In this document: positions 1-47,357 of the stretch, in pieces
How the letters are laid out: every line of letters starts with the position of its first letter
Position numbering within the stretch: the stretch's first letter is position 1
NCBI GenBank assembly: GCA_028286865.1
Contig: JAQBQU010000015.1
Location: 1-47,357 of the forward strand
Direction: 5' to 3'
Source of the DNA: Candidatus Kaiserbacteria bacterium
Lineage (GTDB): Bacteria > Patescibacteriota > Minisyncoccia > Phycocordibacterales > UBA2100
DNA: 47,357 bases
Translations under genes and position numbers: made by a program
The notes under the pieces: model-generated
What the model was told of the DNA's origin: nothing
Databases searched by the model: none
Seen by the model: only the letters and a program-made list of their open reading frames with translations

Positions 1-696
1 GAACATTCGACCCAAGTCGTACCGCCGGAGGCCCTGACACGGCTTCTGTGTGAGGTCACGATCGTGGCCGGTATCCTTGCCAACCTCTCCGATGACATGC
101 GACATCTTCAGCGGACGGAGATCGGAGAAGTGGGAGAGGCGTTTGAAGCGGACCAGGTCGGCTCGTCGACAATGCCGCAGAAACGCAATCCGATTAACTT
201 CGAGAACGCGAAGAGCTGCTGGAAGATCGTCGCACCTCGGATCGTTACCGTGTTCATGGATCAGATCAGTGAACACCAGCGCGACCTTACCAACTCCGCC
301 TCGGCGCGAACGTATGGTGAGATCGTCGCGTATGTCGTCTCGATGGCGAAACGCCTGACTCGCACTATGAGCAAGCTCTCCGTCGATCACGACAGTCTCA
401 CGCGCAACCTGGCGTTGCAAAAAGGGGCGGTAGTCGCGGAGCCACTCTACATTCTTCTCGCGGCGCTCGGGCATCCCGATGCTCACGAGAAAGTGCGCAC
501 GCTCACGCTCGAAGCACAACGTACGGCGATGCCACTCGAAGAAGTGGTGGCTGCTGATGAAGAGATGACCGGGTTCATGGAAAAAATGACGCCGCGCCAA
601 CGGCAAATACTTTCCACCCCATCTCTCTACGTCGGCATTGCGGGTCCGAAGGCCGTAGCCGTCGCACAAAGATGGAAGCAGGAACTTGGACTGTAG
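1..696 (+). CDS. purB: Adenylosuccinate lyase, 3' part (5' end outside window)
   Basis: Adenylosuccinate lyase acts twice in purine synthesis: it releases fumarate from SAICAR and from adenylosuccinate. The frame is open from base 1, so the N-terminus lies outside the window. The fumarase/aspartase superfamily signature GSSTMPQKRNP is at 160-192; its flexible loop carries the catalytic serine in this family. The preceding stretch, with DMRHLQRTEIGEVGE, fits PurB better than fumarase or argininosuccinate lyase. The C-terminal part (LYVGIAGPKAVAVAQRW) is helical and lacks the long extension of some PurB proteins. A palindromic terminator follows 14 bases after the stop. The superfamily is certain; the PurB assignment is very likely. 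Confidence 0.85.
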   Translation, partial: EHSTQVVPPEALTRLLCEVTIVAGILANLSDDMRHLQRTEIGEVGEAFEADQVGSSTMPQKRNPINFENAKSCWKIVAPRIVTVFMDQISEHQRDLTNSASARTYGEIVAYVVSMAKRLTRTMSKLSVDHDSLTRNLALQKGAVVAEPLYILLAALGHPDAHEKVRTLTLEAQRTAMPLEEVVAADEEMTGFMEKMTPRQRQILSTPSLYVGIAGPKAVAVAQRWKQELGL

Positions 697-710
697 TCCG
701 TGTTCCGAGG

Positions 711-745
711 GCGATGCCGGCATGCCGGCATCGCCTCTCTTTTTA
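711..745. terminator. Bidirectional terminator between purB and cyclase gene
   Basis: A perfect 24-nt palindrome at 711-734 (arms GCGATGCCGGCA / TGCCGGCATCGC) is followed by CTCTCTTTTT on the plus strand. It sits between two convergent genes and probably ends both transcripts. Confidence 0.75.
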
Positions 746-1357
746 GCGTATTTTAGCGACAACGCGGACAGGAGCCGCCTCGGCTTCGAGCTTGGCCGGG
801 AGTGCTATGACGTCGAACTCCTTCCCTATCAATTCTTCCAGATTCGTCAGGTTCTCGATGATGAGAATATCTTTTCCGAGCAATATTCTATGCGTATGAA
901 AAGGTGGACGGTCGGGGCTCGGCATGTCCATTCCGACTATTGATACTCCAGCCGCGACCAATACCTCTGCCGCCTCAGGCGTTATCTCCGGATGTTTGTC
1001 GTAATAATCAGGGGTACGGAATTTTTCGGAAAATCCGGTAAGAAAAAGGACGATATCGCCTTTCTGAAGTGCGCCGTTCGCGAGCGCGTCAGCGCCAATA
1101 CTTGCAGCTCCCCGAACATCTATCAACACTCCCCTGCCGAAGAATTTATCTGCCACGAAATCGGTGATGCGCTTCCCGCCATCGAGCATATGAAGAGGCG
1201 CATCGATGTGCGTGCCTACGTGCATCGCGGTATGGAGCAGATGGTCCACATACCCTGCCGAGGCAATGTCGGCGATCTGTTTCAGTTCCGACTTCGGGTC
1301 GCCGGGATCCACCGGCATGTCGTCGGTGAATGAGAGTGTGAGATCGATATAAGTCAT
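743..1357 (-). CDS. Cyclase family protein (kynurenine formamidase-like metal hydrolase)
   Basis: This 204-residue protein belongs to the cyclase family (PF04199), metal-dependent amide or ester hydrolases that include bacterial kynurenine formamidase. The family motif HxGTHxDxPxH is visible as HVGTHIDAPLH near residue 47 and supplies metal ligands. Later motifs TGFSEKF and GMDMPSPD also fit the family. The start codon overlaps the stop of the upstream alpha/beta hydrolase in a 4-base ATGA arrangement, so the two are probably translationally coupled. The substrate is unknown; nothing nearby suggests tryptophan breakdown. Confidence 0.85.
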   Translation of the reverse strand: MTYIDLTLSFTDDMPVDPGDPKSELKQIADIASAGYVDHLLHTAMHVGTHIDAPLHMLDGGKRITDFVADKFFGRGVLIDVRGAASIGADALANGALQKGDIVLFLTGFSEKFRTPDYYDKHPEITPEAAEVLVAAGVSIVGMDMPSPDRPPFHTHRILLGKDILIIENLTNLEELIGKEFDVIALPAKLEAEAAPVRVVAKIR

Positions 1358-2781
1358 ATGTTATTTTCTTCAGCAGCTCGCTTTTCGTTCATGCGATGAA
1401 TGCTGTCCACAGAGATTTCCGAGATCGCACCAGGACGGAATCCCAACTGTGCGTGCCCGCCTGCTATGGCGAAAGTGTCGGTACGAGCTATTTTACCGGA
1501 GCGTTCGATATCATCTACATCAAATAGAGGATCGCCTTCGCCCGGAAGAATGGTTATTTGAATACCCAACCAGCGAAGCCGTTCGATAATAGGGAGCATA
1601 TCTGCCCAACTTATCGCATCGGCAATGTGAAGTGCTTCGCTGAGTCCTCCCTTCGCGCCGATCTCTTTCATCTCCGGAGAGAAATCGGCATACATTGCTT
1701 TGTCCTTATTTAAGGTAAGGTCCATTTCTCCGAGCTCAGAGAGGGCCTTAGAAATTTTGCCAGGCGTAGGTATCCGGTCCAAAAAAGTCGGCGACTTCTC
1801 GCCGATTTGTTCGAGCACCTGCTTACCATGCTTGCTTGAATTAACCACTGTAGAAGCCAGCCGTCTTACGTAGCGCACCTTTGAATTCACCGAATCGACG
1901 ACATCCGCCGGTATGAACTGTTTGAGCCGGAGAAGAAGCTCCGGATCGGTCGTATGAGTAAGGCCGGCCGGATTGATAAGAACGATATTCCTGAATTTTT
2001 CCGGTGCGGCATCGGCTGCAATAAGCGTACTTATGGCGCCGAATGAGTACCCGATGACATCAAATTTTGTGGGGCGTTCGAATATCTCTTTCTCGCCCTC
2101 CTCCATCGCCCGCAAAAGCGCGGTTGCATGTACTTTGGAGTAAACAGGGACATCTTCCCCGAATTTCTTATCCGGATCGAAGTTTTTACTGTTCGTAGGT
2201 ACGGCATACGTCATGACAGAATGCCCGAGTTCGGCAAGCCCGATCGCATTTCTTCGTGTCGCACGAGGCCCGACGGTATATCCCGGCGCGATCACGATCG
2301 GCACGTCATCCTCAGGCGGCCTCATCTCTTTCACCTTCGCCCTGTCTATCGCGTGGACCGAAAATTCTTCGCCTGTCGGCGTTAATCTCGTCTGCCACTC
2401 CTGTGCATACTGACTGTTGAGAACTTTACGCGTCGAGCGCAATTCCATAACGCGCTGAAGCAACGGCTTGATGCGTCTTATTTCTCGGAGCCCTTCGATA
2501 GGGTCACCCTCCTCCTCGTCCATTTCAATATTATTGATCTCGTCTATAAGCTCCGGCAGATTGACCGGCTCGCCATCATCTGCGGGGATCGTGGGATCAG
2601 CATTCGGGCTTGCGTCGGGATCCGAGGGGTCATAGCCCTGAAAAAGTTCTTCCTTTTCGAGTCGCCAAATGATCTGTTGGTACGTTGGCAATTCACGAAT
2701 ATCGTCTGCGAATGAATTCTCCGGCGCACGCTCCATTTCGGATGACTGAGCCCTGGGCCTTCTCGAAGCTGATTCGAACAT
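1354..2781 (-). CDS. Alpha/beta hydrolase
   Basis: A serine hydrolase of about 475 residues. Residues 1-150 are charged and acidic, with no recognised domain. The hydrolase core follows: an oxyanion-type stretch PIVIAPGYTVG, a nucleophile elbow GYSFG, and a late histidine in GGHAQLGF that could complete the triad. The start is set at 2781 because the upstream in-frame ATG (2811) lies in the loop of the tRNA-Ser terminator, and still earlier codons lie in the tRNA. A TATACT box (2789-2794) seven bases before 2781 predicts an almost leaderless mRNA. It is coupled to the downstream cyclase gene. Substrate unknown. Confidence 0.8.
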   Translation of the reverse strand: MFESASRRPRAQSSEMERAPENSFADDIRELPTYQQIIWRLEKEELFQGYDPSDPDASPNADPTIPADDGEPVNLPELIDEINNIEMDEEEGDPIEGLREIRRIKPLLQRVMELRSTRKVLNSQYAQEWQTRLTPTGEEFSVHAIDRAKVKEMRPPEDDVPIVIAPGYTVGPRATRRNAIGLAELGHSVMTYAVPTNSKNFDPDKKFGEDVPVYSKVHATALLRAMEEGEKEIFERPTKFDVIGYSFGAISTLIAADAAPEKFRNIVLINPAGLTHTTDPELLLRLKQFIPADVVDSVNSKVRYVRRLASTVVNSSKHGKQVLEQIGEKSPTFLDRIPTPGKISKALSELGEMDLTLNKDKAMYADFSPEMKEIGAKGGLSEALHIADAISWADMLPIIERLRWLGIQITILPGEGDPLFDVDDIERSGKIARTDTFAIAGGHAQLGFRPGAISEISVDSIHRMNEKRAAEENNI

Positions 2782-2798
2782 ATACCGAAGTATAAACG

Positions 2799-2821
2799 AA
2801 AAAACGCCCATAAAGGACGTT
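2799..2821 (-). terminator. Terminator of tRNA-Ser
   Basis: On the minus strand AACGTCC, loop TTTAT and GGGCGTT form a 7-bp stem (one G-U pair) followed by a T run. It lies 15 bases beyond the tRNA 3' end and upstream of the hydrolase start at 2781. Confidence 0.65.
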
Positions 2822-2835
2822 CTTTCGCTGGATGC

Positions 2836-2922
2836 GGAGAGAGAGGGATTTGAACCCTCGAGACCCTTACGAGTCTGCCGGTTTTCGAAACCGGTGCCTT
2901 CGACCACTCAGCCATCTCTCCG
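2836..2922 (-). tRNA. tRNA-Ser (anticodon CGA)
   Basis: The 87-nt cloverleaf has acceptor GGAGAGA/TCTCTCC, D arm GGCTGAGTGG, anticodon stem CCGGT/ACCGG with loop TTCGAAA (anticodon CGA, reads UCG), a long class II variable arm (CAGACTCGTAAGGGTCT region) and T arm GAGGGTTCAAATCCCTC. The 3' CCA is not encoded: the discriminator G is followed by CATCC. Confidence 0.95.
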
Positions 2923-2925
2923 AAG

Positions 2926-2949
2926 GAGGTGCACAATTGCGCACCTCCG
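2926..2949. other. Hairpin just upstream of tRNA-Ser
   Basis: Arms GGAGGTGC (2926-2933) and GCACCTCC (2942-2949) form a perfect 8-bp inverted repeat ending three bases before the tRNA 5' end. In the transcript the 3' arm reads CACCTCC, like the 16S rRNA anti-Shine-Dalgarno tail, and the 5' arm is its complement. It could aid 5' processing or be coincidental. Confidence 0.4.
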
Positions 2950-3038
2950 CGATTACTCAGGACAATGTCCCAAGATCGGATGCCTCGCGCAAAGCGCTGA
3001 CATCTAACGATCTGACCGTTCAATACGATAGCATTTTT

Positions 3039-3067
3039 TTGCCAAGTGACCAAAAAAAACGTATGAT
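3039..3067 (+). promoter_or_regulatory. Promoter of tRNA-Glu
   Basis: TTGCCA (3039-3044), a 17-bp spacer rich in A, and TATGAT (3062-3067) give a good sigma-70-type promoter about 45 bases upstream of tRNA-Glu. Confidence 0.6.
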
Positions 3068-3110
3068 AAGCGCGCCTTTGGCCTCATCCCATGAGGGATG
3101 TCAAAGCGAA

Positions 3111-3185
3111 GGCCCCATCGTCTAACGGTTAGGACGCCGGCTTTTCAAGCCGTTAATCGGGGTTCGATTCCCCGTGGGGTCACCA
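3111..3185 (+). tRNA. tRNA-Glu (anticodon TTC), probable integration target
   Basis: The 75-nt tRNA has acceptor GGCCCCA/TGGGGTC, anticodon loop TTTTCAA (anticodon TTC), T arm CGGGGTTCGATTCCCCG and an encoded CCA (3183-3185). The serine recombinase gene on the opposite strand runs into the tRNA and stops at 3145, so the tRNA 3' half is shared with the recombinase C-terminus. This is the usual picture when an integrated element supplies the 3' end of a tRNA target. Confidence 0.95.
3145..3185. other. Probable attL within tRNA-Glu 3' half
   Basis: The recombinase frame (minus strand) reads through the CCA end, T arm and part of the anticodon arm, ending VTPRGIEPRLTA. The overlap places one junction of the integrated element inside the tRNA. 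The exact crossover cannot be fixed without a related genome lacking the element. Confidence 0.55.
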
Positions 3186-4671
3186 GTTCAGTTTTCTCTG
3201 CGTCTTTAGTGCCATTCATCGCGTAAACAAGGGACATTTTACCGGTTCCAAGTTTTTTCCCATCAAACGTCAGTTTTTCAGGAAAGACCTGTTTTTGGAA
3301 ACGAATACGGTGCTCTGGTAGGTCACTTAAGCCCAGCCATGTCTTTGCGCTCTGCCTCACGAATGAGAAGCAATAATCGAGCGCCTCTTCCATGCTGAAC
3401 TCTTCAATGCGCTTCTCTTCCAGTAACAGCTTCTTCTGCTGGATTTTCAGGTTTATAAATGTCTTCTGTTCCTTAAACTCTGTTTCGCTATATACGCCTG
3501 TTCGGTGCATATCGAATACGCGTTGTCGCTCTCCCTCGAGCACTTCAACTTCTTTACGGATCCGTGCATTATCACTGTCTAGTTTTTTGTAGTTTGACTG
3601 CCACACATCCAATACAATGGCTTTAAAAAGCTTTTCATATTTTGCATCCGGACTTATCTCCTGGAGATGCTCGACGAAGTTCTGCTCAAATGTTTCTTTG
3701 GGTATATGTGCCGCGAGTGGGCAGTTCTGCTTTTGATGGTGATAGTAAGGATATTTAACACCCTTACGACCGGTCGGCGCACTAGCAGTGATTGTTGTGC
3801 CGCATGCGGTGCACGAGACGAACTTCTTCAGTGGGAATGTGGGATTAACTTTACTTCGCTTATTGTGTCTTGATCTGCTGCGTGTACTAGGCTGACATTT
3901 CCAAAAGAGTGACTCGTCTATTATTGGCGCAAATGTTCCATGTACTTCCAGACCCAACCCTTTTATGAGTCCATAATAGATCGGATTGCGAAGGATCTTC
4001 TCCATGAGTTGCATGCCCGGTCTCCTGTCTTTCCTTGTACGCATGCCACGTCGTTCCAGATACTGTGCTAACGATCGAAAGGTATGCGTTCCGTTTGAGT
4101 ATTGTTCGAATAGCTCACGAATGTACGGCGCGACATCATCATCTATGACGAGGTTGCCTCCTTTGAATAGTCGCTTATAACCGAGAGGCGCAGCCCATAC
4201 CCATTCGCCTCGTTTTACTTTCTCAACCATGCCACTTCTACTACGAGCCGATCGAACGTTATTGTCGAACTCTGCAAAAACAGAAAGCATGCCCTCCATG
4301 GCTTTGCCAACGGGATCATCACTAATTGGCTCACTAACTGAGCGCAGCTCGGTCCCATATCTTTTTAATACCGCTCTTGTTGCGTGATGGTCTGCCTGGT
4401 TTCTAGCAAACCGATCAACCTTGTGCACTATGAAGAAATCTACTCGCTGCTTCTTATCTGAACAAAATGCTAGGGCCTTCTGGAACTCGGTTCTATTTGC
4501 CGTCTTCGCCGACTCTCCCTCTTCTACATAAATCTGTAAGACTCTTATGCCTTCACGCTCGGCATATTCCTTGCACAGCCGCTCTTGCATGGCCAAACTC
4601 GTGCCTTGCACCTGTTCTGCCGAAGAGACGCGAGAATAGATTATTCCGGTATTCTGACGGTCAGTTTCCAT
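3145..4671 (-). CDS. Large serine recombinase (integrase of the tRNA-Glu element)
   Basis: A 508-residue site-specific recombinase. The N-terminal resolvase domain begins IIYSRVSSAEQ, where the catalytic serine is expected, and continues with VDRFARN and the E-helix FDNNVRSARSR. A Recombinase domain follows (APLGYKR, LRNPIYYGLIKG). A zinc ribbon is suggested by CTACG plus a later C near HHQKQNC, and a coiled coil covers about residues 370-430. It should integrate and excise the element at tRNA-Glu, which its 3' end overlaps. It starts two bases after the upstream small gene's stop, so the two form an operon. Base composition is richer in A and T than in the core genes around it. Confidence 0.92.
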   Translation of the reverse strand: METDRQNTGIIYSRVSSAEQVQGTSLAMQERLCKEYAEREGIRVLQIYVEEGESAKTANRTEFQKALAFCSDKKQRVDFFIVHKVDRFARNQADHHATRAVLKRYGTELRSVSEPISDDPVGKAMEGMLSVFAEFDNNVRSARSRSGMVEKVKRGEWVWAAPLGYKRLFKGGNLVIDDDVAPYIRELFEQYSNGTHTFRSLAQYLERRGMRTRKDRRPGMQLMEKILRNPIYYGLIKGLGLEVHGTFAPIIDESLFWKCQPSTRSRSRHNKRSKVNPTFPLKKFVSCTACGTTITASAPTGRKGVKYPYYHHQKQNCPLAAHIPKETFEQNFVEHLQEISPDAKYEKLFKAIVLDVWQSNYKKLDSDNARIRKEVEVLEGERQRVFDMHRTGVYSETEFKEQKTFINLKIQQKKLLLEEKRIEEFSMEEALDYCFSFVRQSAKTWLGLSDLPEHRIRFQKQVFPEKLTFDGKKLGTGKMSLVYAMNGTKDAEKTELVTPRGIEPRLTA

Positions 4672-4673
4672 AA

Positions 4674-4910
4674 TTAAACATTACCGTTATTTTTGTCAGA
4701 AGGTAATGACCCAACGGGAGACTTGGAACCATGCTTCTTGGTCCAGTAAACATCGAACGCAAGCTGCGCTGCGAGATAGAGAGAGGTGGTAACTTCTTGA
4801 AAATCAGCCTCGCTTAAAGCCGCGAGTTCTGGATCTATTTTAATTATTTGTTGACGAGAAAGCATACCGCAATCAAAGTTGCGGGGTGCTGACAAAAAGC
4901 TGCCATCCAC
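4674..4910 (-). CDS. Small protein cotranscribed with the serine recombinase
   Basis: I do not recognise this protein: 78 residues, or 63 if translation starts at the internal ATG at 4865. It is mostly helical (IDPELAALSEADFQEVTTSLYLAAQLAFDVYW) with a basic, polar C-terminus. The first ATG has a weak GGGGTGG stretch before it and is preferred slightly. The stop is two bases before the recombinase start, so translation is probably coupled. Its place directly upstream of an integrase is compatible with a recombination directionality factor or accessory protein, but the sequence itself shows no such signature. Confidence 0.6.
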   Translation of the reverse strand: MDGSFLSAPRNFDCGMLSRQQIIKIDPELAALSEADFQEVTTSLYLAAQLAFDVYWTKKHGSKSPVGSLPSDKNNGNV

Positions 4911-5049
4911 CCCACATAGTGAGATAAATGGCAGCTACTCAATGATGCCTGCCTAGCGAGGTTCCGAGGCCTCGATGTTCGCTTCGTGGGAGCTTAGACC
5001 CAGAGCGTCTCAATCCAACATGATCGAGTCGGTGTTTTTGGGAACGCTA

Positions 5050-5055
5050 ATTATA
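5050..5055 (-). promoter_or_regulatory. -10 box for the small protein-recombinase operon
   Basis: Minus-strand TATAAT lies about 140 bases before the first gene. No good -35 at 17 bp is seen; TTGTAC sits at 14 bp. The resulting leader (5043 to 4911) contains several GC-rich inverted repeats, such as CGAGGCCTCG near 4970, and could fold extensively. Confidence 0.4.
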
Positions 5056-5089
5056 CATCTCCTGAATTAGTACAACAGGGTCAGTTATC

Positions 5090-5548
5090 CTACTTTTCCA
5101 CAACCCGTTCCTTTGCCGTCCATCCGGACATTCCGATATTATCTTGATCGGCTTCGTTGACGCCGCTAACGATCCTTACCTGTGTGAGAAGAGCAGATAT
5201 ATCTAGAACTTTAACTACGGTCCCATTACCTACACAGAAGAGCCCGTTATTCGTTAGTCGCATCGCACCGGTAGCATCTTGGGCGATCATGGCTTTTGTA
5301 TATTCCTCGTATATGTCTACACTTGGTGCGAGGCATATCGTGTGACCCGGGCTAGCATCGTTTGCCAATCGCAAATATCCGGTTTCGCCTGGAGTACGAG
5401 ATTGCCACACGATTTTATCTAAATCTTCCTGCATTGTTCCGGCCATTAGCGACGGACCAACATTCAATGCAATTCCAGCCAGAAGTACTACACCGGCCGC
5501 GATTAAAAGAAACAGCCATGGGCTTTTGCCGTGAGCTTTTTTATCCAT
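5090..5548 (-). CDS. Membrane-anchored protein of unknown function
   Basis: A 152-residue protein with a short basic N-terminus (MDKKAHGKSP), one transmembrane helix at about residues 10-35 (WLFLLIAAGVVLLAGIALNV) and an outward-facing domain with two cysteines (HTICLAP, LFCVGN) that might pair. I recognise no family. The gene lies inside the tRNA-Glu element. A 16-nt sequence covering its start codon (5547-5562) recurs exactly within its 3' end (5136-5151), part of a local repeat cluster. The minus-strand hairpin at 5590-5617 separates it from the immA gene upstream. Confidence 0.7.
   Translation of the reverse strand: MDKKAHGKSPWLFLLIAAGVVLLAGIALNVGPSLMAGTMQEDLDKIVWQSRTPGETGYLRLANDASPGHTICLAPSVDIYEEYTKAMIAQDATGAMRLTNNGLFCVGNGTVVKVLDISALLTQVRIVSGVNEADQDNIGMSGWTAKERVVEK
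5136..5151 (+). repeat. 16-nt direct repeat, copy 1
   Basis: ATATTATCTTGATCGG, identical to 5547-5562. It contains the 9-mer CTTGATCGG that occurs four times within 550 bp (5143, 5554, 5683 and, inverted, 5647). Confidence 0.8.
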
Positions 5549-5562
5549 ATTATCTTGATCGG
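5547..5562 (+). repeat. 16-nt direct repeat, copy 2
   Basis: ATATTATCTTGATCGG overlapping the start codon of the 5090-5548 gene. Its right part continues into a 15-nt repeat CTTGATCGGACTTTT (5554-5568) that recurs at 5683-5697. Confidence 0.8.
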
Positions 5563-5899
5563 ACTTTTAATAACCTGCGACGGGCAAACAAAAAGCCCAT
5601 CACATGGGTGAGGGCTTGCGCCCTCCACACCAGTTTCCCGATGTGGCCGATCAAGACACCCCCATATGATGGGTTTTCAGGCCTTGATCGGACTTTTCAC
5701 CATGCCCGCCTTAGACGGGTTTAGGCTACTTGCTCGCTATTGCAGAGCACGTACAGCATACCCTGCACAGGCACGTTTTTCCATTCGCCGTGTGTCGAAA
5801 CGTGTGGGCTCACGTTGAAAAATAAAGCACACTTGAACTACGCCAGCTGATTAGGCGCAATGACGCAACGTGAGGCGTTTTAGGCCAATCGTGGCTACT
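5549..5899. other. Gene-free structured region inside the element
   Basis: No convincing gene is present. The region holds two copies of CTTGATCGGACTTTT (5554-5568, 5683-5697) bounding a 144-bp segment; an inverted CCGATCAAG (5647-5655); twin hairpins with the same CCCAT/ATGGG stem (5596-5608, 5661-5673, the second followed by TTTT); hairpin GAGGGC-TTGC-GCCCTC (5610-5625); and further on AACGTG/CACGTT (5799-5816). It could hold a regulatory RNA, a transfer or replication site, or operator sites. Confidence 0.6.
5590..5617 (-). terminator. Minus-strand terminator
   Basis: On the minus strand AAGCCC-TCAC pairs with GTGA-GGGCTT around a small loop (one bulged T), followed by TTTTG. It could end transcripts coming from immA before the 5090-5548 gene. 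Confidence 0.55.
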
Positions 5900-6427
5900 T
5901 TACGCCGATAGCTTGAGGTCAATCAGTCGATAGGTCATTGCTTCTCTACTTACCTTATATCGCTCTGCCAAGTAGGATATCTTCTCATCCAAATGCATTA
6001 GTTCTTCTTTCCTAAGTAACGAAAAATCTTCAAGCAAATGTTTCGCTGGCATTAATAGTGCTGCTGCAAACTTATTAGCCTCAATCTCTGAGCGAGTTCT
6101 AACGAGATTATGTTTGTTGTCTCTAAAAGCAATCTCTGCGTTTGTGCCAGGATAATCTACGAATGCTTTCTTAGTTTTATGTAAAAAATAGTGTCCTAGT
6201 TCATGGGCAATCGTGAAGCGTTGTCTTGGGTGCGAGTCGTTACTGTTTACCCCGATGAAAGAATTATCCGCCTTTCGTAATAGAAAACCTGAAAAGTCAT
6301 CTGAAGGAGCTCGTCCAATATTTATTCCGCATTTTTGCGCAATCTCATCAACCGGTACAGGTGGTTCTTTCACTTTGTACTCGTTCAAAATATCTAATAC
6401 TGTTTCTTCAATCATTTTTGAGATCAT
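5900..6427 (-). CDS. ImmA/IrrE-family metallopeptidase
   Basis: A 175-residue zinc protease of the ImmA/IrrE family (COG2856). The active-site motif HEXXH is visible as HELGHYFLH near residue 75, and the downstream EIEANKFAAALLMP supplies the usual third ligand glutamate. In ICEBs1 of Bacillus, ImmA cleaves the repressor ImmR and so releases excision genes. Here the gene starts one base after the stop of an XRE repressor gene, the same order as immR-immA, and lies inside an element with an integrase. It therefore probably controls that element. A toxin-antitoxin role is the alternative, as similar pairs exist. Confidence 0.88.
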   Translation of the reverse strand: MISKMIEETVLDILNEYKVKEPPVPVDEIAQKCGINIGRAPSDDFSGFLLRKADNSFIGVNSNDSHPRQRFTIAHELGHYFLHKTKKAFVDYPGTNAEIAFRDNKHNLVRTRSEIEANKFAAALLMPAKHLLEDFSLLRKEELMHLDEKISYLAERYKVSREAMTYRLIDLKLSA

Positions 6428-6428
6428 A

Positions 6429-6782
6429 TCATTTTACGGTCTTGAAACATCTACTAGCCCAGTCCTCAACACGCACATCTTCTTTCTTCAGTAAATCAAT
6501 ATCAGAGTGGCTGAGACTATGCTTCTCAGCAGTCTTGGGAAAAAAACGATCGACAGGGCAATTGAAAAGGGTGGCAAGCTTCCAAAGCATTACTGCAGTG
6601 ATCTTGTTTCGACCGTTTTCGATATGACTCAGGTTTGTTCGGTCCATCCCGAGCTCAGTTGCCACAGTCTCTGCACTGAGATTACGCAGGTCACGGATCT
6701 CGCGGACCTTGCGACCAATGAAGGCATTGATCTCATCTTCAGCCTCCTCTCTAGTGGTTATTTTAACCGCTGTTTTTTTCAT
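6429..6782 (-). CDS. XRE-family repressor (ImmR-like)
   Basis: A 117-residue DNA-binding protein with a helix-turn-helix of the XRE/Cro type at about residues 25-80 (VREIRDLRNLSAETVATELGMDRTNLSHIENGRNKIT). The remaining 35 residues form a polar tail. It precedes an ImmA-like protease with a one-base gap, so it is the likely substrate and phage-repressor-like regulator. Its promoter region faces the divergent YjzC-like gene. Four GTTAC boxes spaced about 20 bp lie between the two genes and are the best operator candidates. Confidence 0.9.
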   Translation of the reverse strand: MKKTAVKITTREEAEDEINAFIGRKVREIRDLRNLSAETVATELGMDRTNLSHIENGRNKITAVMLWKLATLFNCPVDRFFPKTAEKHSLSHSDIDLLKKEDVRVEDWASRCFKTVK

Positions 6783-6806
6783 AGGATCCGGGAAGTGGGA
6801 TAAGTC

Positions 6807-6873
6807 GTTACAGTTCGTAGTCTAAAGTTACAGATGGTCACGTATGTTACCGATAATCACGTTGCGGTGTTAC
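6807..6873. promoter_or_regulatory. Array of four GTTAC boxes (putative repressor operators)
   Basis: GTTAC occurs at 6807-6811, 6827-6831, 6846-6850 and 6869-6873, all on one strand with start-to-start distances of 20, 19 and 23 bp, about two helical turns. The first two extend to GTTACAG. The array fills the space between the divergent XRE and YjzC-like genes. Confidence 0.5.
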
Positions 6874-6936
6874 GTATGCGCAGGATACCATATAAGCAGT
6901 GGTACGCACCACATTATTAACGTAGAGAATTGCATT

Positions 6937-7107
6937 ATGACCAAGTACAAACCTGGAAGCACAGCCAAGGTCTCGGGCCAATACGAGATTATCGGAACAC
7001 GAGGCGGGCACACCGGAACCGAGAGAACAGTTACCAAGGGAGAACCTTTGCCGCCAACTCCACGAAGCGGGCAGACGTATCGTTTGGCCGATAAGACGAA
7101 GCATTAA
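6937..7107 (+). CDS. YjzC-like small protein
   Basis: A 56-residue protein resembling Bacillus YjzC: KPGSTAKVSGQYEI, then a TGTERTVTKGEPLPPTP segment and a final GQTYRLADKTKH. YjzC-family proteins have no established function that I know of. The start at 6937 is chosen because the family motif begins there; the frame upstream encodes nothing similar. A TATAAG box (about 6891-6896) and a small hairpin GTGGT/ACCAC (6899-6912) precede it. The stop is four bases before the next gene, so the two form an operon. Confidence 0.7.
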   Translation: MTKYKPGSTAKVSGQYEIIGTRGGHTGTERTVTKGEPLPPTPRSGQTYRLADKTKH

Positions 7108-7111
7108 TAAT

Positions 7112-8038
7112 ATGATCCTTCAAAAAAAGCGAATACGTAAGCTCGGGCCAAATGTCCCATTCCTGAAGCCCGGAGAAGTAGTAGTGATAGGTATACGCGA
7201 CCTCGATCGCTTTCCCGATCAGCTAACTAAGATCGGGCTTGGTGCGGATGTGCAGCCCGGAAGTTCCATACTGCCGGCCGGCCGTTTCGGACCGATCAGT
7301 GAATATAATGCGGACGGAAGAGTTGTCGTTCACAAGGATCAGCCAATGGAGACTGCATATCGATGGAGGGAGTGGACATGGACCGAGTGGCATGGCCGCG
7401 ATGCCGTTCAGAACTCAAAGTTCGTTGACGTTCCATACAAGAGATACCCTCGCAGCCATATCGATGCGATTGGAGTAGAGCTTAGTGTCTTTGCGGACAC
7501 GTCGGGCGCACTGATAATCACTGCACCCGCCCTGACACACACGCCAGAGAATGGAGAGTTGCTGCTGCACACGATTAATCTGATGCTGGAGATATTCGGA
7601 GAGTGTCACTTCTTCACCGAGAACCTCGAACAAATCATCAAGGTTCCGCTCAAGAGATTGAACTGGCAGCTGCTTCCTCCAGGAGAACGACCATGGAATA
7701 CCTTGCGGCAAGAACTCAGCTCCGTAGTGGATGCAGCTCCGGATGGTAAACGTGTCATCATCGAGCATCGGCTCGAAACGATAAATAAGTACAGCCCAGG
7801 CTTCGCTGCGGTGGGAAATGGCGGCTTCAGTGGCTATGTTGTGCTCGGCTTCCCTGAGAAGAACATGTACGTCTTAGAGAGCCTGCTCTACGGAAATGCA
7901 ACGTACGTACTGGGCACGGACTGGGAGGATCTCTCGCGTATGAGTAAGAAAGAGATCTTAGACGAGCAGCGACATCTCGGGAGGATAATTCATCGCGAAG
8001 GCTGGGAGAAGAACATGCGGAAAACTCTGACGACTTAG
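7112..8038 (+). CDS. Orphan protein, 308 residues, partner of YjzC-like gene
   Basis: I do not recognise this family. The protein is soluble, with no signal peptide or membrane helix. Residues 1-110 hold several W and R residues (YRWREWTWTEWHGRDAVQN). The central part is hydrophobic and beta-rich (IGVELSVFADTSGALIITAP), and the C-terminal third reads GNGGFSGYVVLGFPEKNMYVLES. It starts four bases after the YjzC-like gene and is divergent from immR, so it is the main cargo of the element's rightward operon. A defence or host-interaction role is possible, but no motif shows it. Its stop overlaps the end of the convergent next gene. Confidence 0.75.
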   Translation: MILQKKRIRKLGPNVPFLKPGEVVVIGIRDLDRFPDQLTKIGLGADVQPGSSILPAGRFGPISEYNADGRVVVHKDQPMETAYRWREWTWTEWHGRDAVQNSKFVDVPYKRYPRSHIDAIGVELSVFADTSGALIITAPALTHTPENGELLLHTINLMLEIFGECHFFTENLEQIIKVPLKRLNWQLLPPGERPWNTLRQELSSVVDAAPDGKRVIIEHRLETINKYSPGFAAVGNGGFSGYVVLGFPEKNMYVLESLLYGNATYVLGTDWEDLSRMSKKEILDEQRHLGRIIHREGWEKNMRKTLTT

Positions 8039-8502
8039 CTGGATCGAGCCGCGGATCTGACTGTGACTGTGCGGGATATGCGACTGATCTCTTCTTTGAG
8101 TTCGATCTCATTCTCGCTCCTATTCTCAAAGACTCCCGTTTGCAGCTCTGCACGTAACAGCGCTACTTCTAACTGAGCAACTAACTTTATAGCCGCGAGT
8201 CGGTCTTTAAATCCTATGTCGCGACCCTTATACGCAATGGTTGTTAGATCTTTAATGAACTTTTGATATTGTTTGCGCACTTCAGCGATCCGCTCCTCCA
8301 CACGGGGCCGATCCGCTAACCCCTGTGTCAGGGTAATGCGATTTTCATTCATTATGCGAGCGACGTATTTGTCACTGATCGACCGGCCCGTGCTGTCCTT
8401 TATGATTGTCTGCATGCTTCGTATTGAGACGAGCGGATCGTTTGCAAGCGCTTCGGAAATAATACCGGAGAGAAAATGGCGCTGCTGAGGTAAGACTTTC
8501 AT
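8035..8502 (-). CDS. Orphan protein with predicted N-terminal helix-turn-helix
   Basis: A 155-residue helical protein. Residues 1-60 look like a winged helix or helix-turn-helix (IRSMQTIIKDSTGRSISDKYVARIMNENR). The rest is a long charged helix (RVEERIAEVRKQYQKFIKDLTTIAYKGRDIGFKDRLAAIKLVAQLEVALLRAELQ) that could dimerise. I recognise no family; phage small terminase-like or transposon-encoded DNA-binding proteins have a similar build. A repeat with two GTCGTA units (GTCGTAGTATGTCGTAC) lies about 5-21 bases upstream of the start and could be its operator. Ends overlap the convergent 7112-8038 gene by four bases. Confidence 0.65.
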   Translation of the reverse strand: MKVLPQQRHFLSGIISEALANDPLVSIRSMQTIIKDSTGRSISDKYVARIMNENRITLTQGLADRPRVEERIAEVRKQYQKFIKDLTTIAYKGRDIGFKDRLAAIKLVAQLEVALLRAELQTGVFENRSENEIELKEEISRISRTVTVRSAARSS

Positions 8503-8646
8503 GGTGTCGTAGTATGTCGTACTTCAGTGAATGTAATGGTTCTAACTCCTATAGGTAGTCAGTATGCGCGACCGTTTCGCTCATTCTTTGAGCGATTACT
8601 ACGTCTTTGCCAAGTGATTGCCACGCGACCAGTTCAGCTACGAGCT

Positions 8647-8676
8647 GGTTCCAATTCTGTCCCACTTGGGTCACAA
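8647..8676 (+). other. Candidate attR: decayed copy of tRNA-Glu 3' end
   Basis: GGTTCCAATTC...CCC..TTGGGTCACAA can be aligned with the tRNA-Glu end GGTTCGATTCCCCGTGGGGTCACCA, with GGTTC at one end and GGGTCAC at the other identical but a few bases inserted between. It would be the displaced original tRNA end. The match is imperfect, so this is only a candidate. Confidence 0.35.
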
Positions 8677-8686
8677 ATTACAGAAC

Positions 8687-8710
8687 AAACCTGCGCTGCC
8701 GCAGGTTTTT
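8687..8710. terminator. Strong terminator at right end of element
   Basis: AAACCTGCG (8687-8695), loop CTGC and CGCAGGTTT (8700-8708) form a perfect 9-bp stem followed by TT. It is symmetric, with A run before and T run after, so it could work in both directions. Confidence 0.7.
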
Positions 8711-8847
8711 CTGAATTTGGGAAGACGGAGCGATGTTTCGTTTGCGAGCGAACCCTCGGATGCGGACTGGAGAATTCTTGCTCGATGCAGCAAGAATTAT
8801 GTGGCTCACGGGTAAAGCGCAAAATTACGCCAGACTCAATTCCCGGG

Positions 8848-9291
8848 TCAATGAGTTACGAATTTACTGAGGCTGTTATCCACGAGCGTGTCTTTTTTTG
8901 GATCAAAAATACTGTCGCCGTCGTCCATATAATATACCGCTTCATAATGGCCGCCGGGTACAGTCGGTCTCAGTAGAGGAACCTTGCTTTCTCTGTAAGT
9001 TCCCATATGAAATAGTTTTGCACCGAGTATGCGCACGCCATCTCCGTCTCGGATCGCAACCCATACCAAGTCGGGTACCGAGTAAACACTTACAATAGTG
9101 GTGGTGCCTGCGGACTGATCAAGCGCGGAAAGCCCAGCATCTTCTACTGCCTGCCTGCCCGTCGCGTCAGGATATACAATTTCAGGTTCTTGATGCTTCG
9201 GGAAGGTTATTGCCGGACCATACGCCCAGAAAGCAACTCCTAAAGTTGCCACGCAACATATTCCCAGCCCGATCTTCAATCTTCTGGACAT
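8848..9291 (-). CDS. DUF7282-like membrane-anchored extracytoplasmic protein
   Basis: A 147-residue protein with an N-terminal transmembrane anchor (residues 6-26, IGLGICCVATLGVAFWAYG). Its C-terminal domain resembles DUF7282: VWVAIRDGDGVRILGAKLFHMGTYRESKVPLLRP...YEAVYYMDDGDSIFDPKKD, with an aspartate-rich end like a calcium loop. It is a paralogue of the protein at 13658-14164; the two genes bracket the first ABC exporter pair and the AlkA-like gene. A TAAGAT box (9299-9304) seven bases before the ATG predicts a nearly leaderless mRNA. It is likely exposed outside the cell; function unknown. Confidence 0.75.
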   Translation of the reverse strand: MSRRLKIGLGICCVATLGVAFWAYGPAITFPKHQEPEIVYPDATGRQAVEDAGLSALDQSAGTTTIVSVYSVPDLVWVAIRDGDGVRILGAKLFHMGTYRESKVPLLRPTVPGGHYEAVYYMDDGDSIFDPKKDTLVDNSLSKFVTH

Positions 9292-9358
9292 TGCCGGAAT
9301 CTTACCATTAGATCAGAAGTCTGTTTGAGCCTTTCCCGACAGCTGTTGGTAACGCAGG

Positions 9359-11122
9359 TCAACTCGCCCGCTTGCCGTGGAGGAGCATTTCTACCGCGTG
9401 GTCCATTGAGCCCGCCTGGGTCACTTCCCCGCCATTGACGAAGAATATCTCGTCGGCGTTCTCTATCGTGTTGAGGCGGTGTGCGATGATGACGCGCGTC
9501 GTTTTCGCCGGAAGTTTTTTGAGGATGTCTTCGAGCAACTGTTCGGTGACCGTATCGATGTTAGCTGTCGCTTCGTCGAGAATGAGGAGTTCCGGATCAC
9601 GGAGCACGGTGCGCATGAATGCGATGAGCTGCTTCTGGCCGAGCGAAAGCGCGTCGCCCGAGGTCGCCACGGGGGCCTCAAGCCCGCCGTCGAAGCGCAC
9701 GAGCAGGCTTTCGAGCCCCGCATCATGTATCACCTTCTGCAGCTGCTCGTTGGTGTAGTCCTTGTATTCGCTGTTGCCGTAGAGGATGTTGTCGCGCACG
9801 GTACCGGAGAAAAGGATCGGCTCCTGCAGGATGAATCCGATCTTCTTTGTGCGCTCTTCGGCAGAGTAGGTGCGGATGTCGCGGCCGCTCAGATACACGG
9901 TGCCTTCGGAGGGGTCATAGAGGCGCGCCATCAATGACGCGGTCGTGGTTTTGCCGCCGCCCGTCGGACCGACAAGCGCATACGTCTTCCCTGCTTCGAG
10001 CGCGATGTTCACATTGTGCAAAACATCCTTTTCGGGCGTGTAGCGGAATGCGACATTCTTGAATTCGAGCAACGCCTTTGTCTCGATACTGGTCCCGGCG
10101 ACGGGCGGAAGTATCATCATGTCGTTGCGCATCTGAAGGATGGCTGAGATTCGGTCCCATCCGGCGAGCGCCACCTGGAAGTTCGACCAGAGCGCCGCAA
10201 GCTGGCGCAGTGGATTGTAGAAGTTGCTCACATATCCCAGATACCCGATCATAAGACCGAGCGTGAACTGTCCCACGGTGATCAAGTAGAGTCCGTATGC
10301 GAGGACGACAAGCTGTGCGAGATTCGACGAGAATCCGAAGACCGGCGTGAATGTCTGGTTCGCGATACCTGCGCCGATCGCCGTCTTGTAGTTCACGTCG
10401 TTGGCAGTTTGGAAACGCTCACGGAAGAAATCCCGGCGGTTGAACGCCACGACCACCTTGAAATTATTGAGGCTCTCGGCGATCTCAGCAGAGAGACCGC
10501 CTGTCGCGGTAAGAGAGGCCGCATTCTTGCGCTTTACCCACGGAGAGACGATCTGCGTGAATACCAGAAGTGCGAGCGCCGGAGCGAGCGCGGCGAGACC
10601 GAGCTTCAGATTGATGGCGAGCAGGAATATACCGGCACCTATCATGATGACGATCGACCCCACGAACTGCACGAGGGTCTGCGAGAAGAACTGGTTGAGC
10701 TTATCGGTGTCGTTGTTGATACGAGAGATGAGATCTCCCGCTTTATTCGCGTTGAAGAACGCGACCGGGAGTTCCTGAAGTTTTGAGAATATAGTGGTGC
10801 GCAGATTGAACAGGACACGCTGTCCCACGCCACCCATGAGCCGCGTCTGTCCGTAGCTCGTAAAGAGCCCGAGGACGTAGAGGCCGAACAAAATGAAGCC
10901 GAACGTGACGACCCCTCCGTACTGACCCGCGATGATGTACGTGTCCACTACATGCGCGATAAGCAGCGGCGCGAGCAGGTTGATACCGGAATTAGCGAGT
11001 GTCGCGAATGCGGCGAATATAAGGATGTTGCGCTCGCCCGAAAGCAGCGGCCACAGACCGCGCATCGCGCCCCAAGCGCTCAGCTTCGCTTTATTCTGTT
11101 CGGAATTAAGTTCGTAATTCAT
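9359..11122 (-). CDS. ABC exporter half-transporter, catalytically canonical subunit with degenerate signature
   Basis: A 587-residue type IV ABC half-exporter (MsbA/LmrA fold): six membrane helices (about 35-330), then the nucleotide-binding domain. Walker A is GPTGGGKTT (385-393), Walker B LLILDEAT with Glu517, and H-loop His548 in IIAHRL. The signature is LSLGQ (492-496) instead of LSGGQ. With the upstream subunit, whose Glu and His are replaced, this makes one canonical and one degenerate ATP site, as in heterodimers such as TM287/288. The start at 11122 overlaps the upstream gene by 17 bases; a longer in-frame start at 11206 would put most of its extension inside that gene and is less likely. 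Substrate unknown. Confidence 0.9.
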   Translation of the reverse strand: MNYELNSEQNKAKLSAWGAMRGLWPLLSGERNILIFAAFATLANSGINLLAPLLIAHVVDTYIIAGQYGGVVTFGFILFGLYVLGLFTSYGQTRLMGGVGQRVLFNLRTTIFSKLQELPVAFFNANKAGDLISRINNDTDKLNQFFSQTLVQFVGSIVIMIGAGIFLLAINLKLGLAALAPALALLVFTQIVSPWVKRKNAASLTATGGLSAEIAESLNNFKVVVAFNRRDFFRERFQTANDVNYKTAIGAGIANQTFTPVFGFSSNLAQLVVLAYGLYLITVGQFTLGLMIGYLGYVSNFYNPLRQLAALWSNFQVALAGWDRISAILQMRNDMMILPPVAGTSIETKALLEFKNVAFRYTPEKDVLHNVNIALEAGKTYALVGPTGGGKTTTASLMARLYDPSEGTVYLSGRDIRTYSAEERTKKIGFILQEPILFSGTVRDNILYGNSEYKDYTNEQLQKVIHDAGLESLLVRFDGGLEAPVATSGDALSLGQKQLIAFMRTVLRDPELLILDEATANIDTVTEQLLEDILKKLPAKTTRVIIAHRLNTIENADEIFFVNGGEVTQAGSMDHAVEMLLHGKRAS

Positions 11123-12863
11123 AAGTACTTGTTGAACGCTGCGAATTATAGATCTGTACGTACTCCGGCGACGACTCCATAAGGCTCTGATGCGTGCCTT
11201 GTGCAAGGACCTCGCCCTCCATGATCAGGATCACCTGGTCGTAGGATTCGATCGGCGCGATCTTCTGTGTGATAGAGACGAGCGTCAGGTCCGGATAGTT
11301 CTTTGAGATGTTCCCCAATATCTTGGCCTCGGTCTGCGCATCGACGCGTGCGGTGAAGTCGTCGAGGAAAAGGATCGTGGGATTGAGCGCCAATGCGCGC
11401 GCGAGCATAAGACGCTGCTTCTGTCCGCCGGAGAGCGATGTGCCGCGCTCGGATACGAGCGTGTCGAGACCCTGCGGGAGCGTATGGAGAAAATCCGCAA
11501 GCTCCGCCGTGTCGATCGCCTTCTGGAGCGATTCATCAGTGACCGTCGTACTGAATGCGATGTTCTCCCGCACGGTGGTATTGAAAAGCACGCTGTCCTG
11601 GAAGACCAGACCGATCTGCGGGTAGAAAGATGCGCGCTCATAGGTCTCGAGCGCCCTGCCGTCATATTCGACGTCGCCATGCTTCGGCACCGTGAGACCG
11701 GTCATCACATTGAGAAGTTGTGTCTTCCCTGCTGCCGTCGGCCCGATGATGGCGGTACGCGTTTTTGGCATGATAGTGAGAGACACATCGCGCAGTGCGT
11801 GTTTTTCTCCATACATGACGGTCACATTCTTCACTTCGATCTTGCCCTCGAGGGTATTCCTCACCGTCCCTTCGTCCTTCTCATCCGGTGCCCGCAGCAC
11901 TTCGTAGATACGACCGTACGATGCGGTCGCCTGTGCGATGAGGTTGCTCATGAATCCGATGATAAGTATCGGGAAGATAAGTATCATGATGTAGCTCATG
12001 AACGCGGCGAACGAGCCGATAGTCATCGAGCCGTTCACGACATAGTAGCCGCCGAGCGTTACCACGATAAGCGACCCCATGCTCGCCACGAACGTGATGA
12101 TCGGGATCATGAAAGAAAAGAGCTTGAGGATGCTGATGCCGAGGTTGCGCGCACGCGTATTGGCACCGCTGAACTTCTTGTGCTCGACGTCGCTCGAGTG
12201 CAGGACACGGATGAGCGCGGCCCCCATGATGCTCTCATTGATCACTTTATTGAGGCGGTCGATGACCTCGCGCGCCTGTAGGAAAAGCGTACGTACCTGT
12301 TTGAGGATCACGAAGAACGTCCCGCCGATCATCGGAATGATCGTGAGGACCGCGAGTGCGAGGCGCCAGTCTATCGTAAGCAATATGATCGCCGCGCCGA
12401 TGATGATGACACCGGAAGAAACGAGGGAGACGACCACTTGGGAGACGAACATTTTCACGGCATCAATGTCCGACGTGACATTGGTAAGCAGCTTCGACGG
12501 ATCACGGTCTTCTATAAAGCGATACCCCTGATGCGAGATCTTATTCACGATGTCGCTGCGCATATCGCGCGCGACCTTCTCTGATACATACGTCTGGAGA
12601 ATGCTTTGCAGATAGGTGAACAAAAAGATGCCGAACGAGAATCCGCCGAATACCACGATCAGGTGTGGCAAATTGCTCGTATGCGTCACGTAGGCGTCGA
12701 TACCGTGCGAGACCAGTTTCGGCAAATAGAGCGTGAGCACGTTGGCTATGATGGCGATGATCGTGAGCCACACCACCCAGGCGCGGTACGGAGCGAGTAT
12801 GCTGAAAATGCTCGGCACGGTAGGTGCCGCGGGTCCTGCTTCAGATGAAGTTGGTTCCGCCAT
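11106..12863 (-). CDS. ABC exporter half-transporter, degenerate-site subunit
   Basis: A 585-residue half-exporter with an N-terminal membrane domain (about 25-315) and an ATPase domain. Walker A is GPTAAGKT (374-381) and the signature is a good LSGGQ (477-481). Walker B is ILFLDD, so the catalytic glutamate position is Asp502, and the H-loop histidine is Gln533 (SITQKIA). These are the replacements known for the non-hydrolytic site of heterodimeric exporters. It therefore pairs with the overlapping downstream subunit (LSLGQ signature). The promoter at 12938-12966 drives both genes. Substrate cannot be read from the sequence; drugs, lipids or peptides are all possible. Confidence 0.9.
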   Translation of the reverse strand: MAEPTSSEAGPAAPTVPSIFSILAPYRAWVVWLTIIAIIANVLTLYLPKLVSHGIDAYVTHTSNLPHLIVVFGGFSFGIFLFTYLQSILQTYVSEKVARDMRSDIVNKISHQGYRFIEDRDPSKLLTNVTSDIDAVKMFVSQVVVSLVSSGVIIIGAAIILLTIDWRLALAVLTIIPMIGGTFFVILKQVRTLFLQAREVIDRLNKVINESIMGAALIRVLHSSDVEHKKFSGANTRARNLGISILKLFSFMIPIITFVASMGSLIVVTLGGYYVVNGSMTIGSFAAFMSYIMILIFPILIIGFMSNLIAQATASYGRIYEVLRAPDEKDEGTVRNTLEGKIEVKNVTVMYGEKHALRDVSLTIMPKTRTAIIGPTAAGKTQLLNVMTGLTVPKHGDVEYDGRALETYERASFYPQIGLVFQDSVLFNTTVRENIAFSTTVTDESLQKAIDTAELADFLHTLPQGLDTLVSERGTSLSGGQKQRLMLARALALNPTILFLDDFTARVDAQTEAKILGNISKNYPDLTLVSITQKIAPIESYDQVILIMEGEVLAQGTHQSLMESSPEYVQIYNSQRSTSTYELRT

Positions 12864-12937
12864 ATCGGCTACAAGCGTCAGTATGGCCTCGACCCGGTGA
12901 CGGTTTCATGAACCTCTGATCGGCTTGATTAAGAATT

Positions 12938-12966
12938 ATGTTAGCACCTTACCTAATCGTGGTCAA
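12938..12966 (-). promoter_or_regulatory. Promoter of the first ABC exporter pair
   Basis: Minus strand TTGACC (12961-12966), exactly 17 bp, TAACAT (12938-12943). It gives a leader of about 70 bases before 12863. Confidence 0.65.
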
Positions 12967-13001
12967 CGCGCTGATACATTCCTTCTCAGCATGCGGAAGC
13001 G

Positions 13002-13007
13002 TATGAT
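13002..13007 (+). promoter_or_regulatory. -10 box of leaderless AlkA-like gene
   Basis: TATGAT lies exactly six bases before the ATG at 13014, so transcription would begin at or next to the start codon. No Shine-Dalgarno sequence is present. Confidence 0.5.
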
Positions 13008-13013
13008 GCGGAC

Positions 13014-13661
13014 ATGTCACGTTTTCATAAACAGCCCGACTTTTCGGGATCGATAAAGGCGCTCCGTAAGGATACGGCTCTGAGAGCAGTTATCCGCGCG
13101 CACGGGCCGATGGACCTCACGCGATATCACGCCAACTCGCGCGGCATATTCCCTGCCCTCTTACGCTCTATCGTGTCACAGCAGATATCGAGTAAGGCCG
13201 CGGCATCGATACTCGCACGCGTGGTCGCGTTATTTCCGAAGAATAAGCCGACCCCGGAACTGCTCCTGAAAATTCCGTCTCCTAAACTGCGCAAAGCGGG
13301 GCTTTCCGCCGCAAAGGTCACCTACGTAAAGGATCTTGCCAAGAGATGTCTCGACGGCACGGTAGATGAAAAGAAATTTCCCAAGATGACCTCGCAGGAG
13401 ATCATCGATCACTTGGTGCAGGTCAAAGGCATCGGAGAGTGGACGGCGCACATGCTTCTCATATTCACGCTGTACCGGCCCGATATATTGCCGGTCGGTG
13501 ATCTTGCCATCCGCAAGGGCTTCCAAGCGGTGTACGGTCTCAAAGAAATGCCGAACAAGAAAGAAATGGAGCGTATAGCAAAACCGTGGCGTTCTCACGC
13601 CACGGCTGCTTCCTGGTACCTCTGGCGCGTTGCCGACGAGGTCAAGATAAAGAAGGCTTAA
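13014..13661 (+). CDS. DNA-3-methyladenine glycosylase II (AlkA/MAG-like)
   Basis: A 215-residue base-excision repair glycosylase of the HhH-GPD superfamily, which removes alkylated purines. The substrate-side helix reads ALLRSIVSQQISSKAA, the helix-hairpin-helix is VKGIGEWTAHM, and the catalytic aspartate follows in ILPVGDLAIRKG. It lacks the extra N-terminal domain of E. coli AlkA and is closer in size to archaeal and yeast MAG-type enzymes. A TATGAT box six bases before the ATG predicts a leaderless transcript. It is divergent from the ABC pair and its stop overlaps the convergent DUF7282-like gene by three bases. Confidence 0.9.
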   Translation: MSRFHKQPDFSGSIKALRKDTALRAVIRAHGPMDLTRYHANSRGIFPALLRSIVSQQISSKAAASILARVVALFPKNKPTPELLLKIPSPKLRKAGLSAAKVTYVKDLAKRCLDGTVDEKKFPKMTSQEIIDHLVQVKGIGEWTAHMLLIFTLYRPDILPVGDLAIRKGFQAVYGLKEMPNKKEMERIAKPWRSHATAASWYLWRVADEVKIKKA

Positions 13662-14164
13662 TCTCCGTTCGTCGCGGAGAAAGTGTCGGAAACACCGGTG
13701 ACGAGCGCGTCTGCGTGCATGTCGAATTTCTTGTCACCATTGTCCGCGTACAAGACCGCCGTATAGTTGCTGCCGGAAACGGTGTTGCGCAAGAGCGGGA
13801 CTGATACGTTCTCGTGCGTTCCTGCCGTAAGCCATGCTGCTCCATAGATGCGCATGCTGTCGCGCACTGCGACCCATCCTGCTTTTGCGAGCGTTACCGA
13901 TGCGACCCGCACCGAGTCTCCTGCCGGCTGATCGCCGACCGAAAGCGCTTCGCCCGAAGATGAGACGGTGTTGCCTGAGCCCGAGAGATCGGTCTCGGAT
14001 GCAGCTGTGCCTGTAGTATCAGTCGTGATCGAAGTTCCGGTCGATGTCGCCATCGTGCCCGTACTTGCCGCCGGCTTGCTAAAGAGCCACCACGCGAGCA
14101 ATCCCACCACTACGATCACCGCGACTCCGATAGCTATCTGTGTGTTCCTCTGGTTCGTATCCAT
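13658..14164 (-). CDS. DUF7282-like membrane-anchored protein, second paralogue
   Basis: A 168-residue protein: an N-terminal helix (TQIAIGVAVIVVVGLLAWWLF), a Ser/Thr/Gly-rich linker (about 35-80), then a domain matching the 8848-9291 protein (VASVTLAKAGWVAVRDSMRIYGAAWLTAGTHENVSVPLL...YADNGDKKFDMHADALV). The start at 14164 is preferred over 14218 because the membrane helix begins just after it. It probably sits on the outer face of the membrane. Its neighbours are repair and tRNA-modification genes, so the context says little about its role. Confidence 0.75.
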   Translation of the reverse strand: MDTNQRNTQIAIGVAVIVVVGLLAWWLFSKPAASTGTMATSTGTSITTDTTGTAASETDLSGSGNTVSSSGEALSVGDQPAGDSVRVASVTLAKAGWVAVRDSMRIYGAAWLTAGTHENVSVPLLRNTVSGSNYTAVLYADNGDKKFDMHADALVTGVSDTFSATNGD

Positions 14165-14232
14165 ATAATATATAAAGCGAATATGCCCCCAGTGTAGGAC
14201 ACCCCTGGCGGGAGTCAATCGCCCATTTGGCG

Positions 14233-14862
14233 CTACAAATTCGGCAGAAAACGAGCTATTTCATCAGCTGAAACAGCACTTTCGCGCAAGATCTTGGGAC
14301 TTTCGCCGGAGACGTCGAGCACTGTGGACGGCGCACGCGCCGGTAATGCTCCGGCGTCGATAACGAGATCGATATTCGCGTCGCCGAGTTGCGCGAGAAT
14401 ACTATCGACATCATTCGCGGGCGGTGCTCCAGCCGTGTTCGCGCTCGTTGCGGTGATCGGGCCGCCGAAGATGCGCAGCAGGTCTATACAAAATTCATTA
14501 TCTGGGATACGAAATCCAAACGTTTCGGGCCCGTTCATGATTCCGGTGTTGAAATTCCTCTTTTGAACAATGAAGGTGATCTTACCCTTGGACAGTTCCT
14601 GCGAAAGCGTCTCGACGATCGGTGGGATGATCCCATATTCGCGGGCCATCGCGATGCCAGAGACTATGGAATGCATTCGCTTTCCCACATTGCGTCCCTT
14701 CACTGAAAATATTTTCATTACTGCCGCGTCGGAAAGCGCATCGGCACCCAGTCCGTAGAGAGTATCGGTCGGAAATAGAACAATGCCACCGCTGCGTAGC
14801 ACATCTGCCGCACGCTGTGCCGCGCTCTCGATACCTGAATCCTTGAGCGAAATGCGCTCCAT
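14233..14862 (-). CDS. tsaC: L-threonylcarbamoyladenylate synthase (TsaC/Sua5/YrdC)
   Basis: A 209-residue YrdC-domain enzyme that makes threonylcarbamoyl-AMP from threonine, bicarbonate and ATP, the first step of t6A37 modification of ANN-decoding tRNAs. Visible motifs are GGIVLFPTDTLYGLGADA, the basic KGRNVGKRM region and TATSANTAGAPPANDV. There is no Sua5 C-terminal domain, so it is TsaC-sized. The start lies eight bases after the CCA end of tRNA-Val on the same strand, so its mRNA is probably released by tRNA processing. Its pathway partner TsaD is encoded at 18723. Confidence 0.93.
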   Translation of the reverse strand: MERISLKDSGIESAAQRAADVLRSGGIVLFPTDTLYGLGADALSDAAVMKIFSVKGRNVGKRMHSIVSGIAMAREYGIIPPIVETLSQELSKGKITFIVQKRNFNTGIMNGPETFGFRIPDNEFCIDLLRIFGGPITATSANTAGAPPANDVDSILAQLGDANIDLVIDAGALPARAPSTVLDVSGESPKILRESAVSADEIARFLPNL

Positions 14863-14870
14863 ATAATGAT

Positions 14871-14945
14871 TGGTGCGCGATGAGGGAATTGGACCCCCGA
14901 CCTACCCCACGTCAAGGGGTCGCTCTACCACTGAGCTAATCGCGC
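14871..14945 (-). tRNA. tRNA-Val (anticodon GAC)
   Basis: The 75-nt cloverleaf has acceptor GCGCGAT/ATCGCGC, D arm GCTCAGTGGTAGAGC, anticodon stem ACCCC/GGGGT with loop TTGACGT (anticodon GAC), T arm with GGTCCAATTCC and an encoded 3' CCA. The tsaC ATG follows after eight bases. Confidence 0.95.
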
Positions 14946-15050
14946 ATTGAACAAATGAGTTCCTGACGTGCGCTACCTGAAAGTATCATTCACCGAGGTA
15001 ACGACGCATGAACTGGCACAGTTTACCAAAAAAACCTCTCTTCGCCAGTC

Positions 15051-16841
15051 TTATTCCTCGCTCAAAAATCCTCCCGCCTGGATGTTCCAGAGCTTGCGAT
15101 ACAAGCCGTCTGATGCGATGAGCTCCATATGCGTACCATCCGCTTCCACAGCTCCCTTTTCAAGTACGATAATGCGGTCCATTTTCATAATAGTAGAGAG
15201 TCGGTGCGCGATCACCAGCACTGTCTTTCCTTCCATCAGCACCTGGAGCGAATCCTGAATATATCGCTCGGACTCGGAGTCGAGACTCGACGTCGCCTCG
15301 TCGAGAAGGAGGATGGGTGCACGCTTGAGTATCGCGCGTGCGATGGCGATGCGCTGGCGTTCTCCGCCGGAGAGTCTCACTCCGCGCTCGCCAACGAACG
15401 TGCCGTACGCTTCCGGAAGCTGCGAGATAAATTCATGACAATGCGCGAGCTTTGCCGCCTCCATCACCTCCTCATCGGTCGCGTCACGGTGACCGTAGCG
15501 GATATTTTCCAAAAGTGACCGATGAAAAAGTATTGGCTCTTGCGGCACGAAGGCAATCGCGTCGCGCAACGATTCTTGTTTTACCTTCTTGATGTTTTGC
15601 CCGTCGATCTCGATCGAGCCATCGTCTACATCATAGAGTCGAAGCAGGAGTTTCGTGATGGTGGATTTCCCGGCGCCACTCGGTCCGACGAGCGCCACTT
15701 TTTCTCCTCCTCTGATCGAGAGGTTGAGGTCATTGAGGATGGGGCGGGCTTCGTTGAATTGGAAATTCACGCCCTTAACATCGATCTTCCCCTCAGAGAT
15801 CTGCAGGTCTTGCGCCCCCTCGACATCTTTGACCCCGTGCGGTGTCTGCATGATATGCACCATCTCGCCGGCGTCAGCGAATCCGTCGTACACGCGGCGG
15901 AGCTCACGGGTTATTGAATTGAGATTATCGAAGATTCCGAGGAGGTATGACTGGATCAGGACGAAATCTCCAACGGTCAAGAGGCCCCGCTCCCAGAAAC
16001 GGAACGCACCGTAGAGCAAACTCACATTGATGAGCACCATGAGAAATCCTTGGGCGCCCCAAATGTAGTCGTCGGCCACCCATGAACGCAGCGTGATCTT
16101 CCGCCATTTGCCGACCGCGTGCGCGGTATTTTCGTGCTCATGCTCGGCACCCGAGAAAATGGTTATCGTATTCTGATTCGATATCGCATCCGCAAAGGTA
16201 CCTGCAAGGGCGCTGTCTTCTTCCGCACGCTGCGCACGGATCGGCTGACGTAGGCGGGATACGTAAATCTGGAATGCGGCGAAGAGTACCGCCCACGCGC
16301 CGAGCATAATGCCGAGCGCGTGATTGCGAACAAAGAGTATTGATACGGCACCGACGACGTAGAGAATGGTCGGAATGAACGATGCGGCAAAACTGTCGAA
16401 GAGTGTTTCGAACGACCCTGCGTATTTGCTGATGCGACGAGTAAGCGTTCCGGCGAACTGAGATATAAAGAATTGGTACGAATGCTTGATCAGATAATCG
16501 AACGCATCGATGTAGAGAGTGCTCATCGCGCGGGCTTCAATATATATGGTGGAGATCGACAGCGCACGGCGCAGCAGCCACACAATGAGTCCGATGCTGC
16601 CGATCCAGAGGATGGTCACGATGAGCTGATGCTCCGTCTGTGCGGTCGGCGTATTAGACGAGATTATGTTGAAGAACTGACGCAGGAACAGCGGCGCGAT
16701 CAGGTTCGCCACCTGAAGAGCGACCGTTGAGAGCATGACGATCGTAAAGAGCGGCCATTCCCGCTTGAGCTGCTTTGCGTAGAAGAAGATGACCTGCAGT
16801 GGCCCGGCGGATTTCTTTTCTTTGGGTGCGACTCGTTTCAT
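15051..16841 (-). CDS. ABC exporter half-transporter (third)
   Basis: A 596-residue half-exporter: a basic N-terminus (MKRVAPKEKKS), a six-helix membrane domain and a complete ATPase domain with Walker A GPSGAGKST, Q-loop PQEPILF, signature LSGGERQ, Walker B LLLDEATSSLD and H-loop IAHRLS. All catalytic residues are present. It begins 33 bases after the fourth half-transporter, so the two are probably one transcription unit and may form a heterodimer, but each could also homodimerise. A GATACT box six bases before the ATG could give a second, leaderless start of transcription. Substrate unknown. Confidence 0.88.
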   Translation of the reverse strand: MKRVAPKEKKSAGPLQVIFFYAKQLKREWPLFTIVMLSTVALQVANLIAPLFLRQFFNIISSNTPTAQTEHQLIVTILWIGSIGLIVWLLRRALSISTIYIEARAMSTLYIDAFDYLIKHSYQFFISQFAGTLTRRISKYAGSFETLFDSFAASFIPTILYVVGAVSILFVRNHALGIMLGAWAVLFAAFQIYVSRLRQPIRAQRAEEDSALAGTFADAISNQNTITIFSGAEHEHENTAHAVGKWRKITLRSWVADDYIWGAQGFLMVLINVSLLYGAFRFWERGLLTVGDFVLIQSYLLGIFDNLNSITRELRRVYDGFADAGEMVHIMQTPHGVKDVEGAQDLQISEGKIDVKGVNFQFNEARPILNDLNLSIRGGEKVALVGPSGAGKSTITKLLLRLYDVDDGSIEIDGQNIKKVKQESLRDAIAFVPQEPILFHRSLLENIRYGHRDATDEEVMEAAKLAHCHEFISQLPEAYGTFVGERGVRLSGGERQRIAIARAILKRAPILLLDEATSSLDSESERYIQDSLQVLMEGKTVLVIAHRLSTIMKMDRIIVLEKGAVEADGTHMELIASDGLYRKLWNIQAGGFLSEE

Positions 16842-16874
16842 ATCACCAGTATCTCACGGCGCAGGAATATGTAC

Positions 16875-18671
16875 TTAATCCTGAAGGAATCCTCCCGCTT
16901 GATGCCTCCACAATTCGGAATAAATACCGCTGCCGGCGACGAGCTCCGCATGCGAACCTTCCTCCATTATTTTGCCCTGATCGATCACGATAATTCGGTC
17001 CATTTCGCGCAGTGTCGAAAGGCGGTGCGCGATCGCGATCACGGTCTTCCCTTGCATGAGTTCGTGCAATGCTTTCTGTATCTCTACCTCACTCTCGCTG
17101 TCGAGCGCGCTCGTTGCTTCGTCGAGAAGTAATATCGGCGAGTTCTTAAGGATGGCGCGCGCTATCGCGATGCGCTGGCGTTCACCGCCGGAGAGCTTCA
17201 CTCCACGTTCGCCGACGAGGGATCCGTAGCCCCCGGGCAATCTCGCAATGAAATCATGTGCTTGCGCCAAAGTAGCCGCATGGATCACCTCCTCTTCGGT
17301 CGCGGTCGGATTACCGTAGGCAATATTTTCTCGAATCGAACGGTGGAACAACAACGGCTCCTGAGGAACGACCGATATCGCATTTCGTAAGCTCTCCTGG
17401 GTGACCGACGCAATATCGGTCCCGTCTATGGTGATAGCACCGCTCACAATATCGTGATGATGCAAGAGCAGCCGCACAAGCGTCGATTTGCCGGCGCCGC
17501 TGCGACCCACCAGACCCACGCGCTGCCGCGCGGGTATGACGAGCGAAAGATCTTTGAAAACGATCCTGTTGTCATAGGCGAAGGTGACCGAGTCGAATTC
17601 GATCTGCCCCTCAGCTGCTGCCAGCGCGACTGCATCAGGACGATCAGGTATTTCGTGAGGCTCAAGGATCTCTTCCAGAGATTCCTGTACCTCGCCGATC
17701 GTTTCTGCGAACGAATTTAAATGCGAACCGAGAAATACGAGCAGGCCTTCGATGCGGAAGATGAGCGTCACCACAAGAATGATGTCGCCTACCGAGACGA
17801 TCCCGATCTTCGCAAAATACACCGCAGCGAACGCCATCGCTCCACCGAACAGTGTCTGCAGCACACCGTTGAGCACGAGCACCCACTCACCGAAGTGCCA
17901 GTTGCGCAGTCCTGCCTGGCGTCTGTTCTCGACCATGCTCTTGATCCGCTCGATCTCAAAGAGGCGCCGAGCATATTCTTGCATCGCTGTGATATTCGAA
18001 AGCAGATCGACCGTTGATCCGTTTATGACTGTCTCGAGTTTCTGCGCATTGGACGAAAGTGGCACGCGCATTCGGGAGAAAAAAACGTTAACGCCAAGTG
18101 CCACCAAGACCCAGAGCGAAAATATCCATGCCAAGAGCGGGTTGGCGAAGTACGCTATCACGAAGCTCGCCACGACCGCGACGGCCAGATCTAGAAATTG
18201 CCACAGCGTACTTTCTACCATCTGGCGTGTCCCGCTCGCGGCATGCGTGATCTTATTGGCGAGCGACCCGGCGAAGCGATCGGAAAAATACGCGCGCGAG
18301 TGAAGCGTTATATACGCGGTGAGCGAATACCGCGCAGTGGCGCGACCTCCCGTCGCCCATAAGGAGCCGGCGAACCCGCTCACACGTATCGCCAGTTGCC
18401 CGGTGAATAATACGAACACATATGCACCGCATGCCAAGAATATCGGCCCGTATCCGCCGTCCGGTAACGCCGCAACGCTATTGGCAAGCATTTTGAATAC
18501 GAACGCGACCATGGTGTACAGGGTTGAGCCGACGATGACTGCACAGATCGCGACCAGTGCCGGTTTCCAATGCGGTCGCGAAACGAAAAGAAAAAAACGG
18601 AACGGATTCGTCGTCATCGGAATATCGCTGCGCCAGGTATCTGGCGGGGCTTTGACGGGTATCAATTTCAT
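16875..18671 (-). CDS. ABC exporter half-transporter (fourth)
   Basis: A 598-residue half-exporter with an N-terminal membrane domain and an ATPase domain: Walker A GRSGAGKST, PQEPLLF, signature LSGGERQ, Walker B LLLDEATSALD, H-loop IAHRLS. It resembles its downstream neighbour more than the first pair. The start at 18671 is chosen because a TACAAT box (18678-18683) lies exactly six bases before it, giving a leaderless mRNA; an in-frame ATG at 18695 lies upstream of that box. It is divergent from tsaD. Confidence 0.88.
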   Translation of the reverse strand: MKLIPVKAPPDTWRSDIPMTTNPFRFFLFVSRPHWKPALVAICAVIVGSTLYTMVAFVFKMLANSVAALPDGGYGPIFLACGAYVFVLFTGQLAIRVSGFAGSLWATGGRATARYSLTAYITLHSRAYFSDRFAGSLANKITHAASGTRQMVESTLWQFLDLAVAVVASFVIAYFANPLLAWIFSLWVLVALGVNVFFSRMRVPLSSNAQKLETVINGSTVDLLSNITAMQEYARRLFEIERIKSMVENRRQAGLRNWHFGEWVLVLNGVLQTLFGGAMAFAAVYFAKIGIVSVGDIILVVTLIFRIEGLLVFLGSHLNSFAETIGEVQESLEEILEPHEIPDRPDAVALAAAEGQIEFDSVTFAYDNRIVFKDLSLVIPARQRVGLVGRSGAGKSTLVRLLLHHHDIVSGAITIDGTDIASVTQESLRNAISVVPQEPLLFHRSIRENIAYGNPTATEEEVIHAATLAQAHDFIARLPGGYGSLVGERGVKLSGGERQRIAIARAILKNSPILLLDEATSALDSESEVEIQKALHELMQGKTVIAIAHRLSTLREMDRIIVIDQGKIMEEGSHAELVAGSGIYSELWRHQAGGFLQD

Positions 18672-18722
18672 CGCGCAATTGTAGCTGTAAAGCACATTAC
18701 GCGCTATTCTGTGGCTGAAACT

Positions 18723-19892
18723 ATGAAAATCCTGAGCATAGAGACAAGCTGTGATGAGACCGCTGTCTGCCTCTTAGAGGCGACCGGCGATTTTGACGCG
18801 GATTTCTCATACAAAGTGCTCGGTAATGCACTCTTTTCCCAAGCACATCTGCATGCCCAGTACGGCGGTGTCTTCCCCAATCTTGCCAAGCGCGAGCATG
18901 CCAAAAATCTCGTACCGCTTCTTGAAGAAGCCCTTCGCCAAGCGTCGGCCTTGTCCGCGTCAGCTGCTCAGTCACTCCAAGGGGTCCCCTTGGAGTCACT
19001 TCAGGCATCGCTCGCGCGCGAGCCTGAATTGCTTGAGAAAATAATTCCATTCATCGAGTCGTACCAAAAGCCCGACATTGATGCTATCGCCGTGACCTAC
19101 GGCCCCGGACTCGAACCTGCGCTCTGGGTCGGTATCAATTTCGCTAAGGCGCTCTCATATGTATGGAACGTCCCGCTTGTGCCGGTGAATCACATGGAAG
19201 GTCACGTGATGATGTCGATGGTCCAAAATGGAGCGATGCGCGGCTTCGAATTCCCTGTGCTCTCGCTTCTTATTTCGGGCGGTCACACGGAGCTCATTCT
19301 TTCGCGTGAGTGGATGAAATACGAACGCATCGGAGAAACCCGCGATGACGCCGCGGGCGAGGCATTCGACAAGGTCGCGCGGCTCATGGAGCTTCCCTAC
19401 CCGGGCGGTCCCGTCATCTCCCAACTTGCCGCCGAAGCCCGACTCCAAGGGGTCCCCTTGGAGTTGAAATTCACGCCGCCGATGCTCAATTCAAAAGATT
19501 ATGACTTTTCTTTTTCGGGACTGAAGACGGAAGTGCGCAAAGTCGTCGAAGCTGCTCAACCACTCACCGATGATAAGAAAAAAGAGATCGCACTGGCATT
19601 CGAAAATGCGGTCGCGCATGTGCTCGTTCATAAAACCATTAAAGCGGTCGAGGAATTCGATGTGCATACAGTTGTCGTCGGTGGCGGTGTCTCGGCCAAC
19701 TCCTTCATCCGCTCCGAACTCGCCGCCAAGCTCGCACAGCGCGACGCATCCGCATCACTTCTCGTCCCCGCCCCCGAATTCGCGACCGACAACGCGCTGA
19801 TGATCGCGATCGCGGGATATTTCCATGCACTTCGAAAAGATTTTGCACAGCCGGAAGCAATTTCAGCGACCGGCAATCTGAGACTCGAATAA
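18723..19892 (+). CDS. tsaD: tRNA N6-threonylcarbamoyladenosine transferase TsaD
   Basis: TsaD (Kae1/Gcp family, ASKHA fold) transfers the threonylcarbamoyl group to A37 of tRNA. Motifs: MKILSIETSCDETA, the iron-binding HMEGH, SGGHTEL, DDAAGEAFDKVARL and VVGGGVSANSFIR. At 389 residues it is about 50 longer than E. coli TsaD. The extra length lies mainly between PLLEEAL and KPDIDAIAVTYGPG (about 40 residues) and after QLAAEAR. Both sites contain the same 23-nt palindrome, encoding LQGVPLE each time. A TATTCT box ends 12 bases before the ATG. The partner enzyme TsaC is at 14233. Confidence 0.95.
   Translation: MKILSIETSCDETAVCLLEATGDFDADFSYKVLGNALFSQAHLHAQYGGVFPNLAKREHAKNLVPLLEEALRQASALSASAAQSLQGVPLESLQASLAREPELLEKIIPFIESYQKPDIDAIAVTYGPGLEPALWVGINFAKALSYVWNVPLVPVNHMEGHVMMSMVQNGAMRGFEFPVLSLLISGGHTELILSREWMKYERIGETRDDAAGEAFDKVARLMELPYPGGPVISQLAAEARLQGVPLELKFTPPMLNSKDYDFSFSGLKTEVRKVVEAAQPLTDDKKKEIALAFENAVAHVLVHKTIKAVEEFDVHTVVVGGGVSANSFIRSELAAKLAQRDASASLLVPAPEFATDNALMIAIAGYFHALRKDFAQPEAISATGNLRLE
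18974..18996. repeat. 23-nt palindrome in tsaD, copy 1
   Basis: Arms ACTCCAAGGGG and CCCCTTGGAGT around a single T. Identical to 19442-19464. In frame it encodes LQGVPLE within a 40-residue insertion relative to E. coli TsaD. Confidence 0.9.
19442..19464. repeat. 23-nt palindrome in tsaD, copy 2
   Basis: The same 11-1-11 palindrome as at 18974-18996, in the same strand and the same reading phase, again encoding LQGVPLE. It lies in a variable segment before the conserved KFTPPM region. Confidence 0.9.
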
Positions 19893-19930
19893 CAAAAGCC
19901 GCGGAGTTTCCCCCGCGGCCTTCTATTGTT
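19893..19930. terminator. Bidirectional terminator between tsaD and histidine phosphatase
   Basis: GCCGCGG (19898-19904) and CCGCGGC (19913-19919) form a stem. The minus strand reads into TTTTGTT, the plus strand into CTTCTATTGTTCT. It serves both convergent genes. Confidence 0.7.
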
Positions 19931-19942
19931 CTCTCGATCCAT

Positions 19943-20686
19943 CTAAAGGGTCCGGACTTTTTCGATCAATGCCCCGAGCGCCGTGTTCGAGTACAACGGA
20001 CGATCGATCTCCTCCCAGGAGCCAAAGTGGGGATCCTTACACGGAACCGTGAGACGCCGATCCCAGCCGCTCGTGCTCCTTTTATATTCGATCAAAACAC
20101 CGTTGGAGAGATCGCCGCGGGTGTCTTTGTACGAACCAAAATCCCACGAACACTTACCGCCCATGATGATGCGATCAACTACCCGGATCACATGACCGTG
20201 ACAGACAACAAGAGAACGATCCGTGAGTGATTCAAAGAACGGCCTGGCTCGCGTGTCGAGATCCAGGAACGATTCTCCGCGCTCAACCCGATATCGATAA
20301 TTGTCGCGGGAATGACGCTGCTGTTTCGATTCATCGAGTAGCGCTGCAGCCTCGTCCGGCTTCATTGAATTTAGGATGCCGCTGTCTTTTTCGCAGATGC
20401 GATCTTCGACTTCCCAACGCGCACCGAGAATATCGAGCAATCGCGATGTGCGCATCGCGCGTAAGTAAGCGGAGGTGATATGACGCGTGAAGCTGAGACC
20501 ATGCTCTTTCAGCCATTCGCCGGTGGCAATCGCCTGCTCTACACCAGCGGGCGTCAAGTCGTGTAGCGATGATGGCTTACTGATCACAGCATCATATGCA
20601 TCCGCTTGACCGCGCGCATGATTCCGCTCGGCAGCGTTGTTATCCGCTTCCATGTGACGCAAAAGCGCAAAGTATTCACAATTCAT
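19943..20686 (-). CDS. Histidine phosphatase superfamily protein
   Basis: A 247-residue protein of the phosphoglycerate mutase-like histidine phosphatase superfamily. The catalytic histidine is in LLRHMEAD (RHM in place of the usual RHG), and the second conserved histidine is in SLVVCHGHVIRVV. The middle segment (LTPAGVEQAIATGEWL) is typical. About 40 extra C-terminal residues have no assigned role. AAGGAG lies upstream of the ATG and a strong hairpin follows, so it belongs to the autonomous small transcription units of this window rather than the leaderless core genes. Substrate unknown. Confidence 0.85.
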   Translation of the reverse strand: MNCEYFALLRHMEADNNAAERNHARGQADAYDAVISKPSSLHDLTPAGVEQAIATGEWLKEHGLSFTRHITSAYLRAMRTSRLLDILGARWEVEDRICEKDSGILNSMKPDEAAALLDESKQQRHSRDNYRYRVERGESFLDLDTRARPFFESLTDRSLVVCHGHVIRVVDRIIMGGKCSWDFGSYKDTRGDLSNGVLIEYKRSTSGWDRRLTVPCKDPHFGSWEEIDRPLYSNTALGALIEKVRTL

Positions 20687-20859
20687 TTCCGCTCCTTATT
20701 TCAGAGGGCCTCTTTTGAACCTACTACAGGAGGTGAGTCAAAGCAATCGAGACCTTTTATGAGCCTAGAAACAAGCACCTAATGCTGTTAGATTCAGAAA
20801 AACTATCTAACCCTCACGGCCATGGGTAAAATTTCTTTATACCTCTAGCTTGAGAAGGT

Positions 20860-21327
20860 TCAGGATTTAAACATGTCTCGATCAAGCCCGCCTTTCTTGT
20901 CTATTTCATATACGGCGAGACCATGTTGGGTTGTGGCTGCTATAAGCACAACACTTTGCCCGTCCTCAAGTTTCTGAAGGGATATGTAAGAAACTCCACC
21001 TTCTTTCTTTTCCACTTTATTAAACTTTGCGTCATCGGGAACGGTAGCTTTACCAAATGTTCTCCTTATATACTCTATGCACTTTCCTTGTACCTCATCG
21101 GGAACTTCCGCCAAGGTGACCGGTAGGCCTTCGCGCATATATATGCTCTCTGCCCACGAGTCTGCGGTGTGGTTCATACCTGCCTCCTCTTCTTCGCTCC
21201 CGAATGGTCTGTATGACGCAATTCCTCGGATCTTATCTTCAAGCTGTGCTGTTTCTGCCGCTATCCTAACGTCATTGATACGTCCTTTTTCATCGTTATA
21301 AGGTCGCGGTTTAAATTCTTCTGACAT
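20860..21327 (-). CDS. Hypothetical protein, 155 residues
   Basis: I do not recognise this protein. It is soluble, acidic and charged, with no signal peptide. The C-terminal half looks like a small alpha/beta domain (VSYISLQKLEDGQSVVLIAATTQHGLAVYEIDKKG). A TATCGT box with an upstream TGA (extended -10 type) lies six bases before the ATG, predicting a leaderless mRNA. It is divergent from valS. The 170 bases downstream, before the phosphatase gene, hold a hairpin GTTAGAT/ATCTAAC near 20787-20811. Confidence 0.7.
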   Translation of the reverse strand: MSEEFKPRPYNDEKGRINDVRIAAETAQLEDKIRGIASYRPFGSEEEEAGMNHTADSWAESIYMREGLPVTLAEVPDEVQGKCIEYIRRTFGKATVPDDAKFNKVEKKEGGVSYISLQKLEDGQSVVLIAATTQHGLAVYEIDKKGGLDRDMFKS

Positions 21328-21397
21328 AAAGGAACGATATCATGGGGGCATTCTGTGCCAGAAGACACCTGGGTATAACATATGCTAATCTGGCCCA

Positions 21398-23617
21398 ATG
21401 GAGCCATCGAAAGCACCGCAGCCATTCCTGAGCCCCTATAATTCTATCGACAACGAGCCGAGAATCCGCGCGCTCTGGGAGGACTCTAAATATGCAAATC
21501 CGGACGTGTGTATCGAAAAGGGCGTAACTGCCTCTGATGCCGAGCCGTATACGATCGTGCTTCCCCCGCCGAACGTCACGGGTACTTTGCACATGGGCCA
21601 CGCTGCCATGCTCGCGATCGAAGACATCCTCATCCGCTACCAACGCATGCGAGGGAAAAAGACGCTCTGGGTACCGGGGACGGATAGCGCCGCGATCGCG
21701 ACACAATCGAAAGTCGAGGGTGATATATATAAGAAAGAAAAACTCTCACGCCACGATCTCGGCCGCGACGAATTGATGAAGCGCATCGACGCATTCACCG
21801 AAGAGAGCAAGAATACGATCATCGAACAAGTGCAGCGCATGGGCTCGTCTCTCGATTGGAGCCGCTACGCATACACGATGGATGCTCCACGATACAACGC
21901 GGTCATGACGGCGTTCGTCCGCATGTACGAAGCCGGGCTCATTTATCGCGGTAACCGCATCGTGAATTGGGATCCGAAATTGCAGACGACCGTTTCTGAC
22001 GAAGAGATCGAGCATGTGGAGCAGAAAGATCCCTTTTATTACTTCCAATACGGCCCGTTCGTGATCGGCACGGTACGTCCGGAGACGAAATTCGGAGACA
22101 AATACGTCGTGGTACATCCCGACGACGAGCGCTACGCAGAGTACTCGCACGGCCAGCAGCTCGAACTCGAATGGATCAATGGGCCTATCGTAGCAACGGT
22201 GATCAAAGACGAGGCCGCGAATATGGAGACCGGGACCGGCGCCATGACCATCACTCCTGCTCACTCCGCTATCGACTTCGAGATAGCGCAGCGCCACAAG
22301 CTCGACGTGGAACAGGTGATCGACGAGCGCGGCATACTCCTTCCTATCGCAGGAGAATTCGCGGGACAGCACATCAAGAAGGCGCGTTCGATGATCGTGG
22401 CGAAGCTTCACGAAAAGGGCCTCGTTGTGAAGATAGACGAGAGCTACACTCACAACGTCTCGACTAATAGTCGCGGCGGCGGCACGATCGAGCCACAGAT
22501 CAAGCTCCAGTGGTTCGTCGGCGTGAATAAAGAATTCACCATTCCCCACTCCGAGATACCCGGCATTCAATCGGGCTCAAAGACTACGCTCAAAGAGGTC
22601 ATGCGCGCGGCGGTCGCGAGCGGAGCGACGAAAATTAATCCGGAGCGCTTCGAGAAGATCTATTTCCACTGGATAGAGAATCTGCGCGACTGGTGTATCT
22701 CGCGTCAGATCTGGTTCGGTCATCGCATCCCGGTGTGGTACAAGGGCGATGAAATATATTGCGGTACTGAGGCGCCCGAGGGCGAGGGCTGGGAGCAGGA
22801 CCACGACACGCTCGATACCTGGTTCTCATCGGGACTGTGGACCTTTTCTACTCTCGGTTGGCCGGACAAGACTCCCGACCTCGAGACATTCCACCCGACA
22901 TCGGTCCTCGAGACCGGATACGACATCATCTTCTTCTGGGTCGCCCGCATGATACTCATGTCGGGATTCCACCTCGGCCAGGTCCCCTTCAAGCAGGTGT
23001 ACCTGCACGGGCTTGTCCGCGACGGCCAGGGCCGCAAGATGTCGAAAAGCCTCGGCAATATCATCGACCCGCTGACCATGATCGAAAAGTATGGTGCCGA
23101 CGCAACGCGCCTCTCGCTTATTATCGGAGCCCAGCCGGGTAACGACCTCAAGCTCGACGAGAACCGCGTGCGCGGCTACAAGCACTTCGCCAATAAGCTC
23201 TGGAACATCACCCGCTTCGTGCTTGAGAATGCCGACGCCTCATCGCTTACGGCTACGCTTACTGATGCGGATAAAGCGCTCGTCGCGGAAGCGAAAGAGC
23301 TCGCACAGACCGTCTCGGGCAATATCGACACCTTCCGCCTCGATCTCGCCGGAGACGCCGTGTATCACTATGTGTGGGACCGTTTCGCCGCGCAGATCAT
23401 CGAAGAGACCAAGCCGGTCCTGAAACTGTACGAAGGCGAAGAAAAAGCATCGAAGCAGCGCATGCTCTACGAGATACTCATCCTTTCGCTCAAACTCCTT
23501 CATCCGTTCATGCCGTTCGTGACCGAAGCCATCTGGCAGGAGCTTCCTGAGAAAGAAACCGATCTCCTCATGGTAGCCAAGTGGCCAGTTCAACCAACCG
23601 GAGCAAGTAGCATCTGA
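21398..23617 (+). CDS. valS: Valyl-tRNA synthetase
   Basis: ValRS charges tRNA-Val; it is a class Ia synthetase with an editing (CP1) domain. The HIGH motif is HMGH in PPPNVTGTLHMGHA, the editing-site motif is TVRPETKFGD, and KMSKS appears in GRKMSKSLGN. The anticodon-binding domain runs to the end. At 739 residues it is about 210 shorter than E. coli ValRS and lacks the C-terminal coiled coil, a shortening common in compact genomes. The upstream TAATCT box, with an extended TG, lies six bases before the ATG. A structured repeat element follows 20 bases after the stop. Confidence 0.97.
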   Translation: MEPSKAPQPFLSPYNSIDNEPRIRALWEDSKYANPDVCIEKGVTASDAEPYTIVLPPPNVTGTLHMGHAAMLAIEDILIRYQRMRGKKTLWVPGTDSAAIATQSKVEGDIYKKEKLSRHDLGRDELMKRIDAFTEESKNTIIEQVQRMGSSLDWSRYAYTMDAPRYNAVMTAFVRMYEAGLIYRGNRIVNWDPKLQTTVSDEEIEHVEQKDPFYYFQYGPFVIGTVRPETKFGDKYVVVHPDDERYAEYSHGQQLELEWINGPIVATVIKDEAANMETGTGAMTITPAHSAIDFEIAQRHKLDVEQVIDERGILLPIAGEFAGQHIKKARSMIVAKLHEKGLVVKIDESYTHNVSTNSRGGGTIEPQIKLQWFVGVNKEFTIPHSEIPGIQSGSKTTLKEVMRAAVASGATKINPERFEKIYFHWIENLRDWCISRQIWFGHRIPVWYKGDEIYCGTEAPEGEGWEQDHDTLDTWFSSGLWTFSTLGWPDKTPDLETFHPTSVLETGYDIIFFWVARMILMSGFHLGQVPFKQVYLHGLVRDGQGRKMSKSLGNIIDPLTMIEKYGADATRLSLIIGAQPGNDLKLDENRVRGYKHFANKLWNITRFVLENADASSLTATLTDADKALVAEAKELAQTVSGNIDTFRLDLAGDAVYHYVWDRFAAQIIEETKPVLKLYEGEEKASKQRMLYEILILSLKLLHPFMPFVTEAIWQELPEKETDLLMVAKWPVQPTGASSI

Positions 23618-23637
23618 TTTCTTTTGAAGAGTGAGCG

Positions 23638-23727
23638 GCAGTGCTTTTTACCGTGTGCGCAGGCCCGACGGGGCCGAGATCCAGCGCTGCCTGAGCACAG
23701 GCAGATAGCGACGGTAAAAAGCACTGC
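23638..23727. repeat. Structured repeat element, copy 1 (about 90 nt)
   Basis: Perfect 16-bp outer stem GCAGTGCTTTTTACCG (23638-23653) / CGGTAAAAAGCACTGC (23712-23727). Inside are hairpin GGCCC/GGGCC in the segment CGCAGGCCCGACGGGGCC and a second hairpin CTGCCTG-AGCA-CAGGCAG. Layout, the CGCAGG...GGCC(C)GAG core and the outer flanks (GAGCG left, CGA.CGTA right) match the element at 46386-46475 in the same orientation, although most stem bases differ. This suggests selection on structure. Confidence 0.75.
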
Positions 23728-23739
23728 TCGAACGTACGC

Positions 23740-23745
23740 TATAAT
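23740..23745 (+). promoter_or_regulatory. -10 box of leaderless PrsW-like gene
   Basis: Consensus TATAAT exactly six bases before the GTG start at 23752, so the first transcribed base should be the G of the start codon. It lies 13 bases after the structured element. Confidence 0.6.
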
Positions 23746-23751
23746 CTCGGG

Positions 23752-24462
23752 GTGGAAGCCTATTACCCTATACTGGCAGCATTAGCAGGAGGTCTGCTCC
23801 CGGCACTCGCCTGGCTCTGGTTCTGGCGTCGTGAAGATTCGCGCCATCCTGAGCCGCGCCGACTGATAGCACTCGCCTTTTTCGGCGGCATGGTCGCCGT
23901 CGCAGTGGTCATCCCCATCGAGAAATTCGTACAGCCCTACGCGGGCGATGTCGCGTGGTTGCCGCCGATGACGCTCCTTTTCATCGCGTGGGCCTTTATT
24001 GAGGAGATAACTAAATTCCTCGCCGCATACGTGACCGTCTTGCGTCGCGCCGAAGACGATGAGCCCATCGACCCGGTCATCTATATGGTGACGACCGCGC
24101 TCGGCTTTGCTGCGGCAGAGAATACGCTTTTCCTGCTCTCTCCGCTCGCCGGCTCCACGGTATTCCAGACACTCATCACGGGTAATCTGCGCTTCGTCGG
24201 AGCCACCCTACTTCACGTACTCTCATCCGCAGTGATCGGCTTGGCCCTAGCACTCGCCTTCTACGCCAAGCGCAATGTAAAGCGTCGCTACGCATTCATC
24301 GGCGTCCTGTTCGCGGGCATCGTGCACAGCATTTTCAACTTTTTCATCATCAATACAGCAGAGGAGCACCTGCTGCGCACCTTCGCCTTCGTATGGGTCG
24401 GCATCATCGTACTTCTGGCAGTACTCGAATTCGTGAAGCGTATCAAGCCACGGTGGACATAG
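23752..24462 (+). CDS. PrsW-family intramembrane metalloprotease
   Basis: A 236-residue integral membrane protein with about seven helices, of the PrsW/CPBP-like protease family. Motifs in order: FIEEITKF (EExxK, catalytic glutamates), FAAAENTLF, LLHVLSSAVIG and IVHSIFNFF with conserved histidines that bind the metal in this family. PrsW in Bacillus cleaves an anti-sigma factor; here no anti-sigma gene is near, so the substrate is unknown. The start is GTG, placed exactly where a leaderless transcript from TATAAT would begin. The hsp20 gene follows after 38 bases. Confidence 0.85.
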   Translation: MEAYYPILAALAGGLLPALAWLWFWRREDSRHPEPRRLIALAFFGGMVAVAVVIPIEKFVQPYAGDVAWLPPMTLLFIAWAFIEEITKFLAAYVTVLRRAEDDEPIDPVIYMVTTALGFAAAENTLFLLSPLAGSTVFQTLITGNLRFVGATLLHVLSSAVIGLALALAFYAKRNVKRRYAFIGVLFAGIVHSIFNFFIINTAEEHLLRTFAFVWVGIIVLLAVLEFVKRIKPRWT

Positions 24463-24500
24463 CCCTTGCACGCGAAATATATACGGTATAATAAATCGGT

Positions 24501-24983
24501 ATGGCCAAGAAATCATCCTTCTTCTCCAAGATCACCGGCTCTTCGTCGAACGACCAGTACGATGAATTCTTCGACGACGCCCCGGTTCAGAGATCTGCCG
24601 ACACCGTGAGCGTGAATGCGCGCGACAACACCTGGGCTCCGGAAGACTCTGCCGGAGGTGAGCTTGCCGTCGACGTGTACCAGACCCCTGATGCCATCGT
24701 CGTAAAGGCGCTCGTGGCGGGCGTACAGCCCGGCTCTATCGATATCTCGCTCACCCGCGAGATGCTCACCATCTCCGGCACGCGTGAAGACGAGCGTGAA
24801 GTCCAGGATGAGGGTTACTTTCAGCGCGAACTCTACTGGGGGTCATTTTCCCGCACTATCCTGCTTCCCGAAGAGATCGACGTGGATCTCGCTGAAGCCA
24901 CCGAAAAACACGGCATCCTCATGATCCGTTTGCCTAAAATAAATAAGAAACGACAAACTAAATTAAAGGTCAGAAGTCGTTAG
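24501..24983 (+). CDS. Small heat-shock protein (Hsp20/alpha-crystallin)
   Basis: A 160-residue ATP-independent chaperone. After a polar N-terminal arm (1-45) comes the alpha-crystallin domain (LAVDVYQTPDAIVVKALVAGV...LTISGTREDERE...YFQRELYWGSFSRTILLPEEI), with the C-terminal motif LMIRLPKINKK. TATAAT (24487-24492) lies eight bases before the ATG. The last codons, from about 24927 on, switch to AT-rich usage (AAA, ATA, AAT, TTA, AGA). A GC-rich synonymous copy of the last nine codons plus stop lies 47 bases after the stop, so the 3' end appears to have been replaced. Confidence 0.93.
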   Translation: MAKKSSFFSKITGSSSNDQYDEFFDDAPVQRSADTVSVNARDNTWAPEDSAGGELAVDVYQTPDAIVVKALVAGVQPGSIDISLTREMLTISGTREDEREVQDEGYFQRELYWGSFSRTILLPEEIDVDLAEATEKHGILMIRLPKINKKRQTKLKVRSR

Positions 24984-24991
24984 TATTTGTA

Positions 24992-25026
24992 TCCCCGGGG
25001 TCCCCAGCACTTGCTGTTGGGGTTTC
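24992..25026 (+). terminator. Terminator between functional and displaced hsp20 ends
   Basis: CCCCAGCA pairs with TGC...TGGGG (25002-25022, with a bulge), followed by TTTCTC. It lies wholly between the two copies of the hsp20 3' end. Confidence 0.55.
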
Positions 25027-25030
25027 TCAT

Positions 25031-25060
25031 CAGACCAAGCTCAAGGTCCGCAGCCGCTAG
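25031..25060 (+). pseudogene. Displaced original 3' end of hsp20
   Basis: These 30 bases encode QTKLKVRSR and a stop, exactly the last nine residues of Hsp20 (24954-24983). Nine of 30 bases differ and every difference is synonymous. The codons (ACC, AAG, CTC, CGC, AGC) match those in the body of hsp20, whereas the functional copy is AT-rich. It has no start codon. Confidence 0.85.
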
Positions 25061-25069
25061 ACCCCTCGC

Positions 25070-25098
25070 TTGACCGTATCCCAGCCTCACCGTAGGCT
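25070..25098 (+). promoter_or_regulatory. Promoter of phosphatidyltransferase gene
   Basis: TTGACC (25070-25075), 17 bp, TAGGCT (25093-25098). With the GGGAGG site it marks this gene as an autonomous unit. Confidence 0.5.
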
Positions 25099-25141
25099 GT
25101 TCTTTGGGCGGCATATGCCGCATTCAAAACGGGAGGCTGCA

Positions 25142-25825
25142 ATGACGTATAAAGGCACGATGCGTACATTGCGGGCGATCCCAAATGTACTCACCGGCGG
25201 GCGCGTCGCGGTTGCGATGCTCATCCTCTTTGTGTCTTCGTGGGAACTCGTTGCTCATCAGGTTGATCTCCTGCGCCCCTTCAGATTGTCGAGATGGTTC
25301 GACCTGAACTGGTGGTACATGTTTTTGTCCCTCGTCGGGGCTATCAGCGACGCACTCGATGGCTTCCTGGCACGGCAATTTAAAGAACACGGATGGGAAA
25401 CGCCGTTCGGTCGCAAGTGGGATCCGTTTGCAGACAAGGTGTTCATGTTCGTACTGATGGGAGTGATCCCGCTGTGGCTCGATGCCGGTTACGAATTTCT
25501 GGCCGGCTACGTGCTGTTAGCATTGTTCATCAGTTGGTATTCTTGGCAAACCTCACGTATGCGCTGGGAGGGCCTGATAGAATCTGCCAACTTCCCCGCA
25601 AAAGTGAAGACGTTCGCTCTCATGTTCTCACAGCTTCTATTCATGGCGCATATCGCACATGAAAGTCTGCCGAAGATGGTCAGCAAGTATGAGGTCGCCA
25701 TCTTTACCGTCGCTACGGCGCTCATGATCATCGCGACCATCTGTTGCGTCTTTGCGATCCGCGACTACTACAAGCAGGCCGGGCTGATGATCCGGCAACG
25801 TCAAAATACGACTCGCCCCACCTAG
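25142..25825 (+). CDS. CDP-alcohol phosphatidyltransferase family protein
   Basis: A 227-residue integral membrane enzyme that joins a CDP-activated lipid to an alcohol; phosphatidylglycerolphosphate synthase (PgsA) is the commonest member. The metal-binding motif is present as SDALDGFLAR, then 11 residues, then GRKWDPFADK, giving DxxDGxxAR...GxxxDxxxD. The gap of 11 instead of the usual 8 is unusual. Start 25142 follows GGGAGG by five bases; an in-frame upstream start lacks such a site. It has its own promoter and a terminator that overlaps its stop codon. The acceptor alcohol cannot be inferred. Confidence 0.85.
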   Translation: MTYKGTMRTLRAIPNVLTGGRVAVAMLILFVSSWELVAHQVDLLRPFRLSRWFDLNWWYMFLSLVGAISDALDGFLARQFKEHGWETPFGRKWDPFADKVFMFVLMGVIPLWLDAGYEFLAGYVLLALFISWYSWQTSRMRWEGLIESANFPAKVKTFALMFSQLLFMAHIAHESLPKMVSKYEVAIFTVATALMIIATICCVFAIRDYYKQAGLMIRQRQNTTRPT

Positions 25826-25840
25826 GGGCGAGTCGATCTA
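25809..25840. terminator. Terminator overlapping the stop of the phosphatidyltransferase gene
   Basis: CGACTCGCCCC (25809-25819) and GGGGCGAGTCG (25825-25835) form a perfect 11-bp stem. The stop codon TAG (25823-25825) lies at the loop and the start of the second arm. Downstream ATCTACTTTT serves the plus strand, and TATTTT on the other strand serves the convergent helicase gene. Confidence 0.75.
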
Positions 25841-25856
25841 CTTTTATACCCGACTT

Positions 25857-28808
25857 CTATTTCATCAAGCGCCGTAGTGCGCAGAATTCGCAGTCTTTGT
25901 CATCGCAGGTCGCATTCCAGAATGCGAGGTCTCGGATCTCATTTGAGACGCGCTCGATCGTGCCCTTCAGCAGAACGAGTTCTTCGTCGGGTATCTCGAA
26001 CTGCTCACAATGATATTTCCCTCGCTCATCGGGCTGCAGAAAGTCGAGGTGCGCGCCGCGGAAGGAGTAGCGTCCGTCGAGATCCAGCAGGAGCCGGTAG
26101 AAGACGAGCTGACGGAAATATGCCGGCCCTGTTTCGTCCTGCGTGAGTCCGAGTATCGCATTGCGGGTCTTCGGTTTGCCCGTCTTATAATCCGCCACCC
26201 ACGCCTTATCGTTCTCCAGATCGATTCGATCGAGAATGCCGCGCAATATGACCGCGCCGTCTCCCTCGAACTTGAGCGAGGTCTGGATCTTGTACTCGGT
26301 CTTGGTCGTCTTGGGGAATCGCGCAGCAGCCTCGGCATACCAGCCGGTGAGGAACTTCTCCCCGCGCTCCTGTACCTCAGCGAGCTCTTTGCGCGAGAGC
26401 GGCAGGCGCGCGAGTGCCTCGTCGAACCACTTCACGAGCAGTGCCGCACTCACCTCCTTACCTTCTTCACGGCAATTGAAGAGCTTTCGCAATGCGGCGT
26501 GCGCTGCGGTGCCGAACATCATTTCCTTGGTCGGCGTCACCGGGATGCGCACCAGATTGTTATAAAAGTATTCCCACGGACACTTGAGATAATTATTGAG
26601 CGCCGTCACCGAGAGTCCTTGCTGATCGAACAGCTCGCGCAGATATTCCGCTTCGGGCGCCGATGCGCGCACCGGTTTCGAGAGCGCCGCGAGCGGTCGG
26701 TACGACCCGACGAAATCATCCACCGGCATCTCTTTGATGAGCGCCGGCTTGATGTCTTCGAGCAAGCGGCTGCGCAATCGCTCGCGCCCTCCCTCTGCGG
26801 CGACCGAGTACGATACCGCGACCGAAAGCTTGCCGCGCGTGAGCGCCACATAGAGCAATCGGCGCTCGTCTTCATCACCACCCGTCACTCCGGCCTGCGG
26901 AAGCATGAAGAACTGCTGCGACTTACGGCCTCCCCATACGCCGTCGGTCACATTGGCGATATAGACGAACTCGAACTCGAGCCCTTTGGCACGATGCGAT
27001 GTCATAAGCCGCACAGCTCCCGCGCGCGGTGCCGCACGCTTTTCTTTGCTCACTGATACGCCGTGCTCTTCGAGCAGGTCGAGGTCTGCCGCGAGCTGAG
27101 AGAGCGAATAATCGGGTTTTCCTGCTGAGAGCGTCTCGATGTCGCGGATGAACCAGCCTATCTTCTCGAGAAGCTCGATCGGGTGCTCCGTACCGAGCGC
27201 ATACGCCAGAAAGCCCGATTCACGGATCACGCGCTCAATGATGCGCGGTACCGAGCCCTCGCTCATCGCCCAGGCGTGGAGCGATGCATGGAGCGCGAGC
27301 GCCTCTTTCACATGAGAAACACTTGCGGCTTTGAGATACGCCTCACTGGCAAGAAGATCGGTGATCGCTATCTCCTTCTCGCGCGCATAGCGCGATATCT
27401 TGTACGCATCCACCGGGTACGGCCACACGAAATTGATATGGATGAGCGGAAGCAGCGCCTCGCTGTCGCCAAGTCGCGCGATCGAATACAAGAGTGTGAT
27501 CAGTCGGCGGATCTCCGGGTCGTGCAGCGCATTCTCACCGGATTCGATCGAGGCAGTGACGCCCTGACCTTCGAGCGCCAGGCGCATCGGGTCGGCCTCT
27601 CTGTTGGTGCGGAACAAGACCGCGACCGATGACGCCTCGACCCCTTCGTCGATGAGCCGCTTCACGTCTTTTGCTATCCAGGTGCGCTCCATCTCCGCGT
27701 TCGGGAACGCCCGCAGCTCAATAGCACTTGAAATATTCGCTTTCGAGACGAGTTCCGCATGCGTGCCCGATGCCGAGACGAGCGAATGCGACGCGTCGAG
27801 AATTTCTTGCCCGGAGCGGTAGGACTCGGTGAGTGTGATCAGCTTCGCCCCCGGAAAGAGCCGTTGAAAATACGCGAAGTTCTCAAGGCTCGCGCCTTGG
27901 AAACGATAGATCGCCTGCTTCTCGTCGCCCACGACGAAAAGATTCGGCTGCTCGTGGAACCCCGAGAGCAGTTCGAGCAGGCGATTCTGCGCGGCGTTGG
28001 CGTCCTGGTGCTCATCGGCCAAAATGTAGAGCGATTCTTCCTGCAGACGAAGCAGGAGATTCTTGTCGCGCTCGATCGCTCCCACCACCTCGACTATCAT
28101 GTCGTCGAAATCGTACTTCATGCGCTTACGCATCTCTTTCTCGTATTGGTCGAAGACCTCCGCAAGCTCCGCGGAGCGTTTCAGGAGCTTATCCGTGCGT
28201 TGATGCTCGCCTTTCATCTTGCCCTTGTGCGGACCTTTCTCGTGATAGAGATCGGGCAATGCATCAAAGGCTTCGCGCTCACGGCCGATGAATTCCTTGA
28301 ACGCGGCAGGCAGGATGTTCTCGCGCTTCACTTCGGAGATGGACTTGAGGATATCCTGCAAAAAGAAGAAGGGGCTTCCAAAAGTGCGCACCTGTTCCCA
28401 ATCGCCTTTTTCGATGATCTTGCGGATTATATCGATGCGCTCGACGTCCGATATCGGCTCGGAGCCGATGATGCGCGGGAACTCATCGGGATAGCGACTG
28501 ATGACGTCCTGACAATAACCGTGGAAGGTATGGATGCGTACCCGGTATCCCGCCGTGCCCACGATATCCGCGAGGCGTTTGCGCATATTCGCTGCGGCGG
28601 CTTCGGTAAATGTGAGCGCCAGAATACCGTCGGGCGGCGTATCGGTCTTTTTGAGGATGTTCGCGATACGGAGCGTCAGGATATGGGTCTTTCCGGTGCC
28701 CGGCCCGGCCACCACCATCACCGGCCCCTCGATCGCTTCCACCGCCTCTTTCTGAGCCGGATTAAGGCCGCGGAGCAACGTCTCGAAGGAAAGCACGGGC
28801 TTTTGCAT
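25857..28808 (-). CDS. UvrD/Rep-family helicase fused to RecB-like Fe-S nuclease
   Basis: A 983-residue superfamily 1A helicase with a C-terminal PD-(D/E)XK nuclease. Helicase motifs: Walker A VAGPGTGKTHIL (residues 33-44), motif II LADEHQDAN, motif III DEKQAIYRFQGA, motif V SHRAKGLEFEFVYI and motif VI YVALTRGK. The nuclease shows ILDRIDLENDKAWVADYKTGK. Four cysteines, one in YLKCPWEYFY and three in CDDKDCEFC at the C-terminus, match the iron-sulphur staple of AddB/AdnA/Cas4 nucleases. It probably resects DNA ends for recombination, alone or with a partner. TATACT with an extended TGA lies six bases before the ATG. Confidence 0.92.
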   Translation of the reverse strand: MQKPVLSFETLLRGLNPAQKEAVEAIEGPVMVVAGPGTGKTHILTLRIANILKKTDTPPDGILALTFTEAAAANMRKRLADIVGTAGYRVRIHTFHGYCQDVISRYPDEFPRIIGSEPISDVERIDIIRKIIEKGDWEQVRTFGSPFFFLQDILKSISEVKRENILPAAFKEFIGREREAFDALPDLYHEKGPHKGKMKGEHQRTDKLLKRSAELAEVFDQYEKEMRKRMKYDFDDMIVEVVGAIERDKNLLLRLQEESLYILADEHQDANAAQNRLLELLSGFHEQPNLFVVGDEKQAIYRFQGASLENFAYFQRLFPGAKLITLTESYRSGQEILDASHSLVSASGTHAELVSKANISSAIELRAFPNAEMERTWIAKDVKRLIDEGVEASSVAVLFRTNREADPMRLALEGQGVTASIESGENALHDPEIRRLITLLYSIARLGDSEALLPLIHINFVWPYPVDAYKISRYAREKEIAITDLLASEAYLKAASVSHVKEALALHASLHAWAMSEGSVPRIIERVIRESGFLAYALGTEHPIELLEKIGWFIRDIETLSAGKPDYSLSQLAADLDLLEEHGVSVSKEKRAAPRAGAVRLMTSHRAKGLEFEFVYIANVTDGVWGGRKSQQFFMLPQAGVTGGDEDERRLLYVALTRGKLSVAVSYSVAAEGGRERLRSRLLEDIKPALIKEMPVDDFVGSYRPLAALSKPVRASAPEAEYLRELFDQQGLSVTALNNYLKCPWEYFYNNLVRIPVTPTKEMMFGTAAHAALRKLFNCREEGKEVSAALLVKWFDEALARLPLSRKELAEVQERGEKFLTGWYAEAAARFPKTTKTEYKIQTSLKFEGDGAVILRGILDRIDLENDKAWVADYKTGKPKTRNAILGLTQDETGPAYFRQLVFYRLLLDLDGRYSFRGAHLDFLQPDERGKYHCEQFEIPDEELVLLKGTIERVSNEIRDLAFWNATCDDKDCEFCALRRLMK

Positions 28809-28885
28809 GTATCGAGTATATCACCGACACTTTTTTGGCAGCTCGGTCGGGAGTATACTCATTACATTACTCTCATCACATTTCT

Positions 28886-29431
28886 ATGAAAAACAACTGG
28901 ATCATCTGGCTCGTCGCGCTCATTATCATCGGCGGAGGCATCTGGTATTTTGCCGCACCAAAGACCGCTGCATCGCCTAATACGGGTGCCGGGATCAATG
29001 GTTCGGCCAATCAGGGCAATCTTGGCGGGACCGACACCGGCGTCGTACAGCAGCCGGGTGCCGACGGCCAGGAAGATCCGGTCATCGGGTCGAACCTTGC
29101 GCTCGGTCTCGACGGCAGTGCGAGCAACAAGCATCTCATCGCGTACAACGGCATGACCGTATATATCAACGCGCAGGATATGACATCGGCGAGCACCTGC
29201 ACCGATGCGTGCGCCGTCACGTGGATGCCGTACATCGTCTCCCCTGTCGATAATATTCACCAGCTGCAGGCGGGTGTTTCGGGTACTGTAGGCACGACCG
29301 TGCGCGCCGACGGCCAGCTCCAGCTGACCTACAACGGTCATCCGCTCTATTTCTACTCGGGGGATACCGCAAGCTCAGACACCAAGGGCAACGGTGTCGG
29401 CAATGGCCAGTGGTCGACCGTACAGCCGTAA
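28886..29431 (+). CDS. Membrane-anchored protein with Lipoprotein_15-type repeats
   Basis: A 181-residue exported protein: N-terminal anchor (WIIWLVALIIIGGGIWYF), a Gly/Asn/Ala-rich linker (about 25-70), then two repeats of the PF03640/COG4315 type, the secreted repeat with Yx(FWY)xxD. They appear as LIAYNGMTVYINAQDMTSASTC and LTYNGHPLYFYSGD...GNGQWSTVQP. Two cysteines in STCTDACAV may form a disulphide. Such proteins face the outside; no activity is established. The start at 28886 is chosen because the anchor follows it directly. TATACT at 28854 gives a leader of about 25 bases. Confidence 0.85.
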   Translation: MKNNWIIWLVALIIIGGGIWYFAAPKTAASPNTGAGINGSANQGNLGGTDTGVVQQPGADGQEDPVIGSNLALGLDGSASNKHLIAYNGMTVYINAQDMTSASTCTDACAVTWMPYIVSPVDNIHQLQAGVSGTVGTTVRADGQLQLTYNGHPLYFYSGDTASSDTKGNGVGNGQWSTVQP

Positions 29432-29451
29432 ATAGCGCCTCGTGAGGTCGG

Positions 29452-29477
29452 CGGCCGGGCTACTGCCCGGCCGTTTT
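29452..29477 (+). terminator. CGGCCGGGC-family terminator 1
   Basis: CGGCCGGGC, loop TACT, GCCCGGCCG, then TTTT. First of a set of near-identical terminators in the following 3.5 kb. Confidence 0.8.
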
Positions 29478-29484
29478 CGTTGGC

Positions 29485-29512
29485 TTGGACAAGCAAAAGA
29501 GGCTGATATAGA
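29485..29512 (+). promoter_or_regulatory. Promoter of the 29542 gene
   Basis: TTGGAC (29485-29490), 16 bp, TATAGA (29507-29512). The same TTGGACAA -35 and 16-bp spacing occur before the genes at 30706 and 31713. Confidence 0.55.
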
Positions 29513-29541
29513 GTCTAAGGAGAACCACAGGAGGTTACTCC

Positions 29542-29907
29542 ATGAATGTCGCAGACATTCCGGCTTCGAGCGATATCGGCTCTTCACGGCTGATGGCGAA
29601 ACTCGCCGTTATGCTCAATACGGCAGTTGACGGCAAGAGATTCACCCACTCGGCGCCCATCGAAGGGATGCGCGTATCGGGACGCATATTCTCGGTGGGT
29701 GCACACCACGATATGGTGCCTTTCCACCAACCCAACTCGGCCGAGGACGTCGCCGACGAACTGATGGCGCTCACGGACCAGGACGGCGCCCGATATGATC
29801 CCGCTTCGGGTAATATCGGAGAATACAGAGGATGGCGGATAGCGACCACCTTCCTCGAAGGCAATCCCGCCGCGATCGCGTGGGCCACCTGGTGCTCCAA
29901 CGACTGA
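29542..29907 (+). CDS. Orphan small protein, 121 residues
   Basis: I recognise no family. The protein is soluble and of mixed alpha/beta character (VSGRIFSVGAHHDMVPFHQP..EYRGWRIATTFLEGNPAAIAWATWC). AGGAGGT lies seven bases before the ATG, a promoter with TTGGAC/TATAGA lies just upstream, and a long hairpin follows the stop. It is therefore a complete single-gene transcription unit, the first in the 29.4-32.9 kb cluster. Confidence 0.65.
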   Translation: MNVADIPASSDIGSSRLMAKLAVMLNTAVDGKRFTHSAPIEGMRVSGRIFSVGAHHDMVPFHQPNSAEDVADELMALTDQDGARYDPASGNIGEYRGWRIATTFLEGNPAAIAWATWCSND

Positions 29908-29912
29908 CGAAT

Positions 29913-29940
29913 GCGGCCTGGCTCCTCGGAGCCCGGCCGC
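29913..29940 (+). terminator. GC-rich terminator 2 of the small-gene cluster
   Basis: GCGGCC-T-GGCTCC pairs with GGAGCC-C-GGCCGC: two 6-bp blocks around one mismatch, followed by TTCATCTTTG. A variant of the GGCCGGGC family. Confidence 0.65.
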
Positions 29941-30033
29941 TTCATCTTTGACATAGACAAAATTGCGTGGGGGTATACCATATTCGCAGCGCCCGTGTAA
30001 AAAGGGCTTTCGTAAAAAACTGAGGAAACGACC

Positions 30034-30237
30034 ATGAGCACAGCCAACCGGTTTCTAGCAGCCATGTTGGTGTTGGGTGGCATTTGTATGGGTCAGTTCT
30101 TTTTCGGCCCTTCTCCCAGCATCAACGGTCTTCGTGAAGGTGTCGCTCAGCTTGGTGCGGGAATGCTGCTTATCGGCATCCTGGGCATCATGATGAATTG
30201 GTGCCACATCAAGCAGACGTCGGACTTCCACCAATAA
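30034..30237 (+). CDS. Small membrane protein, 67 residues
   Basis: Two predicted membrane helices (FLAAMLVLGGICMGQFFFG and LGAGMLLIGILGIMMNW) joined by a short polar loop, ending in a soluble tail. No family recognised. GAGGAAA lies upstream of the ATG, a TTGACA-like sequence with a GGGGGTATACC box lies about 50-80 bases upstream, and a 12-bp terminator follows, so it is an independent unit. Confidence 0.6.
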   Translation: MSTANRFLAAMLVLGGICMGQFFFGPSPSINGLREGVAQLGAGMLLIGILGIMMNWCHIKQTSDFHQ

Positions 30238-30263
30238 TCCTTCGGGCTACCCGAATACATTGA

Positions 30264-30303
30264 GGCCGGGCATCTTGCGAGATGCCCGGCCGAATTACTT
30301 TTT
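30264..30303. terminator. GGCCGGGC-family terminator 3, shared by convergent genes
   Basis: GGCCGGGCATCT (30264-30275), loop TGCG, AGATGCCCGGCC (30280-30291): a perfect 12-bp stem followed by GAATTACTTTTT. A-rich sequence on the other side lets it also serve the minus-strand gene ending at 30315. Confidence 0.75.
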
Positions 30304-30314
30304 ATACTCGCCTC

Positions 30315-30587
30315 TTATGCGGCGGTCTCTTGCGCTTTGAGTCGGTCATGTTCTGCGAACACGAGCGACAAGAACGTGAAGATCACGAACGCCGCCCATG
30401 CCGGTGGTCCGAACCATTCGAACCCTGGAATGAATAGATACTTTGCGTACCACGTGGCTGCGACGATCTCCCCGAAAAAGATGATCCCAAGGGATCGCTC
30501 TATCCATCCGTGGGCCTTCAGTGCCGCGATGCCGCCTACAATAGTGCAGGCCACATAGACGGCGAACCCGATATTTGTCGCCAGCAT
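30315..30587 (-). CDS. Small membrane protein, 90 residues
   Basis: Three predicted membrane helices (residues about 3-23, 32-48 and 62-80) with a charged C-terminus (AEHDRLKAQETAA). No family recognised. GGGAGG lies upstream of the ATG. The -10 box TATAAT (30627-30632) is on the minus strand, next to the divergent promoter of the 30706 gene, so the two could be co-regulated. Confidence 0.6.
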   Translation of the reverse strand: MLATNIGFAVYVACTIVGGIAALKAHGWIERSLGIIFFGEIVAATWYAKYLFIPGFEWFGPPAWAAFVIFTFLSLVFAEHDRLKAQETAA

Positions 30588-30626
30588 GTGTATCCTCCCT
30601 GCCTTATAAAGTCATCTGCTGCCGCG

Positions 30627-30667
30627 ATTATACGCATATTTGGACAAATGTCTCGATACCGTATACC
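30627..30667. promoter_or_regulatory. Divergent promoters between 30587 and 30706 genes
   Basis: Plus strand: TTGGAC (30640-30645), 16 bp, TATACC (30662-30667). Minus strand: TATAAT (30627-30632). The -35 of the plus promoter sits in a near-palindrome ATTTG-GA-CAAAT, which could bind a regulator. Confidence 0.5.
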
Positions 30668-30705
30668 ATCGCGCGAGCACCCTGATCACCTGCACTGGAG
30701 CGCCC

Positions 30706-31035
30706 ATGAGAAACTTTGACCCCGATACGATCGCTATCGCGGCTATCAAGACCCTCGCACTCGTGCGAGAGCGTCGCCCCGGTATCGAGCCTTACCGGTT
30801 CGTGGGCCACGGCGAGGCCGCCGGGACCTGCCCCGTGAGCACGGAGGGACGCATTGCCGATGCTCTCTACACGCTCGAAAACATTCCCAGCCAGATCAAG
30901 CGGGACATGGTCGATAAGGCCTTCTACGCACTTGCCGCCGCACAGACCATGCTCTGGGTCGTCGGTGTTTTCATCGGCGACGAGATCGGCACGATCAACG
31001 AAGCTGCCGATAAGGCGACATTTTCGATGGCATGA
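30706..31035 (+). CDS. Orphan small protein, 109 residues
   Basis: I recognise no family. It is mostly helical (DPDTIAIAAIKTLALVRERRP, then MVDKAFYALAAAQTMLWVVGVFIGDEIGTINEA). The start at 30706 follows GGAG by six bases; the promoter is at 30640-30667, so starts further upstream would lie in or before the promoter. Its stop overlaps the start of a small basic gene in an ATGA arrangement. Confidence 0.6.
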   Translation: MRNFDPDTIAIAAIKTLALVRERRPGIEPYRFVGHGEAAGTCPVSTEGRIADALYTLENIPSQIKRDMVDKAFYALAAAQTMLWVVGVFIGDEIGTINEAADKATFSMA

Positions 31036-31202
31036 AACTCAAACCGTACATGGAGGATGACTTGGGCTCACGCACGATAAAGAAGGTTCCGCGCCGGCGG
31101 CCACGCGCTTCGAGAAAGCGGCGCGCGTCAAAAGCCGGGGTGCCGCAAGGCATGTTCGTTCGCGCCGGCGGCACCAGCATCTATCTGCACAACAGCGGCT
31201 GA
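31032..31202 (+). CDS. Small basic protein, 56 residues
   Basis: The protein begins MKLKPYMEDDLGSRTIKKV, then has a strongly basic stretch (PRRRPRASRKRRASK), and ends GVPQGMFVRAGGTSIYLHNSG. No family recognised; the basic region could bind nucleic acid. Its ATG overlaps the stop of the upstream gene by four bases (ATGA), so it is translationally coupled, and the CGGCCGGGC terminator follows 16 bases after its stop. It is easily missed because of its length. Confidence 0.6.
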   Translation: MKLKPYMEDDLGSRTIKKVPRRRPRASRKRRASKAGVPQGMFVRAGGTSIYLHNSG

Positions 31203-31217
31203 CACATTCGTCAGCTG

Positions 31218-31253
31218 AACGGCCGGGCTCAAGCGCCCGGCCGTTTTCTTTTA
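31218..31253 (+). terminator. CGGCCGGGC-family terminator 4
   Basis: AACGGCCGGGC, loop TCAAGC, GCCCGGCCGTT, then TTCTTTT. The core is nearly identical to those at 31622 and 32874. Confidence 0.85.
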
Positions 31254-31323
31254 TGAAAGCCTATTGCGACCTCCATCATGTGATAGGATTTTGTTAGGTT
31301 TCATACAAGCACTGGAGGCTGAT

Positions 31324-31581
31324 ATGACGATCAAGATCGTTGATCTCCTGCAAGCGCAGACGAAACGCACGAATGAAAGTTCCCGACAGATCACAAGCGC
31401 GATCTGGACCGCTGCGTTCACTGTGGCATATGAACGGGTCCTCGATCACCATCCTGAAGCGCGGACCGAAGAGGACCGATTTGATCTCGCAACACGATTT
31501 GCCGCAAGTTCACTTCGCGAAGCCGCCCGCGACATGCAGCAAAGTCCTCCCGCCCAAATTAGCTCCTATTCGCTGACCTAA
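31324..31581 (+). CDS. Orphan small protein, 85 residues
   Basis: A soluble, mainly helical protein (IVDLLQAQTKRTNESSRQITSAIWTAAFTVAYERVL...DLATRFAASSLREAARDM). No family recognised. GGAGGCTGAT precedes the ATG; the same GGAGGCTG string precedes the phosphatidyltransferase start at 25142. A weak TTGCGA/TAGGAT promoter lies upstream and terminator 5 follows. Confidence 0.6.
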   Translation: MTIKIVDLLQAQTKRTNESSRQITSAIWTAAFTVAYERVLDHHPEARTEEDRFDLATRFAASSLREAARDMQQSPPAQISSYSLT

Positions 31582-31621
31582 TCGACGACGGACTGACCTG
31601 CAACTGGTTCGCAAGTGAAAG

Positions 31622-31657
31622 AACGGCCGGGCCTCAAGCGCCCGGCCGTTTTTCTTT
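31622..31657 (+). terminator. CGGCCGGGC-family terminator 5
   Basis: AACGGCCGGGC (31622-31632), loop CTCAAGC, GCCCGGCCGTT, then TTTCTTTG. The preceding bases (GGTTCGCAAGTGAAAG) also resemble those before terminator 6, so the repeated block is longer than the hairpin. Confidence 0.85.
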
Positions 31658-31683
31658 GGACAAACGATGCAGACGGGTATAGC
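31656..31683 (+). promoter_or_regulatory. Promoter of the 31713 gene
   Basis: TTGGAC (31656-31661), 16 bp, TATAGC (31678-31683). It begins within the T tract of terminator 5. Confidence 0.55.
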
Positions 31684-31712
31684 ATTTCTGTAGCCGGTTT
31701 CAGGGGGTATCC

Positions 31713-31985
31713 ATGACTCGCAAACAAGAGAAGATCATCGCGTACGGCACGGGGATATTGGTGGGGACACTGATCATCACCGTCACTGTTCTATTGGCTC
31801 AGGAATCTGCACAGTCGATCACGATGCTGTCGCTTGCCATGCTGGGGATCGTCGCCGGTATCGCGGCAGGTCTCGGATTCGGCGCATACACGACCTACCT
31901 ACTTCTGCTCCAACATTTTAAAGTGATCGAACTTCCACCGCGTCCGGGGGCATCTCGCCCTCGGACCGTTTCTTTGCTGACATAG
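31713..31985 (+). CDS. Small membrane protein, 90 residues
   Basis: Two predicted membrane helices (IIAYGTGILVGTLIITVTVLL and ITMLSLAMLGIVAGIAAGLGFG) with a proline-rich basic tail (PPRPGASRPRTVS). No family recognised. GGGGGT lies before the ATG. Unlike its neighbours it has no terminator: its stop codon lies inside an 8-bp inverted repeat (31979-31997) that merges with the promoter of the next gene. Confidence 0.6.
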   Translation: MTRKQEKIIAYGTGILVGTLIITVTVLLAQESAQSITMLSLAMLGIVAGIAAGLGFGAYTTYLLLLQHFKVIELPPRPGASRPRTVSLLT

Positions 31986-32003
31986 GACGATCCTATGTAT
32001 GAT
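31975..32003 (+). promoter_or_regulatory. Promoter of the YggU-family gene with palindromic spacer
   Basis: TTGCTG (31975-31980), 17 bp, TATGAT (31998-32003), six bases before the ATG. The spacer is almost entirely the inverted repeat ACATAGGA-CGA-TCCTATGT (31979-31997), a good operator candidate. Confidence 0.55.
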
Positions 32004-32009
32004 GATGCG

Positions 32010-32234
32010 ATGCATATCAAAGTGAGGGTAAAGACGGGAGCGAAGAATGAGAGCATCAGGAAGGTCTCCGACGATCACTACGAGATATCGGTCCGCGAGA
32101 AGCCGGAGGCCAATATGGCCAACAAACGCGTCCTCGCACTCATGGCGCGGGCTCTCAACCTCCCCGCCGCTCGCATCCGCATTACCAAAGGCCACCATTC
32201 CCCCTCCAAAATCCTCTTGGTAGACACAAAATGA
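32010..32234 (+). CDS. YggU/DUF167-family protein (UPF0235)
   Basis: A 74-residue member of the DUF167/YggU family: HIKVRVKTGAKNESI, then DHYEISVREKPEANMANKRVLALMARAL and the ending IRITKGHHSPSKILLVDTK. Structures of the family are known but its function is not. The start at 32010 is chosen because TATGAT lies six bases before it; an in-frame ATG at 31995 would be upstream of the -10 box. The last 16 codons have a diverged duplicate at 32910-32959, after another gene and its terminator, so the 3' end seems to have been replaced by an insertion. Confidence 0.88.
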   Translation: MHIKVRVKTGAKNESIRKVSDDHYEISVREKPEANMANKRVLALMARALNLPAARIRITKGHHSPSKILLVDTK

Positions 32235-32357
32235 ACCCAGGTATAGGATGCCCGAGGAATACCAATCCCAGTCGTGATGACTGGTCGTCGGCGTAAGCCG
32301 AATAAGGGCAGCCGTCTCTCCTGCCGTACCGAGAGACTGATGAACTGGGAGGTCGTG

Positions 32358-32858
32358 ATGACCGCCGCTATCGATCGTTTTAACGTCTTCGATCCGAAGC
32401 TTTTGGAAGCACTGCAGCTCATTTCTGATCCGACCCAAACGGTGTGCAGGCACATTGATAGAGGTCAAATATCGGGCAAATTTGATCTGCACAACGCAAT
32501 CTTCCCGCCCACCGGCTTCCACCGGAACGACGTGCCCATGCGTGTTCGTTTCCAAATGGAGGGCTACCTCAATCACGAGCTTGACCTCATGATACTGATG
32601 TACGCCGACACGATGAGTGGGCCATTTTCTTGCCTCGGCCTGATCAGTCACGACCAGCACGCCGGGATGAAAGAGGTCATATCGTTCCCGAGCGACTACA
32701 CCATGCAGTTCATTGGGATCAAATACAATCCGAATTCTCGCGAAGGAAAGATCTTCATCCCCAAGGACACATATCGACTCCTGGAAGTGAAGTACTCGGA
32801 GGACCTGTATCGTATCCGCGTTGCCGCGCTCAACGCCATCAAAACCGTCTCTAACTAG
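32358..32858 (+). CDS. Orphan protein, 166 residues, cargo of a yggU 3'-end insertion
   Basis: I recognise no family. It is a soluble, probably alpha/beta protein (LDLMILMYADTMSGPFSCLGLISHD, then EVISFPSDYTMQFIGIKYNPN and a charged C-terminal helix). The start at 32358 follows GGGAGG closely. Upstream is a GGTATAGGAT box like those of other autonomous units, and terminator 6 follows. The gene lies exactly between the two copies of the yggU 3' end, so it looks like the single cargo gene of a small insertion. Confidence 0.65.
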   Translation: MTAAIDRFNVFDPKLLEALQLISDPTQTVCRHIDRGQISGKFDLHNAIFPPTGFHRNDVPMRVRFQMEGYLNHELDLMILMYADTMSGPFSCLGLISHDQHAGMKEVISFPSDYTMQFIGIKYNPNSREGKIFIPKDTYRLLEVKYSEDLYRIRVAALNAIKTVSN

Positions 32859-32873
32859 TTCGCCAATTGAAGG

Positions 32874-32905
32874 AACGGCCGGGCTCTCGCCCGGCCGTTT
32901 TGTTT
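32874..32905 (+). terminator. CGGCCGGGC-family terminator 6
   Basis: AACGGCCGGGC (32874-32884), loop TCTC, GCCCGGCCGTT, then TTGTTTG. It ends five bases before the displaced yggU 3' end. Confidence 0.85.
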
Positions 32906-32909
32906 GAAT

Positions 32910-32959
32910 AAAGGCCACCGTTCCCCTCCGAAATCCTCTCAATTGACTCCCGTTCATGA
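32910..32959 (+). pseudogene. Displaced, frameshifted 3' end of the yggU-family gene
   Basis: AAAGGCCACC is identical to 32187-32196 of the functional gene and the similarity continues through the C run and TCCTCT. Restoring one C in the C run gives KGHRSPSEILSIDSRS and a TGA at 32957-32959, a plausible YggU ending beside the functional KGHHSPSKILLVDTK. It has no start and is frameshifted, as expected for a displaced remnant. The promoter of the next gene now overlaps it. Confidence 0.75.
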
Positions 32960-32970
32960 AGGAGTAGCAT
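32943..32970 (+). promoter_or_regulatory. Promoter of the 32978 gene
   Basis: TTGACT (32943-32948), 16 bp, TAGCAT (32965-32970), seven bases before the ATG. It gives a nearly leaderless transcript and lies partly in the yggU remnant. Confidence 0.6.
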
Positions 32971-32977
32971 CTAGGGT

Positions 32978-33709
32978 ATGCAATACTCCTACGATAAGGC
33001 TTCGGTGCAAATTGAGTTTTGGTTGGTGACAAAGTCTGATCTAAAGAGATTGTACGAATTCTTTCAAGGTAGGGGGTCGCCAACATTTTCCTTAGAGACT
33101 TTGAGCGGTGACAATCGCGAGTATGACTCATTCGCCGAATTTGAATCTGATTTGGAGGTGCTCTTGGCGGACAGAGAAACGGTTACGCTTATACATGTTG
33201 GATGCTCAGAGACAACGGCCAACTGGAGAAAGCATGCGTGGATAAGTATTGGGTTTGAGTCCAATATGGCCCATTTTCATGTAACGGGGAATGATAAAAA
33301 AAGAGAACTGAAAGATTGGGTAGAAGCAACTTATTCCGGTATTCAGAAGCTCGCGGGGCTCTTTGAAATAGAGGACGAAGACCTCCGTCGATTTATAGCG
33401 CCCGAGTACGATCCACCTAATCCGAAAATAATTTTTGATCCTCTGGAAAATATACGCCGTGCTTATGAGGCCACCAAGACTCCTATTGTTCCACCGCCGG
33501 AATCAGAACATGTACCTCAAATTATTCAGATAGTTACGCCGAAAAGTAGTCGGTTTAGCATGGTCACAAATAATGCGACTCTATCAATTATAATCGCCTC
33601 TATTATTCTTTTTGGCGGCGCTTACTGCGTTTACAGAATATTTGGTGTAGACCCATCTAACCTTTCGTCTGCAGGACCTGTAATTGCTGCGACTAGTACC
33701 ACTGAATAA
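32978..33709 (+). CDS. Tail-anchored orphan protein, 243 residues
   Basis: I recognise no family. Residues 1-150 are a soluble, charged domain with aromatic residues (IEFWLVTKSDLKRLYEFFQGRG; ANWRKHAWISIGFESNMAHFHVTG). A proline-rich linker follows (VPPPESEHVP), then one membrane helix (ATLSIIIASIILFGGAYCVYRIFG) and a short Ser/Thr tail. This suggests a cytoplasmic domain anchored by its C-terminus. The gene is AT-rich compared with neighbours, which may point to transfer. A symmetric terminator separates it from convergent rpoD. Confidence 0.75.
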   Translation: MQYSYDKASVQIEFWLVTKSDLKRLYEFFQGRGSPTFSLETLSGDNREYDSFAEFESDLEVLLADRETVTLIHVGCSETTANWRKHAWISIGFESNMAHFHVTGNDKKRELKDWVEATYSGIQKLAGLFEIEDEDLRRFIAPEYDPPNPKIIFDPLENIRRAYEATKTPIVPPPESEHVPQIIQIVTPKSSRFSMVTNNATLSIIIASIILFGGAYCVYRIFGVDPSNLSSAGPVIAATSTTE

Positions 33710-33740
33710 ATATCCTCATAGGGCAGCTTGCGATTCAACC

Positions 33741-33766
33741 AAAAGGACCCCTTTCGGGGTCCTTTT
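33741..33766. terminator. Symmetric terminator between 32978 gene and rpoD
   Basis: AAAAGGACCCC, loop TTTC, GGGGTCCTTTT: an 11-bp stem with A and T flanks, working on both strands. Confidence 0.85.
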
Positions 33767-33768
33767 GA

Positions 33769-35052
33769 CTAGTAGCTGCGGAGTTGTTTGGCTCGTTCGT
33801 GGAAGCGAATGCGCTCGAGGGCCTTTGCCTCGATCTGACGGATGCGCTCGCGGGTCACGCCGAATTCTCGTCCCACTTCTTCGAGTGTGAAGCAGATTCC
33901 CTCGTCGGTGAGGCCGTTGCGCATTTCGAGGATCTTGCGCTCCTTCGGACTCAGCTCGTCGAGGATGCTAAGCATCTGTTCTGAAAGGATGCGGCGGGAT
34001 GCGTCCATATCTGGTGATGAAATGGTGTCGTCGGCGATGAACGAGCCGAGTGTTGAGCGCTCGTCATCGTCTTCACCCACCGGAGATTCAAGCGAGACGG
34101 TGTCCTGATTGATCTTCTGAATGGTGTAGATCTTCTCTACTTCGATACCCATTTCTGCGGCAATTTCTTCCGGCAGCGGATCACGGCCCAAGTGCTGCGA
34201 GAGTTCGCGCACTTTCTGCTTGTATTTGGCGATAGTTTCCACCATGTGCACCGGAATACGGATGGTGCGGGACTGGTCGGCCAAGGCACGAGTGATGGCC
34301 TGGCGGATCCACCAGGTGGCGTAGGTCGAGAACTTGTAGCCCTTGGTGTAGTCGAACTTATCCACGGCTTTAAACAAGCCCAGATTCCCTTCCTGAATGA
34401 GGTCCAAAAGGGTCAGATCAGGGCTACGATTGACGTATTTCTTGGCGATCGATACCACGAGGCGGAGGTTGGAGCGGGCCAAAATACCGCGGGCCTCGTC
34501 GTCGGCGAGGAGAATGCGCTTGGCGAGCTCCTTTTCCTGATTGCCGTTAAGCAGCGGATACTGACCGATCTCGCGCAGATACATTTGTACCGAGTCGTAG
34601 GTAGAATCCGAGCGGCGGTTCTGAAGCTTTTTCTTTTCGAGAATGAGGTCAGCAGAATTATCTTCGAGCATTCCCCCGCCTTCGAGCACGTCGATACCGG
34701 CGGAGCTAAAGCGCTCGTACATTTCTTCGAGTAGGTCCACATTGTCTTCGATCGTCGGAAATTCACGGATGATCTCGTCGTAGGTCACGTAGCCTCGTTC
34801 GCGGCCGAGTGTGATGAGTGCCTCTACCTTCACCTGCAATTTTCCTTTGATGAGGGTCGGCGTCGAAGCGAATTCTTTGTCCTTGCGGATCACGCGCTTG
34901 CCGGTTTTGACCGGTTCCATCGGAAGCTGCTTGCGCGCAGCGCGCGCAGTGGCGGAACTGCGGCTCGCAGTGCGTCGCACCGGCTTAGCCACGCGAGAAA
35001 TTTTCGCGGTCTTTTTTGCAACGACTTTCTTTTTCTTTGGTGTTTTTGACAT
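33769..35052 (-). CDS. rpoD: RNA polymerase primary sigma factor RpoD
   Basis: A 427-residue group 1 sigma-70 factor. A lysine-rich N-terminus ([16 protein letters not shown]) precedes a short region 1.1. Region 1.2 is [16 protein letters not shown]. Region 2 includes [41 protein letters not shown], with the -10-binding helix. Region 4.2 is [27 protein letters not shown], which reads -35. The start at 35052 is favoured over 35115 because the basic N-terminus begins there and the upstream codons look non-coding. It lies 124 bases downstream of dnaG, the usual dnaG-rpoD order; a TATATT stretch in the gap may give a private promoter. Confidence 0.95.
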
Positions 35053-35176
35053 GAAGATTTTGGTGTATGAAAAAATATACGGCAAAACAGCCCCGCCGTT
35101 GCGGAAGCTGCTCACATTGTTCTATAGTACGCACTTGGGGACCCTTTTATTTCATCGGTGCGTATGTCGAGGCATC

Positions 35177-36889
35177 TTACACCTGTTTGTGCTGCTGCGC
35201 AATCTGGGCTGTTAATAACTTCGTCTCCTCCATAAGGCGAGCCATTTCGGCCTCATTCCCTTCGGCTTCGGCGTCTTTGAGTGCGACGGTCGCCCGGTAG
35301 AGCTTCAGTGCCAGATCCTCCTTGCGCATGACGCTCAGGAGCTGTTCGGCCTCAGTCTCCATATTGCTGCCTCCCCCGTGAAGCAGCTCCGCACCGAAGC
35401 GCATTGATTCGCGGTCGTTATCCGGCAGTGCCTCGAGCGCCGCAAATGTATCCGTGCCCAGTATGCGCTCGAGTTCGGTCGCATATATATCCACCTTGAT
35501 GCCGGGTCGTGGAAGCGATTTCTGCCAGATCAAGAATGCATACGCCTGTCGCGCACGATCGGCCTTCGGAGAATTCGTTGGACTCGGTGCCTTCACCGCA
35601 CTCGGCGGTGTTTGTTTGAGTACCGGCACATGCGGGACCTTGTTATACGCATCGGTCACCGCTTCGACCGACACACCGAGCCGCTTGGCGATGAGCTGGA
35701 GATATTGCTCACGCTCGATCGGGCTCTGTACGTCGCTGATGAACGGGAGCACGACCGCCTCTACATTGCGACGGAACCGATCAGGCTGCTTCGCGTGTTC
35801 CTCAAGCACATCAAGTAAGAACGTGATGATGTCTTTGGAGTCGCGGATAGCGGCACGCCACTCTTCCGGGTCTTTGAGGATCAGGTCTGCCGGATCGAGG
35901 CCTGAGGGAAGCTTGGCGACCTTCACATTGAGGCCCCCTTGAAGTGCCGCGCGCGCGGCTTTGCCGGCTGCTTTGATCCCCGCCTCATCGGCATCGAGCG
36001 CGAGCACGAGATTATCGGTCACCCGCTTGATAAGGCTTGCATGCTCCTGGGTAAAGGCGGTGCCCGATACCGCCAAGGTATTGGCCCAGCCCGCCTGGTG
36101 GCTCGCCAGAAGGTCCATTTGGCCCTCCACGAGGATGGCGAAATTGTGCTTTCGTATGGCCATTTTTGCCTTATCAAAGCCGTAGAGGATGCGGGATTTA
36201 TGAAAAAGCGGTGTCTCAGGACTATTGAGATATTTAGGCGCCTCAGGGGAAGCGTCGGCGCCGAAAATACGGCCCGAGAATCCAATGATGCGTCCGGCGC
36301 TGTCGCCTATCGGGAACATGATGCGGTTGCGGAACTTATCGTTCATCCCGCGCTCGGTCTTCTTGCCCATGCCGGCGAGTTCTATCTCCTTTTCTGAATA
36401 ACCCTTCGTTTTGAGATAGTCACACAATTCACTCCACGAATTCCCCGCCCAGCCCAGGCGGAAGAGCTGGATAGTGTCTTCTTTCATACCGCGCTCGGTC
36501 AAATACTTCCGCGCCGCATCATTCATCTTTCCTGCATAGAAAATGGTCGCGACTTCAAGCAGCTCGAAGAGCCGGTCACGCTCATCGCGCTTCTCCGGCT
36601 TTTCGAACACGAGCGGCACGCCCGCTTTTTCTGCAAGCACTTTGAGCGCACCTTTGAAGTCGAGCCCGTCGATCTCTTGTACGAATGTAAAAATATCGCC
36701 ACCGACACCGCAACCGAAGCAGTGATACGTGCCGCGTTCGGGAGATACGTGGAACGAAGGAGTGCGCTCGGCATGGAACGGACAGCGGGCGCGTAAGGAT
36801 GTTCCCGCGCGTTCGAGCTTTACGTACTGCCCCACCACGTCCACGATGGAAAGCTTATCTTTGATCTGTTGTACTGTATCCCCAGCCAT
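35177..36889 (-). CDS. dnaG: DNA primase DnaG
   Basis: A 570-residue bacterial primase that makes RNA primers at the fork. It has an N-terminal CHC2 zinc finger (CPFHAERTPSFHVSPERGTYHCFGCG), a TOPRIM core (NFAILVEGQMDLLASHQAG and LVLALDADEAGIKAAGKAA) and a C-terminal helicase-binding region. The start at 36889 is chosen because the typical MAGDTVQQIKDKLSIVDVV follows and CATAAT lies exactly six bases upstream, giving a leaderless mRNA. A longer frame upstream crosses the divergent gene and is not credible. Confidence 0.96.
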   Translation of the reverse strand: MAGDTVQQIKDKLSIVDVVGQYVKLERAGTSLRARCPFHAERTPSFHVSPERGTYHCFGCGVGGDIFTFVQEIDGLDFKGALKVLAEKAGVPLVFEKPEKRDERDRLFELLEVATIFYAGKMNDAARKYLTERGMKEDTIQLFRLGWAGNSWSELCDYLKTKGYSEKEIELAGMGKKTERGMNDKFRNRIMFPIGDSAGRIIGFSGRIFGADASPEAPKYLNSPETPLFHKSRILYGFDKAKMAIRKHNFAILVEGQMDLLASHQAGWANTLAVSGTAFTQEHASLIKRVTDNLVLALDADEAGIKAAGKAARAALQGGLNVKVAKLPSGLDPADLILKDPEEWRAAIRDSKDIITFLLDVLEEHAKQPDRFRRNVEAVVLPFISDVQSPIEREQYLQLIAKRLGVSVEAVTDAYNKVPHVPVLKQTPPSAVKAPSPTNSPKADRARQAYAFLIWQKSLPRPGIKVDIYATELERILGTDTFAALEALPDNDRESMRFGAELLHGGGSNMETEAEQLLSVMRKEDLALKLYRATVALKDAEAEGNEAEMARLMEETKLLTAQIAQQHKQV

Positions 36890-36928
36890 GTCGTCATTAT
36901 GCCCTTGGCAGTAGTAGAATGCGAGTAT

Positions 36929-37213
36929 ATGGAAAAGATGCCCCAAAAAGAGAGCGGCGCAGACAGAAATCGTCGGCTTGGGCAGATGGGTGCCAATGCG
37001 GATACGCAACTCAACGAGATATACGCGAAGAAGTATGAAGAGGCTGCGGCGTTGGCCCGAGATCGTATGCTTCAACTTGAGGGAAAATTAAACGAAGTGA
37101 CTGATGAAGAATCTAGACAAAGTATTTTGAGACAAATCGAAGAGGAAAGAAGTCATATTGAAGAAATGAACAGTGAGGCCGGACACCGCCGGACAGACAA
37201 CAAAGAAAGTTAG
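36929..37213 (+). CDS. Small coiled-coil protein, 94 residues
   Basis: A charged, almost wholly helical protein (MEKMPQKESGADRNRRLGQMGANADTQLNEIY, then heptad-like AAALARDRMLQLEGKLNEVTDEESRQSILRQIEEERSHIEEM). No family recognised. It is divergent from dnaG with 39 bases between the starts. TAGAAT (36915-36920) lies eight bases before the ATG, so both genes appear leaderless and share an overlapping promoter region. A 7-bp hairpin with TTTT follows. Confidence 0.6.
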   Translation: MEKMPQKESGADRNRRLGQMGANADTQLNEIYAKKYEEAAALARDRMLQLEGKLNEVTDEESRQSILRQIEEERSHIEEMNSEAGHRRTDNKES

Positions 37214-37244
37214 TCAGCCAAAAACTCGGAATCGCGATTCAGCT

Positions 37245-37267
37245 AGTGCCCTTGGGGTACTCCTTTT
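37245..37267 (+). terminator. Terminator of the coiled-coil gene
   Basis: AGTGCCC, loop TTG, GGGTACT (one G-T pair), then CCTTTT. A 12-nt palindrome GAATCGCGATTC lies just before it at 37229-37240. Confidence 0.55.
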
Positions 37268-37275
37268 CACATATA

Positions 37276-37306
37276 AAAAGCAAAACCCGGGCGAACGCCG
37301 CCCGGG
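37276..37306 (-). terminator. Terminator of the 37331-37606 gene
   Basis: On the minus strand CCCGGGCG pairs with CGCCCGGG (8 bp, perfect), followed by TTTTGCTTTTT. Confidence 0.75.
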
Positions 37307-37330
37307 CCTTGTAACTTCGCGCGTCAATCT

Positions 37331-37606
37331 TCAGGCTGGCACGGCTTTTATGCCAAGAGAGTCGTCGAATAAGACGTTCATAGCTGTGCCGGCGCCGCGG
37401 ATCTCCTGCATGAGATGCTTCAGCGGAAAGCCGCTATCTCGAGCCGCCCAGATCAGCCGATCGACGATCAGGGTCGGTGGCGAGGAAAGTATGGCCCGTC
37501 GCTCCCTGGCACTGACGGCACTCACCAGTTCGCGGACGACCGTACTTCCGTCAGGGATCGGTCGACGCTTCAATTGCGCCCATAGCCTCGTATGCATGTC
37601 GAACAT
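37331..37606 (-). CDS. Orphan small protein, 91 residues
   Basis: I recognise no family. Helical and charged (MFDMHTRLWAQLKRRPIPDGSTVVRELVSAVSARERRAIL...LIWAARDSGFPLKHLMQEI). The ATG at 37606 is chosen because GGAGG lies five bases before it; a GTG four codons earlier overlaps that site. It has its own terminators on both sides, like the other autonomous units. Confidence 0.6.
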   Translation of the reverse strand: MFDMHTRLWAQLKRRPIPDGSTVVRELVSAVSARERRAILSSPPTLIVDRLIWAARDSGFPLKHLMQEIRGAGTAMNVLFDDSLGIKAVPA

Positions 37607-37655
37607 CAAATCCTCCACTGCCTCATTGCTTCCACAGTCATATCACGTCATGCAC

Positions 37656-37684
37656 AAAAGCGAAACCCGGCTGTGAAGCCGGGT
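37656..37684 (-). terminator. Terminator of the 37711-38130 gene
   Basis: On the minus strand ACCCGGCT, loop TCAC, AGCCGGGT, then TTCGCTTTTG. Confidence 0.7.
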
Positions 37685-37710
37685 CTATACGCACGTGAAC
37701 AAAGAGCTGA

Positions 37711-38130
37711 TCAGCCGCCGAGGGCCCTACGGATCTCGAGGGTCAGGTGATCGCACTGGATCTCGGCGAGGTCTTGCTTACCGACGTAGTCCGTCATATA
37801 GACCGCGATCTTGCCGGTGTCGTCCTCGATCCTGGGTACCCAGATCGCCAGCTTGGCGCCGCACGGCAGATTGAAGAAGTAGAGCGCTTGGCCCACAGTC
37901 TTGTCATCCGTCTCGGGATGACTCTGGAAGTCGTGGTAGAACGACGCCGTCCGGATCGCCGAATGCAGCGCGTGCAGATTGCGGCGCTCGTCGTGCTTCT
38001 TCTGGATGTGATCGACGTTCTTTACCGTGATCGGCGTCCCCCAATTTGTCAGGCGTTTGCCGGACTTGGCGGTGAAAACGCTGCGTTTGGGCACCGGTGC
38101 CGCGGAGTCCGTGAGAGCTACGTTCATCAT
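37711..38130 (-). CDS. Orphan protein, 139 residues
   Basis: I recognise no family. After a polar N-terminus with a basic KSGKRLTNWG segment comes a probable alpha/beta domain (AIRTASFYHDFQSHPETDDKTVGQALYFFNLPCGAKLAIWVPRIEDDTGKIAVYMTDYVG). GAGG lies nine bases before the ATG. A TTGACA with CATATC at 15 bp lies upstream on the minus strand, just after the rpoC terminator. It is another single-gene unit, placed directly behind the rpoBC operon. Confidence 0.6.
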   Translation of the reverse strand: MMNVALTDSAAPVPKRSVFTAKSGKRLTNWGTPITVKNVDHIQKKHDERRNLHALHSAIRTASFYHDFQSHPETDDKTVGQALYFFNLPCGAKLAIWVPRIEDDTGKIAVYMTDYVGKQDLAEIQCDHLTLEIRRALGG

Positions 38131-38210
38131 GTGCTACTGCCTCGTCTTGAAATGACCTTGATTGGCCACTAAAAGCAGAGGATATGCCTCATTCTTCTGC
38201 CTGTCAAAGC

Positions 38211-38238
38211 AAAAAGCCGCCCAACGGGGCGGCTTTTT
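38211..38238. terminator. Terminator of rpoBC
   Basis: AAAAAGCCGCCC, loop AACG, GGGCGGCTTTTT: a perfect 12-bp arm pair including A/T flanks, active in both directions, 22 bases after the rpoC stop. Confidence 0.9.
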
Positions 38239-38259
38239 GCGAGAATAAGCGAGTGCTTA

Positions 38260-41200
38260 TTATTCTGTTGCCTGCTGCATCTCCCCCGCTTCTGCGGCAA
38301 AGTCTGCTTCCATCTTTGCGATCATCGCGTGCTTCTTGGAGCCCTTGAAACCGGTACCCGATGGGATCAGGCGGCCGATGATGACGTTCTCCTTGAGACC
38401 GATGAGGCGGTCGATAGAACCCGATACTGCTGCTTCGGCGAGCTTGCGCGGTGTGTTCTGGAACGAGATCGCCGAGAGGAACGATGCGCGTGTGAGCGAG
38501 ACTTCGGTGATCCCGAGCAAAAGCTGTTTGGCCTTTGCCGGTTCCTGACCGGAATCCTTCATCGCGCGGGTAAGGCGCTCGAACTCGAAGTCCGAGATGA
38601 TCTCGCCGGCAGAGACACCGGTGTCACCGGAATTGGTGACCGAGACACGTGAGAACATCTGCTTCACGATGATCTCGAGGTGCTTGCGGGATGTGGACAC
38701 ACCCTGGAGCTCGTAGATGCGTGTGATCTCGTTGATGATGTATTCCTGAGCGCGCTCTTTGCCGCCGAGGAGGAACATCTCGTCGAGGTCCGCAGATCCG
38801 TCGGTGAGGTAATCACCCTTCTCCACTGCCTGGCCGACCTTCACGATGATGGTGCGGTTCGGGTGGATACGGAATTCGGATTCTTTCTTAGCAGCCTTGG
38901 CGGTCTTCGCGGTCGTCGCTTCGGTCGGAAGGATCATGATGACCGTTTCCTGACCATCCTTGATGATGTCAGAGACCGTACCCGATACACGAGCGAGTGT
39001 TGCAGGAAGTTTCGGCATGCGGCATTCGAACACTTCTTCGACACGTGGCAGACCCATCGTAATGTCGCCGCCTGATTGCGCGACGCCTCCGGTGTGGAAT
39101 GTACGCATGGTCAGCTGTGTACCCGGTTCACCGATAGCTTGAGCGGCGATGACGCCGACTGCCTCTCCCACATCAATGAGTTCGCCGTTGGTGAGGTCGA
39201 CGCCGTAGCACTTCTGACAGACACCGCGAGCGACCTTACAATTCATAGGGCTACGGACGATAACCGCATCCACGCTCATGTCCTCTTCGACTGCTTTCGC
39301 ATCGTCGCGGTTGAGCATGTGATTGCGCTTGAATGCGCCGGCATCAGCTGCGAGTACGCGGCCGTTGAGACGATCCGAGAATGATCCGCCGATGTTCTCT
39401 TTGCCCGGGCGCTTGATCTCGACACCTTCCTTGGTTCCGCAGTCTGCTTCGAGCACGACCACATCGTGGGCGACATCGAAGAGGCGGCGTGTAAGGTAAC
39501 CGGCGCGCGCGGTGTTGAGCGCGGTGTCGGCAAGACCCTTACGAGCTCCGTGAGTCGAGATGAAGTATTCGATCGGAGTAAGTCCTTCCTTGAGTGAAGC
39601 GGTGATCGGGAATTCGATGATCTCTCCGCGCGGGTTGGTGATGAGTCCCTTCATGCCCACCATCTGATGAAGCTGAACGACGGAACCGCGCGCACCTGAT
39701 GTGATCATGTCGTGCACCGGTCCCATCTTGTCGAGAGCTTCGACGACATGCTTACGCAAGTCACCGGATACCTTCGCCCAGATGTCGATGGTAGCGCGGC
39801 GGCGTTCGTCTTCAGTGAGAAGTCCGTTATCGAAGTTCTCCTGTTCCTTTGCCGCAGCTTCATGTCCGGCCTTGAGCATTTCCTGCTTCACTTCCGGGAC
39901 AATGACGTCGGAGATTGACCACGTGATGCCGGCGTAGGTCGCATAACGGAAGCCGAACTTCTTTATCGCATCGAGGATCTTCGGGATGCCTTCGAGTTTG
40001 TAGTGGGTCACGAGATTGTGTACGAGTGCGCCCATGCGCTTGTTCGTGATCTCTTCGTTCATGTATGGGAAGTCGGTCGGAAGGACTGAGTTGAAGAGCA
40101 AGCGTCCGACGGTCGTTTCGAAGATCTTGCCTTCAAACTGTTCGTACTTCTTGCTGTCGCCCGGAAGGACCAAGATCTTCGCGCGAAGATCGATCGCACC
40201 GAAATCGAATGCGGTGATCGCAGCGTTGGTCGTCGGGAATGTCTTCTTCTCTCCCTTGAGACCATCGACTGACTTGGTCATCCAGTAGCAGCCGAGCACG
40301 ATGTCGAGCAGCTTCGAAGCCACGACGACGTCGCCTGAGCCCGGCTTGAGGATGTTCTTATTGGCGGACATCATCATCTTCGCTTCCATCTGAGCCGCTT
40401 CTGAGAGCGGGACGTGGACGGCCATTGCGTCTCCGTCGAAGTCTGCGTTGTATGCAGGACAGACGAGCGGGTGCACCTGGATCGCGTTGCCTTCGATGAG
40501 TACCGGGCGGAATGCCTGGATCGACTGGCGGTGAAGTGTCGGAGCGCGGTTGAGAAGCACGTGCTTGTCTTTGATCGCCTCTTCGAGGATCGGCCAGACT
40601 TCCGGTGCCTCATCTTCGATGAGTCGTCCTGCGCCGCGGATGTTGTATGCGAGTTCGCGGGCCAAGAGTCCCTGGATCACGAATGGGCGGAAGAGTTCGA
40701 GCACCATGTGCTTCGGAAGTCCGCATTCGTCGAGTGCGAGGTCAGGACCGACGACGATGACGGAGCGTCCTGAGTAGTCGACGCGCTTACCGAGCAAGTT
40801 CTGGCGCAAGTAACCGTGCTTACCCTTGAGGTAATCAGCGAGGGATTTGAGCGCGCGGCGGCGGCCTCCGAGGATGCCGAGTACGCCTGCACCACGACGC
40901 ATTGAGTTGTCGAGCAGAGCGTCAACAGCTTCCTGCAAGATGCGCTTTTCGTTGCGGAGAATGACCTCCGGCGCGTGGATCGCAAGCAATCGCTTGAGGC
41001 GGTTGTTACGGTTGATGACACGGCGGTAGAGGTCGTTGAGGTCAGAGGATGCGTGGCGGCCTCCTTCAAGGGCGACCATCGGACGCAATGCCGGTGGAAC
41101 GACCGGAAGACGGGTGAGGAACATCCATTCCGGACGGACGTCAGCGCGCTTGAGTGCCTCTGCGAGGCCGAGGCGCTTGCGGAGCTTATCCTTATCAGCT

Positions 41201-41943
41201 GCACCGGACTTTTCGTAATCCTCGCGGACCTTCTTGATGAACGTATCGAGATTGATCGATTTGAGGATCGTGTGGAGTGCTTCGGCACCGATAGCAGCGC
41301 GGAACATTGCTCCGTACTTCACGGCAAAGAGGTGGTATGCGGCTTCGTCGAGGACGACGCCTTCTTTGATCGATTCGATCTCTTTCTTCGCCTTAGTCGC
41401 CTTCTCCTTGAGCTCGGTCTTCACTTCAGCTGAAGCGGCAGACTTCGTCTTCTGGGCGAATTCGAGTTCGAGATCTTTGAGAAGTCGTGCGCGCTCCTGT
41501 TCGTTGACCGAAGTCACGATGTAGCCGGCGAAGTACACCACCTTTTCTACTTCTGCAGCAGAGAGGCCGAGCATCAAAGCGATGCGTGACGGGATGCCGC
41601 GGAGGAACCAGATGTGTGCGACCGGTGTTGCGAGGTCGATGTGACCCATGCGCTCACGGCGCACGATGGCACGGGTGATCTCCACTCCGCACTTTTCACA
41701 GACGATGCCTCGGAAGCGGATACCTCGGTATTTGCCGCAGTAACACTCGTAATCCTTCTCGGGACCGAATACGCGCTCGTCGAAGAGACCGTTCTTCTCA
41801 GGACGCTGGGTGCGGTAGTTGATGGTCTCCGGCTTTGTGATCTCACCGTATGACCATTCCGTCATCCTGTCAGGCGAGGCGAGTCGCATTGCGACCGCTT
41901 CGAACTCTGCTGGGATCATGTCTTTCTTTTTCTGTTGTGGCAT
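38260..41943 (-). CDS. rpoC: RNA polymerase beta' subunit RpoC
   Basis: The 1227-residue catalytic subunit. The N-terminal zinc site is CYCGKYRGIRFRGIVCEKCG, the second cysteine set is CKVARGVCQKCYG, and bridge-helix and trigger-loop regions (ITSGARGSVVQLHQMVGMKGL; EPGTQLTMRTFHTGG) are intact. The catalytic loop is NADFDGDAMAVH; the three Mg-binding aspartates are present, but the residue after them is Ala where most bacteria have Gln. It is about 180 residues shorter than E. coli RpoC, lacking lineage-specific insertions. It follows rpoB by 17 bases. Confidence 0.98.
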   Translation of the reverse strand: MPQQKKKDMIPAEFEAVAMRLASPDRMTEWSYGEITKPETINYRTQRPEKNGLFDERVFGPEKDYECYCGKYRGIRFRGIVCEKCGVEITRAIVRRERMGHIDLATPVAHIWFLRGIPSRIALMLGLSAAEVEKVVYFAGYIVTSVNEQERARLLKDLELEFAQKTKSAASAEVKTELKEKATKAKKEIESIKEGVVLDEAAYHLFAVKYGAMFRAAIGAEALHTILKSINLDTFIKKVREDYEKSGAADKDKLRKRLGLAEALKRADVRPEWMFLTRLPVVPPALRPMVALEGGRHASSDLNDLYRRVINRNNRLKRLLAIHAPEVILRNEKRILQEAVDALLDNSMRRGAGVLGILGGRRRALKSLADYLKGKHGYLRQNLLGKRVDYSGRSVIVVGPDLALDECGLPKHMVLELFRPFVIQGLLARELAYNIRGAGRLIEDEAPEVWPILEEAIKDKHVLLNRAPTLHRQSIQAFRPVLIEGNAIQVHPLVCPAYNADFDGDAMAVHVPLSEAAQMEAKMMMSANKNILKPGSGDVVVASKLLDIVLGCYWMTKSVDGLKGEKKTFPTTNAAITAFDFGAIDLRAKILVLPGDSKKYEQFEGKIFETTVGRLLFNSVLPTDFPYMNEEITNKRMGALVHNLVTHYKLEGIPKILDAIKKFGFRYATYAGITWSISDVIVPEVKQEMLKAGHEAAAKEQENFDNGLLTEDERRRATIDIWAKVSGDLRKHVVEALDKMGPVHDMITSGARGSVVQLHQMVGMKGLITNPRGEIIEFPITASLKEGLTPIEYFISTHGARKGLADTALNTARAGYLTRRLFDVAHDVVVLEADCGTKEGVEIKRPGKENIGGSFSDRLNGRVLAADAGAFKRNHMLNRDDAKAVEEDMSVDAVIVRSPMNCKVARGVCQKCYGVDLTNGELIDVGEAVGVIAAQAIGEPGTQLTMRTFHTGGVAQSGGDITMGLPRVEEVFECRMPKLPATLARVSGTVSDIIKDGQETVIMILPTEATTAKTAKAAKKESEFRIHPNRTIIVKVGQAVEKGDYLTDGSADLDEMFLLGGKERAQEYIINEITRIYELQGVSTSRKHLEIIVKQMFSRVSVTNSGDTGVSAGEIISDFEFERLTRAMKDSGQEPAKAKQLLLGITEVSLTRASFLSAISFQNTPRKLAEAAVSGSIDRLIGLKENVIIGRLIPSGTGFKGSKKHAMIAKMEADFAAEAGEMQQATE

Positions 41944-41960
41944 AGAAATATGATGAGTTA

Positions 41961-44900
41961 TTAAAGTTCCGGAGATGTCTCGAGGAATTCGATGTCAATT
42001 CCAAGTCCGCGCAAATGTCTGACCAAAACATTGAACGTTGCTGGTGTGTTCGTCTCCTGGATGCGCTTGCCTGACACGATCGCGTCGAATGCAGCGGAGC
42101 GGCCCAAGATGTCGTCGGATTTGATGGTGAGAATTTCACGGAGCGAGTATGCGGCGCCGTAGCCCAAGAATGCCCATACTTCCATTTCTCCGACACGCTG
42201 ACCGCCGTTCTGCGCTTTGCCTCCGAGCGGCTGCTGTGTGGTGAGCGAGTACGGACCGATAGAGCGCATGTGGATCTTGTCTTCCACCATGTGGTGCAGC
42301 TTGAGCATGTACATGACTCCGACTGATACCGGCTGAGCAAATGGCTCACCGGTGCGGCCGTCGAAGAGCGTGCGCTTACCGGATGGATCAACGCCTGCTT
42401 TCTCAAGCTCTGAGCGTATCTCCTTTTCGGTCGCACCCGCAAATGACGGGACGATCGCCTGGTAGCCGAGCATGTCTGCCGCGAGGCCAAGGTGAAGCTC
42501 AAGGATCTGACCGAGGTTCATACGTGATGGCACGCCCAAAGGTGTGAGGATGATGTCTACCGGATTGCCGTCCTTATCGAATGGCATGTCTTCTTCGGGC
42601 AAGATGCGTGAGATCACGCCCTTGTTGCCGTGACGACCGGCAAGCTTGTCGCCCACTGAGATCGTGCGGAGCTGTGCGACTTCGATGTGCACGCGCTTGA
42701 TCACACCGGATTCGAGCTGATCGCCGAGTTCGCGCGAGAATACTTTGACGCCGATGATGCGTCCGCGCTTGCCGCCTTCCATGCGAAGTGAGGTGTCTTT
42801 CACGTCCTTCGCCTTTTCGCCGAAGATCGCGTGCAAGAGGCGCTCTTCTGGAGTGAGCTGTGTCTCTCCCTTCGGAGTTACTTTGCCGACGAGGATGTCG
42901 CCCGAGCGCACTTCTGCGCCGATGCGGACAACGCCGTCTTCATCGAGGTTGCGGAGTTTGAATTCTGAAACGTTCGGAATGTCGTGGGTCGTGACCTCGG
43001 CACCGAGCTTGGTGTCGCGGACGACGCAGACGAACTCTTCCATGTGGATCGAAGTGAATCGGGCCTCCTTCGCGAGCTTTTCAGAGATAACGATGGCGTC
43101 TTCGAAGTTGGCTCCGAACCATGGCAAGAACGCGACACGGACGTTCTGACCGATCGCGAGCTGACCGCCGACGGATGTCGAGGTATCAGCAAGCACGGTT
43201 CCTTTCTTCACATCGTCGCCGACCGAAACGATCGGGCGCTGGTGGAAGGTGGTGAATCCGTTGGTACGCATGAAGTTGACGAGCGGATATTCTTTGGTCT
43301 TTCCTGCCTCGTTCTTGACCTTGATCATCTGTGCGTCCGAGTGCGTTACCTCGCCTGCTTCTGCGGCGATGATGAGACGTCCGGAGTCACGTGCCGCTGC
43401 CGATTCGACGCCGGTGGCGACGAATGGAGCATCAGGTACCACGAGCGGCACTGCCTGCTTTTGCATGTTCGAACCCATCAGTGCGCGGTTTGCGTCGTCG
43501 TTTTCGACGAATGGGATCATGGCCGTTGCCACTGAGAACGGCTGGTTGGTCGCGACTTCCATGAAGTCGATGTCTTCGCGGCCAACGAGCGTCGGCTTGC
43601 CCTCTTTGCGGACGCCGACGAATGTGTCGGTGATGCGTCCGTTGTCATCGCGGGTCGTCGCAGCGTGCGCGATCGCATACTGTTCTTCTTCGATCGCGTT
43701 GAGGTAGACGATCTCTTTCGTGATGACTCCCTTTTCTACCTTAGCGTACGGAGTTTCGATGATGCCGAATTCGTTCGGTCGGGCATACAGTGACATGTGG
43801 AGCACGAGGCCGATGTTCTTACCTTCCGGTGTGTGGATCGGACAGACGCGGCCGTAGTGAGATGAGTGCACGTCGCGCACTTCGAGGCCCGCGCGCTCGG
43901 ATGTAAGTCCGCCGCGACCGAGAGTGGAAAGTGTGCGAAGGTGTTCGATCTCGTCGAGGGTGTTGTACTGCTGCATGAGCTGAGAAAGCTGGTCGGTCGT
44001 GAAGAATTCACGGATCGCAGCCTGGAACGGGCGCGGATTCACGAACGAGACCGGGGTCGTCGTCTCGGGATCAACCATCGCCATACGGTCCTGGATGTTG
44101 CGCTTCATACGAGAAAGGCCCACGCGCATGCGCTGCTCGAGGAGCTCGCCTGCGAAACGGACGCGGCGGAAGCCCAAGTGGTCGATATCGTCTGCGGCAG
44201 CCTCAGGATTCACATTCGATTCCGCGATGTGCGTGATGATACGGATGACGTCTTCGAGCGTGAGGGTGACATTGGTGAGATCGGTCTCCTTCGTCGGAAG
44301 GCCGAATCGGCGATTGAAGTGGAAGCGACCGACACGTGAGAAGTCGTAGCGATCCGGAGAAAGGATCGAATCCACGTGATCGCGGGCGGTGTCCCCCGTC
44401 GCAATGTCGCCGTCGCGCAAGCGGCGGTAGATCTCTACATATGCTTCCTCAGGAGTGTGCGCGTGGTCCATGCCGATCGATGCCGCAACTGCTGCGCGAG
44501 CAGGTTCCGACTTGGCAAAGCGCTTGAGGATCTCTTCGTCGGTGTGGAGGCCGAGCACGCGCAAAAGCGACGTGATCGGGAAACGGCGCTTGCGGTCGAT
44601 CTTCACATACATCGCACCGTCCGCGTCGGATTCGATCTCGATCCAGACACCGCGTGCAGGAATGATCTTCGCAGCGAAGTAGTTCTTGCCCTTATAAGGA
44701 ATAGATTCAAAGAAAACACCGTATGAGCGTGCGAGCTGAGGCACTACGATGCGCTCGACGCCGTTGATGATGAAGGTGCCGTGTGCGGTCATCCAGGGGA
44801 AGTCCGCGAGGAAGATCTCCTGCTCTTTTTCATCGCCGGTCGTTTTGTTCTTGAGCTTGACCACCATCGAGAGCGGGGTCTCGTAGGTCTTCATCATGCG

Positions 44901-45140
44901 CTTTGCATACTGCTCGTCCCAGCGGAGTTCGCCAAACGTGAATTTGACGAGCTTGAGCTCGAACTTCTTCTTAGAGTGGTCGGTGATCGGAGAGAATTCC
45001 TTGAACACGCGTTCAGCACCGCCTTCTACGAAGTCGGTGAATGACTTGATCTGAGATTCCACCAGCGATGGAAGCTTGACCAACGGTTCTCGGAACTTTC
45101 CAAAATACTTCTGCGGGCGAACCTTGGGAGTTTTTGCCAT
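41961..45140 (-). CDS. rpoB: RNA polymerase beta subunit RpoB
   Basis: A 1059-residue beta subunit with GLTSERAGLEVRDVHSSHYGRVCPIHTPEG, GANFEDAIVISEKL and KLAGRHGNKGVISRILPEEDMPF all intact. The rifampicin region reads DQLSQLMQQYNTLDEIEHLRTLSTLG; in E. coli numbering this puts Gln at 516, Thr at 520 and Thr at 529, while His526 and Ser531 are kept. It lacks the large E. coli insertions. It leads a two-gene operon with rpoC; rplL or other ribosomal genes are not upstream. A strong promoter (45309-45337) and a 160-base structured leader precede it. Confidence 0.98.
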   Translation of the reverse strand: MAKTPKVRPQKYFGKFREPLVKLPSLVESQIKSFTDFVEGGAERVFKEFSPITDHSKKKFELKLVKFTFGELRWDEQYAKRMMKTYETPLSMVVKLKNKTTGDEKEQEIFLADFPWMTAHGTFIINGVERIVVPQLARSYGVFFESIPYKGKNYFAAKIIPARGVWIEIESDADGAMYVKIDRKRRFPITSLLRVLGLHTDEEILKRFAKSEPARAAVAASIGMDHAHTPEEAYVEIYRRLRDGDIATGDTARDHVDSILSPDRYDFSRVGRFHFNRRFGLPTKETDLTNVTLTLEDVIRIITHIAESNVNPEAAADDIDHLGFRRVRFAGELLEQRMRVGLSRMKRNIQDRMAMVDPETTTPVSFVNPRPFQAAIREFFTTDQLSQLMQQYNTLDEIEHLRTLSTLGRGGLTSERAGLEVRDVHSSHYGRVCPIHTPEGKNIGLVLHMSLYARPNEFGIIETPYAKVEKGVITKEIVYLNAIEEEQYAIAHAATTRDDNGRITDTFVGVRKEGKPTLVGREDIDFMEVATNQPFSVATAMIPFVENDDANRALMGSNMQKQAVPLVVPDAPFVATGVESAAARDSGRLIIAAEAGEVTHSDAQMIKVKNEAGKTKEYPLVNFMRTNGFTTFHQRPIVSVGDDVKKGTVLADTSTSVGGQLAIGQNVRVAFLPWFGANFEDAIVISEKLAKEARFTSIHMEEFVCVVRDTKLGAEVTTHDIPNVSEFKLRNLDEDGVVRIGAEVRSGDILVGKVTPKGETQLTPEERLLHAIFGEKAKDVKDTSLRMEGGKRGRIIGVKVFSRELGDQLESGVIKRVHIEVAQLRTISVGDKLAGRHGNKGVISRILPEEDMPFDKDGNPVDIILTPLGVPSRMNLGQILELHLGLAADMLGYQAIVPSFAGATEKEIRSELEKAGVDPSGKRTLFDGRTGEPFAQPVSVGVMYMLKLHHMVEDKIHMRSIGPYSLTTQQPLGGKAQNGGQRVGEMEVWAFLGYGAAYSLREILTIKSDDILGRSAAFDAIVSGKRIQETNTPATFNVLVRHLRGLGIDIEFLETSPEL

Positions 45141-45302
45141 GTACTTTGCATGTAGCGTTTTACCGTCTGCGCAGACGGAGAGAACGTTATATGTGAGTTA
45201 CGGTTATTAAAATTGTACGAATTGACGACTATTCGTACATTTGTGCACACTTCTTTGCCTTAAAAGCGCTTTCGTAACTCAATCGGGCTTGGGAGCAAAT
45301 GT
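45141..45302 (-). promoter_or_regulatory. Structured 5' leader of rpoB
   Basis: The leader holds nested inverted repeats: TGAGTTACG/CGTAACTCA (45273-45281 with 45194-45202) enclosing AAAGCGCTTT, TGTGCACA and GTACGAAT/ATTCGTAC (45215-45238). The perfect palindrome CCGTCTGCGCAGACGG (45163-45178) follows, 22 bases before the ATG. It resembles a multi-stem junction plus a hairpin near the start codon, so feedback control is possible. Confidence 0.5.
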
Positions 45303-45308
45303 AAAAAC

Positions 45309-45337
45309 AGTATATATGAATATGCTATGAGCGTCAA
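45309..45337 (-). promoter_or_regulatory. Promoter of rpoBC
   Basis: Minus strand TTGACG (45332-45337), exactly 17 bp, TATACT (45309-45314). It is one of the best sigma-70-type promoters in the window. Confidence 0.7.
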
Positions 45338-45346
45338 ATCGGCTCA

Positions 45347-45376
45347 AAACAAAGGCCCGGCACTGCTGCGGGGCCC
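45347..45376 (-). terminator. Terminator of the 45412-45624 gene
   Basis: On the minus strand GGCCC and GGGCC close a stem around CGCAGCAGTGCC, followed by TTTGTTTT. It insulates this small gene from the rpoB promoter. Confidence 0.6.
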
Positions 45377-45411
45377 GATGAAACGTCAAATTACTGCGAC
45401 GATGCGCAAAA

Positions 45412-45624
45412 TCAGGACGCTTGTCTAGTCCTCTGGCCCCGCAAACAAGGGGGCGTCTCTTCGGGTGGACCGAGGCGCGCACCCGGATTCCGCGCCAACT
45501 CTTGGCGCGCCGCCTCGACGGCTTCCGGATCCGAGCCGGGGATATACGGCCCTTCTTCAGAGTGACTTCGTGCCGAACCGTTCGGCGGTGAACGTACGAC
45601 CACACCCGGTCTGCTATGCCTCAT
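45412..45624 (-). CDS. Orphan small protein, 70 residues
   Basis: A polar, proline- and arginine-rich protein, probably disordered in part (SPPNGSARSHSEEGPYIPGSDPEAVEAARQELARNPGARLGPPEET). The only helical stretch is EAVEAARQELARN. No family recognised. A GGAG lies about ten bases before the ATG, a GAGGTATAGG box lies further upstream near the trmD stop, and a terminator follows. Its unit structure matches the other autonomous small genes; the composition leaves some doubt that it is coding. Confidence 0.5.
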   Translation of the reverse strand: MRHSRPGVVVRSPPNGSARSHSEEGPYIPGSDPEAVEAARQELARNPGARLGPPEETPPCLRGQRTRQAS

Positions 45625-45703
45625 TTTTCAGTTTCTCCGTTGGGTTTCTAGTTTTGAGGTACGAAATACGAGGTCCCCAGAGAAGCCTATACCTCTGCCA
45701 AAA

Positions 45704-46360
45704 TTACTCAAGACGCCCCTTCATCTTCTTCCACTCATCGATCTTGGCGTGATTGCCCGAAAGAAGCACCTCCGGCACCTTATATTTCTTTTTTTTCCAG
45801 GTAAGCACTTCGGGACGGGTGTATACCTCCGGGCTCGACACGCGACTTCTCTCGAGCGACTCCGCTTTGCCCAATACATCGGGAACAAAGCGCGATATCG
45901 CATCGATCATGGTGGCCGCAGGAAGTTCTCCGCCAGTGAGCACGAATGGGCCGACGGTGACCTTGCGAGCTTTCAGTATTTTCTCGACACGCGCGTCAAC
46001 GCCCTCGTAATGCCCGCAGATAAAAACGATATCTTTCTTTTTTGTAAGACTCTGTGCCATTGATTCATCAAATTGCTCCCCATCGGTCGAGAAAAAGATA
46101 ATTTCTACATTCTTTTTCTTCCCTACCGCCTTTGCCACAGCTTTGAGCATAGGCTCGGGGCGCATGACCATGCCGGGACCACCGCCGTACGGACGGCGAT
46201 CTACGCGCACGTCTTGCGTGCGGTCACCATCGATAAAATCTTTTGGATTGTAAAAAGCGACCTTGATCTTCTTCTTCTCCTGCGCTCGCCCGAGTATCGA
46301 GGTATTGAGATACGGCTCAATAGACTCAGGAAATAATGTAACGATATGAAAATGGATCAT
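45704..46360 (-). CDS. trmD: tRNA (guanine-N1-)-methyltransferase TrmD
   Basis: A 218-residue SPOUT methyltransferase that makes m1G37. Motifs are RPYGGGPGMVMRPEP, FICGHYEGVDARVE and the SAM-binding trefoil-knot segment GPFVLTGGELPAATMIDAI. The C-terminus is shorter than in E. coli (255 residues). The usual bacterial order is rpsP-khpA-rimM-trmD-rplS; here khpA is followed directly by trmD with a structured repeat element between, and neither rimM nor rplS is present next to them. Confidence 0.96.
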   Translation of the reverse strand: MIHFHIVTLFPESIEPYLNTSILGRAQEKKKIKVAFYNPKDFIDGDRTQDVRVDRRPYGGGPGMVMRPEPMLKAVAKAVGKKKNVEIIFFSTDGEQFDESMAQSLTKKKDIVFICGHYEGVDARVEKILKARKVTVGPFVLTGGELPAATMIDAISRFVPDVLGKAESLERSRVSSPEVYTRPEVLTWKKKKYKVPEVLLSGNHAKIDEWKKMKGRLE

Positions 46361-46385
46361 AGTATTTCTTCGTACGGAGCGAGGT

Positions 46386-46475
46386 CAGTGCGGTATTTGG
46401 GAGACCCCGCAGGGCTTGGCCCGAGGACAGTACTTTTTTCAGCAGAAAAAAGTTGTTCTCCCAAATATCGCACTG
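46386..46475. repeat. Structured repeat element, copy 2 (about 90 nt)
   Basis: Outer stem CAGTGCGGTATTTGGGAGA (46386-46404) pairs with TCTCCCAAATATCGCACTG (46457-46475), 19 bp with one G/T position. Inside are GGGC-TTG-GCCC within CCGCAGGGCTTGGCCCGAGGACAG and a hairpin CTTTTTT/AAAAAAG. Flanks are GGAGCGAGGT on the left and CCGAGCGTAGC on the right. It matches the element at 23638-23727 in layout and conserved core. It lies between khpA and trmD. Confidence 0.75.
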
Positions 46476-46487
46476 CCGAGCGTAGCT

Positions 46488-46850
46488 TTACTGGGCCTTG
46501 AGATCCGTGATGATGTCATCCATCGTCGTGTCGCGGACATACGGTTCTGATGGAGCAGAATCAACTGCGGCGCCGGGCTGGTTGCCTGACGGACGGCGCT
46601 CAGATCCCTCCGGCTCTTCGATCTTGAGGTTCACGCGGGCATCGTTCTTCATACCGACGACGCGAAGCACGGTGCGGATCGCCTTGGCGGTCGCGCCCGA
46701 GCGTCCGATGACCTTACCCATGTCTTCCTGATTGACCGAAAGAGTGAGAAGGACTCCCATCTCATCAACGACACGGTTGATCTTTACATCTTCCGGCTTG
46801 TCAACGAGGGCCTTGATAACGTATTCCAAAAATTGCTGATCGTTTTCCAT
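46488..46850 (-). CDS. khpA: KH-domain RNA-binding protein KhpA
   Basis: A small RNA-binding protein with one KH domain (GxxG loop in GKVIGRSGATAKAIRTVLRVVG), related to KhpA/YlqC, which acts with KhpB on RNA and cell division in Gram-positive bacteria. At 120 residues it is about 40 longer than usual; the extra C-terminal part (EEPEGSERRPSGNQPGAAVDSAPSEPYVRDTTMDDIITDLKAQ) is acidic and low in complexity. It follows rpsP by 82 bases, the common order. Confidence 0.92.
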   Translation of the reverse strand: MENDQQFLEYVIKALVDKPEDVKINRVVDEMGVLLTLSVNQEDMGKVIGRSGATAKAIRTVLRVVGMKNDARVNLKIEEPEGSERRPSGNQPGAAVDSAPSEPYVRDTTMDDIITDLKAQ

Positions 46851-46900
46851 AACAGTATTTTCTATCTCGTAATCGTCTTATTACTGTACAACAAATGCAC

Positions 46901-46921
46901 AAAGCGCCCAAGGGCGCTTTT
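46901..46921. terminator. Hairpin between rpsP and khpA
   Basis: AAAGCGCCC, loop AA, GGGCGCTTT: a 9-bp stem with TT after it on the plus strand and only short T stretches on the minus strand. It may attenuate or process the rpsP-khpA transcript rather than end it fully. Confidence 0.55.
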
Positions 46922-46932
46922 GCATAAGGTCA

Positions 46933-47343
46933 TTACTGAGCAGGAGTCTCTTCAGGAGCGGCTTCTGCAGGTGTTTCGACAGCAGCTTCTTCAGCCGGTG
47001 CCTCTGTAGGTGTTTCGGCAGGAGTTTCTGCGGCTGCCTCAGGTGCAGCTTCGACTGCTGGAGCTTCAGGAGCAACGAACTTAGGAAGTACGTTGATCTT
47101 CTTGCCCTGGATCGTGCCGGCTGATACGAGCATGTTGTGGACGGTGTCGGATGGCTGAGCGCCGACCGAGATCCAGTACTTCACGCGCTCGTCGTTGATC
47201 TTGCGCTCCTTGGAGCGAGGATTATACGTGCCCACGATCTCTGTAAACTTTCCTGTCTTTGGGCCTTCGGTGTGTTCGACAACAATAATACGGTAAGACG
47301 GCAAGTTAATGCGTCCGATGCGCTGCAATCTGATTCTTAACAT
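46933..47343 (-). CDS. rpsP: 30S ribosomal protein S16
   Basis: S16 is a small-subunit assembly protein. The first 85 residues are the normal fold (MLRIRLQRIGRINLPSYRIIVVEH, then EIVGTYNPRSKERKINDERVKYWISVGAQPSDTVHNML). The remaining 50 residues are a tail made almost only of Ala, Glu, Pro and Thr, with repeats such as AETPAETPTEAPAEEA. The tail is acidic, which is unusual for a ribosomal protein, and is probably disordered. The upstream end is near the window edge, so its promoter is not visible. Confidence 0.97.
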   Translation of the reverse strand: MLRIRLQRIGRINLPSYRIIVVEHTEGPKTGKFTEIVGTYNPRSKERKINDERVKYWISVGAQPSDTVHNMLVSAGTIQGKKINVLPKFVAPEAPAVEAAPEAAAETPAETPTEAPAEEAAVETPAEAAPEETPAQ

Positions 47344-47357
47344 TCGGGCACTTTAGC

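Follow-up and report, generated by a model that had tools for sequence, protein, structure and literature searches.

In a Candidatus Kaiserbacteria genome and its relatives, the ends of conserved housekeeping genes have been displaced while the encoded proteins are left unchanged, and a hairpin often stands at the illegitimate junction. The arrangement recurs within one group of bacteria, which suggests that DNA is repeatedly added to gene ends in this manner. Our reference case is hsp20, the gene for a small heat-shock protein, in a window of 47,357 nucleotides (the whole stretch of DNA analysed; contig JAQBQU010000015.1 of assembly GCA_028286865.1). The genome to which the window belongs (0.87 Mb in 21 contigs) is fragmented and about 90% complete; about 243 kb of it, and 207 kb of a relative, G034, were examined. 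The hsp20 relatives that bear titles are mostly Candidatus Kaiserbacteria, and almost all are metagenome bins.

The peptide QTKLKVRSR followed by a stop codon is encoded twice, at positions 24954-24983, where it forms the end of the working hsp20 gene (CAAACTAAATTAAAGGTCAGAAGTCGTTAG), and again at 25031-25060 (CAGACCAAGCTCAAGGTCCGCAGCCGCTAG). The two copies are alike at 21 of 30 bases, and all nine differences are synonymous and run in one direction, the working copy being A/T at every such site and the downstream copy G/C. Between the working stop codon and the second copy lie 47 bases, including a terminator-like hairpin (Table 1). Direct reading of the sequence agrees with the first-pass annotation, which had described a recurrence of the last nine codons and stop with synonymous changes only, an AT-rich functional copy facing a GC-rich downstream one, and a short spacer holding a terminator. 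The working tail is a compositional outlier: GC3 is about 0.7 along the gene body (0.62-0.81) and 0.19 in the final 16 codons, a value as low as that of just 0.3% of 4,632 16-codon blocks from 220 long ORFs of the same genome.

Table 1 Features of the displaced gene ends in the window.
Feature	Position	Strand	Evidence
hsp20, small heat-shock protein, working copy with apparently replaced end	24501..24983	+	160-aa ORF; PF00011 HSP20, E=2e-15
AT-rich, putatively incoming hsp20 tail (left boundary approximate)	24932..24983	+	GC3 0.19 versus 0.62-0.81 in the body; unlike the tails of the closest-body genomes
Terminator-like hairpin, CCCCAGCA-CTTGC-TGTTGGGG, then TTTCTC	25002..25022	+	Pattern scan and fold, -16.1 kcal/mol for the 47-nt spacer
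Putative displaced native hsp20 tail, QTKLKVRSR and stop	25031..25060	+	26/27 identical to the G001 and G031 tails; 81 bp ahead of the downstream ATG
Terminator-like hairpin, probable original hsp20 end, in a G019-like leader	25082..25099	+	Pattern scan, leader comparison
CDP-alcohol phosphatidyltransferase (pgsA-like), native downstream neighbor	25143..25825	+	PF01066, E=3.3e-14; same family behind hsp20 in G019 and G040
yggU (DUF167), same layout as hsp20	31995..32234	+	PF02594, E=9.6e-17; sequence
Cargo ORF between the two yggU tails	32358..32858	+	Sequence read
GGCCGGGC terminator hairpin immediately ahead of the displaced yggU tail	about 32872..32901	+	Sequence
Putative displaced, decayed yggU tail fragment	32910..32939	+	About 28/31 identical, one base missing

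Chance is excluded for practical purposes as the origin of this repeat. A search of 4,293 ORF tails, each with 500 downstream bases, for tail repeats matching at nine of nine residues returned one real case, that of hsp20; the permutation control gave none in four of five permutations and two in the fifth. Scanned at every ORF end, the window yielded no other full tail repeat. Across the 52 genus genomes, a degenerate pattern of the hsp20 tail had 48 matches, and where a genome held a second match, it lay exclusively behind hsp20. We also considered a diversity-generating retroelement with a VR/TR pair, which would place most differences at adenines of the template and alter amino acids; it was rejected, as all nine differences are synonymous and set A/T in the working copy against G/C downstream.

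Several comparisons support the reading that the downstream copy is the displaced native tail and the upstream, working tail the newcomer, as the first-pass annotation had proposed; nearest relatives, synteny and a drift simulation agree on it. The body of the window's hsp20 is nearest to those of genomes G001 and G031 (78%). These carry one GC-rich tail each, which is identical to the displaced copy at 26 of 27 bases and to the working tail at 63-67%; the window has two tails around a 47-bp insert. The working tail is most like those of G039, G023 and others that are not closest in the body. Across 43 genomes, the closer the hsp20 body, the closer as a rule the displaced copy (rho 0.46, p=0.0017), with no such prediction for the working tail (rho -0.14), a contrast that supports the polarity without proving it, the body/tail correlation being weak in general (per-genome values -0.25 to 0.52). 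The displaced copy sits at the position of a native tail, since its stop codon lies 81 bp ahead of the downstream ATG, close to the native spacing in G019 (84 bp) and G040 (70 bp), where a gene of the same CDP-alcohol phosphatidyltransferase family follows; from the working stop to the same ATG the distance is 158 bp. The leader ahead of the downstream gene also resembles that of G019. Finally, in the drift simulation a stranded hsp20 copy had a chance of about 5-7% of taking two neutral hits without an amino-acid change, and of at most 5e-6 of taking all nine. A stranded, unconstrained copy would soon lose its amino-acid identity, so that, on the sequence evidence, the working tail must have diverged before it arrived.

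Displaced tails were found at six hsp20 loci: the window, four relatives (G026, G038, G035 and G014) and one Taylorbacteria genome. In G026 and G038 the interval between the tails is 44-59 bp, the figure varying with the alignment of the shorter copies, and it holds a double hairpin of the CGTC type common to both genomes; both tail pairs differ at synonymous sites only (7 of 7 in G026). The tails of G035 enclose 1.1 kb of cargo with two ORFs, and those of G014 enclose 2.6 kb, where an IS200-like (Y1) transposase is among four ORFs. The first-pass annotation had looked to relatives for genes between the two tails or for a single GC-rich tail, and both are represented, the former by G014 and G035 and the latter by G001 and G031. 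The displaced copy in the Taylorbacteria genome (locus L159) is about 24 codons long, and the 15-codon stretch compared begins 151 bp past the hsp20 stop. An AT-rich incoming end is strong in the window and G026, and absent in G014, in G035, in the Taylorbacteria case and at tsaD (see below). The same comparisons bear on whether the repeat is an assembly artefact, in which two strain variants of the hsp20 end were joined in a metagenome-assembled genome. Such an origin might be suspected in a fragmented and incomplete genome whose titled relatives nearly all come from metagenome bins, yet the copies are 70% identical, too low for an overlap join, and six independent assemblies, drawn from two candidate lineages, show the layout, their copies being separated by homologous hairpins or cargo. 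We regard it as the least probable of the explanations considered.

The first-pass annotation had likened hsp20 to a YggU case with cargo, and the same arrangement is indeed present at 31995-32939 of the window: the gene, an ORF, a terminator and a decayed tail (Table 1). The GGCCGGGC hairpin occurs three times, at 31217-31251, 31622-31657 and about 32873-32901, behind successive small genes upstream and downstream of yggU, an order that suggests a row of inserted cassettes. Elsewhere in the same genome, contig C13 (L091, 1367-2705) carries a cassette-like array, in which a gene tail with its terminator occurs three times (93-98% identity) and each interval holds one small gene on the opposite strand. 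A repeated PEP-synthase tail on contig C14 (L092, 771-2012) was rejected as a displaced tail: here two adjacent genes with PEP-utilising domains have their final 17 residues identical and the remaining domain diverged, as tandem paralogues.

The layout of working end, cargo, hairpin and displaced end is found at uvrD and at an RND transporter gene as well as at yggU. Behind uvrD of G034 (L057, 4829-7058), two successive displaced tails follow two different inserts, one of which is a Y1 transposase gene between GTAG palindromes; the cargo behind this gene includes a 299-aa ORF. The RND transporter gene of G034 is followed by a Maf gene and a displaced end of 215 bp, 88% identical to the working end; within 177 nt compared, synonymous codons account for 14 changes and a non-synonymous codon for 1. 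Gene heads are displaced at recR in G034, tsaD in G026 and lepA in G024 and G040. The recR head (L063, 5483-5647) is duplicated around an insert of 41-43 bp with a weak hairpin. At lepA, the displaced heads lie upstream (L040, about 8138-8362; L042, about 7883-8116); the working heads of the two genomes are similar and the displaced heads differ almost only synonymously. Examined as a possible conserved leader peptide, displaced lepA heads were present in just 2 of 52 genomes. Either one mobile insert entered both genomes, or the displaced head may be translated as a leader. In G038 (L075, 3979-4827), a HEPN/MNT toxin-antitoxin-like pair is flanked by the two copies of a 65-bp, 98% identical duplication of a neighboring gene's end and adjoins the displaced hsp20 tail. 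Since several genes are hit, at heads as well as tails, the phenomenon concerns gene ends in general, not hsp20 or 3′ ends alone. The synonymous bias across these cases arises in part from finding some of them by peptide match; among those found by nucleotide self-comparison it is mixed, strong at the RND gene and not seen at uvrD.

Some of these copies are nearly identical, namely the flanking copies in G038 (64/65), G035 (51/53), G014 (61/64) and recR of G034 (58/60), as well as those of the C13 array. They would fit a local duplication, in which the insertion copied its target on the spot, as a long target duplication or through tandem slippage, and synonymous drift of the working tail followed. 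Insertion with long target duplication was reported by Nobusato et al. (2000) for restriction-modification genes of Helicobacter pylori, as described in PMC1643837. As far as that description goes, the likeness lies in cargo flanked by direct repeats of the target and in selfish-looking cargo, here the HEPN/MNT pair; the insert in the window is likewise flanked by direct repeats that are single-copy in G001 and G031, as long target duplication requires. So described, however, the process predicts copies that are initially identical, and those of the window, G026, G038 and the RND gene are already synonymously diverged, which indicates a donor-derived end. None of the nine differences in the window changes an amino acid in what would be an unconstrained copy, and all run the same way; G026, at 7 of 7 synonymous, and the RND gene, at 14 to 1, behave likewise, and the working tail does not follow the relationships of the gene body. 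Local duplication is therefore improbable as an account of the phenomenon, and in its plain form it was rejected for the window, given the simulated chance of nine neutral changes on the stranded copy. Some of the related events with near-identical copies may nevertheless be target duplications.

The best explanation, and in our judgment the probable one, is that related DNA was taken up and joined by homology on one side and by end-joining on the other, that is, by homology-facilitated illegitimate recombination (HFIR). The donor would have been a second Kaiserbacteria-like cell, probably one richer in AT, whose DNA entered an ancestor, and homologous recombination within the 3′ part of hsp20 would have supplied the donor's last 10-17 codons and the donor terminator; we thus propose that the hairpin at 25002-25022 arrived together with the incoming tail. 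At its far end the DNA would have been attached, with no homology involved, immediately ahead of the ten final codons of the recipient's gene, which would thereby have been cut off beyond the new terminator. As both tails specify one peptide, hsp20 would have stayed intact and the event survived. Cargo between the terminator and the old tail may never have been present or may have been deleted later; in relatives, the same kind of event would have brought cargo, and it would be repeatable at one gene.

Under HFIR, the left junction would fall within homologous coding sequence, the working tail being a foreign-looking version of the same gene end. On the right, where a join without homology is expected, the bases preceding the displaced copy (TGGGGTTTCTCAT) are unlike the gene upstream of the CAG codon, and likeness begins at CAG. 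Duplicated stretches measure anything from about 20 to 215 bp and include heads as well as tails, as one-sided homology predicts. The mechanism is documented in naturally transformable bacteria and has been invoked for displaced 3′ ends in the type VI secretion (T6SS) clusters of V. cholerae (PMC5361080). DNA uptake has been reported for Patescibacteria (PMC12455944), and the window's genome encodes ComEC (PF03772, E=8.9e-42). When 52 genus genomes and 247 order genomes were searched for a donor of the AT-rich tail with its terminator, weak tail matches were all that came up. Against HFIR, the stranded copy, at 30 bp and 70% identity, does not allow the crossover to be located; the near-identical copies in G014, G035, G038 and recR fit local target duplication equally well; known cases are rare; and the hairpin directly ahead of the displaced copy, seen in most cases, is not predicted.

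A working replacement end with a displaced original end is also the expected product of site-specific, prophage-like integration at a gene's 3′ end, if the element was lost afterwards. The prophage e14 enters the 3′ end of icd in this way, bringing a replacement end and leaving the original at its far side. Here, unlike at icd, the cargo measures 0-2.6 kb, gene heads are hit as well, and there is no constant core, the duplicated copies starting at different codons within the same gene. ORF and Pfam checks found no tyrosine-recombinase gene between the tails of G014 or G035. With no integrase recognised in these inserts and no constant core, a site-specific integrase was rejected for the window, and we consider this route very improbable in general.

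Displaced copies usually start directly behind a hairpin. At the window's hsp20, at yggU and in one uvrD case it is an ordinary terminator. A GTAG-type palindrome (AATGTAGGACATCCGATGTCCTACATT) abuts the displaced copy at hsp20 and uvrD in G014, at hsp20 in G035, and at uvrD and the RND gene in G034, and CGTC-type double hairpins abut the displaced hsp20 copy in G026 and G038. Folding of the junctions revealed no strong hairpin in three cases (twice on contig C13 and at the neighboring gene in G038). Just 5 of the 21 palindromes examined abut a displaced gene end, so that a palindrome alone does not imply one. The count of displaced copies at palindromes is itself inflated, the G034 loci having been fetched for their palindromes; the hsp20 cases of G014 and G035 were chosen otherwise. 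G014 has six exact copies of the palindrome and G035 two. The palindrome GTAGGACATCNGATGTCCTAC, a GTAG-type REP-like repeat, is present in 4 of 52 genus genomes (G014, G034, G035 and G044, with 2-9 exact copies each). Y1 transposase matches number 0-12 per genome among nine genomes checked.

These repeats raise the alternative that a REP/hairpin system is at work, in which RAYTs or unknown enzymes insert hairpin-ended DNA together with a gene-end copy, the hairpin being the right end of the element and the window's insert a miniature element. Both GTAG and CGTC REPs have been described, the GTAG ones as probably RAYT-mobilised (PMC3733652), and the displaced ends resemble the REP, RAYT and REPtron systems of that account in having such palindromes downstream of genes and, in G014 and G034, a Y1/IS200-like transposase gene between two GTAG palindromes. 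The window departs from them in lacking both tag and transposase, and duplicated gene ends do not figure in descriptions of the known REPs. A profile search of its genome, at about 90% completeness, found no Y1_Tnp match, and the genome has no GTAG palindrome; the hsp20 hairpin, an ordinary terminator without a GTAG or CGTC tag, was not found repeated in the donor search of the 52 genus genomes. To our knowledge, IS200/IS605 elements do not carry gene ends. A RAYT-driven event at the window's hsp20 is thus unlikely, and we hold the REP/hairpin explanation as a whole to be unlikely too, the most credible nonetheless of those set against HFIR. The first-pass annotation had held that the tail came with an inserted element; the incoming tail is supported, and a dedicated tail-carrying element would be the less economical reading, since one-sided homologous recombination explains with less the hits on gene heads, the spread of lengths and the lack of a detected Y1 transposase.

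Among known systems, HFIR as proposed here is closest to the C-terminal displacement described for V. cholerae T6SS effector/immunity arrays (PMC5361080) and Rhs loci. There, too, homology anchors one side and the other join is non-homologous, the 3′ end of a gene is replaced, the old end and the genes with it are pushed downstream, and repeated events build arrays. Those systems exchange variable effector domains, whereas here the conserved ends of housekeeping genes are exchanged for others with an unchanged peptide sequence; what stays stranded is very short, the junction usually carries a hairpin or REP, and heads are affected too. The mechanism is thus known in principle, and what is new are the housekeeping targets, the stacking and the hairpin or REP junctions. 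A possible link to REP palindromes might go beyond what is known in kind, and the association bears on the question of RAYT function. A bolder reading, which we offer as speculative and on balance doubtful, is that mobile cassettes of Kaiserbacteria, in which a recoded gene end is followed, with or without cargo in between, by a hairpin or REP, enter the ends of essential genes, replace them synonymously and stack, with REPs and RAYT-like enzymes supplying the non-homologous end.

The stranded native end is a readable fossil of gene gain in ultra-small, host-dependent bacteria, recording the place and direction of joining even after the cargo has gone. Because the pair of a synonymous working end and a stranded original can be detected by a simple scan, the rate of such events and their cargo become measurable across Patescibacteria. 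The hsp20 end, used repeatedly in several genomes, is a natural hotspot for their study.
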